Source: Microbacterium terregens (GTDB taxonomy: Bacteria > Actinomycetota > Actinomycetes > Actinomycetales > Microbacteriaceae). From it: a stretch of 64,000 nt of DNA. Below the pieces are notes generated by a model. It saw nothing but the letters and a program-made list of their open reading frames with translations, was not told where the DNA came from and did no database searches. Positions 1-64,000 of this stretch are shown piece after piece. The DNA lies in contig NZ_BAAAWH010000001.1 of NCBI RefSeq assembly GCF_039534975.1, positions 2,356,001 to 2,420,000 of the forward strand. The letters are read 5' to 3'. The number at the start of each line of letters is the position of its first letter. Within the stretch, counting starts at the first letter, position 1. A program made the translations under genes and the position numbers.

Positions 1-138
1 GCGGGCGAGCCGCAGTGGGCGCTCAGCCTGACCGGCGTGCAGTTCCGGTTCGGACCCGATCGGCTCGCCGACCTGGGTCGCACGCTGCTCGCCCACGCGC
101 ATCAGCTCACGACGCGCGTCGCCGCGACCGCCCGCTGA
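1..138 (+). CDS. IclR-family transcriptional regulator, C-terminal fragment
   Basis: The reading frame is open from the first base to a TGA at 136-138 and gives 45 residues. The pattern (ALSLTGVQFRF, then GPDRLADLG and a helix with HAHQL) matches the end of IclR effector-binding domains, where a beta strand is followed by a final amphipathic helix. The rest of the gene lies left of the window. It converges on the catabolic operon at 144-8725 and could regulate that pathway, but only position suggests this. The family call rests on a short segment. Confidence 0.6.
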   Translation, partial: AGEPQWALSLTGVQFRFGPDRLADLGRTLLAHAHQLTTRVAATAR

Positions 139-143
139 CCTCG

Positions 144-1058
144 TCAGGACAGGACGGCAGCGGACGCGAGCGCGAGCTGATCGCGGACGACGTCGGCGAC
201 GGCATCCGCCCCGCGCTCGGACAGCACGATCGTGTAGTGATTGACGTCGCTGACCGCGACATGGGTGATTCCGGGGTGCGCGGACAGCAGGTCCGGCAGC
301 CGGTCCGCGGCGTAGAGCGCCGGCAGCTGATCCAGCAGCCCGCGCTCGGCGGTCAGCAGGGCCGTCGGATGCCGCAGCCGGGCCAGCGCCTCGGCGATCG
401 CCGTCCCGGTGTTCTGGTCCATCGAGTCCTCTTCGAGGGTCGCATAGCGAGTCGCCGGGCGAAGCTCCGGCTCCTCGCCGACCAGGTCGTACGCGAAGTA
501 CGCCTCGAGCGCGGGCGTCCAATCGCGTGTGAACGCCGGGTGCGCACGCCAGAAGTCGAGGTAGGCCTCCACCGAGGCGAAGCGCATCGCGAGTCTCTCG
601 GCGGTGGGCCCGAGAACGAGACGGATGACCTCGTCGGCGGAAAGCTCGTCCGGCACGTCCAGAGGCAGCCCGCCGTCGACGAGAACCAGGCGCGAGACGC
701 GCTCCGGGTACCGCTCGCCGAGCACCAGCGCGACGAACGCGCCCATGGAGTGGCCGACGACGACCGCACGGTCGATTCCGAGCGCGTCGAGCACGGCGAC
801 CAGGTCCCGGGCGTGCGCGTCCAGTCCGGCCGAGCCGGTGAGCTCGTTGCTGCGGCCCCGCCCCCGCAGGTCCGGCGCGATCACGCGCGCGAACGGCAGG
901 CGGTCGGCCACCAGCGGCCAGGACAGGTGGGATGCCGTCACGCCATGGATCATCAGGACGGCGGGTGCGGCATCCGCTGTGCCGTTCTCCGGCTCCCAGA
1001 TGCCTACGTGCAGGTCGCCGCCGGCGACGGGGACCTCGGCGGTGCGGTAGCGGCTCAT
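144..1058 (-). CDS. alpha/beta-fold hydrolase
   Basis: A 304-residue soluble hydrolase. The oxyanion motif MIHGV is near residues 36-40, the nucleophile elbow GHSMG places the serine at about 104, and the likely catalytic histidine is in DVNHYT near the C-terminus. The length is typical of esterases, C-C bond hydrolases and lactonases of this fold. The ATG at 1058 overlaps the stop of the upstream dehydrogenase gene by 4 bases (ATGA), so the genes are translationally coupled. It is the last gene of the operon and probably acts on an ester, thioester or ring-cleavage product of the imported substrate. The substrate cannot be read from sequence. Confidence 0.85.
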   Translation of the reverse strand: MSRYRTAEVPVAGGDLHVGIWEPENGTADAAPAVLMIHGVTASHLSWPLVADRLPFARVIAPDLRGRGRSNELTGSAGLDAHARDLVAVLDALGIDRAVVVGHSMGAFVALVLGERYPERVSRLVLVDGGLPLDVPDELSADEVIRLVLGPTAERLAMRFASVEAYLDFWRAHPAFTRDWTPALEAYFAYDLVGEEPELRPATRYATLEEDSMDQNTGTAIAEALARLRHPTALLTAERGLLDQLPALYAADRLPDLLSAHPGITHVAVSDVNHYTIVLSERGADAVADVVRDQLALASAAVLS

Positions 1059-1807
1059 CGAGCCGTCCACCCGCCATCCATCGTGTAGGACGCGCCGGTG
1101 ACCATGCCGGCCTTGTCGGAGACGAGCCACCCCACCAGCGATGCGACCTCTTCCGGCTCGATGAGCCGCTTGATCGCATTCTCGGTCAGCAGCACCTTCT
1201 CGAGCACCTCGTCCTCGGGGATGCCGTGCACCCGCGCCTGGTCGGTGATCTGGTGCTCGACCAGCGGGGTGCGCACGTACGACGGGTTGATGCAGTTGCT
1301 CGTCACCCCGTGCGCGGCCCCCTCCAGAGCGGTGACCTTGGAGAGTCCTTCGAGCCCGTGCTTGGCAGTGACGTACGCGGACTTGAACGCGCTCGCGCGC
1401 AGACCGTGCGCGCTCGACACATTGACGACTCGGCCCCACCCGCGGCGGTACATCCCCGGCAGCACGGCGCGGATGAGCAGGAACGGGGATTCGACCATGA
1501 GCCGCTGCATCAGCCGGAATGTCTCGGGGTCGAACTCGGGAATCGGGCTCACCCGCTGGATGCCCACGTTGTTGACGAGGATGTCCGCGTCGAGGGCGAG
1601 GTCCTCGAGCTGCTTCGTATCGGCCAGATCGATCAGCCACGGGTCCCCGCCGACCTCGTCGGCGATCGATTCGGTCAGGTAGACGTGGTGGTCCGCCACG
1701 ACGACGTGCGCGCCGCGCGCCGCGAACTCGTGCACGCAGGCGAGCCCGATGCCGCTGGCACCGCCGGTGACGACCGCGCGTTTGCCCGCCAGATCCTGAT
1801 CCGTCAT
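1055..1807 (-). CDS. short-chain dehydrogenase, 3-hydroxybutyrate dehydrogenase-like
   Basis: A 250-residue classical SDR. It has the NAD-binding TGGASGIG at residues 14-21, the NNVG motif at about 79-82, catalytic Ser at about 131-132 and YxxxK at about 145-149. The segment SSAHGLRASAFKSAYVTAKHG and the C-terminal VDGGW-like end (MDGGWTAR) resemble D-3-hydroxybutyrate dehydrogenases, which interconvert 3-hydroxybutyrate and acetoacetate with NAD. The ATG at 1807 overlaps the TetR stop. An in-frame upstream extension is the antisense shadow of other genes, so I use the start before TDQDLAGKR. A different 3-hydroxyacid substrate is possible. Confidence 0.85.
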   Translation of the reverse strand: MTDQDLAGKRAVVTGGASGIGLACVHEFAARGAHVVVADHHVYLTESIADEVGGDPWLIDLADTKQLEDLALDADILVNNVGIQRVSPIPEFDPETFRLMQRLMVESPFLLIRAVLPGMYRRGWGRVVNVSSAHGLRASAFKSAYVTAKHGLEGLSKVTALEGAAHGVTSNCINPSYVRTPLVEHQITDQARVHGIPEDEVLEKVLLTENAIKRLIEPEEVASLVGWLVSDKAGMVTGASYTMDGGWTAR

Positions 1808-2487
1808 GGCTTCCCCCCTTGCTCGCGACGCGGCGCGAGTGCGTTGTCGATGAACCTCATCATGTCGTCGAAGACCTTCGGGTCGAGCACCGACGGCGGT
1901 TTTCCCTGCGCGTCGCGCTCCCAGAGCAGGAAGCGCATGCCGATCAGCTCGCCCATGCCCATCAGCGCCCACGCGGTCACCTCGGGGTCGAGCGCACGGT
2001 CGACGTCGCCGGCCGTCTGCGCGGCGCTCAGCCCTGCCTCATAGCCTTCGACGATGCGCGTGTAGTGCAGACGCAGAGTCTCGGGCGAGACGAACTCGGC
2101 CTCGCGCACCACGCGATACAGCGCGGGATGCTCGGCCGTGAAGTGGAAGAACCCGGTGAAGCCCGCACGCTCGGCCTCGAGACGCGAGGACGCGCCGGCC
2201 ATCGCCTCGGACATGGAATGGCGGACCCGCCGGTTGAGGTCGATCACGAGCGCCTCGAAGATCGACTGCTTGCTGTCGAAGTACAGATAGAAGGTGCCGA
2301 GTCCGATTCCGGCCCGCTCGGTGATCTTCACGATGGATGCCTCGTGATATCCCTGCTCGGCGAAGACGACTTCGGCAGCCTCGAGCAGCCGGCGGCGGGT
2401 CGCCTCACCGCGCTTGGTCAGCGGGCGTCCGGTCGCAGACGACACCGACCCGGGTTCACCACCGATCAGCTCATCGGGAATCGTCAT
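1804..2487 (-). CDS. TetR-family transcriptional regulator
   Basis: 227 residues. The N-terminal helix-turn-helix spans about residues 25-70 (RRLLEAAEVVFAEQGY then ITERAGIGLGTFYLYF), the classic TetR signature. A helical ligand domain follows. I chose the ATG at 2487 because GGAGG lies 9 bases upstream; a GTG at 2496 is also in frame. The gene overlaps the end of the CoA-ligase gene by 17 bases and couples to the SDR gene. TetR proteins usually repress their own operon and are released by a small ligand, often an acyl-CoA. The perfect inverted repeat at 8752-8777 before the first gene is the best candidate operator. Confidence 0.9.
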   Translation of the reverse strand: MTIPDELIGGEPGSVSSATGRPLTKRGEATRRRLLEAAEVVFAEQGYHEASIVKITERAGIGLGTFYLYFDSKQSIFEALVIDLNRRVRHSMSEAMAGASSRLEAERAGFTGFFHFTAEHPALYRVVREAEFVSPETLRLHYTRIVEGYEAGLSAAQTAGDVDRALDPEVTAWALMGMGELIGMRFLLWERDAQGKPPSVLDPKVFDDMMRFIDNALAPRREQGGKP

Positions 2488-4036
2488 GGTGCACACCCTC
2501 CAGGAGCTGTCGCGCGCGGTCGCGCAGGCGCGGCCGCGCGAGCTTCTCGATGGTCGAGCGCGGCAGCGACTCGACGATTTCCACGTGCACGGGGATCTTG
2601 AACGAAGCGAGGTTCCGGCGCGCGTGGGCGAGCACCTCGTCTGTCGAGAGCATCGCGCCGGCGGTCGGAACGACGAAGGCCACTCCCCGCTCGCCCCAGA
2701 CCGGGTCGGGCACTCCGACGACGGCGGCGGACTCGATCAGCGGATGCAGGCAGAGCGCGAGCTCGACCTCGGCAGGGGCGACGTTCTCGCCGCCCGAGAT
2801 GAAGATGTCCTTGATCCGGTCGACGACGCGGTAGACACCCGCGGCGTCGCGGTGCACCAGGTCGCCGGTGCGCAGCCACTCCCCGACCATCGCCGCTGCG
2901 GTCGCGGCCTCATCGTCCAGGTAGCCCGCGAACACGCTCGGCCCGCGGACCCACAGCTCGCCGGTGGCCTCTCCCTCGAGCGGAAGCCCGGTCGCGGGGT
3001 CGGCGATCCGCACAGTGACGTGCGGGTACGGGCGCCCTACGGCGCCGGGATGCGCGGTGGCGTCGTGGGCGGGCAGCTGCAGCACATTCGGCGCCGCCTC
3101 GGTGAGCCCGTATCCCTGGGTCAACGCCAGTCCGCGCGCGGCCCACGCGTCGTGCAGTTCGGCGGGCAAGGTCGCCCCGCCGACGAGCGCCAGGCGCAGA
3201 CACGAGACATCCGTCACGCCCCACTGCCGGTCGCGGGTGAGCATCGCGTACTGCGTGGGCACGCCCATCATGGCCGTCACCCGTCGTTCGTGGATCAGCT
3301 GCAGCACCCGCGCCGGCTGGAAGGACCGCTCGAGCACGACCGTCGCACCCACCCACCAGGCCAGGAGCGGCTGGCAGTTCCAGGCGGCCACGTGGAACTG
3401 CGGCAGCATCGCGAGGACCACGTCGTCCTGCGTCAGCGGCAGCGCCTGCGAGAGCGCCAGGTTGTTCCAGAAGCAGTTGGCATGGGTCAGCACGACGCCC
3501 TTGGGGGCGGCCTCGCTGCCCGAGGTGAAGATGATCAGCAGCGGGTCGTCATCGCGGACATGCCGCATCGGACGCGGCTCTCGCGGGGACGGCACGACCG
3601 CCTCGACACCGGTCGAGCCGAGGGGGGCCAGCGGCGGGATGACCTCGAGTGCCCGCAGCGCCTCAGCGGCGAGCGAGCCGTACTCGTCGTCGATGAGCAC
3701 GAGCGCGGGGTCGGTGCGACGCAGCACCTCACCCAGTTCTCGCGCGGTCAGACGCCACGACAACGGGACGAACGCGACGCCGGCGAGCGCGCACGCGAAG
3801 AACGCGACGACGTGGTCGGTGGAGTTGCCCGAGATGGTCGCCAGCCGCGAGCCGGGCCCGTACCCGACCCGGCGGAGCCCGTCGGCCAGGTCGGTCGCGC
3901 GCAGGGCGAGGGTCGCGTAGTCGATCGTGACGCCGCGGTCGTCGATCGCGATGCGTGCTGGGGACTGGGCGGCGCGGGCGATGAGCCAGCGCCCGATCGT
4001 GTGCGGCCCGTCTTCGACGGCCGTGTCCCCGCTCAT
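2471..4036 (-). CDS. AMP-forming acyl-CoA ligase
   Basis: 521 residues of the ANL adenylating family, which activate a carboxylic acid with ATP and load it on coenzyme A. The P-loop-like FTSGSEAAPKG is at about 170-180, GYGLTEAAP near 300, and the hinge and A8 region IKDIFISGGENVAPAEVE near 415. The catalytic lysine region (STIEKLAR) is near the C-terminus. The ATG at 4036 overlaps the livM stop (ATGA), so the enzyme is co-translated with an importer. This suggests the importer brings in the acid that this enzyme activates. A branched, aromatic or medium-chain acid is possible; the sequence does not decide. Confidence 0.9.
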   Translation of the reverse strand: MSGDTAVEDGPHTIGRWLIARAAQSPARIAIDDRGVTIDYATLALRATDLADGLRRVGYGPGSRLATISGNSTDHVVAFFACALAGVAFVPLSWRLTARELGEVLRRTDPALVLIDDEYGSLAAEALRALEVIPPLAPLGSTGVEAVVPSPREPRPMRHVRDDDPLLIIFTSGSEAAPKGVVLTHANCFWNNLALSQALPLTQDDVVLAMLPQFHVAAWNCQPLLAWWVGATVVLERSFQPARVLQLIHERRVTAMMGVPTQYAMLTRDRQWGVTDVSCLRLALVGGATLPAELHDAWAARGLALTQGYGLTEAAPNVLQLPAHDATAHPGAVGRPYPHVTVRIADPATGLPLEGEATGELWVRGPSVFAGYLDDEAATAAAMVGEWLRTGDLVHRDAAGVYRVVDRIKDIFISGGENVAPAEVELALCLHPLIESAAVVGVPDPVWGERGVAFVVPTAGAMLSTDEVLAHARRNLASFKIPVHVEIVESLPRSTIEKLARPRLRDRARQLLEGVHHDDSR

Positions 4037-5157
4037 ACGCGCACCTCGGCGGGAACGTCGGTCTCGGCATCCGCATCGTCCATGCTCTGCAGCGACAGAC
4101 GCACGCGCTCGCCACGACGGCGACGCCACCACGCATCGATCGTGCCGGCGATGCCTCCCGGCAGGAACATGACCACCAGGATGAACAGGACGCCGAGGAG
4201 GAACAGCGGCTCGGACAGCGGAATGCGCAGCACGTCGGGAAGCCCCGCGACGAGCTCCGACCCCGCCACGACCGTGAGGCGCTGGTCCAGCAGTGTGTAC
4301 AGCACGCCCCCCACGATGGCACCCCACCGGAACCCGACGCCACCGAGGACGACCATCACGAGGATCGTGATCGTCAGGTCGGCCGATACGGAGCGGGGCA
4401 CGGTGCCGGACTGCAGCAGCATGTAGGCGACTCCGGCCAGGCTCGCCAGCACGCCGGCGATCACGAAGACCAGAAGCTTCGCGCGGTACGGACGCAGGCC
4501 GAGCACGCGCACACGCTGCTCGTTCTCCCGCGTCGCGCGGGCCAGGTGCCCGAGGCGCGACGTGTCGACCCAGAGCGTGACGAGGTAGACGATCACCAGC
4601 ACGGCCAGCGCGAACCAGTACAGGTTGCGGGTGTTCACCACCCCGACCAGCAGATCGGGCACCTGCTCGGTGTTCAGGCTCAGGCCTTCTTCGCCCCCGG
4701 TGATGCCGGAGTTGCGGCGCACCAGCACCGACCCTGCCTGCGCGAAGGCGAGGGTGACCATCGCGAACGGGATGCCGGACACCCGCATCGCGACGGCGCC
4801 GGTGACGAAGGCGATTCCCATTCCGCCGATGAGGGCGACGAAGATGCCGGGAAACAGCGGCACGCCGAAGTGCTCGAGCGCGATGCCCAGACCGTAGGCG
4901 CCGGCGCCGAAGTACAGCGCATGCCCGAAGGACAGCATCCCGGCCGAGCCGAGCAGCAGGTTGTACGACAGCGCGAGGGCCGCGAACACCATGCACAACG
5001 AAAGCAGGGCCAGTGTGCCCGGCATGTACGTCGGCGTGGGCAGGATGCCGGGAATCGAGATGTTCAGCAGCGGCAGCACCGCCATGAGCACCACGAGGGA
5101 GGCGCCGACGACGACGGGGATCCACTTCCCCGGTCCCTGAGCCTGTCGAAGGGTCAT
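4033..5157 (-). CDS. HAAT-family ABC transporter permease (LivM-like)
   Basis: 374 residues with about eight hydrophobic segments and the LivM motif region (SGxxxMLSFGHALYFGAGAY). It should form the membrane channel with the LivH-like protein encoded just upstream. Its ATG overlaps the livH stop by 4 bases. The first codons after the start are unusual: residues LRQAQGP are encoded by a copy of a short repeat that resembles the dispersed CCCTTCGACAGGCTCAGGGA repeats of actinobacteria. The C-terminus is a charged cytoplasmic tail (RRRRGERVR, then acidic). The ligand class (branched amino acid, urea or carboxylate) is not settled by the permease. Confidence 0.9.
   Translation of the reverse strand: MTLRQAQGPGKWIPVVVGASLVVLMAVLPLLNISIPGILPTPTYMPGTLALLSLCMVFAALALSYNLLLGSAGMLSFGHALYFGAGAYGLGIALEHFGVPLFPGIFVALIGGMGIAFVTGAVAMRVSGIPFAMVTLAFAQAGSVLVRRNSGITGGEEGLSLNTEQVPDLLVGVVNTRNLYWFALAVLVIVYLVTLWVDTSRLGHLARATRENEQRVRVLGLRPYRAKLLVFVIAGVLASLAGVAYMLLQSGTVPRSVSADLTITILVMVVLGGVGFRWGAIVGGVLYTLLDQRLTVVAGSELVAGLPDVLRIPLSEPLFLLGVLFILVVMFLPGGIAGTIDAWWRRRRGERVRLSLQSMDDADAETDVPAEVRV
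5132..5154. repeat. dispersed actinobacterial repeat inside the start of livM
   Basis: On the minus strand the bases read ACCCTTCGACAGGCTCAGGG followed by ACC, beginning at the second codon of the LivM-like gene. From general knowledge, near-identical strings occur many times in intergenic regions of Microbacteriaceae and other actinobacteria. I saw one copy in this window. It encodes the poorly conserved N-terminus TLRQAQGP, so the start of this protein was probably created or extended by the repeat. Confidence 0.5.
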
Positions 5158-6029
5158 GCCTTCCTCCCGAGGATGCCGGACGGTCGCACCAGCAGCACGA
5201 GCGCGAGCAGGATGACGACGATGAAGTCGCCGGTCCCGTTCAGGTACGAGTTGGCGAATTGCTGCAGGACGGCGACCAGCACGGAGGCGATCGCGGCGCC
5301 GGTGAGTGAGCCGAGGCCCCCGATCACGGTGACGATGAACGCGAAGATCAGCAGCGTCGAACCGAGGTGCGCCGAGACGAACGTCGTGTAGTGCATCGCC
5401 AGCACTCCGCCGATGCCCGCTGCGGCACCGCCGATCGCGAAGACGAGGGTGAACGAGCGCCGCACGTCGATGCCCAGCGCCGTCACCATCGAGCGGTTCT
5501 CGACGCCGGCGCGGATGATCATGCCGTAGCGGGTCTTCTGCAGGAAGATCACCAGCGCGCTCAGGACGAGCAGTGCGGCGATCATGAGCACCCAGTACGT
5601 GTTCGGGATGCGCGCGCCGAGTACCTCGGTGGTCTGCTTGAGCCACGGCGGCCCGGCGATGTTGACCGGGTCGGTGCCCCAGATCCCCTCGAACAGGGCG
5701 ACGGCGGCGAAGGACAGACCGACGGTGACCAGCACCTGTTCGATGTGCCTCTCGTACAGCGGTCGGATCAGCACCAGCTCGGTGAGGGTCGCGAACACGG
5801 CACCGACCAGGGCGCCGACCCCGATCGAAAGGAGGAACGAGACCCACGACTCCGTGCCGAGCGCCTGCGCCACGAGCCAGCCGATGAACGCGCTGAGGGT
5901 GAGGAAGGCCCCGTGGGCGAAGTTGAGCACGTGCATGAGGCCGTAGATGAGGCTCAGGCCCGAGGCGACGAGGAAGTAGAGCGCGCCGAGTCCGACGCCG
6001 GTGATGAGGGTGAGGACGAGCATGCTCAT
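5154..6029 (-). CDS. HAAT-family ABC transporter permease (LivH-like)
   Basis: 291 residues, very hydrophobic, with the LivH hallmark near the N-terminus (LIYGLMHVLNFAHGAF, about residues 28-43) and a second conserved region around the internal repeat (GGLGSLTGAAIASVLVAVLQ). It pairs with the LivM-like protein as the heterodimeric permease. The ATG overlaps the livF stop by 4 bases. The operon order binding protein, livG, livF, livH, livM differs from the Escherichia coli order but is common in actinobacteria. Confidence 0.92.
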   Translation of the reverse strand: MSMLVLTLITGVGLGALYFLVASGLSLIYGLMHVLNFAHGAFLTLSAFIGWLVAQALGTESWVSFLLSIGVGALVGAVFATLTELVLIRPLYERHIEQVLVTVGLSFAAVALFEGIWGTDPVNIAGPPWLKQTTEVLGARIPNTYWVLMIAALLVLSALVIFLQKTRYGMIIRAGVENRSMVTALGIDVRRSFTLVFAIGGAAAGIGGVLAMHYTTFVSAHLGSTLLIFAFIVTVIGGLGSLTGAAIASVLVAVLQQFANSYLNGTGDFIVVILLALVLLVRPSGILGRKA

Positions 6030-6742
6030 GCGCCCACCTCCGCATGCACACCGAGCAGCCGACGGGTCAGGTCGTCGTCGTCGAGGATCTCGCGGGCGCG
6101 GCCGGTGTGCACGACGCGGCCGCCGCCGATCACGATCGCACCGTCCGCGAGGCGGCGGACGACCTCGAGGTTCTGCTCGACGAGAAGGATCGGCACGATC
6201 TTGGATGCCTCCAGGAGCGCGTCGGTCACCTCCGTGACGATCCTCGGCGCGAGCCCCTTGGTGGGCTCGTCCACAAGAAGAAGACGGTTGTCATTCAGCA
6301 GGGCGCGGGCCACCGACACCATCTGCTGCTGGCCGCCCGAGAGCGTGCCGGCCATCTGGTCGCGACGCTGCACGAGGTCGGGGAACAGCGCATCGACGAA
6401 CTCCCGGCGCGGATTCTTCTGGCGCTCGGCGATGGCGAGGTTCTCGGCGACCGTCAGCTTGGCGAACACCTCACGGTCCTCGGGTACGTAGCCGACCCCG
6501 CGCTGCACGATCCGGTGCGTCGGCAGGCCGTCGATGCGTTCACCGGCCAGCGTGACTTCGCCGCGGCGGGAGATCAGGCCCAGGATGCCGCGCAGCGTCG
6601 AGGTCTTGCCCACCCCGTTGCGTCCGAGGACCGCGGTGATGCCGGTCGCCGGCACCGAGAACGTGACGTCCTCGACGACCTGCTGTCCGGCGATCGAACA
6701 GCGCAGGTTGCGCACCTCCAGGATGCTGGTGGCGGCGGTCAT
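6026..6742 (-). CDS. HAAT-family ABC transporter ATP-binding protein (LivF-like)
   Basis: 238 residues. Walker A is GRNGVGKTS near residues 38-46, the signature is LSGGQQQM, Walker B is LLLVDEPTKGLAP, and the switch region is LLVEQNLEVV. The GLAP sequence after Walker B is typical of LivF rather than LivG. It powers import with the LivG-like subunit encoded immediately upstream; the two genes overlap by 4 bases. Confidence 0.93.
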   Translation of the reverse strand: MTAATSILEVRNLRCSIAGQQVVEDVTFSVPATGITAVLGRNGVGKTSTLRGILGLISRRGEVTLAGERIDGLPTHRIVQRGVGYVPEDREVFAKLTVAENLAIAERQKNPRREFVDALFPDLVQRRDQMAGTLSGGQQQMVSVARALLNDNRLLLVDEPTKGLAPRIVTEVTDALLEASKIVPILLVEQNLEVVRRLADGAIVIGGGRVVHTGRAREILDDDDLTRRLLGVHAEVGA

Positions 6743-7506
6743 GCGGCCGCCGTTCCGAGATAGGCGCTCTGGACGAGCGGGTTGTCCATGATGTTCTGGG
6801 GAGTGTCGTAGGCGATGATGCTGCCGAAGTACATCACCGCGACCTTCTGCACCAGGCCCATGAGGACATCGATGTGGTGCTCGACCATCAGCACCGTGCA
6901 GCCGTTCTCGCGCTGCATGTCGCGGATGTTCTCGACGAGGCCTGAGACGTCTCCCGAGCCGACGCCGGCCATCGGCTCGTCGAGCAGGACGATGCTCGCG
7001 TTGGTCACCAGCAGCACGGCGATCTCGAGCTTGCGCTTGTCTCCGTGCGAGATGTCACCGGCCGCGTGGTCGAGCTTGTGCGTGAGCCCGACGGCCTCGA
7101 GCTTGGCCCGTGCCAGCTCGGTGGCGGCATCCGTTCGTCGCGGGAATCGCAGCAGCGAATAGTCGCCGCCGAGCGAGACCTGCGCCGCGAGGCGCACGTT
7201 CTCGAGGACGCTGAGCCTCGGGAACAGGCTCGAGGTCTGAAAGGTGCGCCCCAGCCCCGCCCGCGCCCGGGCGGGCACGGACGCTGAAGTGATGTCGTTC
7301 CCGTGCATCAGGACGCGTCCTGACGTGGGCTTCATCAGGCCGGAGATCACGTTGAACAGCGTGGTCTTGCCGGCGCCGTTGGGCCCGATGACGCCGACGA
7401 GCGAGCCGGCGGCGACATCGAGTTCGACATCCTTGAGGATCGTCGCGCCGCCGATCTGCAGGCCGAGGCCGTCGATCTTCAACGCGGACGGGGCGGGGGT
7501 GCTCAT
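6739..7506 (-). CDS. HAAT-family ABC transporter ATP-binding protein (LivG-like)
   Basis: 255 residues. Walker A is GPNGAGKTT, Walker B region is IVLLDEPMAGV, and the switch is LMVEHHIDVLM. The insertion after Walker A (ISGLMKPTSGRV) and the LGRTFQ motif are typical of LivG. The signature is altered: where LivG proteins have LSYGxQR, this protein has DISHGDKRKLEIA, which LivG-like and urea-transporter (UrtD) subunits tolerate. The start is the ATG at 7506, 14 bases after the binding-protein stop. Upstream in-frame codons lie inside that gene. Confidence 0.93.
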   Translation of the reverse strand: MSTPAPSALKIDGLGLQIGGATILKDVELDVAAGSLVGVIGPNGAGKTTLFNVISGLMKPTSGRVLMHGNDITSASVPARARAGLGRTFQTSSLFPRLSVLENVRLAAQVSLGGDYSLLRFPRRTDAATELARAKLEAVGLTHKLDHAAGDISHGDKRKLEIAVLLVTNASIVLLDEPMAGVGSGDVSGLVENIRDMQRENGCTVLMVEHHIDVLMGLVQKVAVMYFGSIIAYDTPQNIMDNPLVQSAYLGTAAA

Positions 7507-7519
7507 GCTGCTGCCGTCG

Positions 7520-8725
7520 CTACTTGGCTTCGGCGGGAGCGACCGCGTCGGCGGCGGCCGTGTCCACCAGCTCGGCGACGAACGTCGCACCGTCGGCGAC
7601 GAGCTTGGCCTGGTACATCTCCTGGATGAGGGCGTGGTCGCCCGCGCGCACGGTCATCGCGCCCTTCGGGCCCTCGAACTCGAAGCCTTCGAGTGCCGCG
7701 ATCATCGCATCGACGTCGCCCTTGCCTTCCTTGATCGCCTGGACGATCATGATGGCCGCGTTGAAGCCGTCGGGACTGAACAGGTCGGGCGTGCCGCCCG
7801 CGTCCTCGATGAGTTCGATCATCGCCTCGTTCACGTCGTTGTCGTTCGCACCCGGGAAGTAGTGGTTCAAGAAGCTGATCTTCTCGGATGCCTCGCCGTA
7901 CGCCCCGAACGTCGCGGCGTCGCCGAGGCCGGTCACGACCGGGATCTCATCCAGCACGCCCTGCTGGCTCATCGCCTGCCACATCGCGCCGGAGGTCGCG
8001 CCGGCCCACGCGACGAACACCAGATCGGGGCTGCCGGCGAGCACCTGCTGCGCGAACGGCGTGAACTCCGTCACGTCCTCGGCGACGAGCACAGAGTTGA
8101 CGGTGGCGCCCTGAGCGCCCAGGATCGCCTTCACAGCCGCCTCGTTGCCCTGACCGAACGCGCTGTTCTGTGCGAACACGGTGATGGTCTTGCCCTCGAT
8201 GTCGTCGAGGAACGTTCCGGCGGTCGCGACGTCCTGTGCGCTCTGGCGGCCGGAGCGGAACGTGTACTCGTTGATCCCGGTGATCGCATCGGCAGCGGCC
8301 GGGCCCGACACGAACAGCACCTTGTTCTGCGCGGCCTGCTCGGCGACGGCGAGCGCGACCCCCGAGGAGGCGCTGCCGCCGATGATGTTGACGCCTGCTC
8401 CGATGAGCTCCTTGACGGCGGTCACCGCCTTGTCGGGGTCGCCCGCGTCGTCCTTGTACTCGACCGTGATCGCGGTGCCGTCCACCTCGTTGGTGCCGTC
8501 GGTCGCGTAGTCCATGCCGGCCTTGAACGCGTCGAGGTACTGCTTGCCATAGCCGGCGAGCGGTCCTGTCTCGCTCGTGACGATGCCGACCGTGATCTCG
8601 GCCGGGCCGCTCGGCGTCTCCGAGGCGTCACCGCCCGGGGCAGCAGCCTGCGGCGCGCAGGCGGCCAGGACGAGCGCTGCCGTGGCGACCACGGAGCCCA
8701 GGAGCAACTTCTTCGTAACCCGCAT
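7520..8725 (-). CDS. ABC transporter substrate-binding lipoprotein, LivK/HAAT type
   Basis: 401 residues. The N-terminus (MRVTKKLLLGS, then hydrophobic and LAAC) is a lipoprotein signal with the lipidated cysteine at about 28. The mature part has the periplasmic-binding type I pattern (ITVGIVTSETGPLAGYGKQ, later GVNIIGGSASSGVALAVAEQ). It should sit on the outer face of the membrane and deliver substrate to the LivHMGF permease. I use the ATG at 8725 because AAAGG lies 7 bases upstream; a GTG at 8740 is in frame but less likely. First gene of the operon, downstream of a perfect inverted repeat. Confidence 0.93.
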   Translation of the reverse strand: MRVTKKLLLGSVVATAALVLAACAPQAAAPGGDASETPSGPAEITVGIVTSETGPLAGYGKQYLDAFKAGMDYATDGTNEVDGTAITVEYKDDAGDPDKAVTAVKELIGAGVNIIGGSASSGVALAVAEQAAQNKVLFVSGPAAADAITGINEYTFRSGRQSAQDVATAGTFLDDIEGKTITVFAQNSAFGQGNEAAVKAILGAQGATVNSVLVAEDVTEFTPFAQQVLAGSPDLVFVAWAGATSGAMWQAMSQQGVLDEIPVVTGLGDAATFGAYGEASEKISFLNHYFPGANDNDVNEAMIELIEDAGGTPDLFSPDGFNAAIMIVQAIKEGKGDVDAMIAALEGFEFEGPKGAMTVRAGDHALIQEMYQAKLVADGATFVAELVDTAAADAVAPAEAK

Positions 8726-8751
8726 GTGCGTGCCTTTCACCGTTGGAAGGG

Positions 8752-8777
8752 ATTACCTGAAACCTGATTCAGGTAAT
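8752..8777. promoter_or_regulatory. perfect inverted repeat, candidate TetR operator
   Basis: Arms ATTACCTGAA (8752-8761) and TTCAGGTAAT (8768-8777) are exact reverse complements with a 6-base spacer. The site ends 27 bases before the binding-protein ATG, where a repressor would block transcription or initiation. Size and symmetry fit TetR dimers, and the operon encodes one TetR regulator. The pairing is inferred. Confidence 0.6.
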
Positions 8778-8863
8778 GGCAACCGTAGGAAGCGGCGCGA
8801 CCGCTGTCAAGCCGAGACGCGGGCGGGCTCGCACTCGTTACCGATTCGGGACACTCGCAGCGC

Positions 8864-9427
8864 TCACGCGTCGGACGCGGCGGTCCGCTTGCGCCTCGGC
8901 TTGTCGCCGCCCGCTTTGGGCGCGTCGACGGTGACGTCGAGCAGCGCCAGACCACGGTCCGTGGACCAGATCGCCCCGAGACCCCGGTCGCCGTGCTGCG
9001 AAGCGCGCACCGCCCGCTCGTCGGCCCAGCCGTTCAGGCGGTGGCCGGCGTGCCCCTTGACGTGTTCGAACGTGACGTCGGGCAGATTCGCCGCGCGCCG
9101 GGCGTCGCGGGCCTCGATCAGCGCACGCAGGATGTCCGCGTTCTTCGTGGGCTGTCCCGTGCTGGTCTTCCAGCCACGCCGCGCGTGCGCGTCCATCCAG
9201 GACTGGTAGGTGTTGATCGCGTACATCGAGTCCGCCTGGATGTGCAGCTCCGCCAGCCGCGCGTGATCGCGAATCGCGTAGAGCACCGCCAGCAGCTCGC
9301 CGATGTTGTTCGTCCCGGCCTCGAGCGAACCCGCGGCCCAGCGTCCGTCCTCGCCCACCCACGCCCATCCGGCCGGGCCCGGATTGCGCATGCAGGCACC
9401 GTCCGTCGCGACCGTGTACCGGCTCAT
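8864..9427 (-). CDS. ribonuclease H-type protein
   Basis: 187 residues. The RNase HI fold is shown by the first catalytic Asp in TDGACMRNPGPAGW (residues 7-20), the Glu in NNIGELLAV, the third Asp in QADSMYAI and the basic KGHAGHRLNGWADERA segment with the last acidic residue. The enzyme cleaves the RNA strand of RNA-DNA hybrids. The C-terminal 40 residues are a basic tail (PRRKRTAASDA) beyond the catalytic domain. The ATG at 9427 has AGGA about 8 bases upstream. It lies after a tRNA-Lys gene and its terminator, so it has its own promoter. Confidence 0.9.
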   Translation of the reverse strand: MSRYTVATDGACMRNPGPAGWAWVGEDGRWAAGSLEAGTNNIGELLAVLYAIRDHARLAELHIQADSMYAINTYQSWMDAHARRGWKTSTGQPTKNADILRALIEARDARRAANLPDVTFEHVKGHAGHRLNGWADERAVRASQHGDRGLGAIWSTDRGLALLDVTVDAPKAGGDKPRRKRTAASDA

Positions 9428-9455
9428 GACTCGGTCCTCCCGGGTGCGATCACGC

Positions 9456-9488
9456 AAAAAAACGAAGGGCCCCGGAGAGGGGCCCTTC
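9456..9488 (-). terminator. Rho-independent terminator of tRNA-Lys
   Basis: A perfect 10-bp stem (GAAGGGCCCC with GGGGCCCTTC, loop of 5) at 9464-9488 is followed on the minus strand by seven T residues. It lies 10 bases beyond the 3' end of the tRNA gene. Confidence 0.9.
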
Positions 9489-9497
9489 AGCAAAACG

Positions 9498-9570
9498 TGC
9501 ACCCCCTGGGACTTGAACCCAGAACCCACTGATTAAGAGTCAGTTGCTCTGCCGATTGAGCTAGAGGTGC
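9498..9570 (-). tRNA. tRNA-Lys (CUU)
   Basis: A 73-base cloverleaf read on the minus strand from GCACCTC at 9570. The acceptor pairs GCACCTC with GGGGTGC, the discriminator is A, the anticodon loop is ACTCTTAAT with anticodon CTT, and the T arm contains GGTTCAAGTCC. CCA is not encoded. A strong terminator follows. Confidence 0.97.
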
Positions 9571-9648
9571 GTGGTTCACGAGGGCGAACCGAGGCTAAAC
9601 GTTACCATCACGATTGCGTCACTCGGAAATCGTGATGGCGCCGCCCGG

Positions 9649-9654
9649 TATCGT
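9649..9654 (+). promoter_or_regulatory. -10 box of a leaderless promoter for hisN
   Basis: TATCGT followed by 7 bases and then GTG at 9662. No Shine-Dalgarno sequence precedes the GTG, which fits transcription starting at or next to the start codon. Confidence 0.5.
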
Positions 9655-9661
9655 GGACACC

Positions 9662-10510
9662 GTGACCTCCCCCTCCTCTTCGGTGTCCTTCAACGCACCC
9701 TTCGACGGGGATCTTCGGGCCGATCTGGCTTTGGCCCTGCAACTCGCGGATGCCGCGGACGCGGTCTCGATGGCCCGATTCGACGCCGCCGACCTCGACG
9801 TGCAGCTGAAGGCCGACTCGTCCTACGTCACCGAGGCCGACCTGGCCACCGAGCGCGCGATCCGCTCGATCCTCGAGACCGAGCGTCCCACCGACGGCGT
9901 CTTCGGTGAGGAGTACGGCATCTCCGGCGACGCGGCCCGCCAGTGGATCATCGACCCGATCGACGGCACCGCCAACTATCTCAAGGGCATCCCCATGTGG
10001 ACGACCCTGATCGCGCTGTCGATCGACGGCGTGCCCCGGATCGGCGTCGCCAGCCAGCCCGCTCTCGGCCGCCGGTGGTGGGCCGCGACCGACCTCGGCG
10101 CATGGACGAACACACCGGACGGACCCCCGCGGCGGCTCGCCGTCTCATCGGTCGGCGCGATCTCCGATGCCAGCGCCAGCTTCCAGAGCATTCGACAGTG
10201 GGACGAGGCAGGACAGCTGGACGCGCTGGTGCGTCTGTCCCGCTCGGTGTGGCGGGACCGCGGGTACGGCGACACCTGGCCGTACATGCTGCTGGCCGAG
10301 GGACGCCTCGAGTTCGTCGCCGAGTTCGGCGTGCAGGAGTACGACATCGCCGCGCTGGTACCGATCATCACCGAAGCCGGCGGCCGCTTCACCTCGTACG
10401 CCGGGAACGACTCCATCGCGGAGAGGTCCTCACTGGCCACCAACGGCGTTCTCCATTCCGCATTCCTCGATCTGCTGAGTCCGACACCACCGTCGGAGAG
10501 CACTCGATGA
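9662..10510 (+). CDS. hisN: histidinol-phosphatase / inositol monophosphatase family
   Basis: 282 residues from the GTG at 9662. The inositol-phosphatase signature is complete: metal-binding Glu in GEEYG, then WIIDPIDGTANYLKG, and the late motif VQEYDIAALVPIITEAGG that supplies the third metal ligand. In actinobacteria this subfamily often serves as HisN, removing phosphate from L-histidinol phosphate in histidine synthesis; inositol phosphatase activity is the alternative. Start codons at 9614 and 9635 are also in frame, but a TATCGT box 7 bases before the GTG supports leaderless initiation. The last codons overlap the following lipoprotein gene (ATGA). Confidence 0.8.
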   Translation: MTSPSSSVSFNAPFDGDLRADLALALQLADAADAVSMARFDAADLDVQLKADSSYVTEADLATERAIRSILETERPTDGVFGEEYGISGDAARQWIIDPIDGTANYLKGIPMWTTLIALSIDGVPRIGVASQPALGRRWWAATDLGAWTNTPDGPPRRLAVSSVGAISDASASFQSIRQWDEAGQLDALVRLSRSVWRDRGYGDTWPYMLLAEGRLEFVAEFGVQEYDIAALVPIITEAGGRFTSYAGNDSIAERSSLATNGVLHSAFLDLLSPTPPSESTR

Positions 10511-11082
10511 AGCACGCCCGGCACCTCTTCGGAGCCTCGATCCTGCTCGCCACGACGCTCCTGTTCGCCACCGCGTGTGCGAGCACACCCGCAGGACAGC
10601 CCGACGCGTCGCAGACTCCTGTCCCGGCAGCGACGTCGCCGACTCCGACGCCCGAGACCGAGGCGCCGACGGCGCCGGCAGCCGATCCGACGTGCGAGAC
10701 GATCATCCCCGCCCAGACCGTCACGGCCTTCGAGGCGGTGGGGTGGACCGCGAGGGCCGAACCCTTCCGCGTCGGCGAGCTTGAGATCCCCGAAGGCGTC
10801 CAGTGCATCTGGGGCGACTTCTCGATCGCCACCGATCACGTGCAGATCTACGGCTGGGCGCCGATCACGGCCAAGCAGGCCGCGGACGCGCAGAAGTACC
10901 TCAAGAACATCGGCTGGCGCGCGGAAGAGGTTCCGGAGGGCGTTGTGGTCACCGAGAGCTCGGAGACGACGGTCGCGACCGACGAAGACGGCTACGGTCT
11001 CACCTATCTCTTCGGCGACGGCTGGGTGAAGTACGCCGACACCAAGCAGGGCCTGCTGCTGGTCGTGTGGCCTTCGTCGTGA
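10507..11082 (+). CDS. secreted lipoprotein, paralogue of the protein at 35694-36341
   Basis: 191 residues. A lipoprotein signal (hydrophobic stretch ending FATAC) is followed by a linker rich in Thr, Pro and Ala to about residue 60, then a globular domain with two cysteines (in PTCETI and VQCIWG). The motifs CIWG, YGWAPI, PEGVVV and DEDGYGLTYLFGDGW recur in the same order in the anchored protein at 35694-36341, so the two are paralogues. Function unknown; no enzyme motif is visible. It is coupled to hisN by a 4-base overlap, but co-function is not implied. Confidence 0.7.
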   Translation: MKHARHLFGASILLATTLLFATACASTPAGQPDASQTPVPAATSPTPTPETEAPTAPAADPTCETIIPAQTVTAFEAVGWTARAEPFRVGELEIPEGVQCIWGDFSIATDHVQIYGWAPITAKQAADAQKYLKNIGWRAEEVPEGVVVTESSETTVATDEDGYGLTYLFGDGWVKYADTKQGLLLVVWPSS

Positions 11083-11101
11083 GCGCGCTCCCGAGCGGGC
11101 T

Positions 11102-11734
11102 CTAGATGCGGGGTGCGGCCACGACGACCACGTTGTCGGCATACCGTCCGGTGGAGCTGTCGAAGGCTCCCCCGCACGTGATCAGGACCAGTGACCTCGT
11201 GCCCATGCGAGCGAAGATCTCGTCCGTGGGCAGGTCCTGCTTCGGGTAATAGGTCACCGACGCCACGTCGTAGACGGCGGCGGCGCCGTCCTGTCCCAGT
11301 ACGGTCACTTCGCTGCCGGGCACCAGTCCGCGCAATTCGGCAAAGGGCCCGATCGGATACTCCGGCGCATCGATGTGTGCCGAGATGACGGTGTTCCCGT
11401 CCGGGCTCCAGGGGTCCGACCCGAATCGGTACCACCCGGCGATCGCCGGGTTCTCGGGCAACTCCATGAACCCGCCGGCTTCGACGCCCACCGGGATCAC
11501 GTCGATGTCGATGCCCGCCGCACCGATCTGAACGCGCACCGGCGGGACGGCCGCACGTACCGGCGGCAGCGTGCTCTGCACGACCGGCACGTCGTAATCA
11601 GGTGTCGGCGCCGGTGCGGGGGTTGCCGACGGCGCCGGCGAAGAGGGGGCACCCGCCCCGGTGGTGGCCGGGGCGGGTGCGCACGCGGAGAGCGCGAGGA
11701 CGAGCGCCACAGGTGCGATCAGTCGTCGAAGCAC
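11102..11734 (-). CDS. class F-like sortase
   Basis: 210 residues from a GTG at 11734, which has GGAGG 9 bases upstream. The N-terminus looks like a lipoprotein signal (VALVLALSAC). The sortase domain has the conserved His in VISAHID, the catalytic Cys in VLITCGG (about residue 187) and the Arg in TGRYADN (about 197). Sortases cleave a sorting motif and join surface proteins to the cell wall; single-domain actinobacterial enzymes of this kind are usually placed in class F. It follows the DUF4397 gene by 32 bases and probably shares its transcript. A lipid anchor instead of the usual transmembrane helix is noteworthy. Confidence 0.85.
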   Translation of the reverse strand: MLRRLIAPVALVLALSACAPAPATTGAGAPSSPAPSATPAPAPTPDYDVPVVQSTLPPVRAAVPPVRVQIGAAGIDIDVIPVGVEAGGFMELPENPAIAGWYRFGSDPWSPDGNTVISAHIDAPEYPIGPFAELRGLVPGSEVTVLGQDGAAAVYDVASVTYYPKQDLPTDEIFARMGTRSLVLITCGGAFDSSTGRYADNVVVVAAPRI

Positions 11735-11766
11735 GGGTATCACCCTCCGCGTGGTCGGTCGGTCGC

Positions 11767-12600
11767 TCAGGACTCGACGCTCGCTGCGCGGGCGCGGCGG
11801 GCGGTGACGACGCCGAGCGACGCGAGGGCGGCGCTGAAGGCGATCCCGAGGATCCACAGTGCCGGGACGATGGCGTCCCGCTGCGCGGCGTAACCAGCGG
11901 TGCCCGAGTTCACTCCTCCGGGCGCGGTGTGCCCGACGGTGATGTTCTGGACGGCAAGGGCGAGACTCTCACCCTCGGCGCTTCCCCATGCGTAGACGAT
12001 CGTCAGGACGCCGTCCTGGACGGCGACATCGGCCGGGCCGAGCACGGGCTCGGTCGTGCCGGCGAGGGCGACGGATGCCGAGACGGTGCCGGCCGGGATG
12101 TTCAGCGTCGCCTCATTCGGGTTGACGAGATCTTCGACCACGGGCGCTCCCCCGGCCAGGATGTCCACAGCGGGCGCGGCCGCGACGTGACGCACGGTCA
12201 GCCGGCCCTCTCCGGCGGCGGTGGTGCTGATGTCGTTCGTGAACAGCTTGGCGGTCGGGTCGCCCGCCTCATCCAGGAAGGCGACAGCCGTGTAGCTGCT
12301 GCCGGCAGCCAGTGTGAGCGTGATCGGTCCGAGAATCGGAGCACTGGCGTCCGCGGCATCCGTCGCCGTGAGAGCGACCTCGTAGTCCCCGGCGGGAAGG
12401 TCGAGCGGACCGGCCAGGTCGCCGGGCTGGAAGTCATCGAGCGTCAATTCGCCGTTGACGTAGACGTCCACCGGGGTGTCCGGAATGCCATGGAGCACCG
12501 AAAGGTCGGCCGTTGTTGCCGAGATGGCCTGGGCGGGGGCGATGAAACCCGCCGCGAGGGCAAAGCCGGCGACGACGCCGGCTGCGATTGTCTTGCGCAC
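11767..12600 (-). CDS. DUF4397-domain surface protein
   Basis: 277 residues. A Sec signal peptide ends near APAQA. Two DUF4397-like halves follow (LSVLHGIPDTPVDVYVNGE and LTVRHVAAAPAVDILAGG). The C-terminus has a hydrophobic helix and a basic tail (TARRARAASVES), as in wall-anchored proteins. No LPxTG-type motif is present, although the gene sits next to a sortase. The GTG at 12600 has AAGGAGG 5 bases upstream. The role is unknown; DUF4397 proteins next to sortases recur in actinobacteria. Confidence 0.85.
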   Translation of the reverse strand: MRKTIAAGVVAGFALAAGFIAPAQAISATTADLSVLHGIPDTPVDVYVNGELTLDDFQPGDLAGPLDLPAGDYEVALTATDAADASAPILGPITLTLAAGSSYTAVAFLDEAGDPTAKLFTNDISTTAAGEGRLTVRHVAAAPAVDILAGGAPVVEDLVNPNEATLNIPAGTVSASVALAGTTEPVLGPADVAVQDGVLTIVYAWGSAEGESLALAVQNITVGHTAPGGVNSGTAGYAAQRDAIVPALWILGIAFSAALASLGVVTARRARAASVES

Positions 12601-12718
12601 TGTGTCCTCCTTCAGAGGGGCGGCTCTTTCCGCCCTGCAAGGAGTACTTCGGTGCCGACGCTAATTTGGATGCATCTGCATGGAAAAAAGTTTGTGAGGT
12701 GCGGGATCCCGCGGAATC

Positions 12719-13093
12719 TCAGGCCTGACCCTCGCGCACCGGACCGGGTTCCATGTACCACTCCACGAACGAGGTCGCCCGACCGTCGTCGGCGAGGTGG
12801 ACGACCCACAGGTTCGCATAGACGTTGCCGTCCTTGTATTCGGTGTGGCCCTCGATGACACCGACGCCGTCGGAGTACGCGATCGGCTCGCCGCTGAAGG
12901 TCCACTCGCCGGGTTCGTCCTTGTGGGCGATCCAGCCGTCGACGATGGCGTCGCGCCCGATCCAGGGGTGCGGGTCGAAGGGACCACCGGCGTAGGTGCC
13001 GTCCTCGACGAAGAGCGCGCGGATGTCGTCGGGCTCGTTCGAGGACCACGCGGTGAGATAGCGATCGAGCCAGTTCTGCAGTTCATCGGCCAT
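12719..13093 (-). CDS. NTF2/SnoaL-like small protein
   Basis: 124 residues with the cone-shaped NTF2-like pattern: an N-terminal helix (LQNWLDRYLTAWSSN), DDIRALFVEDGTY, then WIGRDAIVDGWI and strands ending VEWYME. Family members act as small isomerases, hydrolases or ligand-binding proteins, and many have no assigned role. It stands alone, divergent from the flavin oxidoreductase at 13159. No catalytic residue pair can be assigned. Confidence 0.75.
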   Translation of the reverse strand: MADELQNWLDRYLTAWSSNEPDDIRALFVEDGTYAGGPFDPHPWIGRDAIVDGWIAHKDEPGEWTFSGEPIAYSDGVGVIEGHTEYKDGNVYANLWVVHLADDGRATSFVEWYMEPGPVREGQA

Positions 13094-13158
13094 CCCCTAC
13101 GACTACCGCGCCCGCCGAGTCCGGTCAAGACGTCGGAGGGACATGGCAGGGTTGTGGC

Positions 13159-14037
13159 ATGCGACGCGTCGGAGCGATCTTCACCCCCTCCTTCCCGCCT
13201 GAGGCACTGCGCGACGCCGCGCAGACCGCCGACGAATCGGGCGTGCCCGAACTCTGGTTGTGGGAGGACTGTTTCCGCGAGTCGGCGTTCGCCACAGCAT
13301 CCGCTGTCCTGGCCTGGACCACGCGGATGCGTGTCGGAATCGGCGTCGCGCCGATCCCGTTGCGCAACGTCGCCGCCACAGCCATGGAGATCGCCACGAT
13401 CGAGCGGCTGTTTCCGGGGCGGCTCATCCCCGGCGTGGGCCACGGGGTACTCGAGTGGATGGGCCAGGTGGGCGCACGGGCCGCATCGCCGCTCACCCTG
13501 ATGCGCGAGTACGTGCCCGCCCTGCGTGCCCTTCTGGCCGGCGAAGAAGTCAGCGCCACGGGCCGCTACGTCTCGCTCGACCGCGTGCGACTGAACTGGC
13601 CACCGGTACAGCCGCCCGGCGTGGTGGTGTCCGGCGAAGGCCCCAAGACCGTACGACTGACCGGTGAGGTCGGCGACGGCACCGTGCTGCCCGCCGGAAG
13701 CACTCCCGATCGCGTGGCCCGGACCCTCGCCCTGGCTCGAGAGGGTCGAGCCGGTGCGGGACGCGACGGCTCGCACGAACTCATCGTCTTCGTCTCGACC
13801 GGTTTCGGCGGCGCGGCGGCGCGGGCTCGGCTCGCCGAAGAACTGGGCCGCGCCGCGGGGACCGTCGACCCCGCGTTGATGGTCGTCGGCGATGCCGTGG
13901 ACGTGACGTCGGCGATCGACCCGTTCTTCACGGCCGGCGCCACCACGGTGGTGCTGCAGCCGCCTGAGGGCGAGACCGACCTCACCGGCTTCATGCAGAA
14001 CGTCGGCGCCGTCGCCCGGCTGATCGACGCCGGCTGA
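13159..14037 (+). CDS. LLM-class flavin-dependent oxidoreductase
   Basis: 292 residues, a luciferase-like F420 or FMN enzyme. Typical segments are the N-terminal strand VGAIFTP, WLWEDCF, MRVGIGVAPIPLRNVAATAMEIATIERLFPGR and GVGHGVLEWM. The C-terminal barrel strand ends ATTVVLQPPE. In actinobacteria many such proteins use F420. The substrate is unknown and no partner gene is adjacent. CAGGGT lies 6 bases before the ATG and could be a weak leaderless -10 box. Confidence 0.85.
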   Translation: MRRVGAIFTPSFPPEALRDAAQTADESGVPELWLWEDCFRESAFATASAVLAWTTRMRVGIGVAPIPLRNVAATAMEIATIERLFPGRLIPGVGHGVLEWMGQVGARAASPLTLMREYVPALRALLAGEEVSATGRYVSLDRVRLNWPPVQPPGVVVSGEGPKTVRLTGEVGDGTVLPAGSTPDRVARTLALAREGRAGAGRDGSHELIVFVSTGFGGAAARARLAEELGRAAGTVDPALMVVGDAVDVTSAIDPFFTAGATTVVLQPPEGETDLTGFMQNVGAVARLIDAG

Positions 14038-14052
14038 GGCGCGGTCGCAGTC

Positions 14053-15270
14053 TCAGCGACCGCCCTCGGCGCGCCACGCCTGCGCGAGCCGGGCCACCCC
14101 CTCGCGGAGGGACTCGACGTCGGGCTCGGCGAACGACAGCCGTACGAAGCCGCGGAATTCCTGTGCACCGGCGGCGAACCACTCGCCCCGCTGGTAGGTG
14201 ACCCCGAGGTCCTGCGCCGCCTCGAAGACACGCGCGAAGTCGAGGTCGCCGCCCAGACGCGCCCACACGAAGAAGCCGCCGGTCGGATCGGTCAGCTCCA
14301 CGCCATCGCCGAACTGCTCGCGCAGCGCCGAGGTCAGCACCCGCGCCTTGTCCTGGTAAACGGCACCCGCTGCGGCGATCGCGGGATCCAGGCGCGGGTC
14401 GGTCAGCATTCGGCCGACGAGATCCTGCAGGACGCCGCTGGTCTGACCGTCCAGCCGGTTGCGCAGCTTGGTGAACCCGGCTTCGAGCGCGGTCGGCACG
14501 GTCAGCCAGCCCAGGCGGAGCCCGGGTCCGAGGGTCTTCGAGAACGAGTTCACCGCGATCACCCGGTCCGTCTCGCGCAGCCGCGGACGCGCGGGAACGA
14601 CCGTGCCCGGAAACGCGATCTGCCGGTACGGGTCATCCGAGAGGATCAGGAACCCGTACTGCTCGGCGAGATCCACCAGCGCCGCCGACTTCTCTGCGGT
14701 GAGCGTGGTACCGGAGGGGTTCTGGAAGGTCGGCACGGTGAACAGCGCCTTCGGGCGGAGCCCCGCGCGCAGCCGCGCGGCCAGGGCATCGACGTCGATG
14801 CCCTCGCTGGTGACCGGAATCGCCTCGACGTTGACGCCGACGAGGTCGAGCACGCGTAGGAAGAGCGGATACACCGGGTCATCCACGACGATCGTGTCAC
14901 CCGGATCGAGCGTGCCGAGGGCGGCCAGCGACAGCCCGTGCGCTCCCCCGTCGGTCACGATGACCCGGCCCGGGTCCACGTCCTCGCGGGCGGCGATGGC
15001 GGCACGGAACGAGGGGAGGCCGGCAGAGGCCGAGTAACGCAGCGTCTCGGCGAAGCCCGCACTCTCTGTCACGGCGGCCGCGGCATCCCGGTAGAGGTCC
15101 GTCGGAAGCACGTCGGTGGACGGATTGCCGCCGCCCAGGTCGATCGAACCCTCGGAGAGTCTGACGAGCGTCGCATCGCCGAACCCTTTCCGCTCCGGCA
15201 GGTGCGCGAGAAGCGCACTGGCGCCCGCGAGGGATTCGGGTGAACGCGCGTCCTGCAACGTCTCAGTCAT
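14053..15270 (-). CDS. PLP-dependent aminotransferase, class I/II (MocR-like catalytic domain)
   Basis: 405 residues. The PLP lysine is in the segment NSFSKTLGPGLRLGW, with the upstream Asp and Tyr in LSDDPYRQIAF and the NPSG motif in PTFQNPSGTT. The fold is aspartate aminotransferase type I, close to the catalytic half of MocR proteins and to 2-aminoadipate aminotransferases, but no GntR DNA-binding domain is attached. It lies 74 bases after metI on the same strand, so it may belong to the methionine transport operon and transaminate methionine or its keto acid. That role is inferred. An ATG at 15279 is also in frame. Confidence 0.85.
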   Translation of the reverse strand: MTETLQDARSPESLAGASALLAHLPERKGFGDATLVRLSEGSIDLGGGNPSTDVLPTDLYRDAAAAVTESAGFAETLRYSASAGLPSFRAAIAAREDVDPGRVIVTDGGAHGLSLAALGTLDPGDTIVVDDPVYPLFLRVLDLVGVNVEAIPVTSEGIDVDALAARLRAGLRPKALFTVPTFQNPSGTTLTAEKSAALVDLAEQYGFLILSDDPYRQIAFPGTVVPARPRLRETDRVIAVNSFSKTLGPGLRLGWLTVPTALEAGFTKLRNRLDGQTSGVLQDLVGRMLTDPRLDPAIAAAGAVYQDKARVLTSALREQFGDGVELTDPTGGFFVWARLGGDLDFARVFEAAQDLGVTYQRGEWFAAGAQEFRGFVRLSFAEPDVESLREGVARLAQAWRAEGGR

Positions 15271-15344
15271 GTTCAGCATCCATTCGGGGTCAGGGGCGGT
15301 AGGGGGCGCGATCGCTGAGGACATCGCGGTCGACGACGACCCCG

Positions 15345-16019
15345 TCATCGGTCGATGAACCGGCGGGCGATCCGGTTGCCGAGGAACTGCACCAGCTGAA
15401 CGAGACCGATCAGGACGAGGATGATCAGGATCATCACGCCGTAGTCGAACCGCTGGTATCCGTAGGTCAGCGCCAGGTTGCCGAGTCCCCCTCCACCGAC
15501 GGCGCCGGCCACCGCGGTCGCGTCGATGAGCGCGACGAAGATGAAGGTCAGCGACAGCAGGAGGGGTCCGAACGCCTCCCGGACGACGAATCCGAACAGG
15601 ATGTGCAGCGGCTTCGCACCGACGGCTGCGGCGGCCTCGACGACACCGGGATCGACGGCGACGAGGTTCGTCTCGGCGACGCGTGCGATGCCGACGGACG
15701 CGGCGATCGTGAGCGGAAGGATCGCGGCGGCAGGTCCGATGCTCGTGCCGATGAGCGCGCGCGTCAGCGGTGTCAGCGCGATCAGCAGGATGATGAACGG
15801 GATCGGCCGGAGCGTGTTGACCACGATGTTCAGCACCGTGTGCGTGGCGCGGCTGTGCAGCAACTGGCCGGGCCGGGTGGCGAACAGGAAGATGCCGAGG
15901 ATGAGACCGATGATGGCAGCGAAGAAGAACGAGACCGTCACCATGAAGAGGGTCTCGCCGAGGGCTTTGGCGACCTTGGGGACGACGACGTCCACGTCGA
16001 TGAACTGCGGGATCACCAC
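15345..16019 (-). CDS. metI: methionine ABC transporter permease
   Basis: 224 residues with about five hydrophobic helices. The EAA loop for contact with the ATPase is EAAAAVGAKPLHILF, and LRPIPFIILLIALTPLTR near the middle is typical of MetI. The start is a GTG at 16019 inside the end of metN (7-base overlap). It forms the membrane channel of the MetNIQ importer for methionine and related compounds. Confidence 0.92.
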   Translation of the reverse strand: MVIPQFIDVDVVVPKVAKALGETLFMVTVSFFFAAIIGLILGIFLFATRPGQLLHSRATHTVLNIVVNTLRPIPFIILLIALTPLTRALIGTSIGPAAAILPLTIAASVGIARVAETNLVAVDPGVVEAAAAVGAKPLHILFGFVVREAFGPLLLSLTFIFVALIDATAVAGAVGGGGLGNLALTYGYQRFDYGVMILIILVLIGLVQLVQFLGNRIARRFIDR

Positions 16020-17038
16020 GCCGTAACCTCGGTCTGGGCACTGAGGTCGGCGGTGAAGCGGTCGATGGCGACGTCGTCGCCATACAGGGCGAGGCTCAGC
16101 TGTCCATATGGCTGATCCTTGACGCGGGCCACACCACCCTGGATCACGGCGAAGTCGACGCCGTTCTCGCGTGCGAGGCGGGACAGCACCGGGCTGTTGA
16201 CCAGCACGTCATCCACCGCGACCGAGATCTTGCGCCCGCCGAATCGATCCCGCAGCGCGGTCTTCTCGGCGTCGGTCAGCGCTGTGCGCGTGTACGAGCC
16301 GACGAGCCCTTGAGTGACCGCGTGACTCGGGCGCGCAAGGATCTGATGGATCTCTCCGGACTCCACGACGCGTCCCTGGCTGAGGATCGAGACCCGGTCG
16401 GCGAGACGACTGATGACATCCATCTCGTGCGTGACGACGACGATCGTGATACCGAATTCGCGGTTGACCGATCGCAGCAGGTCGACGATCTCGGTGGTGG
16501 TCTGCGGGTCCAGCGCGCTGGTGGCCTCGTCCGCGAGCAGGATCGAGGGCCGGCTGGCGATGGCACGGGCGATGCCGACGCGCTGCTTCTGTCCGCCTGA
16601 GAGCTGGCGCGGTCGCGCGAAGGCCTTGCCGCCGAGCCCCACGAAATCCAGCAGCTCGCCGACGCGACGGGAGATGTCGGCATCCTTCCAGCCGGCGATC
16701 TTCAGCGGAGTGGCGATGTTGCCGTAGACCGTGCGTGAATTCCAGAGGCTGAATTGCTGGAACACCATCCCGATGCCGTGACGCAGGGTCCGCAATTCGC
16801 CCGGCGAGAGCGTCTGCACGTCCACTCCGTCGACCAGCACCTGCCCGCTGGTAGGAGCCTCGAGTCCGTTGATCATCCGCAGCAGCGTCGACTTGCCGGC
16901 GCCGGATCGTCCGATGAGGCCGTACACCTCACCCGCCTCGATCAACAGGTCGATGCCATCCAGCGCGAGCGCCGGGGTCGCCTTCTTGTTCGCGACGTAC
17001 TGCTTGGATACCTCGGTGAGGCGGATGCGCTCTGACAT
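16013..17038 (-). CDS. metN: methionine ABC transporter ATP-binding protein
   Basis: 341 residues. Walker A is GRSGAGKST, signature LSGGQKQR, Walker B ILLADEATSALDP and switch His in VVTHEMDV. After about residue 250 comes the NIL/ACT-like C-terminal domain (DVLVNSPVLSRLARENGVDFAVIQGGV), which in MetN binds methionine and shuts off transport. That regulatory domain supports MetN over other polar amino acid ATPases. The start chosen is MSERIRL at 17038; an upstream ATG is less likely. Confidence 0.93.
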   Translation of the reverse strand: MSERIRLTEVSKQYVANKKATPALALDGIDLLIEAGEVYGLIGRSGAGKSTLLRMINGLEAPTSGQVLVDGVDVQTLSPGELRTLRHGIGMVFQQFSLWNSRTVYGNIATPLKIAGWKDADISRRVGELLDFVGLGGKAFARPRQLSGGQKQRVGIARAIASRPSILLADEATSALDPQTTTEIVDLLRSVNREFGITIVVVTHEMDVISRLADRVSILSQGRVVESGEIHQILARPSHAVTQGLVGSYTRTALTDAEKTALRDRFGGRKISVAVDDVLVNSPVLSRLARENGVDFAVIQGGVARVKDQPYGQLSLALYGDDVAIDRFTADLSAQTEVTAW

Positions 17039-17113
17039 TCCAGACTTTCGATCGGCGACGCACACAGGACGAAGCGACGGGCGACGGCCGGAGCCGCCGC
17101 CCGTCGCGGACGA

Positions 17114-18067
17114 CTACTGCGCAGTCAGTTCGGCGAGCGCAGCGCGCAGGTCTTCGACCGGCAGCTCGACGATGGTGGCCTCGCCGCGCTTCTCCGTCTC
17201 GAGTGCCGACACGACCCGCTGATCGCGGTAGGTCTTCTCCAGCAGCACCCACGCCGGGTTGTCGGCGTTCTTCGCCGTCGTCGCGACGACGATGACGTAC
17301 GGGCTGGATGTCGAGGCCGAGGAGTCCTCCAGTACGAGAGCGTCGCCGCTGGTGATCTTCAACGCGGGGTCGAAGTCGTCGGTGGCGACGACGACCGCGT
17401 CGATGGTCGGATCCGTGTACGCGGTCTGCACGGATTCGTGTGCGAGGCGCACCAACTCGATGTTGTCAGGGTTGGCGATGATGTCCTCTTCGGTGGGGAA
17501 GACTCCGGCGTCGGGGTCGACCTCGAGCACACCCGCGGTCTGCAGGATGAACAGCGAGCGCGAGAAGTTCGCCGGGTCGTCGGGGACTGCGATGCGTGCA
17601 CCGGCCGGGACGTCGTCGACCGAGGCGAGCGTGTCCGAGAACAGACCCCACGCGGAGATGACGGTGGAGAACACCGGCGTGATGTCGGCGGCGTTCTCCT
17701 TGTTGAACTGGCTCAGCCATGCCACGTGCTGGAAGGAGTTCGCATCGACCTCACCCTCGATCAGCGCGGTGTTGGGCAGGTACGGGTCGTCGAAGTTGAT
17801 GAACTCGATGTCCAGGCCGTTCTCGCGCCCGACCTTGACGATCGCGTCCTGGAAGTCGCTCTGCGCGGTGTCGGCGATCGTGAGCGGGATGAGCTCGGTG
17901 TCGCCACCGGCGGTCGCGGAGGAGTTCTGCACGAGAATCGGGATGGTGATCGCCGCGACGATGGCGAAGACGGCGACGACACCGACGATGATGCCGATGC
18001 GGCGACGGGACTTCTTCTTTGCGAGGTGCGCGTCGATCTCGGCGTGGGTCGAGTTGTCGTTGCTCAA
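17114..18067 (-). CDS. metQ: methionine ABC transporter binding protein, membrane-anchored
   Basis: About 317 residues. The NLPA/MetQ fold is clear (AQSDFQDAIVKVGRENGLDIEFINFDDPYLPNTALIEGEVDANSFQHVAWL). The N-terminus is unusual: a charged head (AKKKSRRR) and one transmembrane helix (about residues 24-47) with no lipobox cysteine, so the protein should be tethered by a helix, not by lipid. The start looks like a TTG at 18067 with GGAG about 9 bases upstream; no ATG or GTG fits better. First gene of metQNI. Confidence 0.85.
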   Translation of the reverse strand: MSNDNSTHAEIDAHLAKKKSRRRIGIIVGVVAVFAIVAAITIPILVQNSSATAGGDTELIPLTIADTAQSDFQDAIVKVGRENGLDIEFINFDDPYLPNTALIEGEVDANSFQHVAWLSQFNKENAADITPVFSTVISAWGLFSDTLASVDDVPAGARIAVPDDPANFSRSLFILQTAGVLEVDPDAGVFPTEEDIIANPDNIELVRLAHESVQTAYTDPTIDAVVVATDDFDPALKITSGDALVLEDSSASTSSPYVIVVATTAKNADNPAWVLLEKTYRDQRVVSALETEKRGEATIVELPVEDLRAALAELTAQ

Positions 18068-18198
18068 GAGCTTCTTCTCCGAAGGGGGTGGGGGGGATGC
18101 CGAGCAGGACGCGCAGGTCATCTCATCCCAGCCTGAGCGCACCGCGGCATCCGCTGAAATCCCGCGACCCGGGGCGTAACACCGCGACGCACCCGTGC

Positions 18199-18252
18199 CG
18201 GCACAGCAGAACGCGCCACCCGGTGCGATCCCGGATGACGCGTTCTGTGCCG
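18199..18252 (-). terminator. imperfect hairpin after the collagen-like gene
   Basis: CGCGTTCTGTGCCG at 18239-18252 pairs with CGGCACAG and AACGCG at 18199-18215 with a 3-base bulge. It lies just beyond the stop of the collagen-like gene and before metQ. There is no clear T tract, so it may be a processing or attenuating hairpin. Confidence 0.45.
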
Positions 18253-18264
18253 TGGGTGTGGACG

Positions 18265-19728
18265 CTAGCTGCGCTGTGCGCTGCGACGACGGGCCTGAGT
18301 GATCAGGAAGCCACCGCCGATCGCGACGAGTGCGGCTGACAGCAGGATCCACATGCTCGATCCGTCGCTGCCGGTCTTCGCGAGCGTCTTGCTCGCTACG
18401 ACGCGCGTGGTGCCGTCGACGGAGGGGTTGACGACGGTGTCGCCGACCACTGCCGGGGTGCCGGGTGCGCCCGGTGCGCCGGGAGCGCCGGGCAGGCCCG
18501 GGGCGCCGGGCGCGCCAGGCTCACCAGGAGCACCAGGCAGGCCAGGCTCACCGGGCGCGCCAGGCTCACCAGGAGCACCAGGCAGGCCAGGCTCACCAGG
18601 CTCACCGGGAGCGCCGGGAGCGCCGGGCAGGCCAGGAGCACCAGGCAGGCCAGGCTCACCAGGAGCGCCAGGCTCACCAGGAGCGCCAGGCTCACCAGGA
18701 GCGCCAGGCTCACCAGGAGCGCCAGGCTCACCAGGAGCGCCAGGCTCACCAGGAGCGCCAGGCTCACCAGGAGCGCCAGGCTCACCAGGAGCACCGGGCT
18801 CGCCAGGAGCGCCGGGCTCACCAGGAGCGCCAGGCTCACCAGGAGCGCCAGGCTCACCAGGAGCACCGGGCTCACCAGGAGCGCCGGGCTCACCAGGAGC
18901 GCCGGGCTCGCCAGGTGCTCCGGGCTCCCCGGGAGGGCCAGGCTCGCCGGGCTCTCCGGGAGGGCCCGGCTCTCCGTCGCAGCGCGGGTCAACGAAGACA
19001 TTGTTGTCGAGCGTCACAGCGCCGTTGCGTGCAAGGGCACGGCCTTCGACTGTTGTGCCGGTCGTGACCGTAACCGAGGTGAGCGCCATGATGGTGCCGA
19101 CGAAGTCGGAGTCGGTTCCGAGTGTCGCGGAGCTACCGACCTGCCAGAAGACGTTGCACGCCTGCGCCTCGTTGATCAACGCGACGACGCTGCTGGAGGC
19201 GGTGGTGAGCTCGGAGCCGATCTGGAACACCCAGACCGCGTCCGGGTCGCCCTCCGCGTCGAGCGTGAGCGTTCCGGTGATGGCCGCCGTATCGGCCGAG
19301 AAGTACACGCGCGCAGGCAGCGTCCGGCCGCCGAGGTCAGCGCTGATCGTCTCATCCGGGGCTTGTCCGGCCGCATTGTTGTAGGCCGTTATCAGGTCGA
19401 CGTGCGCCTGCTGAGCATGTGCGTCCGTCGTGTGAGTGGTGCCGCCGACGACGATGCCGGGCGGGAAGCCGGTGATCGACGTGCCCGGGTGCAGACCCAG
19501 GTCTCCGCGGAGCACGCTGGGGCCGGTGTTGGTCACCGTCGAAGCGCCGAGCACGACGTACGAGTCTGCTGTTCCGAGGCCGACGGGGGTCGCGATGGCA
19601 TAGGCGCTCGGGATCACAGCGGTCAGGCTGGCCAGAGTCACCCCGAGTGCGACGGCCGCAGCGGCGCCGGTTCGATAGGGTCGCCGGGCGTGTGTTGACC
19701 GGGAGGGTTTGGACGTGTGGGCTCCCAT
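18265..19728 (-). CDS. wall-anchored ice-binding-like (DUF3494) protein with collagen-like stalk
   Basis: 487 residues. A Sec signal (to about residue 45) is followed by a DUF3494 ice-binding-like domain at about 48-248 ([26 protein letters not shown], then [14 protein letters not shown] and [15 protein letters not shown]). A Gly-X-Y stalk of about 170 residues follows, mostly GAPGEP units. The C-terminus is a sorting signal: LAKTG, a hydrophobic helix and a basic end ([10 protein letters not shown]). LAxTG motifs are recognised by class E sortases in high-G+C actinobacteria; the sortase at 11102 is class F-like, so the partner enzyme is probably elsewhere. It is likely an adhesin or surface stalk. 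Ice binding is only one known activity of this domain. Confidence 0.9.
18453..18975. repeat. collagen-like 18-bp tandem repeat tract
   Basis: The minus strand encodes an unbroken Gly-X-Y run. The core is an 18-bp unit for GAPGEP repeated about 15 times with near identity, flanked by variants ([12 protein letters not shown]). Such tracts change length by slippage or recombination, so stalk length may vary between cells or strains. Because GGN and CCN are complementary, the opposite strand also reads as Gly-X-Pro triplets; this is not a second gene. Confidence 0.95.
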
Positions 19729-20023
19729 GGGAACCGCCTTCTCATCCCCAGAGATGCGGGGGGCACGGCCCGAAGTGAGCCATTTTTCACAGTAGATACA
19801 TAGAGAAGGTTTACCTAAGGAATCCTTAATGTTTTCTTTGCTTATTCAGTGGAACTGAGAATATGCCTCGGTAATCGACGCTGAACGCGGATCGGTACGG
19901 ACCCGGTCGGCGGATGGCCTACCTTCTATGCACCTCGAAACGCCGATTCCCCCCAACCGACCCCGAAAGGAACGGGGTCTGTCCCGGGTGCGCTCCGCCG
20001 TCCGTTCGGTCTACCGTGCCGTT
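19729..20023. other. AT-rich intergenic region upstream of the collagen-like gene
   Basis: 295 bases between divergent genes. Bases 19780-19875 are much richer in A and T than the surroundings and should hold the minus-strand promoter of the surface protein; TATGTATCTACTGT on that strand contains possible -10 elements. No small ORF or RNA fold convinced me. A TACCGT box at 20012-20017 serves the plus-strand gene. Confidence 0.5.
20012..20017 (+). promoter_or_regulatory. -10 box of a leaderless promoter
   Basis: TACCGT followed by 6 bases and the ATG at 20024, with no ribosome binding site between. Confidence 0.5.
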
Positions 20024-20335
20024 ATGGAGACGGATCCGCTGCCGCCGAGCGTCGACGAGATCCTGGAATCCATCGGCGCGGCCGCCGCCCCGAGCGGACG
20101 GGTACGCCGCCGCGAGGAAGACCAGCTCAAGGCCGACATGATGAATGTCCGCGAGCGGTGGATGCCGGTTGACCCGCGCGCCTTTCAGATCAAGTGCTAC
20201 GAGGCAGGACTCACTTCGGAGTCCGCCGGCGCGCTCGTCGGCTTTCTCCGGCACGTGCAGCAGGGCGGGAACCTGCGCCCGCGCGACAGCGGCTTCCGAT
20301 TCCCGCAGAGCCCTGATTCGCTGAATCCGAGTTAG
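20024..20335 (+). CDS. small hypothetical protein
   Basis: 103 residues, soluble and charged, with no signal peptide or recognised domain. Features seen are an acidic start (METDPLPPSVDEILESIG), a basic helix (GRVRRREEDQLKADMMNVRERW) and a conserved-looking middle (DPRAFQIKCYEAGLTSESAGALVGFLRHVQQG). A longer frame begins at 19928, but the ATG at 20024 has a leaderless-type TACCGT box 6 bases upstream. I do not recognise it. Confidence 0.55.
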   Translation: METDPLPPSVDEILESIGAAAAPSGRVRRREEDQLKADMMNVRERWMPVDPRAFQIKCYEAGLTSESAGALVGFLRHVQQGGNLRPRDSGFRFPQSPDSLNPS

Positions 20336-20396
20336 CCCGTCGCGAGGACCCGCATCCCCGGCAGCCGCGCATTCGCATCGGCCCCTCGGAGCACGC

Positions 20397-20534
20397 ATCC
20401 GGATGGAGTTGGACGGCCGGCTCGTCGGGATCGTGCGCCTCACCGTCGAGGCCTGCCGCGTAACGCACGTGTACTCGATCGCGAATCCGGACAAGCTCGG
20501 ATGGCTCGACGAGGAGGCGACGGTCACCCGCTGA
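20397..20534 (+). pseudogene. remnant of a SigJ-type sigma factor C-terminus
   Basis: The frame gives RIRMELDGRLVGIVRLTV followed by a segment with HVYSIANPDKLGWL before a TGA at 20532. This matches the end of the SnoaL-like C-terminal domain of ECF41/SigJ sigma factors, where a DGRLVGV strand is followed by IxNPDKL. No sigma-2 or sigma-4 region lies upstream, so only the last 45 or so codons survive. It is a degraded gene, though a short expressed ORF from the ATG at 20403 cannot be excluded. Confidence 0.6.
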
Positions 20535-20628
20535 CCCGCGGGGCGATGTGCGGGCGGTGTCGCGCTCAGCGGAAGCGGTCACTAGCGTCGTAGGCGCGCA
20601 GACACCCAACCCCGGAGGAAGCACGACC

Positions 20629-21945
20629 ATGTTCGACACCATCGTGATCGGGGCAGGCATCGCAGGCCTGACCGCCGCCCGCCTGCTGAACAGTGCGGGC
20701 CATCGTGTCGTCGTGATCGAGGCCCGCGACCGGGTCGGCGGCCGGGTCTGGACCGATCGCACCGGTGAGCTGGTCACCGACCTCGGTGCCTCGTGGATCC
20801 ACGGCATCAACGACTCCCCCGTCGCCCAGGCGGCCGAGGCCTTCGGCATGCGCACGGTCGAGTTCACCGTCGGCGGCTACCAGCCCGACAGCCGCCCGAT
20901 CGCCTACTACGATCCCGACGGCAAGAAACTGTCGGATGCCGCGACACAGCGCTTCGTGGAGGACATCCACGCCGTCGACGCCGCACTTCTCGTGGTCGTC
21001 GCGGCGTCCGCCCCCGCGGCATCCTACCGAGACGTCACCGAACAGGCGCTCGCGGCCCAGGGCTGGAACCAGGAACGCGTCCATCGGGTGCGCGAGTACC
21101 TGGAGCACCGCTCGGAAGAGCAGTACGGCGCGTGGATCGAGGATCTCGCCGCGCACGGACTCGACGACGACTCCATCGACGGCGACGAAGTCGTCTTCCC
21201 CGATGGTTACGACCGCCTTCCTGCGCGGCTCGCGGAGGGCCTCGACGTTCGCCTGCAGCACGTCGTCTCACGCGTCCAGTGGTCGACCGAGGGCGTCGTC
21301 GTGACGACCGACCGCGCCACCTTCGCCGCCGACACCGTTGTCGTGACGGTACCTGTCGGAGTGCTCCAGTCGGACGGCTTCGTGATCGACCCGCCGCTCC
21401 CCCCGTCCGTTTCCAGCGCACTCGGCCGGCTCACGATGAACGACTTCGAGAAGGTGTTCCTGAGCTTCCCGACGAAGTTCTGGGACGACGGCGTCTACGC
21501 GATCCGGCAGCAGGGTCCGCAGAGCCGTTGGTGGCACTCCTGGTACGACCTCACCGCTCTGCACGACACCCCGACCCTGTTGACCTTCGCCGCGGGCCCC
21601 GCGGCCGTCGAGATCCGCGGCTGGTCCGCGGAACGGGTCGTCGAGTCGGTCCTGGAGCAGCTGCGGCGGCTGTACGGCGACCGCGTCGAGCAGCCCACGC
21701 ACGTGCACGTCACCGCGTGGCATGACGACCCGTTCGCGCTCGGGTCGTACGCCTACATGACGGTCGGCTCGACGACCGCCGACCACGACGATCTCGCCAC
21801 ACCGGTGGGCGGGAAGCTGCACATCGCCGGCGAGGCGACGTGGACGGATGATCCGGCGACCGTCGCGGCGGCGATGTACTCCGGCCACCGCGCCGCATCG
21901 CGCATCCTCGACCACGACGTCCCGATCGACGGAGCGTGGTCCTGA
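20629..21945 (+). CDS. flavin monoamine oxidase family protein
   Basis: 438 residues. The FAD-binding GAGIAGLTAARLL is at residues 8-20, followed by the acidic end VVVIEARDRVGGRVWT typical of the amine oxidase superfamily. GASWIHG and the C-terminal GKLHIAGEATWTDDPATVAAAMYSGHRAA supply the second FAD motif. Such enzymes oxidise primary or polyamines to aldehydes with release of ammonia and hydrogen peroxide. The covalent-flavin cysteine of human MAO is not evident. The ribosome site GGAGGAA lies 8 bases before the ATG. The Rox-like gene follows after 20 bases and may be co-transcribed. Confidence 0.9.
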   Translation: MFDTIVIGAGIAGLTAARLLNSAGHRVVVIEARDRVGGRVWTDRTGELVTDLGASWIHGINDSPVAQAAEAFGMRTVEFTVGGYQPDSRPIAYYDPDGKKLSDAATQRFVEDIHAVDAALLVVVAASAPAASYRDVTEQALAAQGWNQERVHRVREYLEHRSEEQYGAWIEDLAAHGLDDDSIDGDEVVFPDGYDRLPARLAEGLDVRLQHVVSRVQWSTEGVVVTTDRATFAADTVVVTVPVGVLQSDGFVIDPPLPPSVSSALGRLTMNDFEKVFLSFPTKFWDDGVYAIRQQGPQSRWWHSWYDLTALHDTPTLLTFAAGPAAVEIRGWSAERVVESVLEQLRRLYGDRVEQPTHVHVTAWHDDPFALGSYAYMTVGSTTADHDDLATPVGGKLHIAGEATWTDDPATVAAAMYSGHRAASRILDHDVPIDGAWS

Positions 21946-21962
21946 CCCCGAACTCGGAGTAA

Positions 21963-23393
<1,431 letters not shown>

Positions 23394-24335
23394 TCAGGCG
23401 GGACCGCCCAAGGCCATCAGTCCGCGCAGCACCGACAACTCGGGGGCATCGGACACGATGAAGCGCGGCATCGGCAGCACCCGCCAAATGTGCTCGCGCA
23501 CATACTCCTGAATAACCGGGACAACGTGTCCGGCCGCGCGGGCCACCCCGCCGGCGATGACGATCGCGCTCGGTTCGACAAGGTGGCAGCACGTCACGGC
23601 GACGACCGCCCACGCTCGAATCGCCTGATCACGCGCGAGCACGGCGATCGTGTCCCCCGATTCTGCGCGGTCGAGCAGCTCCGCGAACCCGAGGGGTGCG
23701 GCATCCGCGAACCTCTCCCGCCACAGGGCACGCGAGCCCCCGTCGGTCGATATCTCGACCAGGTCAGCCACGCGGTCGCGTAGCGCCCAGCTGCCGCCGA
23801 AGACCTCGGCGCAACCGATGTTCCCGCAATTGCACGCCGGCCCGTTCCAGTCGATGGTCACGTGCCCACCGAGGTTTCCGCCCGCGCCCGACGCGCCCCG
23901 CAGCATCTGTCCATCAACCATGGCCGCCGTCCCGATGCCCGTCCCCAGCACGAGGATGACAGCATCCGTCTCGCCCGCCGCGCTGCCGGATGCGACCTCG
24001 CCGATCAGGGCAGCCCGCGCATCGTTCTCGACGATGCCGACGGCGCCGAAGGAGCGTTGCGCCCACTCAACCAGGTCGGCGCCGATCATCCAGTCGTACT
24101 TGCCATGCGCCAGTGCGAGGCGTGTGCCCGCCGCGTCGATGAGGCCAGGGACGGCCAGCGCCACGACGTCGATCTCGCCCGGCTCCGCTCCGAGCGACGC
24201 GGCGGCAGCGACCACCGCGTCGAGGTCGCCCGCAGCGCCGCCTACCGGGAACTCGCGCGTGGAGGTCAGCACACCGTTGCGGGCCAGGCCCATCTTGATG
24301 TTGGTGCCGCCGAAGTCGACGCACAGTCGCGCCAT
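23394..24335 (-). CDS. ROK-family sugar kinase
   Basis: 313 residues. The ATP-binding phosphate-1 motif is DFGGTNIKMGL near the N-terminus. A second motif is LVLGTGIGTAAMVDG, and the ROK zinc site is CNCGNIGCAEVFGG. The HV motif upstream (GGHVTIDWNGPACNCG) is intact. ROK kinases phosphorylate glucose, mannose or N-acetyl amino sugars; the missing DNA-binding domain rules out a NagC-type repressor. Start chosen at the ATG before ARLCVDFGG. Confidence 0.88.
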   Translation of the reverse strand: MARLCVDFGGTNIKMGLARNGVLTSTREFPVGGAAGDLDAVVAAAASLGAEPGEIDVVALAVPGLIDAAGTRLALAHGKYDWMIGADLVEWAQRSFGAVGIVENDARAALIGEVASGSAAGETDAVILVLGTGIGTAAMVDGQMLRGASGAGGNLGGHVTIDWNGPACNCGNIGCAEVFGGSWALRDRVADLVEISTDGGSRALWRERFADAAPLGFAELLDRAESGDTIAVLARDQAIRAWAVVAVTCCHLVEPSAIVIAGGVARAAGHVVPVIQEYVREHIWRVLPMPRFIVSDAPELSVLRGLMALGGPA

Positions 24336-24525
24336 TCGAAACCCCCTCGGTTCAGACGACAAACGAGAAGTCCCGGCCCGCCTCACGGACGTGGACCGGG
24401 ATGGCCTTGACCAGTCCTGGCAGCCATGCGAATCCTTCCGACGCCGTGCTCGGAGGATATCAGCGCGTCATCGCGGATCGTCGATCGCGGTGGACGACGC
24501 GGGTTTCGTCGACGTGAAGCTGAGG

Positions 24526-25353
24526 TCACGCCGCAGCGTCGGTGCTCGCCGTCGCCGTCGGTCGCCGTGTCGACTGGTCGCGGATCATGCGGGCGATGCC
24601 CGAGCGCAGCTGCACGAACTGGTCCAGCTCGCGGGTCGAGACCTGGTCACGCGGACGTGGCAGGTCCACGTCGATGGTCGCGACGATCGTCGACGGCGAC
24701 TTCGAGAGCACCAGCACACGATCGGCGAGATAGACGCTCTCGTCGATGTCGTGCGTGACGAACAGAATCGTCATGCTGAAGCGTTCGCGCACCGCGAGCA
24801 TGAGGTCCTCGAGCTCGGCGCGTGTCTGCGCGTCCACGGATGCGAACGGCTCGTCCATGAGCAGGATCTTGGGCCGGTAGGCCAGTGCGCGAGCGATCGC
24901 GACGCGCTGCTGCATGCCGCCCGACAGCTGCCATGGGTACTTGTCCGCCGAGCCGGTCAGGCCCACCGCATCCAGGCTCTCGTCGATCCGCGCCTTGCGC
25001 TCCGCGGCGGTCAGCCCGCGCCGGGGCAGCACGAACGCGATGTTTCCCGCGACGGTGCGCCACGGGAACAGCGAGCGGCTGTAGTCCTGGAAGACCAGGG
25101 CGAGGTCGCGCGGGACGCCGAGCACGGGCTCGCCCTGCAGCAGCACGGTGCCCCGCGTCGGCTTCATCAGACCCGAGAGGCAGCGCAGCATCGTCGTCTT
25201 GCCGCAGCCGGACGGTCCCACGATGGAGATGAACGCCCCCTCGGGCACGGTGAAGTCGAGCCGGCCGATCGCCTCGTGACGCTGGCGGCCTTCGTAGACG
25301 TGACCCAGCCCCTCGATCGTCAGCAGGTCGGTGGCGGTCGTGGTGATCGTCAT
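24526..25353 (-). CDS. NitT/TauT-family ABC transporter ATP-binding protein
   Basis: 275 residues. Walker A is GPSGCGKTTMLRCLSG, Q-loop LVFQDYSRSLFPWRTV, signature LSGGMQQR, Walker B ILLMDEPFASVD and switch VTHDIDESVYLADRV. The Q-loop and the GLMKPT stretch are typical of the SsuB/TauB/NrtD group, which import sulfonates, taurine, nitrate or pyrimidines. The ATG overlaps the stop of the permease gene. Last gene of a four-gene importer operon. Confidence 0.9.
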   Translation of the reverse strand: MTITTTATDLLTIEGLGHVYEGRQRHEAIGRLDFTVPEGAFISIVGPSGCGKTTMLRCLSGLMKPTRGTVLLQGEPVLGVPRDLALVFQDYSRSLFPWRTVAGNIAFVLPRRGLTAAERKARIDESLDAVGLTGSADKYPWQLSGGMQQRVAIARALAYRPKILLMDEPFASVDAQTRAELEDLMLAVRERFSMTILFVTHDIDESVYLADRVLVLSKSPSTIVATIDVDLPRPRDQVSTRELDQFVQLRSGIARMIRDQSTRRPTATASTDAAA

Positions 25354-26204
25354 GACAGTCCCTCTCGTGCGCCCCGGTGCCATCTGGTCACGCGTGATTC
25401 CACCAGGGCGAGGATCGCGTTGAGTACGTAGCCGAGGATGCCGAGCAGAAGGATGCCTGCCCACATGTCCAGCATTCGGAAGTTGCGCTGCGCGCCGAGG
25501 ATGACGAAGCCGATGCCGTCGGGCTTGCCCACCATCTCGGAGATCACCATGACGATGAGCGCGACCGACAGGCTCACGCGCAGGCCGGCGAAGATCTTGG
25601 GAGCCGCGCTGGGCAGAACGACCCCGAAGAACACCTTGCGTCGATCGAATTCGAAGACGCGTCCGGTGTCCAGGTGCAGCGACTCGACCGAGCGCACACC
25701 GTCGATCGTGTTCAGCAGCACCGGCCAGATCACCGCGAAAGCGATGAGCGCAACCCGCATCTCGTTTCCGAATCCGAGCAGGATCAGGAAGATGGGGATG
25801 AGGGCGGGCGGCGGGATCGCCCGCACGAAGTGGATGATCGGCTCGACGTAGTCCCCGAGGACGCGGCTGCGTCCGATCGCGACACCCAGCACGATGGCGA
25901 AGACCACCGCGATGGACCAGCCGCCCAGCATGCGGACGAGGCTCGGCACGATGTCGGTCCCCACCCGTTCCGTGAGGAACAGCGAGGACGGAGACCCGGA
26001 GAACCAGATCTCCACGAAGCGCTCGATGATGGCCGAGACCGGAGGGAAGAACGGCGACTCGGCGATGCGGGCGGCGAGCTCCCACACGAGCCCGAGAGCG
26101 AGCAGAGCGCCCCAGCGGATGCCGAATTCCCGGACTCTGCGGTAGTCCCGGCGCGGGCGCCGGACCACGCCCATCCACGTGGTCTTGGTGGTCGCCTCGG
26201 TCAT
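25350..26204 (-). CDS. NitT/TauT-family ABC transporter permease
   Basis: 284 residues with about six hydrophobic helices and a basic N-terminus (RRPRRDYRRVREFG). The ATPase-contact loop is near the sequence LPSAAPKIFAGLRVSLSVALIVMVISEMVG, characteristic of SsuC/TauC permeases. It is one of two tandem permease genes, which suggests a heterodimeric channel; single-permease systems are the commoner arrangement in this family. It overlaps the upstream permease by 4 bases. Confidence 0.9.
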   Translation of the reverse strand: MTEATTKTTWMGVVRRPRRDYRRVREFGIRWGALLALGLVWELAARIAESPFFPPVSAIIERFVEIWFSGSPSSLFLTERVGTDIVPSLVRMLGGWSIAVVFAIVLGVAIGRSRVLGDYVEPIIHFVRAIPPPALIPIFLILLGFGNEMRVALIAFAVIWPVLLNTIDGVRSVESLHLDTGRVFEFDRRKVFFGVVLPSAAPKIFAGLRVSLSVALIVMVISEMVGKPDGIGFVILGAQRNFRMLDMWAGILLLGILGYVLNAILALVESRVTRWHRGAREGLS

Positions 26205-27052
26205 TCCGAACCCTTTCCGGTCGGACGGAGCGCCGGCTGCCATGACAGGAAGCGGCGCTCGATGAGCACGAGCACTCCGTTGATCGCGAGTCCCAACAGG
26301 CCCGCGATGATGGTCGCGGCGTACACGAGGTCGGGTCGGTTGCCGGTGGCGCCGGCATCCAGCATCCATCGGCCGAGTCCGTCGGATGCCCCGGCCAGCA
26401 GTTCGGCGCTGACCGCGACGATCAGTGCGACGGACGCGGCGATGCGGATGCCGGTGAAGATGAAGGGCGCGGCGCTCGGCAGCGACACCGAGAACAGCGT
26501 GGCGATACGTCCGCGTCCGAAGCTCTGCGCCGTCAGCTTGGCGATCGGGTCGACGTCGTGCATGCCGTAGATCGTGTTGAAGAGGACGGGCCACAGGGTC
26601 GAGAAGACGATGAGCGCGATCTTCATCTCCGCGTCGTTTCCGAACACGAGGATGGCCAGCGGGATGAGTGCGACCGACGGGATCGGGCGTAGGAACTCGA
26701 TGACGGCGCGACTGGCCGAGTAGGCGCCGCGCGAGGAGCCGAGCACCACACCCAGCGAGACCGCCACGACGATGCAGATCGACAGGCCGATGGCCCACGC
26801 TTGCAGGGTCGCCAGCACGGCGCCGATGAAGCCTGGGTCGACCAGCAGCTCGCCGGTGCGGACGAGCACGAGGGAAGTCGGGGGGAGGAATGCCTCGTCC
26901 ACGATGCCGGAGCGCGAGATCAGCTCAGCGACGACGAAGAGCACGACGAGCCCGATCATCCCGCGGATGATCGACGTGCGTTTGGCCGAGCCACCGCCGG
27001 CGCGGGAACGCCGAGCGCGCGCGGGCTTCGGGGTCTGGGTCAGGACCGCCAA
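26201..27052 (-). CDS. NitT/TauT-family ABC transporter permease, second subunit
   Basis: 283 residues, about six hydrophobic helices, with the same signature region (LPSAAPFIFTGIRIAASVALIVAVSAELL). The N-terminus is strongly basic (KPARARRSRAGGGSAKR). The start appears to be a TTG at 27052 with GGAGG 9 bases upstream. Identity to the second permease is limited to the loop and some helices, so this is an old duplication. A hairpin at 27109-27144 separates it from the binding-protein gene and may lower its expression. Confidence 0.88.
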   Translation of the reverse strand: MAVLTQTPKPARARRSRAGGGSAKRTSIIRGMIGLVVLFVVAELISRSGIVDEAFLPPTSLVLVRTGELLVDPGFIGAVLATLQAWAIGLSICIVVAVSLGVVLGSSRGAYSASRAVIEFLRPIPSVALIPLAILVFGNDAEMKIALIVFSTLWPVLFNTIYGMHDVDPIAKLTAQSFGRGRIATLFSVSLPSAAPFIFTGIRIAASVALIVAVSAELLAGASDGLGRWMLDAGATGNRPDLVYAATIIAGLLGLAINGVLVLIERRFLSWQPALRPTGKGSE

Positions 27053-27108
27053 GGGTCACCGCCTCCGTGGTTCTGGTGGGCGAAATCCGGCGTGACCGGA
27101 ATGGTATG

Positions 27109-27144
27109 CCGGACGGAGACCCGGGAGTCCCGGCCTCCGTCCGG
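27109..27144. promoter_or_regulatory. intra-operon hairpin
   Basis: CCGGACGGAG (27109-27118) pairs perfectly with CTCCGTCCGG (27135-27144) around a 16-base loop that is itself partly self-complementary. There is no T tract. It lies just after the binding-protein gene and before the permeases, a common place for a stabilising or partly terminating hairpin that keeps binding protein in excess. Confidence 0.6.
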
Positions 27145-27149
27145 ATGCG

Positions 27150-28163
27150 TCACTCGCCTTGCCAGGCGTACTGCGAGAGGTCCTCGAGCGGCTCCTCGAG
27201 CAGGCCGTACTTGAGCATCAGCTTCATGGCCCGTTCGGCTCCGTCAATGTTGGGCGTGCCGTCCTCCACGAAGCTCGGGGAGGTGATGGCGGCGGCCAGG
27301 TCCGGCGTCAGCGTCGTGAACGTCGGCAGGATGTCGATGAGCACCTGCGGGTCGTCGATGACGAGCTTGGTCGCCTTGTCCATCGCACGCACGAATGCCG
27401 CGACCACCGCGGGGTTCTCCTCGGCGTAGGCACGCGAGGTGTTCCAGGTCACGATCGTGCTGTTGCGCTGAGTCTCGTTGCACACCGATGTCGCGAGGAT
27501 CGAGCTGAGCCCCTGCGACTTGCCGATGGTGATGAACGGTTCCGGCACGAATCCGGCGGCGATGCGACCCTGTGTGACCGCCGCGCCGACTTCGGGGAAC
27601 GGCACCTCGACGAGCTCGTAGTCGCCCTCATCCAGCCCCGCTGTCGCGAGGCAGTCGCGGATCTGGGTCTCGGTTGCGGAAGCCAGCGTGTTCACCGAGA
27701 GCGTCTTGCCGCGCAGGTCCTCGACGGACTCGATGCCCGAGCCGTCAGCGGCGATCAGGCCGTTGATGCCCTCTTTGTTGGAGTCGGAGCCCTCACGGAC
27801 GACCTGGAGCTCCAGGCCCTGCGACACCGCGCTGAGCACGTTCGTCCAGGTGGCCGAGCTGAACTGCAGGTCGCCCGATACGAGCTGGGTGACACCGACC
27901 GCGCCGCCCGCGATGATCTCGATGGTGACATCGAGGCCCTCTTCTTCGAAGTAGCCCTCGGCCTCGGCGACGTAGAGCGGCGCGTAGTCACCGGCGGGCA
28001 GAGTGCCCACCGTGATCGCAACCGGCTTAGCCGGATCCAACGTCTGCTTGGCGTCAGGACCCGCCCCGGGCGCGGCGGAGCCGGAGCATCCGGCGAGCAG
28101 GCCGACAACGGTGATGGCCGCAGCGACTGCTGCGACGCGCGTGCGTTTGCGTGGGAACGTCAT
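27150..28163 (-). CDS. NitT/TauT-family substrate-binding lipoprotein
   Basis: 337 residues. The lipoprotein signal ends VVGLLAGC with the cysteine at about 26. The mature part is NMT1/SsuA-like: VAITVGTLPAGDYAPLYVAEAEGYFEEEGLDVTIE, then GGAVGVTQLVSGDLQFSSA. Family ligands include sulfonates, nitrate, taurine and thiamine precursors; none is indicated here. First gene of the importer operon, transcribed away from the OsmC gene. The ATG at 28163 follows a short leader that includes GGACACC. Confidence 0.88.
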   Translation of the reverse strand: MTFPRKRTRVAAVAAAITVVGLLAGCSGSAAPGAGPDAKQTLDPAKPVAITVGTLPAGDYAPLYVAEAEGYFEEEGLDVTIEIIAGGAVGVTQLVSGDLQFSSATWTNVLSAVSQGLELQVVREGSDSNKEGINGLIAADGSGIESVEDLRGKTLSVNTLASATETQIRDCLATAGLDEGDYELVEVPFPEVGAAVTQGRIAAGFVPEPFITIGKSQGLSSILATSVCNETQRNSTIVTWNTSRAYAEENPAVVAAFVRAMDKATKLVIDDPQVLIDILPTFTTLTPDLAAAITSPSFVEDGTPNIDGAERAMKLMLKYGLLEEPLEDLSQYAWQGE

Positions 28164-28335
28164 TGGTGTCCTTTGATCTCTTCAGCGAGATGGTGCAGTC
28201 CGGGATACGGGAGTAGATCCGGAGTAATTACAGGCTACCTGAATACCATGTCAGCGACAATGGTGCGCTCAGGAAAACGCGGAAGCCTTGCGGACCGGAA
28301 ACCACACTTCGGTGCGTGACGAAGCATTGCCGTCG

Positions 28336-28341
28336 TAACGT
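28336..28341 (+). promoter_or_regulatory. -10 box of a leaderless promoter for the OsmC gene
   Basis: TAACGT followed by 7 bases and the ATG at 28349; no ribosome binding site is present. Confidence 0.55.
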
Positions 28342-28348
28342 GTTTTTC

Positions 28349-28795
28349 ATGACAACACACACCTACGCGAGCACGCTGCAGTGGAGCGGACGGACAGACG
28401 ACTACGACGGCTACAGCCGCCGGCACGACCTCACTCTGAGCGGGACCGCTGTCGCGGTCAGCGCCGATCCGGCGTTCCGCGGAGATGGCGCGCTGCCCAA
28501 CCCCGAGCAGTTACTCGTCGCCGCGGCGAGCTCGTGCCAACTGCTCTCGTTTCTCGCGGTGGCGGCTCTCGCCGGCGTTCAGGTTCTGGAGTACCGGGAT
28601 GAGGCCGAGGGCGTCATGCCGGACGATCAGCGTCCCCTGCGGCTCACGACGATCGTGCTCCGACCCCGAATCGTCGTCCAGGGCACGACGGTGGAACGAG
28701 TGGAGAGGCTCCTGCACAAAGCCCATCAGCAGTGCTACATCGCGAACAGCCTGACGACCGATGTGGCGCTCGAACCCGTCATCGAGGTGCGGTGA
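28349..28795 (+). CDS. OsmC-family protein
   Basis: 148 residues. The OsmC/Ohr fold is shown by the first cysteine in AAASSCQLLSFLAVA (peroxidatic position) and the second in HQQCYIANSL, with an N-terminal YASTLQWSG strand. Ohr-type proteins reduce organic hydroperoxides through these two cysteines; YhfA/OsmC relatives are less well defined. The ACT-domain gene overlaps its stop (TGATG) and an ArsR gene follows, so the three form a small operon. The start at 28349 is supported by the TAACGT box. Confidence 0.88.
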   Translation: MTTHTYASTLQWSGRTDDYDGYSRRHDLTLSGTAVAVSADPAFRGDGALPNPEQLLVAAASSCQLLSFLAVAALAGVQVLEYRDEAEGVMPDDQRPLRLTTIVLRPRIVVQGTTVERVERLLHKAHQQCYIANSLTTDVALEPVIEVR

Positions 28796-29170
28796 TGTTC
28801 GACATCGAGATCCCGGCGCCGGACGGCGCGGGCTCGCTCTCGCGGATCGGCCGCGCGTTGGGCGAAGCCGGGGTCGGGCTTGAAGGTGGGGGCATGTGGT
28901 CAGGTGTCGCGCATTACCTCGTCGCCGATGCCGACGCGGCAACGCGGGCGCTCATCGCCGCCGATCTGGGCGTCCCGACCGTCCGCGAAGTGGTGCTGGC
29001 AGACCCTCGACGCTGACGTACCCGGAGCCCTGGGACGAATGATGCAGCGGCTGACCGCCGCCGGGGTCGTCTTGCATGGCCAGTACAGCGACCATGGCAA
29101 CCGCAAGGTTCTGATCGTCGACGACGTTCAGGCCACTCGGGCGGCACTCCGAGAAGCCCGGCAAGCATGA
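28795..29170 (+). pseudogene. tandem ACT-domain protein gene with a frameshift
   Basis: The first frame (ATG at 28795) encodes an ACT-like domain (MFDIEIPAPDGAGSLSRIG to VREVVLADP) and stops at 29016 after 73 residues. The next frame then continues the family pattern with DADVPGALGRMMQRL, HGQYSDHGNRKVLIV and a C-terminal helix to 29170. Homologues I know of this kind are single proteins of about 125 residues with two ACT-type halves, so one base is in excess near 28998-29008 (around GCAGACCCTCGACGC). It could be a real mutation, a sequencing error or, less likely, programmed frameshifting. The 3' end still overlaps the ArsR start (ATGA). Confidence 0.7.
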
Positions 29171-29853
29171 GTGGCGAGCCTGATGTTTCGGTTCCAGCCC
29201 GGGCCCTGGGCGATCCGGCGCGCGCCCGCATCGTCAGCGCTCTGCTGGGTGACCGGGCGATCCCCGCGGGCGAGCTCGCACGAGAGGCGGGTGTCTCCGC
29301 CTCCACGGCGAGTGAACACCTGCGCGTTCTGCTCGACGCGGGAATCGTGGTTGTTCAGCACCGCGGTCGCAATCGCTTCTTCCGGCTCAGCAATGCCGAG
29401 GTCGCCCACGCGATCGAAGCCCTTCAATCGATCGCACCGCGAGCCGAGGTGCGATCACTGCGGCAGCACGGAGTTTCAGAAGCCCTCCGCGCGGCGAGAA
29501 CGTGCTACGACCACCTCGCCGGAGACCTCGGGCTGCGAATCGCAGACGTGCTGATCGCCGCCGGAGTGGTGAGCGAACTGCAGATCGGGGAACCCTCCTC
29601 TCCGCCCGAGCCGTTCCCGGACGGACCGATCGTGGCCGCATTCGGTATTCAGCGTCCGGAGGGCCATCGCCCGTGGGCGAGAGGCTGCCTGGACTGGACC
29701 GGCCGGCGTCCGCACGTCGCCGGGCAGATCGGAGCTCAGATTCTCGGGGCGCTCGAGTCACAGGCGTGGATCACGCGACGACCGGGTAACAGGGCTGTTC
29801 GTCTCACCGACGTCGGCGCTGCGCGCCTTCGAGAACTCGAATCGATGTTGTGA
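29167..29853 (+). CDS. ArsR-family winged-helix regulator
   Basis: 228 residues. The winged helix-turn-helix is N-terminal: ALGDPARARIVSALL, GELAREAGVSASTASEHLRVLLDAGIVV and the wing QHRGRNRFFRL. A second domain of about 130 residues follows, with RTCYDHLAGDLGLRIADVLI, a pattern seen in longer ArsR proteins. The extra domain has one cysteine (in ARTCYDHL) and could sense metal, thiol or peroxide, which would suit the OsmC neighbour. Regulation of the OsmC operon is inferred from position. Confidence 0.85.
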   Translation: MSGEPDVSVPARALGDPARARIVSALLGDRAIPAGELAREAGVSASTASEHLRVLLDAGIVVVQHRGRNRFFRLSNAEVAHAIEALQSIAPRAEVRSLRQHGVSEALRAARTCYDHLAGDLGLRIADVLIAAGVVSELQIGEPSSPPEPFPDGPIVAAFGIQRPEGHRPWARGCLDWTGRRPHVAGQIGAQILGALESQAWITRRPGNRAVRLTDVGAARLRELESML

Positions 29854-29899
29854 CAGGCCGTCGGCCGTGCGGTCTCTCGGGCCATCAGCCCGGCTGAAG

Positions 29900-31192
29900 C
29901 TAGAACGGCGGACGATGGCTCGCGTGAACGCCCGGGTCGTTCCCGGAGACCGTGAAGACGGGGACCCGGCGCTCCGGCGCGACGACGTATCTTCGACCGG
30001 TGGGTGAGGTCCATTCGACAGCACCACCGCTGTCGGGCAATTGTTCGAGATGCCAGCCGCCGTGATGTTTCACCTTGTGATGGCCCCTGCACAGCGGCGC
30101 CAGATTCTCGAGTGAGGTCTCGCCGCCGTCTTCCCAGGCGATCGTATGGTCGACGTCGCACCGGGATGCCGGCATCCCGCATCCCGGCCCCATGCACCGG
30201 TCGGCCCGCCACTTCACCAACCGTTTCAGCGCCGCCGGCGGTGCGTACTGCGTCCGCCCGACGGAGAGAATCATGCCTGTCTCGGGATGGGTGAGCACCC
30301 GCATCCATGACGCATCTCCCCCGCACAGCTCGCGAGCCCGTGCGATCGGGATCGGCCCGATGCCCTCGATGGTTGCCGGGTCCGCGCCGGTCGCTGCGAC
30401 CGCTTCATCGGATTGCTCCAACAGCGCCAGCGCGGGTACGGTCACGACGACCGTGGCGCGGATGCCGCGTGCCTCGCTGGGATGCGCAGCCATCGTGCCC
30501 TCGATCAGGAGGTCCGCCATCACGTCTGCACGTATCTGATCGAGGGTGCGGGTCTCGCCGTCCTGGGCGAGGATCGTCTTCGCGATCGCGGTCGCCCGAC
30601 CGTACGCGGCGTGAGCCTCGACCTGGGGCCCGAACAGGTGCGTCCATGCCATACCGTCCCCGACCGGCTCGACATGAACGCGGCGTTGCGACAGCGCCGC
30701 CTCGTGTCGCTCGGCAAACGTCACGACTCGTGCGGAGTCGACGAGCTTGCGGAGGGATCGACGGAACTCGCCCAGCGGTTGCTCTTCGGCGAGCGTCAGC
30801 GCCCGATCGAACAGGCCGGCGCGCAGCTCGGACTCCAGTTCGTCGAGACCGCCGACCAGGATCTCGGCATGCCGCTCCGTGATCGAAGCGCGTTCGAGGG
30901 CGCTCAGGGCCTTCGGGTAACGGTTCACCATCGCGTCCGCGAATGCGATCAGGTTGCCCGCCGCGTGCTCGGTGATCCGGCTTGCCGCGGCAAGCTCCAG
31001 TCGCAGCCCGCGCAACACGACGTCGGTGAAACGTCGCCCGGCCACCGCCGCATCCGCAAGATACGCGCGGCGAAGCAGCTCGATCTGCCCCAGCCGCTCC
31101 GCCGCCCACATCGCCATCGTCGCTTCGAGATCGACCACGACGTCGAGCGGGCTGGGATGCGGCGAGTCGAGCTCTGCCGGGCCTTCGAACAT
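29900..31192 (-). CDS. DUF222 / HNH endonuclease-domain protein (13E12-type)
   Basis: 430 residues. An N-terminal helical DUF222 region (about 20-300) precedes an HNH motif near the C-terminus: CMGPGCG, CDVDHTIAWEDGGETSLENLAPLCRGHHKVKH. These proteins occur in many copies in actinobacterial genomes and resemble the Mycobacterium REP13E12 proteins; phage and satellite integration into such repeats is known in Mycobacterium. The cellular role is not established. A TAATCT box lies 6 bases before the ATG. Confidence 0.85.
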   Translation of the reverse strand: MFEGPAELDSPHPSPLDVVVDLEATMAMWAAERLGQIELLRRAYLADAAVAGRRFTDVVLRGLRLELAAASRITEHAAGNLIAFADAMVNRYPKALSALERASITERHAEILVGGLDELESELRAGLFDRALTLAEEQPLGEFRRSLRKLVDSARVVTFAERHEAALSQRRVHVEPVGDGMAWTHLFGPQVEAHAAYGRATAIAKTILAQDGETRTLDQIRADVMADLLIEGTMAAHPSEARGIRATVVVTVPALALLEQSDEAVAATGADPATIEGIGPIPIARARELCGGDASWMRVLTHPETGMILSVGRTQYAPPAALKRLVKWRADRCMGPGCGMPASRCDVDHTIAWEDGGETSLENLAPLCRGHHKVKHHGGWHLEQLPDSGGAVEWTSPTGRRYVVAPERRVPVFTVSGNDPGVHASHRPPF

Positions 31193-31198
31193 AGAACC

Positions 31199-31204
31199 AG
31201 ATTA
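31199..31204 (-). promoter_or_regulatory. -10 box of a leaderless promoter for the HNH gene
   Basis: On the minus strand TAATCT is followed by 6 bases and the ATG at 31192. Confidence 0.5.
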
Positions 31205-31274
31205 GTAAATACCTACGACATCGGGAGCTGCTCTCCACAGGCCACGACGGCGTGATTCTGCGCTCCACGACACG

Positions 31275-32249
31275 TCAGAAGCGCAGGAGGATCTTGCCCG
31301 CTCGGCCGGGGACGGCGCTCGCGGCGGCGGCGGCACGGACTTCCTCGAAGGGGTACACAGCTTCCACGGGCAGCGCGACCTCACCGGACCCGATGCGCTG
31401 AATCAGCTCGCCGAACAGGGCGCCGCGGGTGGCGGCATCCATCGTCCTGATGACCGCGCTCGCCCAGAAGCCCTTCACCGTCGCGCCTTTGAAGATCAGG
31501 TCGCCCGAGGAGATCTGGAGCGTCTCTGACCCCATCGCTCCGAACGATACGAGTGTCCCTCCCTCGCCGAGGAGTGAGAGCAGTTCGCCCGCCGCCCTCC
31601 CGCCGACCGAGTCGACCGCCGCCCGCGGTTCAGCGCCGCCGAGGATCTCGACAGCGCGATCGCGCCAGTCCGCCCTCTCCGTGGAGACGACGTCGTGGAT
31701 GCCCAGGGCGGCGAGCTCGTCAACTGCCGCGTCGCGTCGCACCAGGCCCAGCACACGGATGCCGCGAGCCGGGGCGAACTGGGCCACCAGCTTGCCGACG
31801 GCTCCGTTGGCGGTGTTCTGCGCGATCCAGTCGCCGGATTGCACGTCGAGCGAGTCGAGCAGGGCGAGCGTGCTGAACGGCATCGACATCAGCTGAGCGG
31901 CCGTTTCGTCGCTCAGCGCCTCGGGCACGGGGATCAGCCCGGCCGCCCTGGCCAGGAAGTACTCGGCCCACGCCCCGAAGGCGCCGCCGGTGACGCGCTG
32001 GCCCACCTGCAGCCCTTCGACGCCCTCGCCGAGCGCGTCGACGATGCCGACCGCCTCGCTGCCGGATGCCGCGGGCAGTTCCGGTGTGAATCCGTAGGTC
32101 CCGCGGATGGTCCACAGGTCGTGATTGTGGATGGGTGAGAGCAACGTGCGCACGCGCACCTCTCCCGGCCCGGGTTCGGGCATGGGGCGCTCGGCCACGT
32201 CGAGCACCTCGACGGGATCACCGAACGTGGAGTGGATGAGTGCGCGCAT
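31275..32249 (-). CDS. MDR-family zinc-independent oxidoreductase (quinone reductase-like)
   Basis: 324 residues. GroES-like N-terminal domain (MRALIHSTFGDPVEVLDV, GPGEVRVRTLLSPIHNHDLWTIRG) and a Rossmann domain with NGAVGKLVAQFA. The cysteine ligands of zinc alcohol dehydrogenases are absent, so it belongs with NADPH quinone reductases and enoyl reductases. It reduces quinones or alpha,beta-unsaturated carbonyls, by family. The ATG at 32249 has AAGGAGC 5-6 bases upstream. Confidence 0.85.
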   Translation of the reverse strand: MRALIHSTFGDPVEVLDVAERPMPEPGPGEVRVRTLLSPIHNHDLWTIRGTYGFTPELPAASGSEAVGIVDALGEGVEGLQVGQRVTGGAFGAWAEYFLARAAGLIPVPEALSDETAAQLMSMPFSTLALLDSLDVQSGDWIAQNTANGAVGKLVAQFAPARGIRVLGLVRRDAAVDELAALGIHDVVSTERADWRDRAVEILGGAEPRAAVDSVGGRAAGELLSLLGEGGTLVSFGAMGSETLQISSGDLIFKGATVKGFWASAVIRTMDAATRGALFGELIQRIGSGEVALPVEAVYPFEEVRAAAAASAVPGRAGKILLRF

Positions 32250-32564
32250 CGATTGCTCCTTCGCGTCGTCGCGGGTTACGGAACCCAGTCTCACCGCTTT
32301 CGAGCGCTGCCGCGCCGGTTCGTGCAGCCGCGTCGCCGCCCATGTCCCGTAGCGAACGCGCGGCGTCGCCCGACGCGCTACCGCTCGCAGGCGTATCCAT
32401 CGCCGTTTCGATCAAGTCCGTAGATGTCGGTGCCGACCACTCGAGCGACGCCGTCGAGGTACGCGGGACCGTCGCCGGTTCCCCACGCGCAATCGGAGCG
32501 ATCAGGCGCGCGGGAAGGAACACCGGAAGCACCGCGACGGCGCCCCGGGGTCTAGCCTCAACGC
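32250..32564. other. intergenic region between divergent genes
   Basis: 315 bases between the oxidoreductase and the glutamine-synthetase-like gene. Overlapping short frames exist on both strands but show no domain, signal peptide or ribosome site. Only the promoter box at 32553-32558 is supported. Confidence 0.5.
32553..32558 (+). promoter_or_regulatory. -10 box of a leaderless promoter
   Basis: TAGCCT, then 6 bases, then the ATG at 32565 of the glutamine-synthetase-like gene. Confidence 0.5.
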
Positions 32565-33869
32565 ATGCCCGACCTCGCCGCCGAGCCCCTTGTCATCGGA
32601 TCCCTCGTCGACCCGGGCGGGGTGAGTCGCGCGAAAGCCGTGCCTGCGTCGCGCGCTGACGCATTCGCAGCCACGGGAGTGGGCGCCTCCCCCAGTTGGA
32701 ACGTCTTCTGCGCCGATGACCGCCTCGCCTTCACCGAGCGCTTCTCCGTCATCGGGGACCTCAGGCTGCGGATCGATCCGGCGGCGATCAGGGATATCGG
32801 CGGCGGGCTGAGCTGGGGCCCGGTAACGGTGGGGACTCTGGGCGGAACGGTCGCGGCATCCTGCACCCGCACCGCCCTGGTCCGCACCGTCGAGCGTCTG
32901 ACCGCCGCGGGCGTCACGGCATCGGTCGGACACGAGCTCGAATTCCAGCTGTTCCCCCGCAGCGAGCCGCCACACGGGTCCGAGCCGCCGGAGGTGTTGA
33001 GCCCGGAATGGTCCGCGTACGGTTTCGGCGCCGTCGTGGATCACGCCGCCTTCCTGCAGGGCGTCGTTGCGCGCGCTCGCTCCGCCGGCCTGGAAATCCT
33101 GCAGCTGCATGCCGAGTGGGCGCCAAGGCAGTTCGAGATCTCGCTGGCGCGGCGTCCTCCTGTTCAGGCGGCCGACGATCTGGTGCTCGCACGCATGATC
33201 GTCCGCCTCGCCGCTCGTGACACGGGCTTCGCGGCATCCTTCTCCCCCGTGCCGATCGCGGGCGGTGCGAGCAACGGAGCGCACGCCCACCTCTCGCTGC
33301 ACACCGCTGGTGGACCGCTCTTGTCCGGTGGCACAGGCCCACATGGAGTGACGGATGCCGGAGCCGCCGCCATCGCCGGCATCCTGGCCGCGCTCCCCGG
33401 TGTCGGTGCCGTGCTGTCGGGCTCGCCGCTCTCAGCCGAGAGACTGAGGCCGGGCATGTGGGCCGGCGCGCACGCGTCGTGGGGTCTGGAGAACCGCGAA
33501 GCCGCCCTGCGGTTCGTGGCGGCCACCCCAGGAACCCCCGACGGGGCGAACATCGAGATCAAGCCGATCGACGCGTCCGCCAATCCGTATCTGGCGACGG
33601 CGGTGGTGCTCGAAGCGGCGCTCATGGGAATCGAGACGTCCCCTCCTCTGCCCCCGCCCGTCGACACGCACAGCGACGACTCGGCTCCCCTGCTGCCGAC
33701 GTCGCCGGAAGATCAGGTCGCGCGGCTGGAAGGGTCGACCGCAGCGCGGCGGTCGCTCGGGCCCGATCTGATCGAAGCGATCGCAGCGGTGCGGCGCATG
33801 GAGCACGCCACATGGGGCGATAAGCGGGTCGAGGAGCGGGTGGAGCGGTTCCGGTTCACGTGGGGGTGA
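32565..33869 (+). CDS. glutamine synthetase-family protein (gamma-glutamyl ligase)
   Basis: 434 residues. Active-site segments of the GS fold are present: VGHELEFQLF, LQLHAEWAPRQFEISLA, ASNGAHAHLSLH and NIEIKPIDASANPYLATAVVLEAALMGIE. The length and these variants fit the PuuA/GlnA2-4 group, which ligates glutamate to amines or polyamines, better than housekeeping GlnA; the adenylylation loop is not evident. It stands alone with a leaderless-type promoter, and an amine oxidase lies 10 kb away. The amine substrate is unknown. Confidence 0.82.
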   Translation: MPDLAAEPLVIGSLVDPGGVSRAKAVPASRADAFAATGVGASPSWNVFCADDRLAFTERFSVIGDLRLRIDPAAIRDIGGGLSWGPVTVGTLGGTVAASCTRTALVRTVERLTAAGVTASVGHELEFQLFPRSEPPHGSEPPEVLSPEWSAYGFGAVVDHAAFLQGVVARARSAGLEILQLHAEWAPRQFEISLARRPPVQAADDLVLARMIVRLAARDTGFAASFSPVPIAGGASNGAHAHLSLHTAGGPLLSGGTGPHGVTDAGAAAIAGILAALPGVGAVLSGSPLSAERLRPGMWAGAHASWGLENREAALRFVAATPGTPDGANIEIKPIDASANPYLATAVVLEAALMGIETSPPLPPPVDTHSDDSAPLLPTSPEDQVARLEGSTAARRSLGPDLIEAIAAVRRMEHATWGDKRVEERVERFRFTWG

Positions 33870-33885
33870 CCGCGGGCGCCGGGCG

Positions 33886-33908
33886 CAGCCTCCTTCGCGC
33901 GGAGGCTG
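33886..33908 (+). terminator. hairpin after the glutamine-synthetase-like gene
   Basis: CAGCCTCC (33886-33893) pairs exactly with GGAGGCTG (33901-33908) around a 7-base loop. No T tract follows, so efficiency is uncertain. The remaining bases to 34160 are relatively AT-rich and hold the promoter of the next gene; I could not fix its elements. Confidence 0.45.
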
Positions 33909-34160
33909 ATATCAAGCATCGGCGAGCGTCGCCTTAGCTTTCCCTCATGATTTGGCGCATTAGTCCTCGAATGCCTGATCTTGCCACTAACCGTCATTCA
34001 GCGCGCGCTACGGTGAGGTGATTGCGCAGCCCCATCGAAAATGCGGGTTCTGTACCGCGGTCGACTGGGGAGTCGCCAACGGTCATTAACGAATTTCATT
34101 CGTGCGCCTTGACTAAGCCCGATCGTCCGGGCAAGGACATTTCTATCAAGGAGGATTTTT

Positions 34161-35078
34161 ATGTCGCACGATCCGAACACGCCTCCCTATGCCGCGGGCT
34201 GGTACCCCGACAACTCGAACCCCGGCACCCAGCGTTACCACGACGGCACCATGTGGACCGAGCACACGAGTCCGCTCGCGGCTACCGCACCCGCACCGAT
34301 CACGGCGACTGTAACCCCGCCGGGCACTGCGGCGGCACCCTCATTGATCGAGCCAGCTTCCAAGAAGAAGCGCAAGTGGCCGTGGGTCGTGGGCGCCGCA
34401 GTGGCCGCACTGATCCTGATCCCCGCGATCGCCACCGCCGCCGGCGCAGGCGGCTCCGCTGACAAGAAACCCGCCACGGTGGTGGCCGAGACGATCGAGC
34501 AGAACGACGAGGAAGCTACTGAGACCACGGTGCCCGACGTTGCCGGCATCACAGCCAAGGAGGCCGCCGCCCTGCTGGAGAACGCCGGCCTCAAGGTAAA
34601 TTTCCAAACCGCCTCCGGCGTGGTGCTGGACCGGGACAACTGGACCGTCACCGGCACCACGCCGACCGCCGGCGCGAGCCTGAAGACCGGCGACACGGTG
34701 GTCGTGCAGGTCGTTAAGACCAAGGATCTGAAGGCCGCGGGCGCCCCGGCCGAGCCGGCCGAGCCTGCCACTCCAGCCGCCCCGGTGTACTCGCTGGCCC
34801 AACAGAACGCAATCCGTCAGGCCCAGTCGTATCTGAAATACACGGGGTTCTCCCGCCCCGGCTTGATCGGCCAGCTGGAGTACGAAGGTTTCTCCACTGA
34901 CGAGGCGACCTTCGGCGCGGATAACGCCGGAGCCGACTGGAACGCCGAGGCCGCGGAGTCCGCTGCAGATTATCTGGCGTACACATCCTTCTCCCGCGAT
35001 GGACTGTACGAGCAGCTCGCATACGAAGGATTCAGCGACGCCGAGATCCTGTTCGGTTTGGCAGCCGTAGGGTACTAA
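34161..35078 (+). CDS. DUF2510-TM-PASTA-Ltp repeat membrane protein
   Basis: 305 residues. Order: DUF2510 (about 9-35, GWYPDNSNPGTQRYHDGTMWTEHT), a Pro/Ala-rich linker, KKKRKWP and one transmembrane helix (about 75-97), a PASTA-like domain (about 120-190, VPDVAGITAKEAAALLENAGLKV), an AEPAEPATPAAP linker, and two Ltp repeats (about 213-305, each with SYLKYTGFSRPGLIGQLEYEG-type sequence). Ltp repeats occur in host surface lipoproteins and in the superinfection-exclusion protein of streptococcal phage TP-J34. PASTA domains bind peptidoglycan. The protein should be anchored with its C-terminus outside. AAGGAGG lies 6 bases before the ATG. Confidence 0.85.
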   Translation: MSHDPNTPPYAAGWYPDNSNPGTQRYHDGTMWTEHTSPLAATAPAPITATVTPPGTAAAPSLIEPASKKKRKWPWVVGAAVAALILIPAIATAAGAGGSADKKPATVVAETIEQNDEEATETTVPDVAGITAKEAAALLENAGLKVNFQTASGVVLDRDNWTVTGTTPTAGASLKTGDTVVVQVVKTKDLKAAGAPAEPAEPATPAAPVYSLAQQNAIRQAQSYLKYTGFSRPGLIGQLEYEGFSTDEATFGADNAGADWNAEAAESAADYLAYTSFSRDGLYEQLAYEGFSDAEILFGLAAVGY

Positions 35079-35107
35079 CTCTTCTGCGCCGGCGCAGCAA
35101 CGAATGA

Positions 35108-35151
35108 GAAGGGCCCGACCCCCGCGAATCAACGCGGCAGTCGGGCCCTTC
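35108..35151. terminator. bidirectional terminator between the Ltp gene and tmRNA
   Basis: GAAGGGCCCGAC (35108-35119) and GTCGGGCCCTTC (35140-35151) form a perfect 12-bp stem with a 20-base loop. It lies between convergent genes, 30 bases from the Ltp stop and 17 bases from the tmRNA 3' end. T tracts are weak on both sides. Confidence 0.7.
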
Positions 35152-35167
35152 ACACGTGACAGTGGAG

Positions 35168-35536
35168 TGGTGGAGATGGGGGGAATCGAACCCCCGTCCA
35201 TCGCTGTGTCTCTGCGCCTTCTACGGGCGTAGCCTGTGCAGACGTTCTACTCGGCCCCAACCTTTGCCACAGGCATCTAGGTCGACAGGCCCAGTCTGGA
35301 AAAAGTCCCGCGTGACGTCCAGACGCCGTCACGAAGCAAGTCCCCTAGATGACGCCAGGTTCCGTAGCGGGAACGCCTACGGTCTGACGGAGTTCAGGCT
35401 CGCTTATGCAGCGAGGGCGAACTCAGTGCGCTTAGTTTCGGCACTTGTAGTTTTGCAGAGATCGTTTACGAGATAACCCTGCATCCTCGGCCCGCTTCTC
35501 GCAGGAGCTCAGGCGATGTCGAAACCGATCATCCCC
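35168..35536 (-). ncRNA. ssrA: transfer-messenger RNA
   Basis: About 369 bases on the minus strand from GGGGATG at 35536. The 3' tRNA-like end has the T arm GGTTCGATTCC and an encoded CCA at 35170-35168; the acceptor GGGGATG pairs with CATCTCC with one G-U. The tag frame reads AETKRTEFALAA followed by TAA, with the usual actinobacterial FALAA end. It rescues stalled ribosomes and tags their peptides for proteolysis together with SmpB, encoded 6 kb away at 41386. Confidence 0.96.
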
Positions 35537-35681
35537 ATGAACCCTCATGTGCAGAGGGCCACTGTCACGCGCTGTTGAATTTTCACTCTCGGAACCGCGA
35601 GGTGCCGAGCATCACAGTCTACAACGGATGCCGCGCCCCGACCATTCCGCACGCCTCCCCGGTGCAGGCCCTCGTCGCGGA

Positions 35682-35687
35682 TAGGTT
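35682..35687 (+). promoter_or_regulatory. -10 box of a leaderless promoter
   Basis: TAGGTT followed by 6 bases and the GTG at 35694. Confidence 0.45.
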
Positions 35688-35693
35688 CGACGC

Positions 35694-36341
35694 GTGTCGA
35701 CAAAACGCCTCTGGGTGATCGCGGGGAGCGCGGTCGCGCTCGTGGTCCTTCTCGTCGTCCTGGCGAGCGTCTTCGCCCCGAAGGAATCGGACGCCGCCCC
35801 GACACCCACACCGACGGCGGCGGCATCCGTTCCCGCACCGTCGGCCCCCGCCACGATGGCGCCCTCCCCGACCCCCTCTTTGACGGGCACCGCCCCGCCG
35901 GCAGCGCTCACGACGTGCGATGACATCGCCACCGCAGTCTTTCGTTCGATGATGACCTCGAACGGCTGGGCGTCATGGCCGACCCAAGACCAGCAGACCG
36001 GCTCGCGCCCGTTCGATGTCTTCTACGACGGCGCCCCTCCCGGCGCGATCGTCTGCCGGTGGGGTGCGGATCCTCAGCGTGCAACCGACAACATCATCGA
36101 TCTCGCGTGGGCGCCGATCGATCCGGAGAACGCCGTGGACGCGATGCTGACGCTCGCGGAACGCGGCTTCACCCGGATCGACGCGCCCGAGGGCGTCTAC
36201 CTCTCAGCGCAGGGACCCGCCGGACTCACCGATCCCGACGGCTGGGGCGAGTCCTACTTCTTCACCCCCAAGGACGTGCGGTGGGCGGCCACCAAGGCGG
36301 ACGTGGTCGCGTACGTGAAATCCCCGAACCACGCCGACTGA
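35694..36341 (+). CDS. membrane-anchored secreted protein, paralogue of the lipoprotein at 10507-11082
   Basis: 215 residues from a GTG. One N-terminal transmembrane helix (about 7-28, no lipobox), a Pro/Thr/Ala linker to about 70, then a globular domain with two cysteines (TTCDDIA and AIVCRWG). The order CRWG, AWAPIDPEN, RIDAPEGVYLSA and DPDGWGESYFF mirrors CIWG, GWAPITAKQ, EEVPEGVVVTE and DEDGYGLTYLF in the lipoprotein at 10507. Same mature fold, different anchor. Unknown function. Confidence 0.7.
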   Translation: MSTKRLWVIAGSAVALVVLLVVLASVFAPKESDAAPTPTPTAAASVPAPSAPATMAPSPTPSLTGTAPPAALTTCDDIATAVFRSMMTSNGWASWPTQDQQTGSRPFDVFYDGAPPGAIVCRWGADPQRATDNIIDLAWAPIDPENAVDAMLTLAERGFTRIDAPEGVYLSAQGPAGLTDPDGWGESYFFTPKDVRWAATKADVVAYVKSPNHAD

Positions 36342-36348
36342 CGACCGG

Positions 36349-37701
36349 TCAGAGCGTGGGCACGAGTCCTTGCACTTGCGCCTCGTCGGGAACGACCTTC
36401 GCCGGGTAGTCGGCGCCCGCGGTCTTCGCCAGCGCGGCGGTGAACGCCTCGATCACGAACTCGCGGGGCGGGGTGGGCGACCCCGACAGCCCCGTCGCCA
36501 AGACCACGATGGTCAGGTCCGCCGTCGGCTGGTACCGCACCATCGTGTTGTATCCCGGCATGTTCCCGCTGTGACCGATCCAGCCGGCCTTGCACATCAG
36601 CGCGTCGCCGTAGAACTCACCCGGCGCCAGGTCGGAGGACCCGAAGGATTCCAGCCGCCGCACCTGGGCTGATTCCGGGAGCACGCCCTGACCGGTAGCC
36701 AGCACCCGGCCCCAGACGAGCATGTCGTCGAGGTCGCTGGTCATGGCACCGGCAGCGCCGGCCGAACTGGGGCTCCACTCGGTGGCATCCACCCACTGGC
36801 CGGACCCGCCCGCCACGCTGTGGACGACAGCGGGAAGGGTGTAACCGGTCAACCGTGGCACCGGCAGCGTGTTGTCGGTCGGATAGCTCGTGTCGGTCAA
36901 CGCCAGCGGTGACAGGATGCGCTCGTCGATGACGTCAGCGAGGTTCTGCCCGGTCACCTGCTCGATGACCAGCCCGAGGAGGACGAAGTTCGCATTCGTG
37001 TACTCCATGTTCGAGCCCGGTGCGAACGAGGGCGGCATCGACCACGAGTACGCCAGCAGCTGCTGCGGTGTCCACTCCGCCTCCGGTGCGCCGATCATCT
37101 GAAGGGCCCAGGCCGGGTCATCGGAGTAGTTTCCCAACCCGCTGGTCATCGTGATCAGCTGTCGCAGCGTGATGCGGGTGCCGTTCGGCACGTCCGGGAC
37201 GTAGTCATCGACCGGATCATCGAGCGAGAGCGCGCCTTCGTCGGCCAGCTGCAGGATCGCCGTCCCCACGAACGATTTGGTCACCGAAGCGACCCGCTGG
37301 TGATCCTCGACCCCGGCGGGCGCGCCCGTGACGAGATCGGTCCCGTAGGCACCGCTCCATGAGCCGGCGGGGCTCCGCACGCCGACCACCACCGCCGGCG
37401 CCGCTTCGCGCACCCGTTCGAACACCGCGGCGACGGCGATGTCGTACTGCGCGGCCAACTCGTCGGCGACCGGCTCGGTCGACTGCGTGTTCTCGGATGC
37501 CGCGACACCTTCAGGGTCGGGCACGCACGTCGCAGCGGAACCCGCGACCGGTTCGTGCGCCGCCGACGCCACCTCGGTCGAGGCCGCCGAACCGGATGCG
37601 AACGTGCAACCGGTAACCGCGAGCACCGCCGTGATGGCCAACGGAAGCACCACCCACCGCGCGCGTCGTCGGCCGCGACTGATCATCGACGACTCCGCCA
37701 T
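36349..37701 (-). CDS. serine hydrolase, beta-lactamase / D-Ala-D-Ala carboxypeptidase family
   Basis: 450 residues. Lipoprotein signal ending AVTGC (about residue 32). The penicillin-binding fold is shown by SVTK (SxxK, in QRVASVTKSFVGTAILQL), YTN in MEYTNANFVLLGL and HSG in GWIGHSGNMPGYN, the KTG-equivalent. Family members are class C beta-lactamases, DD-carboxypeptidases or esterases; the lipid anchor and HSG motif favour a peptidase or esterase. RBS AGGGGAG precedes the ATG. It converges on the secreted-protein gene with a 7-base gap. Confidence 0.85.
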   Translation of the reverse strand: MAESSMISRGRRRARWVVLPLAITAVLAVTGCTFASGSAASTEVASAAHEPVAGSAATCVPDPEGVAASENTQSTEPVADELAAQYDIAVAAVFERVREAAPAVVVGVRSPAGSWSGAYGTDLVTGAPAGVEDHQRVASVTKSFVGTAILQLADEGALSLDDPVDDYVPDVPNGTRITLRQLITMTSGLGNYSDDPAWALQMIGAPEAEWTPQQLLAYSWSMPPSFAPGSNMEYTNANFVLLGLVIEQVTGQNLADVIDERILSPLALTDTSYPTDNTLPVPRLTGYTLPAVVHSVAGGSGQWVDATEWSPSSAGAAGAMTSDLDDMLVWGRVLATGQGVLPESAQVRRLESFGSSDLAPGEFYGDALMCKAGWIGHSGNMPGYNTMVRYQPTADLTIVVLATGLSGSPTPPREFVIEAFTAALAKTAGADYPAKVVPDEAQVQGLVPTL

Positions 37702-37774
37702 CAGGCTCCCCTGCCGATCCCCAGACCAGCGCGCGTCGCCGTCAAACCGACCCTAGCGCCCGCGGGGCTCCGCG

Positions 37775-37780
37775 TAGAGT
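37775..37780 (+). promoter_or_regulatory. -10 box upstream of the SIMPL gene
   Basis: TAGAGT followed by 8 bases and the ATG at 37789, with no ribosome binding site. Confidence 0.4.
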
Positions 37781-37788
37781 CTGATTTC

Positions 37789-38463
37789 ATGAGCGAAGTG
37801 ACCATCACCGTCCGCGGCGAGCACGAGCAGCGTGTCGTCCCCGAAGAAGTCGTTGCGCACCTCTCCGTGCGCGCCGAGGGGCCGCAGCGAAACAGCGTCG
37901 TCGAGCGGATGGCCGGGCTCGCGGCACCCCTGCAGGAAGATCTCACGACCCGCAAGGACACCGGCGGTGTCAGAGACTGGTCCAGTCAGCGCATGTCCGT
38001 GTGGGCGAACCGGCCGTGGAACAACGAGGGCAAGCAGCTCGCGCTCGTCCACTACGCCTCGGTGGAGATCTCCGCGACGTTCACCGACTTCGCGGCGCTG
38101 TCGTGGTGGATCACCGACGTGGCTGAGCGGGAGGGCGTCCAGGTGGACGGCCTGACCTGGCGACTCACACCCGCCACCGCGAAAGCCACCGAGGCTCAGG
38201 TCGCCGCGCACGCCGTCCAGGTCGCCGTCGATCGGGCCACCGCGTACGCCGGCGCGATCGGGCTGACCTCGGTCACACCCCTCGAGATCGCCGACCTCGG
38301 CCTGCTCACCCGCGCTCCGGATAACAGCGCGCCGGCGCCGAAGATGATGCGCGCCATGGCGATGGGTGTGATGGATGCCGGAAACGGCGGCCCCGCCGTG
38401 CAATTCCAGCCCGAAGACATCGTGGTCACCGCCGCGGTCGAAGCGCGCTTCGCCGCCCGCTGA
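37789..38463 (+). CDS. SIMPL (DUF541) domain protein
   Basis: 224 residues with the SIMPL pattern: N-terminal ITVRGEHEQRVVPEEVVAHLSVRAEG, a middle helix, and AVQVAVDRATAYAGAIGLTSVTPLEIADLG. There is no signal peptide, so it is probably cytoplasmic, unlike many SIMPL proteins. The family is loosely linked to signalling or oxidative stress; no catalytic residues are known. It is followed by the M20 peptidase gene after 5 bases. Confidence 0.8.
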   Translation: MSEVTITVRGEHEQRVVPEEVVAHLSVRAEGPQRNSVVERMAGLAAPLQEDLTTRKDTGGVRDWSSQRMSVWANRPWNNEGKQLALVHYASVEISATFTDFAALSWWITDVAEREGVQVDGLTWRLTPATAKATEAQVAAHAVQVAVDRATAYAGAIGLTSVTPLEIADLGLLTRAPDNSAPAPKMMRAMAMGVMDAGNGGPAVQFQPEDIVVTAAVEARFAAR

Positions 38464-38468
38464 TCCGC

Positions 38469-39830
38469 ATGACGGTCGACGCCACAGAACGGCCCCCGCT
38501 CGTCATCCCTCGACCGGGAGTCGAAGAACGCCTGTCCCGCATGATTCAGCTTCCGACGGTGAGCGCCGAGCTGGAGACCCGCGGATCACCGCCGTTCGAG
38601 GACTTCGTCGTCCTCCTGGCCGAGATGTACCCGCTCGTGCACGCGAACCTCGAGCTCGAACGCATCACGGAGTTCGGTCTGCTGTTCCGGTGGCCCGGGG
38701 CGACAGCATCCGACGCACCACTGGTGTTGATGGCGCACTACGACGTGGTGCCGGTCGACGAGGACGACCCGTGGACCTTTCCGCCCTTCGAGGGCCGGAT
38801 CGCGGACGGCTGGGTATACGGACGCGGCGCGCTCGACGACAAGGGTCCGCTGGCGGTGATCCTCGAAGCGGTCGAGAACCTGCTGTCGGCCGGCTTCACG
38901 CCGAGCCGTGACGTGTACCTGTCCTTCGGGGGAAACGAAGAGACCTACGGCGACGGTGCTGCCACGATCGCGATGACCCTGCAGCAGCGCGGCATCGTGC
39001 CGTGGCTCGTCCTGGACGAGGGCGGTGCGGTGGTCGACGCTCCGCTGCCGTTCGCGCTCGGAGACGCCGCGATGGTCGGCGTCGGCGAGAAGGGCGTGCT
39101 CACCGTTCGCCTCACCGCGCGCAGCGACGGCGGCCACGCATCGGCCCCGCCGCGCCTGACGGCGGTGGGCCGCATCGCCCGGGCGGTGGACCGCCTGGGT
39201 CCGCGTACCTTCCGCGCCCGCACCCCGCGCGGCATCACCCGCATGATGAGCCTCTTCGCCGATCGTGCGCGCGGCTGGGGCCAGCTCGTCCTGCGCACGC
39301 TTGCGACGTTCCCGTGGCTGACTGCCCGCGCGTTCGCGCTGATGGGCGGCGAACCGGCCGCGCTGGTGCGCACGACGGTCGCCGCGACGATGCAGCAGGG
39401 CGGAACGGCCGCGAACGTCCTGCCCTCGCAGGCCTCGGCGGTGCTGAATCTGCGCATCGCGCTGGGCGAGACCGTCGCCGGGACCGTTCGGCGCGTGCGC
39501 CGCCGGATCGCGGATCCGCTGGTCGAGCTGACCGTGCTCGAGGCGAGCGAGCCCTCTCCCGAGTCGCCCACCGACAACGCGCAGTTCGCACTGATCACCC
39601 GGGCGGTGAAGGAGTCGTACCCGGATGCCGCGACCGTCCCCTACGTGATGATGGCAGCCACCGATTCCCGCCACTTCCACCGCTTCTCCCCCGCCGTGTA
39701 CCGCTTCGCCCCGCTGGAGATGACGAGCGCTCAACGCGCCTCGATCCACGGCGTGGACGAGCGCGTTGAAGTGGCGTCGCTGCAACGCGGCGAGAAGTTT
39801 CATCGCGCGCTCCTGCAGCGACTACAGTGA
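38469..39830 (+). CDS. M20-family metallopeptidase
   Basis: 453 residues. Zinc ligands: His in LMAHYDVVP, Asp in GRGALDDKG, the Glu pair in GGNEETYGDG, then LDEGG and the late His in TDSRHFHRFSP. The fold has the usual dimerisation insert (about 210-320). Length and the MAHYDVVPV and GRGALDDKGP segments resemble carboxypeptidase S / PM20D1-like dipeptidases, which hydrolyse dipeptides or N-acyl amino acids. The ATG at 38469 has no obvious ribosome site and lies 5 bases after the SIMPL stop, so translation may be coupled. Confidence 0.88.
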   Translation: MTVDATERPPLVIPRPGVEERLSRMIQLPTVSAELETRGSPPFEDFVVLLAEMYPLVHANLELERITEFGLLFRWPGATASDAPLVLMAHYDVVPVDEDDPWTFPPFEGRIADGWVYGRGALDDKGPLAVILEAVENLLSAGFTPSRDVYLSFGGNEETYGDGAATIAMTLQQRGIVPWLVLDEGGAVVDAPLPFALGDAAMVGVGEKGVLTVRLTARSDGGHASAPPRLTAVGRIARAVDRLGPRTFRARTPRGITRMMSLFADRARGWGQLVLRTLATFPWLTARAFALMGGEPAALVRTTVAATMQQGGTAANVLPSQASAVLNLRIALGETVAGTVRRVRRRIADPLVELTVLEASEPSPESPTDNAQFALITRAVKESYPDAATVPYVMMAATDSRHFHRFSPAVYRFAPLEMTSAQRASIHGVDERVEVASLQRGEKFHRALLQRLQ

Positions 39831-39891
39831 GCGCACCCGAATCCTGGATGACAGCATCCGGAATCACCGCACTCGGAACGAAGGAGCCGCG

Positions 39892-41352
39892 ATGAAGCGC
39901 GCCGCCGCCCTGGGCACCCTCGCCACCGTCGTCGGCTTCCTCGCGTTCGTCGAGTTCACCAGCGGAGTACTGCAGGGCTACTACACGCCCATGCTCACGG
40001 ACATCGCCCGGCACCTGGACATCCACGACGCCGATGTCAACTGGCTCGAAGGCGCGCAGCTGATGCTGTCGGCGCTGGTGGTGCCCGCGTTCGCGAAGCT
40101 CGGCGACATGATCGGCCACAAGCGAATGCTGCTGATCTCGACGGCGCTGACCGCGGCGGCCGCGCTCGTGCTGCCGTTCACCGACTCGTTCGGCGTCTTC
40201 CTGGCAGCGTGGGCGCTGATGGGCTTCTACGTCGTCTGGCTGCCGCTGGAGATCGCGCTGATCTGGTCTCGGTCGCGGCGGATGGAGGGGCGCTCGATCA
40301 TCACCGCGCGCGCGGCGGGCCTGCTCGTGGCCGCGCTGGAACTGGGCGCGATCGTCGGCGCCCTGGTCGGCGGCGCACTCATCGACGCGCTGCCGCTGAC
40401 CGTGGTGCTGTTGGTGCCCGCCGTGCTGATCGTGGTGTGCTTCTTCGTGATCCTGTTCGGGGTTCAGGAGTCGCCGGAGCCCACCGGCGGCCTGTTCGAC
40501 ACCGTCGGCCTGGTGCTCATCTCGCTCGCGTTGATCTGCTTCACCGGCGGACTCGGGATGCTGCGCCTCGAGGGCGGCATGGCCAACCCGTGGTCGTGGG
40601 GCGTCGTCGTGCTCGGCATCGCGCTCGTCGTGCCGTTCGCACTGTGGGAGCTGCGCCACGAGGACCCGCTCATCGACGTGCGGATGTTCCGCTCCCCCGC
40701 CCTCGGTCCGGTGTTCCTCACCGCCGGGCTCTTCGGAGTCAGCGTCCTGGGCGCCCAAGCACCGCTGTCCACGTTCGCACGCACGGATCCTGGCCAGTAC
40801 GGCTACGGGCTGGGCACCACGGGCTTTGCGACCTCGCTCATCATCGGCGTGTACCTCATCGCGATGATCACCGGAGCGCTGCTGTTCCCCCTGATCGCGC
40901 GTCTCACCGCCCCGCGGCTCACCCTCATGGGCGCGTCGACACTGGTGGGAATCGGCTTCTTGCTGTTCCTGCCCTTCCACGACACGTACGTCCAGGTCAT
41001 CGTGAACATGGTGATCGTGGGTCTGGGCTCGGGTGCGCTGGTGGCCGCGCTGCCGGCGGCCGCGGCATCCGCTGCTCCTGCGACGCAGACCGGGGTCGCG
41101 ACCGGCCTGACCAACTCGGTCAAGACCGTCGGCGGCGCGATCGCATCGTGCGTGTTCGGCATCGCGCTGCTGCAGGGTGCTGTTTCCGGCGTGAGCGAAG
41201 ACACCGCCGGATCGCTCGCCGGATACTTCACGGTATGGATCGTGTGCGGCCTGACGGCGCTGGTCGCGGCCATCGCCCTCGCGTTCGTGCCGAAGACGGC
41301 GTTCACCGATCGGGCGGTCGCCGAGGCCGCATCGGAGCCGGCGGTGCCGTAG
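39892..41352 (+). CDS. MFS transporter, DHA2-like (14 helices)
   Basis: 486 residues, almost wholly hydrophobic, with about 14 helices. Motif A between helices 2 and 3 is KLGDMIGHKRMLL, and motif C-like Gly/Pro-rich segments follow. The length and helix number fit the DHA2 drug:proton antiporters. AAGGAGC lies 6 bases before the ATG. TACAGT near the end of the peptidase gene could serve as its own -10 box. The exported compound is unknown. Confidence 0.87.
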   Translation: MKRAAALGTLATVVGFLAFVEFTSGVLQGYYTPMLTDIARHLDIHDADVNWLEGAQLMLSALVVPAFAKLGDMIGHKRMLLISTALTAAAALVLPFTDSFGVFLAAWALMGFYVVWLPLEIALIWSRSRRMEGRSIITARAAGLLVAALELGAIVGALVGGALIDALPLTVVLLVPAVLIVVCFFVILFGVQESPEPTGGLFDTVGLVLISLALICFTGGLGMLRLEGGMANPWSWGVVVLGIALVVPFALWELRHEDPLIDVRMFRSPALGPVFLTAGLFGVSVLGAQAPLSTFARTDPGQYGYGLGTTGFATSLIIGVYLIAMITGALLFPLIARLTAPRLTLMGASTLVGIGFLLFLPFHDTYVQVIVNMVIVGLGSGALVAALPAAAASAAPATQTGVATGLTNSVKTVGGAIASCVFGIALLQGAVSGVSEDTAGSLAGYFTVWIVCGLTALVAAIALAFVPKTAFTDRAVAEAASEPAVP

Positions 41353-41385
41353 GCGCGGTGCTGCCTCAGCCGGCGGGGCGGTCGG

Positions 41386-41862
41386 TCAGTCGCCGAGGCG
41401 GTTCTTCGAGCGCATCGCGCGTTCGGCCTCGCGCTTGTCCTGCCGCTCGCGGAGGGTCTGACGCTTGTCCCACTCGTGCTTGCCCTTGGCGATCGCGATC
41501 TCGACCTTGGCCCGGCCGTCGGAGAAGTACAGCTTCAGCGGCACGAGCGTGTAGCCGCCGGCCGAGACGGCGTGCGAGAGCTTGACGATCTCGTCCTTGT
41601 GCAGAAGCAGCTTGCGGACACGCTTCGTGGCGTGGTTGGTCCAGTGCCCCTGGGAGTACTCGGGGATGTGCACCGCGTCGAGCCAGGCTTCTCCGCCGTC
41701 GATGTAGGCGTACCCGTCGGAGAGATTCGCACGACCCTGCCGCAGCGATTTGACCTCGGTGCCGGTCAGGACCAGTCCGGCCTCGTACGTCTTCTCGATC
41801 GAGTACTCGTGACGAGCGCGACGATTGGTCGCGACGACCCTCTCACCGCGTTCCTTGGGCAT
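41386..41862 (-). CDS. smpB: SsrA-binding protein
   Basis: 158 residues. SmpB signatures: [46 protein letters not shown] near the N-terminus, [24 protein letters not shown] in the middle, and the basic C-terminal tail ([24 protein letters not shown]) that enters the mRNA channel. It delivers tmRNA to stalled ribosomes. AGGAG lies 7 bases before the ATG at 41862. Order prfB, ftsE, ftsX, smpB is the usual actinobacterial one; ssrA often sits just beyond smpB but here is 5.9 kb away. Confidence 0.97.
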
Positions 41863-42087
41863 GGCCACTCCTGGCTTCGACGTTGGGGCACCGGCGCCGC
41901 ATGTCGCGGGTCGGCAGCCCACCAGCATACATCGGACGAACGGCCGGGCAGCGTGCGGCCGCCGGGGTGGGCGTGCACAGCGTCGCGAATCCGTGCGCCC
42001 GGAGCCGCGAAGCCGCGTGATGCGGCCCACGCGGCACCGGAGTGGCGACGTTGTGCTCTGGCATCTCGCGGACCGGCCCGCGAGACC

Positions 42088-43002
42088 TCAGGCCCGGAGC
42101 CACCTGCGGATGGCGAAGCCCGCCGAGAAGGCGGCGAGCACCCCGCCGATGAGGATCAGGAACGGCACCACCAGCCACGCGTCGCTGACACCGACCCACG
42201 TCGTGACGAAGTCGACCCGCTGACGCAGGTACTGATCGACACCGAAGTGCACGCCCGCCAGCACCGCCACCCCGGCCAGCATGGATCCCAGGAGCGCCGC
42301 GAAGACGCCCTCCAGGATGAACGGGGTCTGGATGAAGCGGTTGGACGCGCCGACCAGGCGCATGATGCCGATCTCCCGCCGTCGGGCGTATGCGGAGAGC
42401 CGGATGGTGGTCGCGATGAGGAGCACCGCGGCGATCAGCATGAGTACCGCGATCCCCACCGCGATGTACGTCGCCACCGTCAGCGCTGAGAAGAGAGGCT
42501 CAAGATATTGGAGCTGGTCCTTGACCTCCTCGACCCCGTTCATGCCCTTGAACGCTTCGACCAGCACCTCGGATTGGCTCTGGTCGACGAGGTTGATCCA
42601 GTACGTCTCGTTCAGCTGCTCGGCCGTGATGACGCTGGCGTAATCCTCGCCGAGCAGGTCGATCACGTTCGCGTACGCCTCGTCGCGGTTCTCGAAGCGC
42701 AGATCGCGGATCAGCGGCGCCAGTGCGGGACCCTCGAGCTTCGCGTTGACCTCCGCCAGCTGCTCCTCCGAGGCGACGCCGTCCACGCAGGTGGGCGATT
42801 GCGAGATCGCGGTGCACATGTAGATGGCGACCTGGGCACGGTCGGACCAGTAGTCCTTCATCTGCCCGATCTGCATCTGCATCAGAATCGCCGCGCCGAC
42901 GAACGTCAGCGAGACGAACGTCACCAGGACGACCGAGATCACCATCGACGCGTTGCGGCGAAGACCCGACAGCGCCTCGGACAGAACCAGACCGACCCTC
43001 AC
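42088..43002 (-). CDS. ftsX: cell division permease-like protein
   Basis: 304 residues with four transmembrane helices: one near 20-42, and three at about 170-195, 220-250 and 270-300. A large extracellular loop lies between the first two (about 43-165) and includes a cysteine pair (MCTAISQSPTCVDG). FtsX with FtsE activates peptidoglycan hydrolases of the RipC/NlpC type in actinobacteria. The start overlaps the ftsE stop by 4 bases. The 225-base gap to smpB holds no recognisable feature. Confidence 0.95.
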   Translation of the reverse strand: MRVGLVLSEALSGLRRNASMVISVVLVTFVSLTFVGAAILMQMQIGQMKDYWSDRAQVAIYMCTAISQSPTCVDGVASEEQLAEVNAKLEGPALAPLIRDLRFENRDEAYANVIDLLGEDYASVITAEQLNETYWINLVDQSQSEVLVEAFKGMNGVEEVKDQLQYLEPLFSALTVATYIAVGIAVLMLIAAVLLIATTIRLSAYARRREIGIMRLVGASNRFIQTPFILEGVFAALLGSMLAGVAVLAGVHFGVDQYLRQRVDFVTTWVGVSDAWLVVPFLILIGGVLAAFSAGFAIRRWLRA

Positions 43003-44105
43003 GATGTGGGCCCCACTTCGTCTTCGGGAGGCGTCTGGCCAAGACCCAGCCGGTCTGCCAGTCCTAGCTCGGCGACGTCGACTTCGGCGATGTCCGCGAT
43101 CGGAACCGGCTGCGTGCGCGGAGCGCGCGTCTCAGGCGCGGGTTCGGGATCGGGCTCGGGCTCGGGCTCGGCGTGCTGCGGAGCAGAGGCGGACTCGGCG
43201 GAGGGCGCGGGCTGTTCGACCGGCTCGGGAGCGGAGGGAGCGGCATCCACCGGAATCACCGGCTCTTCGACTGCCACGGGCGTCACATCGTGGCCGTAGG
43301 CCGAGGAGACGGCCGCGGATGCCGACATCGCCGTCTCGCGCTGCACTTCCAGCACCGCGGTCAGAGCGGCGACCGCCGCGGCGCCCTGCTCGGGTCCGGG
43401 GGCGAGGCTGGGCAGACTGGAGGTGTCGCCGTAGCCGCCGTGCCGTTCGTCGCGCACCAGCTCGCCGTCGACGAGCTCGATGACGCGGCGCTTCATCTGA
43501 TCCACGAAACCCGCCTCGTGCGTGGCCATGACCACGGTGGTGCCGCTCGAGTTGATGCGCGCGAGCAGCTGCATGATGTCGACGGATGTCGCAGGGTCGA
43601 GGTTTCCGGTCGGCTCATCCGCCAGCAGCACCTGTGGCCGGTTCACGAGCGCGCGGGCGATCGCCACGCGCTGCTGCTCACCGCCGGAGAGCTCGTGCGG
43701 GAACCGCTTCTCTTTGCCGGCGAGACCGACCAGGGCCAGGACCTCGGGGACGGCCTGCTGGATGAACCCCCGCGAAGAGCCGATCACCTGCAGCGTGAAC
43801 GCGACGTTCTGGAACACCGTCTTGTTCGGCAGCAGCCGGAAGTCCTGGAACACCGCGCCGACGTGCCGGCGGAAGTACGGAACCTTGCGGTTCGAGAGCG
43901 AGCGCAGGTCGCGGCCGAGGACGACGACCCGGCCGTCGCTCGGCGTCTCTTCGCGCAGGATGAGGCGCAGACACGACGACTTGCCCGAGCCTGAAGCGCC
44001 GACGAGGAAGACGAACTCCCCGCGCAGCACTTCGAAGTCCACGTTGCTGAGGGCTGGCTTCGCCGTGCCGCGAAAGCGTTTCGTGACGTTCTCGAACCGG
44101 ATCAT
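42999..44105 (-). CDS. ftsE: cell division ATP-binding protein with long C-terminal extension
   Basis: 368 residues. The ABC domain takes about 1-225: Walker [10 protein letters not shown], signature LSGGEQQR, Walker [14 protein letters not shown], switch [10 protein letters not shown]. FtsE normally ends there; this protein has an extra 140 residues, disordered and rich in Pro, Glu and Ala ([12 protein letters not shown]), ending with a possible helix ([19 protein letters not shown]). The tail might bind other division proteins. ATP hydrolysis drives wall-hydrolase activation through FtsX. Confidence 0.95.
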
Positions 44106-44174
44106 GGCCTACTGAGCCTAAGCGGGCCGGACGCGTGCGCGACGAGCGACACCCGCCCTGCGGCATCCGGTTCG

Positions 44175-45284
44175 TCAGTCGTCGGTGGGACGCTTGCGCC
44201 AGCGGATGCCGGCCGCGATGAAACCGTCGAGGTCGCCGTCGAACACGGCGGAAGGGTTGTTGACCTCATAGTCGGTGCGCAGGTCCTTGACCATCTGGTA
44301 CGGCGCCATCACATAGGAGCGCATCTGGTCGCCCCAGCTGGCGGTGATCACGCCGGCGAGGTCCTTCTTGATCGCCGCTTCCTGCTCCTTCTGGAGGATC
44401 AGCAGGCGCGACTGGAGGACCCGCATCGCCGCGGCGCGGTTCTGGATCTGCGACTTCTCGTTCTGCATCGACACCACGGTGCCGGTCGGAAGGTGCGTCA
44501 GGCGCACGGCGCTGTCGGTCGTGTTGACCGACTGACCACCGGGGCCGGACGAGCGGTACACGTCGACGCGAAGGTCGTTCTCGGGGATGTCGACCTCGAC
44601 GGCCTCGTCCAGCAGCGGGATGACCTCGACCGCGGCGAAGCTCGTCTGACGCTTGCCCGCCGAGTTGAAGGGGCTCATCCGAACCAGTCGGTGCGTGCCG
44701 GCTTCGACGCTGAGCGTGCCGAACGCGTAGGGGGCATCCACCTCGAAAGTCGCAGATTTGATGCCTGCCTCTTCCGCGTACGAGGTGTCCATGACGGTGA
44801 CCGGATACTTGTGCTGCTCCGCCCAGCGCAGGTACATCCGCAGGAGCATCTCGGCGAAGTCCGCGGCATCCACTCCACCGGCACCTGCCCGGATCGTGAT
44901 GACGGCCGGCCGTGCGTCGTACTCGCCGTCCAGCAGCGTCTGCACCTCGAGCTGGCCGACCACGTCTTCGAGCTCGGCCAGTTCGTGACGGGCTTCTTCG
45001 GCGGCGTCCTCGTCGTCCATCTCGTTGGCCAGTTCGACCATGACCTCGAGGTCGTCGAGGCGACGATCGATGCCGTTGATGCGGGCGAGCTCGGACTGCC
45101 GGTGGCTGAGGTCGCTGGTGACCTTCTGCGCCTTGTCGGTGTCATCCCACAGATCGGGGGCGCCGGCCTCGTCGCTGAGCCGCGCGATGTCGGCGGCCAG
45201 CGCGTCGACATCGACCACCGTCTTGATGTCGGTGAAAGTGGAGCGCAGCGCCTGGATGTCGGCGGAAAGATCGAAGTCAAGCAT
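44175..45284 (-). CDS. prfB: peptide chain release factor 2
   Basis: 369 residues. The anticodon-like SPF motif is in [16 protein letters not shown] and the catalytic GGQ in [18 protein letters not shown]. It reads UGA and UAA and releases the peptide. The frame is continuous from the ATG at 45284; the programmed +1 frameshift of many RF2 genes is absent, as is usual in actinobacteria. A TAGTCT box 8 bases upstream of the ATG suggests a leaderless transcript that overlaps the divergent MFS promoter. Confidence 0.97.
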
Positions 45285-45292
45285 GACAGTCC

Positions 45293-45302
45293 AGACTAAC
45301 GT
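45293..45302. promoter_or_regulatory. overlapping divergent -10 boxes (prfB and MFS gene)
   Basis: Plus strand: TAACGT at 45297-45302, 7 bases before the GTG at 45310. Minus strand: TAGTCT at 45298-45293, 8 bases before the prfB ATG at 45284. The two boxes share two bases, so RNA polymerase could not open both promoters at once. Confidence 0.45.
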
Positions 45303-45309
45303 GGATGCA

Positions 45310-46584
45310 GTGACAGACCGCGCAGCCTCCGTTCTTCTGCGCTTCGGCCCCATGATCTACGGCCCCACGGTGCTGTTCGCGCTCGGCGAGGGCGCCGTCA
45401 TCCCCCTGATCCCCATCATCGCCGCGCGGCTGGGCGCCGATATCGCGCTCGCCGCCCTCGTCGCTTCGGCCCTGGTCGTGGGTCAGCTCTGCGGCAACCT
45501 GCCGGCGGGGTGGGCGGTCGCTCGCATCGGCGAGCGTCTCACCATGGCCATCGCCGGCACGCTCTCGCTCCTCGGGGTGGTGGGCATGGTCTTCGCGCCC
45601 GTCCTGGGCGTCTTCGCGGCATCCGTGTTCCTCATCGGCTTCTGCGCGGCGGGCTTCGGGCTCGCGCGGCACTCGTTCATGACGACCCGCGTGCCGCTCG
45701 CGTTCCGCGCTCGAGCCCTCTCGCTGCTGGGCGGCACCTTCCGGCTCGGCATGTTCCTGGGACCCTTCGTCGCCGCCGGCCTGCTCGCCCTGTTCGGCGA
45801 CGAGCACGCGGCGATCTGGTTCTTCGGCGGATGCCTGGTCGCCACGGTGCTGCTGGTCCTGTTCGGCCCCGATCCTGAGAAGCAGGTGCCGGTGCCATCC
45901 CGCGCCAACTTCGACTCCGGCGCGTCGCTCGCCGAAGACACCGGTGAGGCGGTCACCGGTGCGATCCCGACGTTCGAGCGCGTCGGCGTGTTCCGCACGA
46001 TGTGGCTGTTCCGCCGCGTACTGTCCCGGCTCGGTCTGGCTGCGGCATCCCTCTCCGCCGTCCGCTCGGCACGGCAGGTCGTCCTGCCGCTGTGGGGATT
46101 CTCGATCGGCCTGGACGCCCAGACGATCGCGCTGGTCGTCGGCATCTCGGGCGCGATCGACTTCGCGCTCTTCTACGCGAGCGGTCAGGTGATGGACCGG
46201 TTCGGACGCCTCTGGGCCGCGCTGCCGGCCATGGTGCTGATGGGGCTGGGCTTCCTCGCCCTCGCCGTCACGCACGACCTGGGCTCCTCGGCGATGTGGT
46301 TCGCGATGTTCGCCGCGGTCCTCGGCGTGGGCAACGGGCTCTCCAGCGGCATCCTCCTCACACTCGGGGCGGATGTCGCGCCCAGAGCCGACCCGGCACC
46401 CTTCCTCGGCTCGTGGCGGACTCTGACCGACGCCGGCGGCGCGCTGTCTCCGCTTCTCGTGTCGGGAATCACGGCGGTCTTTTCCCTGTCGGTCGCAACC
46501 GGCGCGGTGGGTGTCATGGCGTTGCTCGGCGCGGTCGCGTTCGTGCGGTGGGTTCCGCGGTTCGTGCCGCGGGTGCGGCAGTGA
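45310..46584 (+). CDS. MFS transporter
   Basis: 424 residues with about 12 hydrophobic helices. Helix 1 contains [24 protein letters not shown], and a loop near 250 ([29 protein letters not shown]) joins the two halves. Resembles set-type MFS exporters of actinobacteria; substrate unknown. GTG at 45310 or 45301 could start translation; I use 45310 because of the TAACGT box 7 bases before it. Confidence 0.85.
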
Positions 46585-46639
46585 CACCACGGCGTCAGCG
46601 CCCGCAGTCCGGGCATCTCCTGCTGACCGTGCGGGCACC

Positions 46640-46645
46640 TATACT
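46640..46645 (+). promoter_or_regulatory. -10 promoter element
   Basis: TATACT, close to the sigma-70 consensus, 32 bases before the ATG at 46678. GGAGGGG follows 6-8 bases before that ATG, so this transcript has a leader. The -35 box is not clear. Confidence 0.5.
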
Positions 46646-46677
46646 CGGGGGTTGACGATCCGGCGGAGGGGAAAGCC

Positions 46678-47067
46678 ATGCTGTTCGTGTTTCTCGCTCT
46701 GTACGTCGCTCTCGGCGTCGGGTGCATCGTCGTCGGGGTCACACGGCGCAAACGGTCAGCGGTGGTGTGCGGCATCAGCGCCGTGGCGATCGCGGCGGCG
46801 TCGTTGGTCGCGTGGATCCTCTACACCTCTGGCGCCACGCACTGGACGACCTCTGCGCTGCAGGCGCTGCTGTCGCCGATGCCCGAGTCGCTGGTCCAGC
46901 CCGGTTCGCTCGAACCCACCGGACGAGGCATCGGCGTTCCGGGCTTCGCCATCGCCGCGTTCGAGCTGGTCGTCTCCATCGTGATCTGGGCGATCCCGGT
47001 TCTGGGGATCGTGGCTGCCACGCGCGCACCGCGGGTCCGCTCGACGCCGCAGAGCGAGATGGTCTAG
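46678..47067 (+). CDS. hypothetical membrane protein
   Basis: 129 residues with three predicted transmembrane helices (about 2-20, 28-48, 90-115) and a short outside loop with TSGATHWTTSALQ. Strong ribosome site (GGAGGGG) and promoter, so it is a real gene. No recognised domain. Its last 4 bases overlap the end of the convergent pilus gene. Confidence 0.7.
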   Translation: MLFVFLALYVALGVGCIVVGVTRRKRSAVVCGISAVAIAAASLVAWILYTSGATHWTTSALQALLSPMPESLVQPGSLEPTGRGIGVPGFAIAAFELVVSIVIWAIPVLGIVAATRAPRVRSTPQSEMV

Positions 47068-47516
47068 CGCAACGCCGTTCGGCTGGTCGCCGTCGCCTCC
47101 AGCGCGACGCCGTCGGGCACGAACAGGGTGATCACCGGCGGCCGCCAGGTTCCGGCGACCGTCACCCGCGCCGACACGCCGTCGGGAGTCCCTGCGTCCA
47201 CCACCACGACGTCGCCGCCCAACTCGCCGACGACAGCCTCCGCCTGCTCGCGGACACCGTCAGCCGTCAACTCCGCTTTCGGCTCGTCTCCCTCGACCAG
47301 GAACGTGAAGCCGTCCGCGCCGGCGAGGGCTGCGGCATCGGCGAGCGCATCGAGCCGCTTCTGTGCGAGGTACAGGCTCGTCGCGTCCACGCAGATGAGG
47401 ACGACCACGATCGCCAGGACGGCGTAGCCGAGGGTCAGGATCAGGATGCTTCCCTCATCATCGGCGACCCGGGTCCGCAGCATCCGCACCGTCGGGGACT
47501 GCCGCCGCGCTCTCAT
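47064..47516 (-). CDS. TadG-like pilus-associated protein (Rv3654c type)
   Basis: 150 residues. Basic N-terminus, then DEGSILILTLGYAVLAIVVVLICVDATSLYLAQKRLDALADAAALAGADGF, the TadG/TadE-like transmembrane segment with the typical RLDALADAAALA helix. The C-terminal part is outside. In actinobacterial Tad loci this last small gene resembles Rv3654c-type proteins. It overlaps the TadE-like gene by 4 bases and is co-transcribed with it. Confidence 0.8.
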   Translation of the reverse strand: MRARRQSPTVRMLRTRVADDEGSILILTLGYAVLAIVVVLICVDATSLYLAQKRLDALADAAALAGADGFTFLVEGDEPKAELTADGVREQAEAVVGELGGDVVVVDAGTPDGVSARVTVAGTWRPPVITLFVPDGVALEATATSRTALR

Positions 47517-48028
47517 TCCGCCTCCCAGAAACGCGACACCTTCTGCACGGCGGATGCCTGAACCGGAATCGCCGCCAGTCGATCCAAGCCGAGCACGGGT
47601 GGCACCAGCGGCAGCGCGACGCTGGTGGTGAGGCTCACCACCAGCGTCGCGCCGGCTTGCGGGCACGCCGCGCCGGCCGGCCGGCACTCGATCGAAATGC
47701 GCACCGAGTCAGGATCCAGCGCGTATTCGTCGACCACGGACCGCAGGATCCGGTCCGCGCTCACGCGCGCATCATCCGCGTCCTCGGCGGTCGAGAGGGC
47801 GCGTGCGATGTGGCGGGCACCCGCCTCTGCGCCGAGGGACTGTCCTTGGATCAGGCCGAGCGAGACGATCAGGTACACGAGCGGCACGAGGAGCAGCATC
47901 CCGATCATGATGAATTCCAGCGCCGCCGACCCCCGGTCGTCGTCGCACGGCTCGACGGCCGCACCGCCCGTGCACGTCCCGCTGGGCGCGAAGCCCCGGG
48001 TGTCAGTCGAAGGACTCCGTCGGTGCAT
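47513..48028 (-). CDS. TadE-like pseudopilin
   Basis: 171 residues. A class III pilin-like segment DDRGSAALEFIMIGMLLLVPLVYLIVSLGLIQGQ at about 30-63 is followed by an outside domain with a cysteine pair (ECRPAGAACPQAG). TadE proteins are minor pseudopilins processed by a TadV peptidase; none is seen in the window. The 25-base overlap with the gene before it suggests coupled translation, though a later start is possible. Confidence 0.82.
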   Translation of the reverse strand: MHRRSPSTDTRGFAPSGTCTGGAAVEPCDDDRGSAALEFIMIGMLLLVPLVYLIVSLGLIQGQSLGAEAGARHIARALSTAEDADDARVSADRILRSVVDEYALDPDSVRISIECRPAGAACPQAGATLVVSLTTSVALPLVPPVLGLDRLAAIPVQASAVQKVSRFWEAE

Positions 48029-48428
48029 GCGCGCTCACCTCCATCATGCGGGGAAGGCCGAGCAGCCCGACGAGGGGCAGCGTCGTCCGGACGCTGATCC
48101 GCACCGCCGCTTGTCCGAGTTCGCTGGTCTCGCGCACCGCGATGTCTGCGGCGTAGTCGCTGCCGACCGTGCGGCTCACGATCTGCCGGGTCCGCTCGAT
48201 GCCCTCCTCCAGCGAGGTGTCGGCCAGAGCCGCGTGATACGCGCCCTCGACCGCGGCGTCGTGCACGACGTTGCGGACGTACACGGCGAGCCCGAACTGC
48301 ATCACCGCGAGCGTGAGCAGCGTCAGCAACGTGCCGACGAGGACGAACTCGACGGGGCTCGACCCGTGCTCGCCCGCCACCGCGGCGGCGAACCGGCGAC
48401 GGATGCCGCCGCCCCCGACTGCAGGCAC
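48003..48428 (-). CDS. TadE-like pseudopilin
   Basis: 141 residues from a GTG. The segment GEHGSSPVEFVLVGTLLTLLTLAVMQFGLAVYVRN (about 19-53) has the conserved Glu-Phe of pilin processing sites. The remaining part has HDAAVEGAYHAALAD and an amphipathic C-terminus. It follows the Flp-like gene by 3 bases. With its neighbours it forms the pilin part of the Tad locus. Confidence 0.83.
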   Translation of the reverse strand: MPAVGGGGIRRRFAAAVAGEHGSSPVEFVLVGTLLTLLTLAVMQFGLAVYVRNVVHDAAVEGAYHAALADTSLEEGIERTRQIVSRTVGSDYAADIAVRETSELGQAAVRISVRTTLPLVGLLGLPRMMEVSAHAPTESFD

Positions 48429-48431
48429 GGG

Positions 48432-48635
48432 CTAGAGGCCCGATACCCGCTCGATCGCCTGCTGGAACAGGTCGGCGAGCGCAGGACCGGCGAGAGCCCA
48501 GATCACGACGACCAGCCCGGCGGTCATGAGCGTGATGAGCACCCAGCCGGGGACATCCCCGGTCTCGTCGTCGTGCGCGTCCTGTGTCACAGCGCGCAGC
48601 CGATGCACGGCGCGTGCGAGAGCGGTGCGAAGCAT
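48432..48635 (-). CDS. Flp-like pilin subunit (DUF4244 type)
   Basis: 67 residues: a basic head, then DDETGDVPGWVLITLMTAGLVVVIWALAGPALADLFQQAIERVSGL. The single hydrophobic helix after an acidic-Gly site is the layout of Flp/DUF4244 pilins found in actinobacterial Tad loci. This should be the main pilus subunit. GGAGAAC lies before the ATG. It follows the 3' end of the split tadC gene by 18 bases. Confidence 0.8.
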   Translation of the reverse strand: MLRTALARAVHRLRAVTQDAHDDETGDVPGWVLITLMTAGLVVVIWALAGPALADLFQQAIERVSGL

Positions 48636-48653
48636 GGTGTTCTCCTTCCGGCG

Positions 48654-48739
48654 TCAGCCGATTCCGAGTCGAAGCATGAAGATCCCCGGAAAAACTGCGA
48701 ACAGCACGCTCAGGGGAAGGATGAGGAAGACGAGCGGGA
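48654..48739 (-). pseudogene. tadC: tadC 3' fragment, cut off by the mobile element
   Basis: The minus strand from the core reads LVFLILPLSVLFAVFPGI followed by FMLRLGIG and TGA at 48654. This is the last transmembrane segment of a TadC/GspF protein. There is no start codon before it other than an ATG near 48747 that lies in element sequence (that reading gives MLVP then the same residues). Joined to the fragment at 57567-58413 through the core TCCCGC it restores an in-frame protein of about 310 residues. In its present state the last 26 codons are separated from the gene. Confidence 0.9.
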
Positions 48740-48753
48740 CCAGCATTGGATAG
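48734..48753. other. left attachment site (attL)
   Basis: Core GCGGGA (48734-48739), then element arm ending ATTGGATAG (48745-48753). To the left is tadC coding sequence. The integrase -10 box follows immediately (48754-48759). Confidence 0.85.
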
Positions 48754-48759
48754 TAATCT
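48754..48759 (+). promoter_or_regulatory. -10 box of the integrase promoter, next to attL
   Basis: TAATCT, 6 bases, then the ATG at 48766, again leaderless in form. The -35 position (about 48731-48736) falls across the att core and host tadC sequence, so promoter strength may differ between the integrated and circular states. Confidence 0.5.
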
Positions 48760-48765
48760 TTATTC

Positions 48766-50250
48766 ATGAGCACAACACCCCCCGCCGGAGTCCCTCACCA
48801 CGGCCGCCACGCTCTGGGGACGGACGACCGCCTCATGCACGGCGTCATTTACGCGCGGATCAGCGACGACCCGACCGGCAAGGCGGCGGGTGTCGAACGC
48901 CAGACCGAGGAGTGCCGAACACTCGCTGAATCGCGCGGCGTCACCGTTGTCGAGGAACTGATCGACAACGACCTGAGCGCGACCAGCGGCAAGCGCCGCC
49001 CCAGCTTCGAGCGCGTCCTGGAACTGATCCGCTCCGACCTCATCGACACTGTCGTCATCTGGCACACAGACCGCCTGTACCGGCTCCCCCGCGACCTGGA
49101 GCCCCTCATCGAGCTGGCCGACACTCGCCCGCTGCGGTTCCTCACCGTCACAGCATCAGAGATCGACCTCAACACGTCATCCGGCCGCATGGTCGCGCGC
49201 ATTCTCGCCGCTGCCTCCGCTGCCGAGGTCGAGCACAAGGTGGAGCGGCAACGGTCCGCGTCCGACCAGCGGGCATCCCGCGGCACACCCACCGCCCGCC
49301 CCGGCTACGGCTACCGGCGCGTCGACGGTCGGGACGTCATCCACGAACCCGAGGGGGCGGTGATCCGCGAAGCAGCCCGCCGAGTCCTCGACGCCGAGTC
49401 CCTGCGTGCGATTGCCGCGGACTTCAACGCGCGCGCTATCCCCTCCCCCGCGGGGGCACCCTGGCAGGGCGTCACGCTTCGACAGCTCATCCGCCGCCCT
49501 TCACTTGCGGGGCTGCGCGTCCACCGCGGGCACGTCGTCGGAGAGTTTGACTTCGAGCTGCACCCGGCGATCCTCGACCGCAGCACCTACGACCGGCTGA
49601 CCGCCCTGTTCGACGACCCCACCCGCTCAGCCAGCAGTCGCGTCGGCCACCCTCCCAAGCACCTCCTGTCCGGAATCGCCTGGTGCGGACGGTGCGGCGC
49701 GACGCTCGGCGGGCGAATGGTCCGCCTTGCCCCGTGGACGCCGAAACCCGGGCAGAAGTCCAAGCCCGTAAAGGCCGCGTACGCTTGCGGCACCTGCCAC
49801 AAGGTGCGCCGCCTGCAGGCCCCCGTCGATGAGCTGGTAACGGAGTGGCTGCTGCAGCGACTGGAGCGCGACGATACCGCGGACCTGCTCACCACCGGCG
49901 ACCCCGAGGCGGTCCGGCAGGCCCGCGAAGCAGTAGATGCGGTCACGGCGCGTCTCGCGTCCGCTGCCGACCTGTTCGCCGCGGGCAGCATCGACGGCAA
50001 CCAGCTCGCAAGGATTACTGCCGCGGGTCGCGCCGAACGCGAGAAGCTCGAAACACGGCTCACAGCTGCCCTCCCGACGGTGCTCCCAAGCGGTGCGGTC
50101 GGGTCAGGGGCGCGGGCGGCGTGGGCAGACTTTGACATCCACCGTCGTCGCCTGATCATCTCGACGCTCATGCGGGTGACGATCTTGCCGACCGGACCGG
50201 GTCGCAGCTTCGATCCCGACTTGATCCGAGTGGACTGGCTGACTGCCTGA
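48766..50250 (+). CDS. int: large serine recombinase (integrase)
   Basis: 494 residues. Catalytic domain at about 25-170: the serine is in HGVIYARISDDPTGKA, with GVERQTEECR, DNDLSATSGKRRPSFERVL and HTDRLYRLPRDLEPLI. The recombinase domain follows (PGYGYRRVDGR ... IRRPSLAGLRVHRG), then a zinc ribbon (CGRCGATLGG and CGTCHKVR) and a coiled-coil-containing C-terminus. It should recombine attP with the tadC attB without host factors; excision needs a directionality factor. ATG chosen at 48766; an ATG at 48835 is also possible. Confidence 0.96.
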   Translation: MSTTPPAGVPHHGRHALGTDDRLMHGVIYARISDDPTGKAAGVERQTEECRTLAESRGVTVVEELIDNDLSATSGKRRPSFERVLELIRSDLIDTVVIWHTDRLYRLPRDLEPLIELADTRPLRFLTVTASEIDLNTSSGRMVARILAAASAAEVEHKVERQRSASDQRASRGTPTARPGYGYRRVDGRDVIHEPEGAVIREAARRVLDAESLRAIAADFNARAIPSPAGAPWQGVTLRQLIRRPSLAGLRVHRGHVVGEFDFELHPAILDRSTYDRLTALFDDPTRSASSRVGHPPKHLLSGIAWCGRCGATLGGRMVRLAPWTPKPGQKSKPVKAAYACGTCHKVRRLQAPVDELVTEWLLQRLERDDTADLLTTGDPEAVRQAREAVDAVTARLASAADLFAAGSIDGNQLARITAAGRAEREKLETRLTAALPTVLPSGAVGSGARAAWADFDIHRRRLIISTLMRVTILPTGPGRSFDPDLIRVDWLTA

Positions 50251-50371
50251 ACAGCATGGCGGCGATCTGAACCCGCCGCGACGGGCCCTGACTGTTCGTA
50301 CGGAGTTGCGAATAATGTGAGAAATGTGACACACTAAGTGTCGTAAAGTAGTGATAGTTATACCCAAGTAG
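50251..50371. promoter_or_regulatory. AT-rich region with a small inverted repeat
   Basis: GACAC (50328-50332) and GTGTC (50338-50342) form an inverted repeat with spacer ACTAA inside unusually AT-rich DNA (50295-50370). It could be an operator or a promoter for the RNA that follows; TATACC at about 50360 is a possible -10 box. No gene is visible. Confidence 0.4.
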
Positions 50372-50400
50372 AAGCCCTGGTCCACGGACCGGGGCTTTTT
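50372..50400 (+). terminator. Rho-independent terminator after the integrase
   Basis: AAGCCCTGGTCC pairs with GGACCGGGGCTT (one G-U pair) and is followed by a T tract (50396-50400). Confidence 0.85.
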
Positions 50401-50402
50401 GC

Positions 50403-50524
50403 TTGCCCACAACTGAACATGAACCAAGCCCCGTGACGGGGCGACACCCACCTTCCGGAGTCTCCCTGTCACCACGGGGGGACTCTGCCCAACCAGGGGC
50501 GCAGCTCACAGCTGCGCCCCTTTT
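50403..50524 (+). ncRNA. candidate structured RNA or leader with three hairpins
   Basis: Three hairpins follow one another: GCCCCG/CGGGGC at 50428-50442, a 9-bp stem GAGTCTCCC/GGGGGACTC at 50458-50484, and a perfect 11-bp stem GGGGCGCAGCT/AGCTGCGCCCC at 50496-50520 followed by TTTT. The last is a good terminator only 19 bases before the HTH gene start. This could be a small RNA, or a leader in which termination controls the HTH operon. No homologue known to me. Confidence 0.45.
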
Positions 50525-50542
50525 GCGTTAAGGAGCCAACGC

Positions 50543-50788
50543 ATGGAAGCATCCGCAGAGCCCCAGTGGGGATCGGTGGCAGAGGCCGCGCGCCATCTCG
50601 AAGTCAACCCCGCCACCGTGCGCCGCATGATCGACCGTGGCGACGTCTACGCCGAGCGCGTAGGCCCGCGCCTGATCCGCGTCGACCTCGCGAGCGTCAA
50701 GCGGCAGCCGCTCGGGCCCGCCGCACCGCGCACGATCAAGCGTTCCGAGTCCATTGACGAGCGCATTGTCGCAGGAGTGGACGAGTGA
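50543..50788 (+). CDS. helix-turn-helix protein, excisionase/MerR-like
   Basis: 81 residues. The winged helix segment is SVAEAARHLEVNPATVRRMIDRGDVYAERVGPRLIRVDLASV, as in excisionases and small phage regulators that read DNA helices. The C-terminus is basic and short. It may act as the recombination directionality factor for the integrase or as a regulator of the element. TAAGGAG lies 7 bases before the ATG, directly after the terminator hairpin. The next ORF overlaps its stop. Confidence 0.75.
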   Translation: MEASAEPQWGSVAEAARHLEVNPATVRRMIDRGDVYAERVGPRLIRVDLASVKRQPLGPAAPRTIKRSESIDERIVAGVDE

Positions 50789-50913
50789 GCGCCATCAGCC
50801 GCGAGACGATCGCCGAGCACGTCGCTCGCCGCATGGTCGAGAACCCGCCGCCGCCGCTCACGCCCGAGCAGAAGGCGAAGCTGCGGACGCTCCTTCGCGG
50901 AGGTGCCTCGTGA
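50785..50913 (+). CDS. small element protein, possible excision accessory
   Basis: 42 residues from a GTG that overlaps the HTH stop (GTGA): SAISRETIAEHVARRMVENP, then PPPLTPEQKAKLRTLLRGG. Two helices joined by a proline run. The tail pattern PPLTxEQxxxLxxLLR recurs in small proteins of actinobacterial phages and, from memory, in the phiRv1 excisionase. The overlaps on both sides and the pattern make it a real gene. Function unproven. Confidence 0.6.
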   Translation: MSAISRETIAEHVARRMVENPPPPLTPEQKAKLRTLLRGGAS

Positions 50914-51245
50914 ATGCCGAACGCCGCCCCAGAGGAGCGGCGCACGGGACTGCTGGGCGGCGGTCCTCCACGAGCGTATTCCAGCCCGTAGACATCCCCG
51001 GGTGCATCCGCGTAGATGTGTCCCGCCCGCAGCGCGGTGACAGCTTCGAGCTGGGCGAGGTCGGCCGACGCATCTATCGCGCCTGCGTCGGTATGCCGCC
51101 CGACGTCACACTCCAGCTGATCGTCGGACCCGAGACACCGCTCTACGACCCGCGCATCCCTCACGGCGTGAGGGTGCAGATCGTCGCCTCCGACGCTCAG
51201 ACTCTCATCCGCTGGCGCTCTGCAGCAGCGGAGGGCCGCGCATGA
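50910..51245 (+). CDS. hypothetical element protein
   Basis: 111 residues from a GTG overlapping the previous stop (GTGA). Basic N-terminus (NAERRPRGAAHGTAGRRSS), then a compact mixed region (VDIPGCIRVDVSRPQRGDSFELGEVGRRIYRAC and MPPDVTLQLIVGPETPLYDPRIPHGVRVQIV). Its stop overlaps the ATPase start (ATGA), so it is co-translated with the replication protein. No known domain recognised. Confidence 0.6.
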   Translation: MNAERRPRGAAHGTAGRRSSTSVFQPVDIPGCIRVDVSRPQRGDSFELGEVGRRIYRACVGMPPDVTLQLIVGPETPLYDPRIPHGVRVQIVASDAQTLIRWRSAAAEGRA

Positions 51246-52336
51246 CCTGGGAACCGATCGACCTGTCCGGAATCACGGACGAGGTAGCGGCCGGGATCGA
51301 CGGTCGCCCGGAGCCCGCACTGCTCACCCGCGAGGACGGGGCCGGACTGCTCTACCCCGGCATGGTCAATGGGCTGCACGGCGAATCCGGGTCCGGCAAG
51401 ACGTGGCTTGCACTGCACGCTTGCGCGCAGGAGATGCGGGCAGGGCACGCGGTCGCGTACATCGACCACGAAGGCGACCCGCGCAGCATCGTCGCACGGC
51501 TCATGGATCTGCAGGTGACCGCAGACCAGATCGTCCGACACTTCCGGTACTCCCAGCCTGAGACACCTTTCTCAGACGGGGCAGGCCTGCTTCTGACGGG
51601 CTTGCAGGACGAGGAGGTCCGATTGGTCGTCATCGACTCCACCGGCGAGGGCCTGGCGCTTGCAGGCGCGAAACCGAACGCAGATGACGAGGTCGCCCGC
51701 TGGTTCCGGGAGGTGCCTCGCCGGATCGCGGATCACGGCCCCAGCGTTCTGCTGCTGGACCACTCGGCGAAGGCCGCGGGCGGAGAGCTGTGGCCGATCG
51801 GGTCACAGCGGAAGCGGGCCGCGGTAAACGGTGCTCAGTACTACATCGAGACGCTGTCGCCGTTCGGGCGGGACCGCCCTGGTGCCGCGAAACTCGTCTG
51901 CGCGAAAGACCGGCACGGGCGGTACATCGTGGGACAGCAGGTCGCTACCCTGCACGTCACGCCGGGCGACCGCCTCCGCATCACGCTTGCTGCCCCGGAG
52001 CCAACCGAGCGTGCCGATCACGGTGGATTCCGTCCCACGATGCTCATGGAGCGAATCAGCAGCCTGCTGGAACGAGAAGGAGCGCTGTCAAGCGCCCGCA
52101 TCGAACAGTCGGTGACTGGGCGGCGGGAAGTCGTGCGTCGTGCGTTGACGCTCCTCGTGGATGAAGGGAACGTGACCCGCTCGCATGGCGCTCGTGGGGC
52201 GCTGGTGCACACGCTGTCCCGACCCTTCACCACCTCGCCCCGAACGCGGGGCGAGGTCATCAACGGCGACCTCGACTGGCCGGTCACGGCCGGGGCGAGG
52301 TCGAACGTCGAGGAACCCCCGAATCACATGGACTAG
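51242..52336 (+). CDS. RepA/RecA-like ATPase, putative replication helicase
   Basis: 364 residues. Walker A is HGESGSGKTWLAL (about residues 44-56), Walker B-like VRLVVIDSTGEGLAL, and DHGPSVLLLDHSAKAA for the sensor region; the fold is the AAA_25/RepA hexameric helicase type. The C-terminal third (RMLMERISSLLEREGALS, RREVVRRALTLLVDEGNVTR) looks like a winged helix for DNA binding. Such proteins start replication of plasmids, phages and satellites. CCTCGCC repeats begin inside its 3' end and continue beyond it, a typical place for an origin. Confidence 0.8.
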   Translation: MTWEPIDLSGITDEVAAGIDGRPEPALLTREDGAGLLYPGMVNGLHGESGSGKTWLALHACAQEMRAGHAVAYIDHEGDPRSIVARLMDLQVTADQIVRHFRYSQPETPFSDGAGLLLTGLQDEEVRLVVIDSTGEGLALAGAKPNADDEVARWFREVPRRIADHGPSVLLLDHSAKAAGGELWPIGSQRKRAAVNGAQYYIETLSPFGRDRPGAAKLVCAKDRHGRYIVGQQVATLHVTPGDRLRITLAAPEPTERADHGGFRPTMLMERISSLLEREGALSSARIEQSVTGRREVVRRALTLLVDEGNVTRSHGARGALVHTLSRPFTTSPRTRGEVINGDLDWPVTAGARSNVEEPPNHMD

Positions 52337-52433
52337 GGCGACCTCGCCCACCTCGCCCCACCTCGCCCAACCTCGCCCCGGGCGACGTCACCACGACCTC
52401 GCCCCTCGCCCCACCCCTTAAGGGGGGGCGAGG
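52233..52433. repeat. CCTCGCC iteron-like repeats, candidate replication origin
   Basis: CCTCGCC occurs in direct orientation at 52233, 52342, 52351, 52361, 52371, 52397 and 52404, and inverted (GGCGAGG) at 52250, 52294 and 52427. Four direct copies are spaced 9-10 bases apart, about one helical turn, and inverted pairs form hairpins (52233-52256 and 52404-52433). The block 52337-52506 has no gene. Iterons next to a RepA-like gene suggest the origin. The repeats could also bind a regulator. Confidence 0.55.
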
Positions 52434-52506
52434 TGGGCGATGTGCCCGCCCCGCAGCCCGCCAAACCAGCATCCGCAACCACCCGTCCGACCCGATAGGA
52501 GACACC

Positions 52507-52851
52507 ATGAACCTTCAGCGCGACCTCCGCCTCACCTACGATCACGCCCACGGCGCGGTCTACCTGAACGTCGAACGCAGACGCCGTCGCGGCCGTAACC
52601 GCGGCCGATACCATGCCCCGCTCGAACGGATCGCTCGCGGCGACCTCCGTGCATTGTGCGACCTGCTCCATGACTACGCCGACCAGCTCGACCGCCACGA
52701 CAGGGAACTTGGCGCAGCAAGCCCCAGGGGTAAGGGGGTTCACGCTTCCACAACCCCCGCGCAGCGCCACCCGCCTCGCAGTGAATCCTCCCTCCCCGGA
52801 GGGGGTACCCCATCACGCGCGCACGCGCGCGAGGCGGTGGCCCGTGGCTGA
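52507..52851 (+). CDS. hypothetical basic protein of the element
   Basis: 114 residues. N-terminal half ordered (LQRDLRLTYDHAHGAVYLNVERRRRRGRNRGRYHAPLERIARGDLRALCDLLHDYADQLDRH), C-terminal half low-complexity and probably disordered (SPRGKGVHASTTPAQRHPPR). AGGAG lies 7 bases before the ATG. No family recognised. Its stop overlaps the next gene's start. Confidence 0.55.
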   Translation: MNLQRDLRLTYDHAHGAVYLNVERRRRRGRNRGRYHAPLERIARGDLRALCDLLHDYADQLDRHDRELGAASPRGKGVHASTTPAQRHPPRSESSLPGGGTPSRAHAREAVARG

Positions 52852-53095
52852 CGTGAAGCAGGTCGCAGGGCGGCTGATCTACGCCGCCGCCGATCAGGAC
52901 ATGGGACAGGTGCTCGACGCGCTGCGCGGGTTCGCCCCCTGCGGGAACGTGGCGCTGATCCTCGCCCTCGCGGACACCGCAGCCGCGGCACTGGAGGAGC
53001 TGCACGGCGAGGACTGGCGAGATGCGCTGAACATGGCGATGCTCGCCGCCAGCGTGGAGGAGGTGGACGGTGGAGCAGCCGAGTTGGGACGATGA
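52844..53095 (+). CDS. hypothetical small helical protein
   Basis: 83 residues from a GTG at 52844 inside the end of the previous gene. Mostly helical and acidic: VKQVAGRLIYAAADQDMGQVLDALRGFAPCGNVALILALADTAAAALEELHGEDWRDALNMAMLAASVEE. The overlap chain with both neighbours marks one operon. No function seen. Confidence 0.55.
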   Translation: MADVKQVAGRLIYAAADQDMGQVLDALRGFAPCGNVALILALADTAAAALEELHGEDWRDALNMAMLAASVEEVDGGAAELGR

Positions 53096-53438
53096 CGCCG
53101 TCGCGTGGAGGCGGTTCGCTGGTGGGCTGCGTGAGCGAATGGGCGAAGCAAACCGGCGTGCGGCTGACGCAGAGGCACGCGCGCTCGATGCGGAGGAGCG
53201 CGCAGCTCTTGCCGAGGCTGAGGCAGACCGCCTCACACGGCGGTCAAAGCGCAGCAGGTGGCAGCTGACCCGGTTGGAGAAATTGCTTGCGGAAGGCGAT
53301 GTGGCGGCCGCTGTCGACCTCCTGGCCTACCGCCGCGCCGGAATCCGCTCCATCGGAGGCCGCCATTCAACGCCTGACTGTCGGCTTGTGGGCGGAGATG
53401 CGGCCCTCCGCGGCGTGACGCTACGGTCGAAAGCATGA
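53070..53438 (+). CDS. hypothetical coiled-coil protein
   Basis: 122 residues from a GTG with GGAGGAGG upstream. A long Ala/Glu/Arg heptad-like helix (GEANRRAADAEARALDAEERAALAEAEADRLTRRSKRSRWQLTRLEKLLAEGDV, residues about 25-78) predicts a coiled coil. In a small capsid-carrying element a coiled-coil protein may be a scaffold or size-determining factor, but there is no direct evidence. Overlaps both neighbours. Confidence 0.55.
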   Translation: MEQPSWDDDAVAWRRFAGGLRERMGEANRRAADAEARALDAEERAALAEAEADRLTRRSKRSRWQLTRLEKLLAEGDVAAAVDLLAYRRAGIRSIGGRHSTPDCRLVGGDAALRGVTLRSKA

Positions 53439-54073
53439 ACCGTGCAGCCAAGATCGCCCTCGGCGTATCCGGTCTGACCGTCGCCGGCCTGATCGCGCTC
53501 GCCGCCGTGCCGATGATCGCGAGCGCCGAGTCACCGACCACGGAGGCGACCCGCGAGGCCGTGTCCACACCGACGCCGACACCGACGCCGGTCGAGCCGA
53601 CGGCGACACCGGCACCCGAGCCCGCCGGGACGCAGTCGACCGAGCAGTGCACCTTCCCGCTCGCCTACGACGGCCTGTCTGTGGGCGTCAGCCTCATGGA
53701 CGGGGTTGTGCTGCACGACCACGGCGCGCAGCCCGGCGCGACTGGGCAGACGGTCCTCGACGGTAGCGGTGACCCGGCCGCATACGTCGTCGCGGACGGC
53801 GACACGCAGACCGGCATCGAGGCGCGGTTCTGCGCGGCTCCCGGCTACCTCAGCCTGCTCAACAGCGTCCGTCGCACGGACGTGTACGTGGAGCCCCAGA
53901 CGGTCGAGGGCTACGTGTGGCCCGACCCGTTCCCGGAGGGCACCGGCTGGATCATGGACCTGTACGCGGGCGACACCCTGAACCTCAACCCGCACACGGT
54001 CCTCACCGTGGGCGACCAGGAGGGCGTCGTGTACCAGCATGAACCGGACGTCCAGATGCCCGAGCAGTGGTGA
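53435..54073 (+). CDS. secreted or membrane-tethered protein of the element
   Basis: 212 residues. An N-terminal hydrophobic helix (ALGVSGLTVAGLIALAAVPMIASA) is a signal peptide or anchor. A Thr/Pro linker (TPTPTPTPVEPTATPAPEPAG) leads to a domain with two cysteines (EQCTFPLAYDGLSV and ARFCAAPGY), probably one disulfide. No known domain. The ATG overlaps the previous stop. A terminator follows, so it ends the operon. An outside-facing protein carried by a mobile element could alter phage adsorption; this is inference. Confidence 0.6.
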   Translation: MNRAAKIALGVSGLTVAGLIALAAVPMIASAESPTTEATREAVSTPTPTPTPVEPTATPAPEPAGTQSTEQCTFPLAYDGLSVGVSLMDGVVLHDHGAQPGATGQTVLDGSGDPAAYVVADGDTQTGIEARFCAAPGYLSLLNSVRRTDVYVEPQTVEGYVWPDPFPEGTGWIMDLYAGDTLNLNPHTVLTVGDQEGVVYQHEPDVQMPEQW

Positions 54074-54099
54074 CCGCCACCGCCTAGACCACGCGCGCC

Positions 54100-54135
54100 G
54101 AACGGCCCCGCCTCCACACGGAGACGGGGCCGTTC
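54100..54135 (+). terminator. terminator after the secreted-protein gene
   Basis: GAACGGCCCCG (54100-54110) pairs perfectly with CGGGGCCGTTC (54125-54135), loop 14. No long T tract, but the stem is strong and ends the first operon of the element. Confidence 0.75.
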
Positions 54136-54554
54136 CGCGCGCACCAACGAACCAGGAGGACAGCGCAGTGCAGTGGCCCGTCTCACCCGCAACTGCGCAG
54201 TGTTGGGTCGACTCCCCCTGTGTCGGCGCGTCGTGTTAATGTCTGGGCACGCCTTCGGGACGTGTCGGGTGAAGAACGAGGAGCCTTCGGGCCAAGTTCG
54301 AGCGGTCGACATGGGACGGGGCGAGTGAAGACCGGCGGTCAAGCCGGGCGCAGCGGCGAGGTGCTTCGAAACCTCCCCCGTCAGCGCCTGCAGCGTCAGC
54401 CCGACCCGTCCGAGCGCAACGTCACCAGCGGTCATCCGGCGAGACCCGCGAGGGTAAGCCGACCTGCCCGCCTCTGTGGTGCCGTGCTCACATTCACCGG
54501 CCCGGCAGGCGCTTCGCACAGCGCCCACGGCCACACACCACTAGGAGTAGCCCA
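54136..54554. other. 420-base non-coding block before the capsid gene
   Basis: No frame here shows a domain or a ribosome site. It holds a direct repeat GCCTTCGGG (54251-54259 and 54283-54291), the complementary strings GACGGGG (near 54312) and CCCCGTC (near 54377), and the stem GAGGT/ACCTC around 54359-54376. TTAATGT at about 54234 may be a -10 element. It should contain the capsid promoter and could hold a packaging site, since the element has no terminase of its own. The packaging idea is inference. Confidence 0.4.
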
Positions 54555-55757
54555 GTGAACCTCAAGGAACAGCTCAAGTCCCTGCAGACGTCGATGCAGG
54601 GCATCGTGGACGGCGCGAAGGAGGCGCACCGCGACCTGACGGACCCGGAAATGTCCACCCTCGAAGCGAAGGCCGCAGAAGCCGTCGAACTGAAGGCCAA
54701 GATCGAGCGCGCGGAGAAGTCCGCCGAGCTGCTGGAACGCATCGGCGGGCAGAAGTACGACGCCTACGACATGGACGGCAACCCGGTCGAGTCCAACACC
54801 GGCAACCGCTGGGCACAGAAGGCCGTCGACGGCCTCTCCCTCCTCGCCCGGAGCGCGGGCGGGGTGAAGTCCCTCACTTCCGGGTCCGTGTCCGTTCCGG
54901 CGATCCTGTCGCCGGTGCTGATCGACACCCGACCGCGCACGCTGCTCGACCTGATCCCGGTCCTGGACCCGCGCCAGAGCAACGGCTCGATCAGCCGCCC
55001 CGACCAGAACGACGAGCTCGGCTTCATCGGTCGCCCGTCGATCGGTCGCACCGGCAACGGGTTCTCGTTCATCCGCCAGAACGTGCGCACCAACAACGCC
55101 GGGGCCGTCCCTGACGGCGGCGCGAAGCCGACCTCGCAGTACACCTTCGGACAGGTGGATGACACCTACCGCGTGTACGCGAACAAGACCGAGCACCTGC
55201 CCTGGCGCTACCTGGACGACTTCCGCGACCTCGTGGACATCGTCAGCGTGCAGCTGCGCGAGGACACGCTGGCCGCGATCGAGGCCGACGTGCTCTCCGG
55301 AGACGGCGAGGAGGACCGGTTCACCGGCATCCTGGAGACCTCCGGCATCCAGTCGCAGGCGTTCACCACCGACCTGCTCACCACCCTGTCGACGGCAAAG
55401 TACAAGCTGCTCGCGCAGGACCGGAAGCTCACCGGGTGGGCCTTCAATCCGTTCGACCTGCAGGCGCTGGAGATGCTGCGCGAGAACGGCAGCACAGGCG
55501 CGTTCCTGTTCAAGTCCCGCGCCGAGATCGAGGACTTCCTCGCCGCACCGATCGTGACCTCCCTGGGCCTTCCCACCGGTGAGGCTATCGCCGCCGACTG
55601 GAACCAGTCCGAGCTGCTCCCCCTCGGGGATGACGAGCTGGTCTTCGACGGCAAGAAGCGCACCGACGACAACACATTCCTGCTCATGTTCGAAGGCCGC
55701 TACGGCTTCCGCGTCAAGAAGCCCTTCGACTTCGTCAAGGTGAGCCTCAGCGCCTAG
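54555..55757 (+). CDS. HK97-type phage major capsid protein
   Basis: 400 residues. Residues 1-70 are a charged helix (LKEQLKSLQTSMQGIVDGAKE, LEAKAAEAVELKAKIERAEKS) like the delta or scaffold domain of HK97. The capsid fold follows: VSVPAILSPVLIDTRPRTLLDLIPVL, the E-loop region with NGFSFIRQNVRTNNAGAVPDGGAKP, then DFRDLVDIVSVQLREDTLAAIEADVLSGDG and the C-terminal LLMFEGRYGFRVKKPFDFVKVSL. The start is a GTG with TAGGAG upstream. No protease, portal or terminase is encoded near it, so assembly would need a helper phage. It is a transcription unit of its own, followed by a strong terminator. Confidence 0.93.
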   Translation: MNLKEQLKSLQTSMQGIVDGAKEAHRDLTDPEMSTLEAKAAEAVELKAKIERAEKSAELLERIGGQKYDAYDMDGNPVESNTGNRWAQKAVDGLSLLARSAGGVKSLTSGSVSVPAILSPVLIDTRPRTLLDLIPVLDPRQSNGSISRPDQNDELGFIGRPSIGRTGNGFSFIRQNVRTNNAGAVPDGGAKPTSQYTFGQVDDTYRVYANKTEHLPWRYLDDFRDLVDIVSVQLREDTLAAIEADVLSGDGEEDRFTGILETSGIQSQAFTTDLLTTLSTAKYKLLAQDRKLTGWAFNPFDLQALEMLRENGSTGAFLFKSRAEIEDFLAAPIVTSLGLPTGEAIAADWNQSELLPLGDDELVFDGKKRTDDNTFLLMFEGRYGFRVKKPFDFVKVSLSA

Positions 55758-55775
55758 CCTGAACCGTAAAGACAC

Positions 55776-55810
55776 GGCCGTCCGCTTTCCAAATGGGAGC
55801 GGACGGCCGT
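55776..55810 (+). terminator. terminator of the capsid gene
   Basis: CGGCCGTCCGCT (55776-55787) and AGCGGACGGCCG (55799-55810) form a perfect 12-bp stem with an 11-base loop, followed by TCTTCG. Confidence 0.85.
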
Positions 55811-55937
55811 CTTCGTCGCCCGATCTTGCTGGCCTGCGTCGCGCAACCGCTCATGGCTGCCGCGCGGCGGCAATCCTCCGTCCGCGCGCCGGGGCGCCAG
55901 CCGAAGGCGCAAGGGTGCCCTGTGTTACATTTCGACC

Positions 55938-57056
55938 ATGAGCGCAGGGACGGAGCGGTTCGGCACTTTTGTGCTTGACGGCCCGCGATTCGGCGCGAGG
56001 GGCGTGCCAGTTGAGGCGCTGGAAGAACTGGTCGTCTATCGAGAGATTGTGGTTGACGTCGCCCGCCAGTTGTACTTGAGGGACCACCCGGACCGAGAAC
56101 GGTCGCTTAGGAACCTCGACAAGAAGCTGGACCTTCGTTTGCTCGAGGTGAAGGAGGGAAGTGCTGACCTTCTCCTGACACGTGCCACCGCTGATGACGA
56201 GCTCGCAGGCGACGATGGCCGGCCCATCTCCGACTTGCTGGAGGAGAGCCGCGACCTCGTAACCGAAGCGATTCGCAACGTGTCGAAGGCGTACGAACTC
56301 CCAGCCCGGTTCCCGAGGAAGTCCCTTCCTCGCTTTCGAGCGTTCGGTCGCTCCCTCTCCCGCGCCGACACACTTCGCGTCGGCGACCTAAACGGGAACA
56401 CCGCGACCTACACGGAGAGTGTGCGGTCAAGGTTTCTCGACCTCATCGCAGACAACTCGCGGGCCGTCCGTCAAGAAATTTCCGGGCGCATAGTGGAGTT
56501 GGATCCGGAGCGTTCTATCTTCCATTTGCGAACCGCCGAGGACTACCGTGTTCCCGGTTTCTATGGGGTTTCGGACGTCAGCATTCCGAGTATTTGGCTT
56601 GTGGATGAGTCGGGCGAGGGCCCGCTCGTGAGCGTTATCGGTTCGGCTCTCGTAAGTGACGACGGCGAGATTCAGCGGTTCCTTTCCGTTGATCAGGTGC
56701 GTCCCGCTGGACTGGAAAACCTGCTTGACAGCGTCGATCGTCTGCGTGCTCTGCAGGACGGGTGGATGGGTGCAGAGAGCGTCGCTATCCTGCCCGAAGC
56801 CATTGACTTCGCATACAAGGCACTCCAAAGGCTGCAAAGCGTGCCAGCCGGAATCTCTCCCGCACCCTTGCCGGATGGCGGAGTCCGCCTCGAGTGGACC
56901 CGCGACGGAATCGACTTCGTGGTCGAGATCGAGGCCGACGGTGGCCTTTACCTGTGCAGGCTTGGAGCCGATTCGGTCAGCGACGCCGATCGCCAGCTCG
57001 ATAGCTATGACGATCGCGCGCTCATCGATTTCTTCCAGGGGGTGCTAAGTGAGTGA
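55938..57056 (+). CDS. unknown protein, first gene of the right-end cassette
   Basis: 372 residues, acidic, without signal or membrane helix. Helical N-terminal part (VEALEELVVYREIVVDVARQLYLRDHPDRERSLRNLDKKLDLRLLEVKEGSADLLLTRA) and a C-terminal domain with LRALQDGWMGAESVAILPEAIDFAYKALQRL, then PAPLPDGGVRLEWTRDGIDFVVEIEADGGLYLC. I have the impression that this GW-G ... PDGGVxLEW ... EIExDG pattern recurs in uncharacterised two-gene loci, but I know no function. Codon use is less G+C-biased than the host. A start at 55938 (ATG) has no strong ribosome site. Confidence 0.6.
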   Translation: MSAGTERFGTFVLDGPRFGARGVPVEALEELVVYREIVVDVARQLYLRDHPDRERSLRNLDKKLDLRLLEVKEGSADLLLTRATADDELAGDDGRPISDLLEESRDLVTEAIRNVSKAYELPARFPRKSLPRFRAFGRSLSRADTLRVGDLNGNTATYTESVRSRFLDLIADNSRAVRQEISGRIVELDPERSIFHLRTAEDYRVPGFYGVSDVSIPSIWLVDESGEGPLVSVIGSALVSDDGEIQRFLSVDQVRPAGLENLLDSVDRLRALQDGWMGAESVAILPEAIDFAYKALQRLQSVPAGISPAPLPDGGVRLEWTRDGIDFVVEIEADGGLYLCRLGADSVSDADRQLDSYDDRALIDFFQGVLSE

Positions 57057-57489
57057 TGAGGTTCTTCCGCTCGGTATCCCGCGCCTGACCGCGCCCGACG
57101 ACGTGCTTCTACGGAATGTCATTCCTCAATGGACGAATGAAGACGAGACGCCCAAGTCGGTCGCCTTCAGGCCCACGCCGAAGGACGAGGATCACTTATC
57201 GACGGACTACGGAATCAGTGCGGCAGATGCGTTTGCCAGTTATAAGAAGCGGGTCGGACACGCGCCCGAGGGGACGTGGGGTCTCGGTGTCGGTGCCATC
57301 CTGGAGTGTCATGAGGAGATCGAAGTCCTGAAGGACGGCGGCACAGGCGACCTGCCTGACTCCCACGCCTCAATCGTGTTCCCGGCAGCTGGTGACTCGA
57401 AGACGGCGTCACGAAAGGTTCACGAGCGCATCGCGAGGGACCTGAAGGCGGAAGCTATCAGGCGCAAGCGACAGCACCCTCCTGCCTAG
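57049..57489 (+). CDS. unknown protein, second gene of the right-end cassette
   Basis: 146 residues, overlapping the first cassette gene by 8 bases (coupled). Acidic N-terminus, with DDVLLRNVIPQWTNEDETPKSVAFRPTPKDEDHLSTDYGISAADAF and a basic C-terminal helix (ASRKVHERIARDLKAEAIRRKRQ). No known domain. The pair ends 58 bases before attR, the usual place for cargo such as anti-phage or toxin-antitoxin genes. That role is only a hypothesis. Confidence 0.6.
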   Translation: MSDEVLPLGIPRLTAPDDVLLRNVIPQWTNEDETPKSVAFRPTPKDEDHLSTDYGISAADAFASYKKRVGHAPEGTWGLGVGAILECHEEIEVLKDGGTGDLPDSHASIVFPAAGDSKTASRKVHERIARDLKAEAIRRKRQHPPA

Positions 57490-57546
57490 CCGGCGCGGGC
57501 AACTCGTCCTTAGATCTGCCGCCGGGGGCCACCTCTCGCAGTATGC

Positions 57547-57566
57547 CTATCCAATACTGCGCGGGA
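57547..57566. other. right attachment site (attR)
   Basis: Element arm CTATCCAAT (57547-57555), then core GCGGGA (57561-57566), then tadC coding sequence. Together with attL it rebuilds an attP with 9-bp inverted arms 16 bases apart and an intact tadC attB. Confidence 0.85.
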
Positions 57567-58413
57567 TGAGCATGTAGATCTCTTTGCGCCCTGCACGCTC
57601 GATGAGTCCGCGTTTGGCGTCCTCACGCGCATCGAGCGCTTGGGAGTGCAGGACGTGCGCGAGGGGGGCGCCACGATCGATCGCTGCGACGAGCTGGTCG
57701 ATGCTGCGCGCGAGCGCGGGGATCTCGAGTCGCGCCGCGAGCCTGCTCAGCGCTTCGGAGAGCGGCGATCCGGTGCCGACGGCGAGCACGACGCCGCGCA
57801 GTTCCGCGGCCAGCTCGCCCACGCCCGCGACGCTCACCCGGCGGAGAGAATCGAGGATGCCCTCGCCCGCGGAAAGGCACAGTGCCAGGAACTCCAGCAC
57901 CGTCGGCAGCTCCTCCTGGATGCGCCCGACGCGAACTCGCGCCGCCCGCGTGAGCCGCGCGTCGTAGAGGAAGGCGGCCGTCACGCCGACCACGGGCGGC
58001 AGGAGAGCGACGGTGCCGGACGCACGACCCAGGAGGATGAGGACGACCACGCCTCCCCCGCCGATAGCGACGCCGGCGATGGACCACGCGAGCTGTCGGC
58101 CGCGGAAGGCCGTCGCATCCATCGTCCACCCCGCCTGGTGAAGACGCCGGTCGACCGAGGCGGACCCGCCCGCGATGCGCGCCACACGGCTCCGCAGCCC
58201 TTGCCACAGCTCGCCGAGCGCGGCGCCGCGCGGGTCGAAACTCGGTGTCAGGCCGCGCGGGTCGGTCACGTCGCGGATGTACGGCGCGATCCGCCGGGCC
58301 AGCGAAGGCGCGCCCCACCGCGGTGCGAGCGAGAAGAGCAAGCAGACGCCGAGGCCGAAGGCGCCGCCGAGCACGACCGCGAACGCGATATCGGTGCCGC
58401 CCCACGGGCTCAC
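57547..58413 (-). pseudogene. tadC: tadC 5' portion, truncated by the mobile element
   Basis: The frame from a GTG at 58413 runs 288 codons to a TAG at 57547. The GspF-like domain is present (VLEFLALCLSAGEGILDSLRRV, LSEALSRLAARLEIPALARSIDQLVAAIDRGAPLAHVL, RAGRKEIYMLIP), but the last four residues (RSIG) come from the element. The terminal transmembrane helix is lost. TadC is the second membrane platform protein of Tad pili, so pilus assembly is probably blocked or altered while the element is integrated. The start overlaps tadB (GTGA). Confidence 0.92.
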
Positions 58414-59267
58414 CCGAACCACCGCCGCGGCTCGGGCAGACGGCCGATGCGCAGCATCACGCGGTACGCCACGAACGACACCGCCGCCCCGGCCAGGATG
58501 AGGGCGACGCCCTCCGGACTGCTGTACGCCCGCGCACCCTCGGGTCGCATCGCAAGGAGCGCGAGGATCACCCACGGCGCCGCGACGCCGAGCACGGCCG
58601 CGCCGCGGATCCACGACTGCCGCGACTCGACCTCGGCACGCAGCGCGGCATCCGCGCGGACCGAGGCGGCGAGGGCGCGCAGCACCGGGGTCAGTTCGGT
58701 GCCGCCGACCTGACGTGCCATCCGGAGTGTCTCGACGATCCGATCGCCGACCGGATCCGCGAGCGCGTGCTTGAGCCGCTGGGCGCTCGAGTCGAAATGC
58801 CCGGATGCCGCGACGTCGCGGGCGAAGCCCGCGAACGGCGGTCGAAGCGGGGCGGGAGCGGACTCGGCGAGGCTGGCGACAGCATCCGGAAGGGACATCC
58901 CGGCGCGCATGGACGCGATGAGCAGATCGCAGACGTCCGGCCAGAGAGCGCGACGCGAACGCATCAGGCGCGACCGGCGCGCGCGCAGCCACGCGAACGG
59001 CGCCAGGCCGCCCACGACAGCCGCGACCAGGACGAAAGCTCCGACCTGCGTGAACAGCCACGCGGCCGCGGCGAGCAGGGCCGCGCAGCCGGCGGATGCC
59101 GCGATCGCTCCGGCGGGCGGGACCCGCACGAGACCTGCCGACTCGAGCAGGCGCGCGAGGTGGCCGGATGCCGGGACCCTGGGCGCGAGCGCACGGGACG
59201 GCCAGACCCACGGCGAGACGAGGAGCAGGATGCCGGCGGCGAGGACGGCGCCCCAGACGAACGTCAC
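58410..59267 (-). CDS. tadB: Tad pilus platform protein (type II secretion F family)
   Basis: 285 residues. Two hydrophobic segments near the N-terminus, a GspF domain (RRALWPDVCDLLIASMRAGMSLPDAVASLAESAP, LADPVGDRIVETLRMARQVGGTELTPVLRALA) and two C-terminal helices ending RVMLRIGRLPEPRRW. It works with TadC and the ATPase TadA to assemble Flp pili. GTG start at 59267 overlaps the tadA stop by 4 bases. Confidence 0.92.
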   Translation of the reverse strand: MTFVWGAVLAAGILLLVSPWVWPSRALAPRVPASGHLARLLESAGLVRVPPAGAIAASAGCAALLAAAAWLFTQVGAFVLVAAVVGGLAPFAWLRARRSRLMRSRRALWPDVCDLLIASMRAGMSLPDAVASLAESAPAPLRPPFAGFARDVAASGHFDSSAQRLKHALADPVGDRIVETLRMARQVGGTELTPVLRALAASVRADAALRAEVESRQSWIRGAAVLGVAAPWVILALLAMRPEGARAYSSPEGVALILAGAAVSFVAYRVMLRIGRLPEPRRWFG

Positions 59268-60421
59268 GACGGCTCCGCACGGTACACCGTGGCCGCCTCG
59301 ACCGCCCCGCCCACGACACCGGTCGGCTCGACGATTTCCACGACCCGGCGTCGGCCGGAAGCGTCTCGCTCGCAGTGGGCGACCAGATCGACGGATGCCG
59401 CGACCGCGGGCAGCACGAATCCGGAGTCGATGTTGCGCCCGGCCAGCAGCGGCAGTGCGGCGAGCTTGGCGAGGGCCTCACGTGCCGAGTTCGCATGAAT
59501 GGTCGCAGCACCGGGGACCCCGGTGTTCAGCGCCAGCAGAAGATCGAGCGCTTCGGCATCGCGCACCTCGCCGACGACGAGCCGATCGGGGCGCATGCGC
59601 AGCGCCTCCTTGACCAGACGGCGCAGGCTCACCTCCCCGGTACCCTCCAGACTCGGCTGCCGGCCCTGCAGAGCGACCAGGTCAGCGGCGTCGACGGCCA
59701 ACTCGAACGTCTCCTCGACCGTCACGATCCGATGCTGCGGCGGGCATGCGGCGATCAACGCGCTCAGCAGCGTGGTCTTGCCGGCGTGCGTGGCTCCAGA
59801 GATCAGGATGCTGCGTCCGGTCTCCATCGCCCGCCGCAGCACCCGCGCGGCGGCGGGCGCGATGGAGCCGACTTCGACCAGCCGCTCGAGGTCCCGATAG
59901 GCGGGCAGGAACTTGCGGACGTTCACCGACCAGTGTCGGCGCGTGATATCGGGGATCACGACGTGCAGCCGACTGCCGTCCGGAAGCGAAGCATCGACGA
60001 ACGGCTGACTCAGGTCTACTCGGCGGCCGGTGGCATGCAGCATCCGTTCGACGAGATCTCGCACCGCGGCATCCGTCAACGCCAGCGGCACGCGTTCGGC
60101 GACGCCCCCTCGGGCGATGAAGATGCGATCCGGGGCGTTGATCCACAGCTCCTCGACGTTCGGGTCATCGAGGTAGGGCTGGAGGGGTCCGTATCCGGCC
60201 ACCGCGGCGAGCACCTCGCGGACGCACGAGGCCTCGTCATCGACCGGGGCGAGTCCGCGGGCGAGGGCGAAATCGTTGTGGCGACGCACCTCGGCGCGGG
60301 CGATGCGTGCGGCCGACTCGGGGTCCCGAGCGGGGTCGGTCAGTTCGGCCCGCAGCCGGTCGCGCACGCGCTCGGCCACAACCGCAGCGGCGGTGCCGGC
60401 GGGAGCGTACGCGAGAGTCAC
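59264..60421 (-). CDS. tadA: Tad pilus assembly ATPase, CpaF/TadA family
   Basis: 385 residues. Type IV/II secretion ATPase: an N-terminal domain with GYGPLQPYLDDPNVEELWINAPDRIFIARGG, Walker A SGATHAGKTTLLSALI, the Asp box IVTVEETFEL, Walker B-like RPDRLVVGEVRDAEALDLL and the His box GAATIHANSAREAL. The Walker A Thr-His in place of Gly-Gly is a mild variant. It drives pilus extension, and in some actinobacteria Tad-type systems support DNA uptake. First gene of the locus; start GTG at 60421. Confidence 0.94.
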   Translation of the reverse strand: MTLAYAPAGTAAAVVAERVRDRLRAELTDPARDPESAARIARAEVRRHNDFALARGLAPVDDEASCVREVLAAVAGYGPLQPYLDDPNVEELWINAPDRIFIARGGVAERVPLALTDAAVRDLVERMLHATGRRVDLSQPFVDASLPDGSRLHVVIPDITRRHWSVNVRKFLPAYRDLERLVEVGSIAPAAARVLRRAMETGRSILISGATHAGKTTLLSALIAACPPQHRIVTVEETFELAVDAADLVALQGRQPSLEGTGEVSLRRLVKEALRMRPDRLVVGEVRDAEALDLLLALNTGVPGAATIHANSAREALAKLAALPLLAGRNIDSGFVLPAVAASVDLVAHCERDASGRRRVVEIVEPTGVVGGAVEAATVYRAEPS

Positions 60422-60523
60422 CCGAGCATCCTCGCAAGCACCCGCTGCCGGCCGGGGAAGTTATCCACAGATGCGGAGTTGCGCGCAGAAGGGCAGGATG
60501 GGGAAATCAGCGAAAGGGGCACC

Positions 60524-60739
60524 ATGACCACGCTCAGCAAGAAGGAGATCGAGCCCGGCCGGCGGGTTGCACTCGGCATCCTGGGGGTGATCCAGGCGGC
60601 GTACGCCTTTCTCGCGTTCTGGGATCTGGCCCATCGGCCCGACGACCAGGTGCGAGGGCCCAAGCCGATATGGATACCGGTGATCCTCATCAACTGGATC
60701 GGCCCCACCGCGTACTTCTTCGTCCACCGGGCCCGCTGA
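60524..60739 (+). CDS. small membrane protein with PLDc_N-like domain
   Basis: 71 residues, two hydrophobic helices. The pattern FLAFWDLAHRPDDQVRGPKPIWIPVILINWIGPTAYFFVHR matches the phospholipase D N-terminal (PLDc_N) small-protein family, where WDLxxRPxxxVRGxKxxW is conserved. Many actinobacteria carry it as a stand-alone protein of unknown role. AAAGGGG lies 4 bases before the ATG. Confidence 0.75.
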   Translation: MTTLSKKEIEPGRRVALGILGVIQAAYAFLAFWDLAHRPDDQVRGPKPIWIPVILINWIGPTAYFFVHRAR

Positions 60740-60894
60740 CCCCGCACTGCCCTCGCTCCGCTGTCACAACACGCCGGGCGGGTCCGCATTCTGCGACAGC
60801 CGAGCGGGCTCGAAAGGGCTCGTGCTGGCCAGCCGGCGCTGGGGTGGCAGCCCCCCAGCGACCCCCCAGCCGCGCCGATAGACTGATCGCACCC

Positions 60895-60976
60895 GCGGGA
60901 GTGGTGAAATTGGCAGACACGCAGGATTTAGGTTCCTGTGCCTTCGGGCATGTGGGTTCAAGTCCCACCTTCCGCA
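60895..60976 (+). tRNA. tRNA-Leu (UAG)
   Basis: 82 bases from GCGGGAG to the discriminator A at 60976. A class II tRNA with a long variable arm (TGTGCCTTCGGGCATGTG), anticodon loop TTTAGGT (anticodon TAG), T arm GGGTTCAAGTCCC and D arm GGTGAAATTGGCAGACACGC. CCA is not encoded. Confidence 0.96.
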
Positions 60977-61050
60977 CGCGTATTCGCACGCGATCCACCT
61001 TCGTGGGCTGCGCATCCTGACCGCCGACCGAACGACCGACGGGACCCCTC

Positions 61051-61824
61051 TTGCACCCCACCGCCCTCATCCCCTGGCTCGACCCCGAGACGATCATCGC
61101 CGCGGCCGGCCCCTGGGCACTGCTGGTGGTGTGCTTCATCGTCTTCGCCGAGACCGGTCTGCTCATCGGCTTCCTGCTGCCCGGCGACACGCTCCTGGTC
61201 ATCGCGGGTCTGCTCACCAACACGAGCAACATCTTCGGCATCAACATCTGGGTCGTCTCGCTGCTGATCGCGCTGGCCGCGTTCGTCGGCGGTGAGGTGG
61301 GCTACCTGATCGGCCACAAGGGCGGTCCGGCCGTCTTCGAACGCAAGGAGTCCGGCCTCTTCAGCGTCAAGAACGTCGAGCGGACGAACGCGTTCTTCGA
61401 GCGCTTCGGCGGACTGACGATCATCCTCGCGCGCTTCGTTCCCATCGTTCGCACCTTCGCCCCGGTCGCGGCCGGTGTCGGCCACATGCCGTGGCGCCGG
61501 TACACGCTCTACAACTTCATCGGCGCCATGCTGTGGGGCTTCGGTCTCACGATGCTCGGGTACCTCATCGGATTCATCCCGTGGGTCGCGGACCTGGTCA
61601 CCGAATACATCGACATCATTCTTCTCATCGCCGTGGGTGGCACGGCGCTGGTGACCGTGTGGCACTACTTCAGCGAGCGGCGCAAGGCGAAGAAGCTCGC
61701 CGCAGCCGGAGTCGACATCGTCACCGACCCCGAAGAGGCCCGCGAGCTCGTGCTCGACCCCGAGGTGTTCGAGCGCGGCCCCGAGCAGCCCGAGGACGGC
61801 ACGCCCGGCGCCCCCAAGGTCTGA
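61051..61824 (+). CDS. DedA-family membrane protein
   Basis: 257 residues from a TTG. The DedA (SNARE-associated) fold is shown by FAETGLLIGFLLPGDTLLVIAGLL, the arginine segment ILARFVPIVRTFAPVAAGVGHMPWRRYTLYNFIGAMLW and a C-terminal helix followed by a charged tail (HYFSERRKAKKLAAAG). DedA proteins are lipid flippases or proton-linked transporters that recycle undecaprenyl phosphate or phospholipids. Four or five helices are visible. Confidence 0.9.
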   Translation: MHPTALIPWLDPETIIAAAGPWALLVVCFIVFAETGLLIGFLLPGDTLLVIAGLLTNTSNIFGINIWVVSLLIALAAFVGGEVGYLIGHKGGPAVFERKESGLFSVKNVERTNAFFERFGGLTIILARFVPIVRTFAPVAAGVGHMPWRRYTLYNFIGAMLWGFGLTMLGYLIGFIPWVADLVTEYIDIILLIAVGGTALVTVWHYFSERRKAKKLAAAGVDIVTDPEEARELVLDPEVFERGPEQPEDGTPGAPKV

Positions 61825-61828
61825 CGAT

Positions 61829-61852
61829 CGGATGCCGCGACCGCGGCATCCG
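61829..61852. terminator. bidirectional terminator made of an inverted pair of the dispersed 9-mer
   Basis: CGGATGCCGCG (61829-61839) and CGCGGCATCCG (61842-61852) are exact reverse complements, 2 bases apart. It lies between convergent DedA and Ku genes. The stem consists of two head-to-head copies of the 9-mer GCGGCATCC, which is common in the window. Confidence 0.7.
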
Positions 61853-61861
61853 GACCGGGTC

Positions 61862-62839
61862 TCAGGACGCCTTGGCGGCCTTCTTGGCCGGAGCCTTCTT
61901 CGCCGGCGCGCTCTTCGCCGGTGTGCCTTTCGCCGATGCACCCTTGGCCGTCGTCTTCTTCGCCGGGGTCTTCGCCGTCGACTTCTCGCCGCCACCGGCC
62001 GACGTCTTCGCTGGGCTCTTGGCGCCGGCATCCTTTCCCCCGCCGGACCGTGCCGCGCGGCTGCGCTCGACGCTCGCGCGCAACGCCTCCATGAGGTCGA
62101 TGACCTCGCCTCCCTTTGCCTCCTCCTCCTGCTCGCCGAAGGTCTCGGACGTGTCGAGCGCATCGCCCTTTTCGAGCTTCGCCTCGATCAGCGTCCGCAA
62201 CTCGTCCTGGTATTCGTCCGAGAACTCGGACGGATCGAAGTCCGCCGCGAAGCTCTCCACGAGGGATGCCGACATCTCCAGTTCTTTCGCCGAGATTCGC
62301 ACCGGCTCATCCAACGCCGGGAACGCCGCCTCGCGCACCTCGTCGGCCCACAGCAGCGTCTGCAGGACGAGCACGTCCCCGCGCACCCGCAGTGCCGCGA
62401 GGCGCGTCTTCTGTCGCAGCGAGAACCGCACGATCGCCGTGCGGTCGGTCTGCTCGAGGGTCTTGCGCAGCAGGACGTACGCCTTCGGCGAGGTCGAGTC
62501 CGGCTCGAGGTAGTACGCGCGATCCAAGGTCAGCAGATCGACCTGCTCGGTCGGCACGAACTCGACCACGTCGATCTCACGACTGCGCTCGGCGGGGAGC
62601 GAATCGAGGTCCTCCTTGGTGAGGACGACCGTGCGCTCGCCGTCGTCGTAGGCCTTGTCGATGTCGGAGTACGGCACCACCTCGCCGTCGATCTCGCAGA
62701 TCCGCTGGTAGCGGATGCGCCCCCCATCCTTGTTGTGCACCTGATGCAACGACACGTCGTGGTCTTCGGTCGCGGAGTACACCTTGACCGGGACATTCAC
62801 GAGTCCGAACGTCAGCGCGCCCTTCCAGATCGCTCTCAT
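61862..62839 (-). CDS. ku: Ku DNA end-binding protein
   Basis: 325 residues. The Ku core is at about 1-250: MRAIWKGALTFGLVNVPVKVYSATEDHDVSLHQVH, CEIDGEVVPYSDIDKAY, DRAYYLEPDSTSPKAYVLLRKTL. The C-terminal 70 residues are a Lys/Ala/Pro repeat tail (KSAPAKKAPAKKAAKAS) like histone H1 tails, known to help Ku slide on DNA. With LigD it repairs double-strand breaks by end joining; no ligD is in the window. ATG chosen at 62839; an upstream ATG at 62863 is in frame. Confidence 0.95.
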   Translation of the reverse strand: MRAIWKGALTFGLVNVPVKVYSATEDHDVSLHQVHNKDGGRIRYQRICEIDGEVVPYSDIDKAYDDGERTVVLTKEDLDSLPAERSREIDVVEFVPTEQVDLLTLDRAYYLEPDSTSPKAYVLLRKTLEQTDRTAIVRFSLRQKTRLAALRVRGDVLVLQTLLWADEVREAAFPALDEPVRISAKELEMSASLVESFAADFDPSEFSDEYQDELRTLIEAKLEKGDALDTSETFGEQEEEAKGGEVIDLMEALRASVERSRAARSGGGKDAGAKSPAKTSAGGGEKSTAKTPAKKTTAKGASAKGTPAKSAPAKKAPAKKAAKAS

Positions 62840-62944
62840 CGCACCAGTACACACCTGCCACACCCGTCGCGGCTAGTCGGGGCCCGCCACTTGCGCTTCA
62901 CCCGCGGGTGTGAGCGGGCACTCGCAACCAGAGCCGCGCGGCCG

Positions 62945-62950
62945 TAAAGT
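62945..62950 (+). promoter_or_regulatory. -10 box of a leaderless promoter for the APC permease
   Basis: TAAAGT, 6 bases, then the GTG at 62957. No ribosome binding site precedes it. Confidence 0.5.
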
Positions 62951-62956
62951 CGGCTC

Positions 62957-64000
62957 GTGCCGCCTCCCCCTGCCCTGGTCCGGCGCCTCGGGTTAGGCGA
63001 CGCGGTCTTCATCGGTCTCGGCTCGATGATCGGCGCCGGTGTGTTCTCGGTGTTCGCCCCGGCCGCCGCGGCGGCGGGGGCAGGGCTTCTGGTCGGCCTG
63101 GCGATCGCGGCGGGCGTCGCGTTCTGCAATGCCACCGCGTCCGCACAGCTCGCGGCCGCCTACCCGACCTCCGGGGGAACGTACGCGTACGGCCGCGCCG
63201 AGCTCGGCCCGTGGTGGGGGTTCCTCGCCGGCTGGTGCTTCGTGATCGGCAAGCTCGCCAGCTGCGCCGCGATGGCACTCACTTTCGCCGCCTACGCTGC
63301 TCCGGCGGGCTGGGAGCGGCCGGTCGCCATCGCCGCGGTCGTCGGTCTCGTCGCGGTGAACTACTTCGGCGTCACTCGCACCGCCCAGCTGACCCGCGTG
63401 ATCGTCGTGGTCGTGCTGCTCTCGCTCGCGGTGGTCGTGGCCGCGGGGGTCGCCGCCGGGGCATCGCCGGATGGGGTCGGCGGCGCCGCGGCGTCCACGG
63501 GCGGCGGCTACGGCATCCTGCAGTCGGCTGGCCTGCTGTTCTTCGCGTTCGCCGGATACGCGCGGATCGCGACGATGGGCGAGGAGGTGCGAGATCCCGC
63601 CCGGACGATTCCCCGCGCGATCGTGCTCGCGCTGATCGTCGCAGTCATCGTGTACGCGATCGTCGCGGTCACGGTGCTGGCCGTTCTCGGCCCGGGCGGC
63701 ACCGCGGACTCGACCGCGCCGCTGGCCGATGCGGCCGCTGCGTCGGGGTGGGGCTGGACCCAGCCCGTGGTGCGCGGGGGTGCAGCCGCGGCATCCCTCG
63801 GTGCGCTCCTCGCGCTGATCGCCGGAGTCGGCCGCACGACGCTCGCCATGGCGCGTGAGGACGACCTGCCGCGATTCCTGGCCGCCGTCCACCCGAGGTA
63901 TCGCGTGCCGCATCGCGCCGAGCTCGCGATCGGAGCCGTGGTGATCGCGATCGTGGCGGTGGCGGACCTGCGCGGAGCGATCGGATTCTCGTCGTTCGGC
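62957..64000 (+). CDS. APC-family amino acid permease, 5' part
   Basis: The frame is open from a GTG to the last base (348 codons seen). It begins VPPPPALVRRLGLGDAVFIGLGSMIGAGVFSVFAPAA, the APC helix 1 motif with GSMIGAGVF, and continues with AYPTSGGTYAYGRAELGPWWGFLAGWCF and LFFAFAGYARIATMGEEVRDPARTIPRAI, typical of the APA/CAT group (amino acid:polyamine permeases). About nine helices are visible. The 3' end lies beyond the window. Specificity is unknown. Confidence 0.9.
   Translation, partial: MPPPPALVRRLGLGDAVFIGLGSMIGAGVFSVFAPAAAAAGAGLLVGLAIAAGVAFCNATASAQLAAAYPTSGGTYAYGRAELGPWWGFLAGWCFVIGKLASCAAMALTFAAYAAPAGWERPVAIAAVVGLVAVNYFGVTRTAQLTRVIVVVVLLSLAVVVAAGVAAGASPDGVGGAAASTGGGYGILQSAGLLFFAFAGYARIATMGEEVRDPARTIPRAIVLALIVAVIVYAIVAVTVLAVLGPGGTADSTAPLADAAAASGWGWTQPVVRGGAAAASLGALLALIAGVGRTTLAMAREDDLPRFLAAVHPRYRVPHRAELAIGAVVIAIVAVADLRGAIGFSSFG

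Follow-up and report, generated by a model that had tools for sequence, protein, structure and literature searches.

A satellite-like serine integrase element in tadC of Microbacterium terregens that may switch off a DNA-uptake pilus

Within the window (the whole 64,000-nucleotide stretch of Microbacterium terregens DNA analysed here), an 8,827-bp element extending from 48736/7 to 57563/4 interrupts tadC and carries a large serine integrase (LSR). Its integration into tadC is near certain. Both halves of the gene, both ends of the element and the integrase that the initial annotation had placed there were found at the locus (Table 1). We consider it probable that this satellite-like element silences a Tad competence pilus and thereby blocks natural transformation. 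The proposal draws on features legible in the DNA itself, namely the ends of the element, a shared dinucleotide, the site in intact relatives, circular relatives and recurrence in several genera. Related elements in other actinobacteria repeatedly cut tadC and other DNA-uptake genes, which suggests that they switch off DNA uptake by their hosts. One split gene leads in this way to a testable rule, that LSR landing sites mark DNA-uptake machinery. Added here to the initial annotation are the many elements and two integrase lineages at the site, the Tad locus as a hotspot and the satellite-like cargo.

Ends of the element and the exchange dinucleotide

When the flanks are joined, the tadC halves return to one open frame that reads EIYMLIP followed by LVFLILPLS, as had been proposed. 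With the element in place, TadC loses its final 26 residues and gains RSIG before a stop. The motif GCGGGA, earlier described as a shared core that fixes the ends to within six bases, is present at both ends (48734-48739 and 57561-57566), but only GG of its six bases is kept in every insertion. Both tadC junctions were read for 21 insertions (17 in Microbacterium, one of them a 453-bp remnant, two in Agrococcus and one each in Glutamicibacter and Arthrobacter); 21 of 21 share two bases within a single proline codon, CC (read as GG on the forward strand), and no other position is common to all. Because this dinucleotide alone is common to all insertions, the six-base core is partly chance and GG is likely to be the exchange dinucleotide, which narrows the ends to 48736-48737 and 57563-57564.

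Brought together, the two ends of the element read CTATCCAAT, then 16 bases with GCGGGA in the middle, then ATTGGATAG. The near-perfect inversion of these attP arms is true of this copy; other copies are symmetric, but less so. When the arms were shuffled 200,000 times, an inverted run of at least 9 about the core centre arose 15 times. Across 17 copies with integrases of one lineage (clade A), pairing the arms about GG gives 201 matching positions out of 425, compared with 95-129 (of 425) when the centre is moved by 1-10 bases, and a score of 201 was reached by none of 5,000 re-pairings of the arms. The shuffles and re-pairings together rule out chance as the source of the inverted arms. The predicted attP thus has imperfect inverted symmetry about a short crossover, and the junctions share only a short core, as in LSR elements.

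An uninterrupted tadC with the same site, the expected counterpart of this attP, is present in other species of the genus; the rebuilt attB matches that of the nearest intact relative at 49 of 54 bases (median over intact relatives, 44 of 54). We found no genome of the same species that lacks the element. Proline occupies the insertion place in 28 of 28 intact tadC loci (among L003-L031); a more distant intact tadC (L072) has valine there. A separate count of CC at the sites, also 28 of 28, was dropped as a test because the sites had been located with a motif that itself requires proline. Related circular forms exist (L132, L134 and L157), and one of them, the circular metagenome contig L134, backs the logic of end-joining: its intact site matches, at 37 of 50 positions, the attP rebuilt by end-joining for an integrated element (G361). 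L132 was set aside as proof of this attP, its junction being asymmetric about GG (7/30).

Gene content of the element and the tad locus

Table 1. Features of the tad locus and the element (window coordinates)
Feature	Position	Strand	Basis
Tad/TadG-like gene (PF13400)	47064..47687	-	profile match
TadE-like gene	47513..48028	-	19.5 bits, below Pfam cut-off
tadE	48003..48428	-	profile match
Flp pilin-like gene, 67 aa	48432..48635	-	position, size, conservation; no Pfam/NCBIfam family
tadC tail, final 26 codons and stop	48654..48734	-	sequence comparison
Crossover dinucleotide GG, left junction	48736..48737	.	within 6-bp repeat 48734-48739
attP arm ATTGGATAG	48745..48753	+	sequence inspection
Large serine integrase, 494 aa	48766..50250	+	profile matches
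Small HTH protein, candidate excisionase/directionality factor	50543..50788	+	weak, about 1e-5
AAA/RecA-like ATPase, probably replication	51242..52336	+	profile matches
212-aa protein, no family	53435..54073	+	N-terminus hydrophobic on visual inspection
HK97-type phage major capsid protein	54555..55757	+	profile match
Candidate phage-defence protein PDC-M32A	55938..57056	+	1e-54
Candidate phage-defence protein PDC-M32B	57049..57489	+	4e-16
attP arm CTATCCAAT	57547..57555	+	sequence inspection
Crossover dinucleotide GG, right junction	57563..57564	.	within 6-bp repeat 57561-57566
tadC, main part (T2SSF)	57567..58413	-	profile match
tadB (T2SSF)	58410..59267	-	profile match
tadA / CpaF-type ATPase (T2SSE)	59264..60421	-	best NCBIfam match TadA family, below cut-off

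The serine integrase noted beside the left end was recovered with Resolvase (1e-26) and Recombinase (2e-10) matches, which, with a zinc ribbon at 20.9 bits (below the 25.3 cut-off), make up the domain set of an LSR. Its frame is open, and the N-terminal residues conserved among its relatives are retained. Apart from the HK97-type capsid protein, no structural phage gene was recognised in the ten frames scanned, and none of these matched a terminase, portal or protease. On the basis of the ten frames, this is a small integrative element with phage-like genes and no full virion set, as expected of a phage satellite; capsid-forming PICIs have their own capsid, protease, portal and terminases, of which the capsid protein alone was matched here. 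The satellites described in the text of PMC10690885 (PICIs, capsid-forming PICIs and Mulch/Flayer) are likewise small, with an integrase, HTH protein, replication-type ATPase, capsid and defence-type cargo, whereas here the major capsid gene stands alone. The cargo looks satellite-like, a label that is weak because the capsid gene is single, and the elements may form a candidate family of capsid-only satellites with circular forms in metagenomes.

The host genome has one tadC match. It also encodes ComEC and DprA, which says little because these widespread families were found in most control genomes. Counterparts of the Flp pilin-like gene are cut by other elements in three genomes (G147, G037 and G039).

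Related insertions at the tadC site

At least 20 Microbacterium genomes are cut at the tadC site, 17 with both junctions and three (G036, G037 and G333) with one; tadC is present in 316-317 of 366 genomes of the genus. G333 and G036, with head-side arms of clade A and clade B type as judged by eye, had no tail or integrase within about 78 kb and were counted as cut but not as junction pairs. For G037 the tail junction was read, and the head is known by its place alone. We left G203 out of the counts, as its tadC is cut further downstream; no LSR was found there. Clade A integrases also adjoin tadC halves in Cryobacterium, Agrococcus, Plantibacter, Glutamicibacter, Arthrobacter and Glaciihabitans (in Cryobacterium flavum L104, the tadC tail lies 5.6 kb from the LSR), and a distant LSR lineage, clade B, uses the identical site. 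The yield is 21 rebuilt attP/attB pairs that share a GG core at a single conserved codon and come from two integrase lineages distant from each other. In a literature search that covered main texts, mostly of openly accessible papers, we found no report of a Tad gene as attB.

In a tree of 58 integrases, those at tadC fall on one side of a branch that separates them from clade B. Integrases from Nocardioides and Nesterenkonia, two of these three in tadA, and four whose site is unknown fall among them. We do not claim strict specificity for one site because these integrases lie inside the tadC side of the tree.

The tadC tails are open in all 17 cases read. Tails of cut genomes differ by 92 synonymous to 29 replacement changes (16 real comparisons), and those of intact genomes by 124 to 23; the somewhat larger replacement share in cut genomes counts against the explanation that we favour. 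For five loci where an LSR lies close to an uninterrupted tadC, the idea that the element supplies its own replacement tadC tail was rejected, as a single good tail was found at each; the gene cut there is tadA (G138, G026 and G141) or the flp pilin (G147 and G090).

DNA-uptake genes as integrase targets

LSR entries in the 149 Microbacterium genomes number 138. Of these, 18 are located within 16 kb of tadC, 15 of comM and four of comEC (37 in total; about 1.2 expected for each gene), in counts that keep related insertions separate, assume even placement, contain fragment entries (G029 and G040 twice) and include neighbours without proven insertion (G071, G033, G143 and G144:C24:173007; probably G093, G067, G041 and G080). 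The signal for comEC alone is weak (4/138, P 0.035), and 101 of the 138 entries lie near none of the three genes. In Microbacterium, hits on the Tad locus are about as frequent as those on comM, an indirect sign from genome data that Tad pili have a role in transformation in bacteria other than Micrococcus luteus. Further LSR elements interrupt tadA and the Flp pilin gene, and LSRs abut or split ComM, ComEC and DprA. Three cases were not taken as proven splits: the N-terminal part of tadA was not found in 59.7 kb in G071, the LSR lies about 1 kb upstream of tadA in G033 and the pilin head alone was found in G143.

The one species in which Tad genes are reported to be needed for transformation is Micrococcus luteus. 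There, according to the text of PMC4322843, transformation was lost on deletion of each tad ORF other than tadB and fell more than 100-fold on deletion of tadB, with polar effects not excluded by the authors. Mobile elements are known to break competence genes, and those in comYC, comM, comFA and radC resemble the present element in their site-specific insertion into a DNA-uptake gene at an orthologous site across species; the target here is instead the Tad/Flp pilus, and the main text of that study mentions neither tad, Flp nor Micrococcus (PMC4774983). Competence genes are likewise strongly enriched among LSR targets (PMC10083194), for which a core dinucleotide and convergence of distant LSRs on one conserved gene site are also described; a magnesium chelatase gene is the target of 12.4% of the predicted site-specific LSRs. 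The main text of that survey does not mention pili, secretion or Microbacterium, and its supplementary target lists may hold tad genes.

We propose that the LSR inserts the element into a single conserved proline codon of tadC through an attP x attB exchange centred on GG. Insertion would remove the end of TadC and cut off tadA-B-C from flp/tadE/F/G downstream, silencing the Tad pilus for as long as the element stays integrated; exact excision would restore it. Natural transformation would be blocked because the Tad/Flp pilus is, on this proposal, the DNA-uptake pilus of these actinobacteria. Transformation could otherwise replace the element with an empty allele, and protection from this is, in our judgement, the most likely benefit. 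The skin element in sigK and Sa3int in hlb, both reversible prophages, similarly split a gene that exact excision restores; no sign of regulated excision was found for the present element. In its widest form, the proposal holds that Tad/Flp is the main uptake pilus of actinobacteria, that several LSR lineages independently hit tadC, three tadA regions, two flp sites, comM, dprA and comEC, making hosts non-transformable and the elements safe from replacement, and that precise excision restores piliation; we regard the case for this as evenly balanced.

Considerably less likely is that tadC, tadA, flp and comM are simply conserved and dispensable landing places, to which integrases evolve recognition and at which the element gains nothing from pilus loss. 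The dinucleotide common to all insertions belongs to a conserved proline codon, of which it is the invariant part, and offers a good anchor in different species; LSRs also converge on a conserved site in a prolyl isomerase gene (PMC10083194). Neutral landing fits less well with the use of six places in one pilus locus by several LSRs and with competence genes as the other large target class.

A rather improbable proposal is that phages use the Tad pilus as a receptor and that the element shuts it off against competing phages. The candidate defence pair and phage-like genes would suit such a role, but comM, comEC and dprA are hit as well, and their products are not surface receptors. One search also found no literature joining the Tad pilus, phage receptors and Actinobacteria, which is a weak argument against it. 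Least probable is that a prophage has decayed inside tadC and neither excises nor has any role: the single recognised head gene and the 453-bp remnant at the same site in G019 point that way, but the integrase has an open frame with conserved N-terminal residues, both attP arms are present, every tail read is open and related circles exist.

Integration within a proline codon of tadC

The insertion in tadC is real, and the finding extends further than first stated. On re-reading of the sequence, the tadC halves, the 6-bp repeat and the inverted arms all lie where the initial annotation had placed them, and two GG dinucleotides, the likely points of exchange, bound an element of 8,827 bp (see table). 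Rejoining the flanks gives a reading frame that is open throughout; as split, tadC has lost its last 26 residues and gained RSIG. The host genome has one tadC match.

Features of the window (NZ_BAAAWH010000001.1 2,356,001-2,420,000), in window positions
Feature	Position	Remark
tmRNA gene	35168-35536	ordinary
GG, left element bound	48736-48737	
PDC-M32A/B	55938-57489	candidate defence pair near the right end
GG, right element bound	57563-57564	

Matches to tadC were found in 128 of 149 Microbacterium genomes and relatives of the integrase in 47, several of which adjoin tadC; at these loci, tadC is cut at one and the same Pro|Leu boundary. Within a wider set of 366 genomes (tadC in 316-317), at least 20 are cut at this site (G000, G002, G019, G034, G036, G037, G051, G069, G136, G144, G161, G184, G226, G228, G244, G255, G305, G330, G333 and G361). 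The CC of the proline codon (GG on the forward strand) is common to both junctions in 20 of 20, then 21 of 21, insertions from four genera for which both junctions were read, and any other position is common to at most 15 of 20. Because the third codon base can derive from the element, one integrase would be usable across species if its core were just the two invariant bases of the codon. Symmetry of the attP sites rebuilt from joined element ends is maximal at GG.

The uninterrupted tadC of relatives carries the site: attB rebuilt from the window matches genome G003 at 49 of 54 positions (median, 44 of 54 over 28 intact loci), and attP has a median of 15 matches to the same loci. In two genomes, G333 (L078, L091, L138 and L139) and G036 (L086, L093, L136 and L137), tadC is cut at the site and no tail was found within ~78 kb; we read them as very large or rearranged insertions. 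A 453-bp remnant (L077, from G019) occupies the same site, with no integrase match within it.

Converging integrases and circular forms

From a list of 38 genome loci, 14 of the first 15 have one half of tadC next to a large serine integrase (LSR) of the group that includes that of the window (clade A, 36-75% identical to it); the remaining 23 have no tadC half at the integrase with the queries used. The adjoining integrases come from Microbacterium, Cryobacterium, Agrococcus, Plantibacter, Glutamicibacter, Arthrobacter and Glaciihabitans, and both tadC halves were seen outside Microbacterium in two Agrococcus, a Glutamicibacter and an Arthrobacter. The clade A gene is at the opposite end of the element in two genomes, G002 and G244. 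A distant second lineage, clade B (G226, G228, G330 and G037), is 28% identical to clade A over 231 residues and uses the same tadC site with the integrase gene reversed. The three clade B sites are asymmetric about GG (2, 6 and 6 matches of 25), so their GG core is assigned from the shared bases.

Three IMG/VR metagenome contigs with a 127-bp terminal repeat (L132, L157 and L134) are circles of 8-11 kb that carry LSRs and, in two cases, a capsid gene. L134, a 10,977-bp circle with no tadC match and an integrase at 43% identity, supports the reconstruction of attP by joining element ends: its intact site shares 37 of 50 bases with the rebuilt attP of G361 and 34 of 50 with that of G136, and the base adjoining GG is that predicted for exchange at GG.

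Insertions in other Tad and competence genes

Insertions occupy six separate places in tad genes: tadC, three regions of tadA and two positions in flp. An LSR element cuts tadA near residue 91 in G133, leaving halves ~11.5 kb apart. A cut near residue 91-92 in G021 (L176, L184 and L185) has halves ~44.6 kb apart and an LSR at one end; from its size, this insertion could be a prophage. Two Nocardioides genomes (G366 and G367; L168-L171) have tadA broken into three pieces, separated by ~11-12.5 kb; both inner junctions have an LSR match, and a cut at about residue 97 is at or near the place used in G133 and G021. Two genomes (G138 and G026) are cut near residue 215, about the Walker A motif, with only the C-terminal half found beside the LSR, and G141 is cut near residue 300 with both halves seen. 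The Flp pilin gene is cut at one position in G147 and G037 (both halves) and G090 (head only), and at another in G039 (both halves). In G037 (L155), a clade B element occupies tadC, and another LSR element, which bears a capsid gene, lies in the adjacent pilin gene.

The LSR family PF07508 is represented by 138 rows, which come from 72 of the 149 genomes; 37 different rows are within 16 kb of tadC (18), comM (15) or comEC (4), where ~1.2 per gene are expected for an assumed 3.6-Mb genome. With clade A (seven copies) excluded, 9 of 118 rows lie no more than 5 kb from tadC, against an expectation of 0.33; three of these nine are not proven splits. These counts enter related insertions separately and presume even placement, which makes P values rough; the number of separate tad places is the safer argument. 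Eight of 45 LSR loci, from Microbacterium and Leucobacter, abut or split ComM (5), ComEC (1) or DprA (2) (L045, L047, L055, L056, L058, L061, L121 and L128), and ComM halves flank the LSR on both sides in G017, G020, G029 and G040.

Loss of the TadC end and uncoupling of the downstream genes would stop pilus assembly, and excision would restore it. Deletion of any tad open reading frame except tadB abolished transformation in M. luteus, polar effects not being excluded (PMC4322843), breaking competence genes benefits mobile elements (PMC4774983) and DNA competence genes are enriched among LSR targets (PMC10083194). From these accounts, we infer that the element probably acts against host transformation. 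The host still has ComEC and DprA, both widespread families. The tadC attB appears to be a new class of target, used by elements of a known kind.

Cargo and capsid relatives

Searches of ten reading frames of the element with Pfam, PHROGs and PADLOC recognized the serine integrase, an HK97 major capsid protein, the candidate defence pair PDC-M32A/B, an AAA/RecA-like ATPase and, by a weak match, a small helix-turn-helix (HTH) protein of excisionase type; none of the ten matched a terminase or portal. A search of 50,697 phage records gave no match to M32A at E 1e-5.

Of 7,996 candidates scored in the capsid search, 109 proteins, counting the query itself, reached E ≤ 1e-10; among the top 20, the four with an organism name are all Microbacterium. 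Phage capsid proteins, in the 20 of 139 records listed, are 25-29% identical to the query. Capsid relatives occur within the elements that split tadC in G255 and G144 and on the circles L132 and L157 (8,963 and 8,293 bp); ten frames scanned from the two circles, one being the capsid gene, gave no terminase or portal match. Capsid-bearing elements may form a family of capsid-only satellites, with putative dependence on a helper. Two small regions (L149 and L151) have a lone related HK97 capsid gene together with what appear by eye to be genes for a regulator, an HTH protein and a tyrosine integrase. A capsid relative (E 1e-15) is present in 9 of 198 genomes of the genus Microbacterium.
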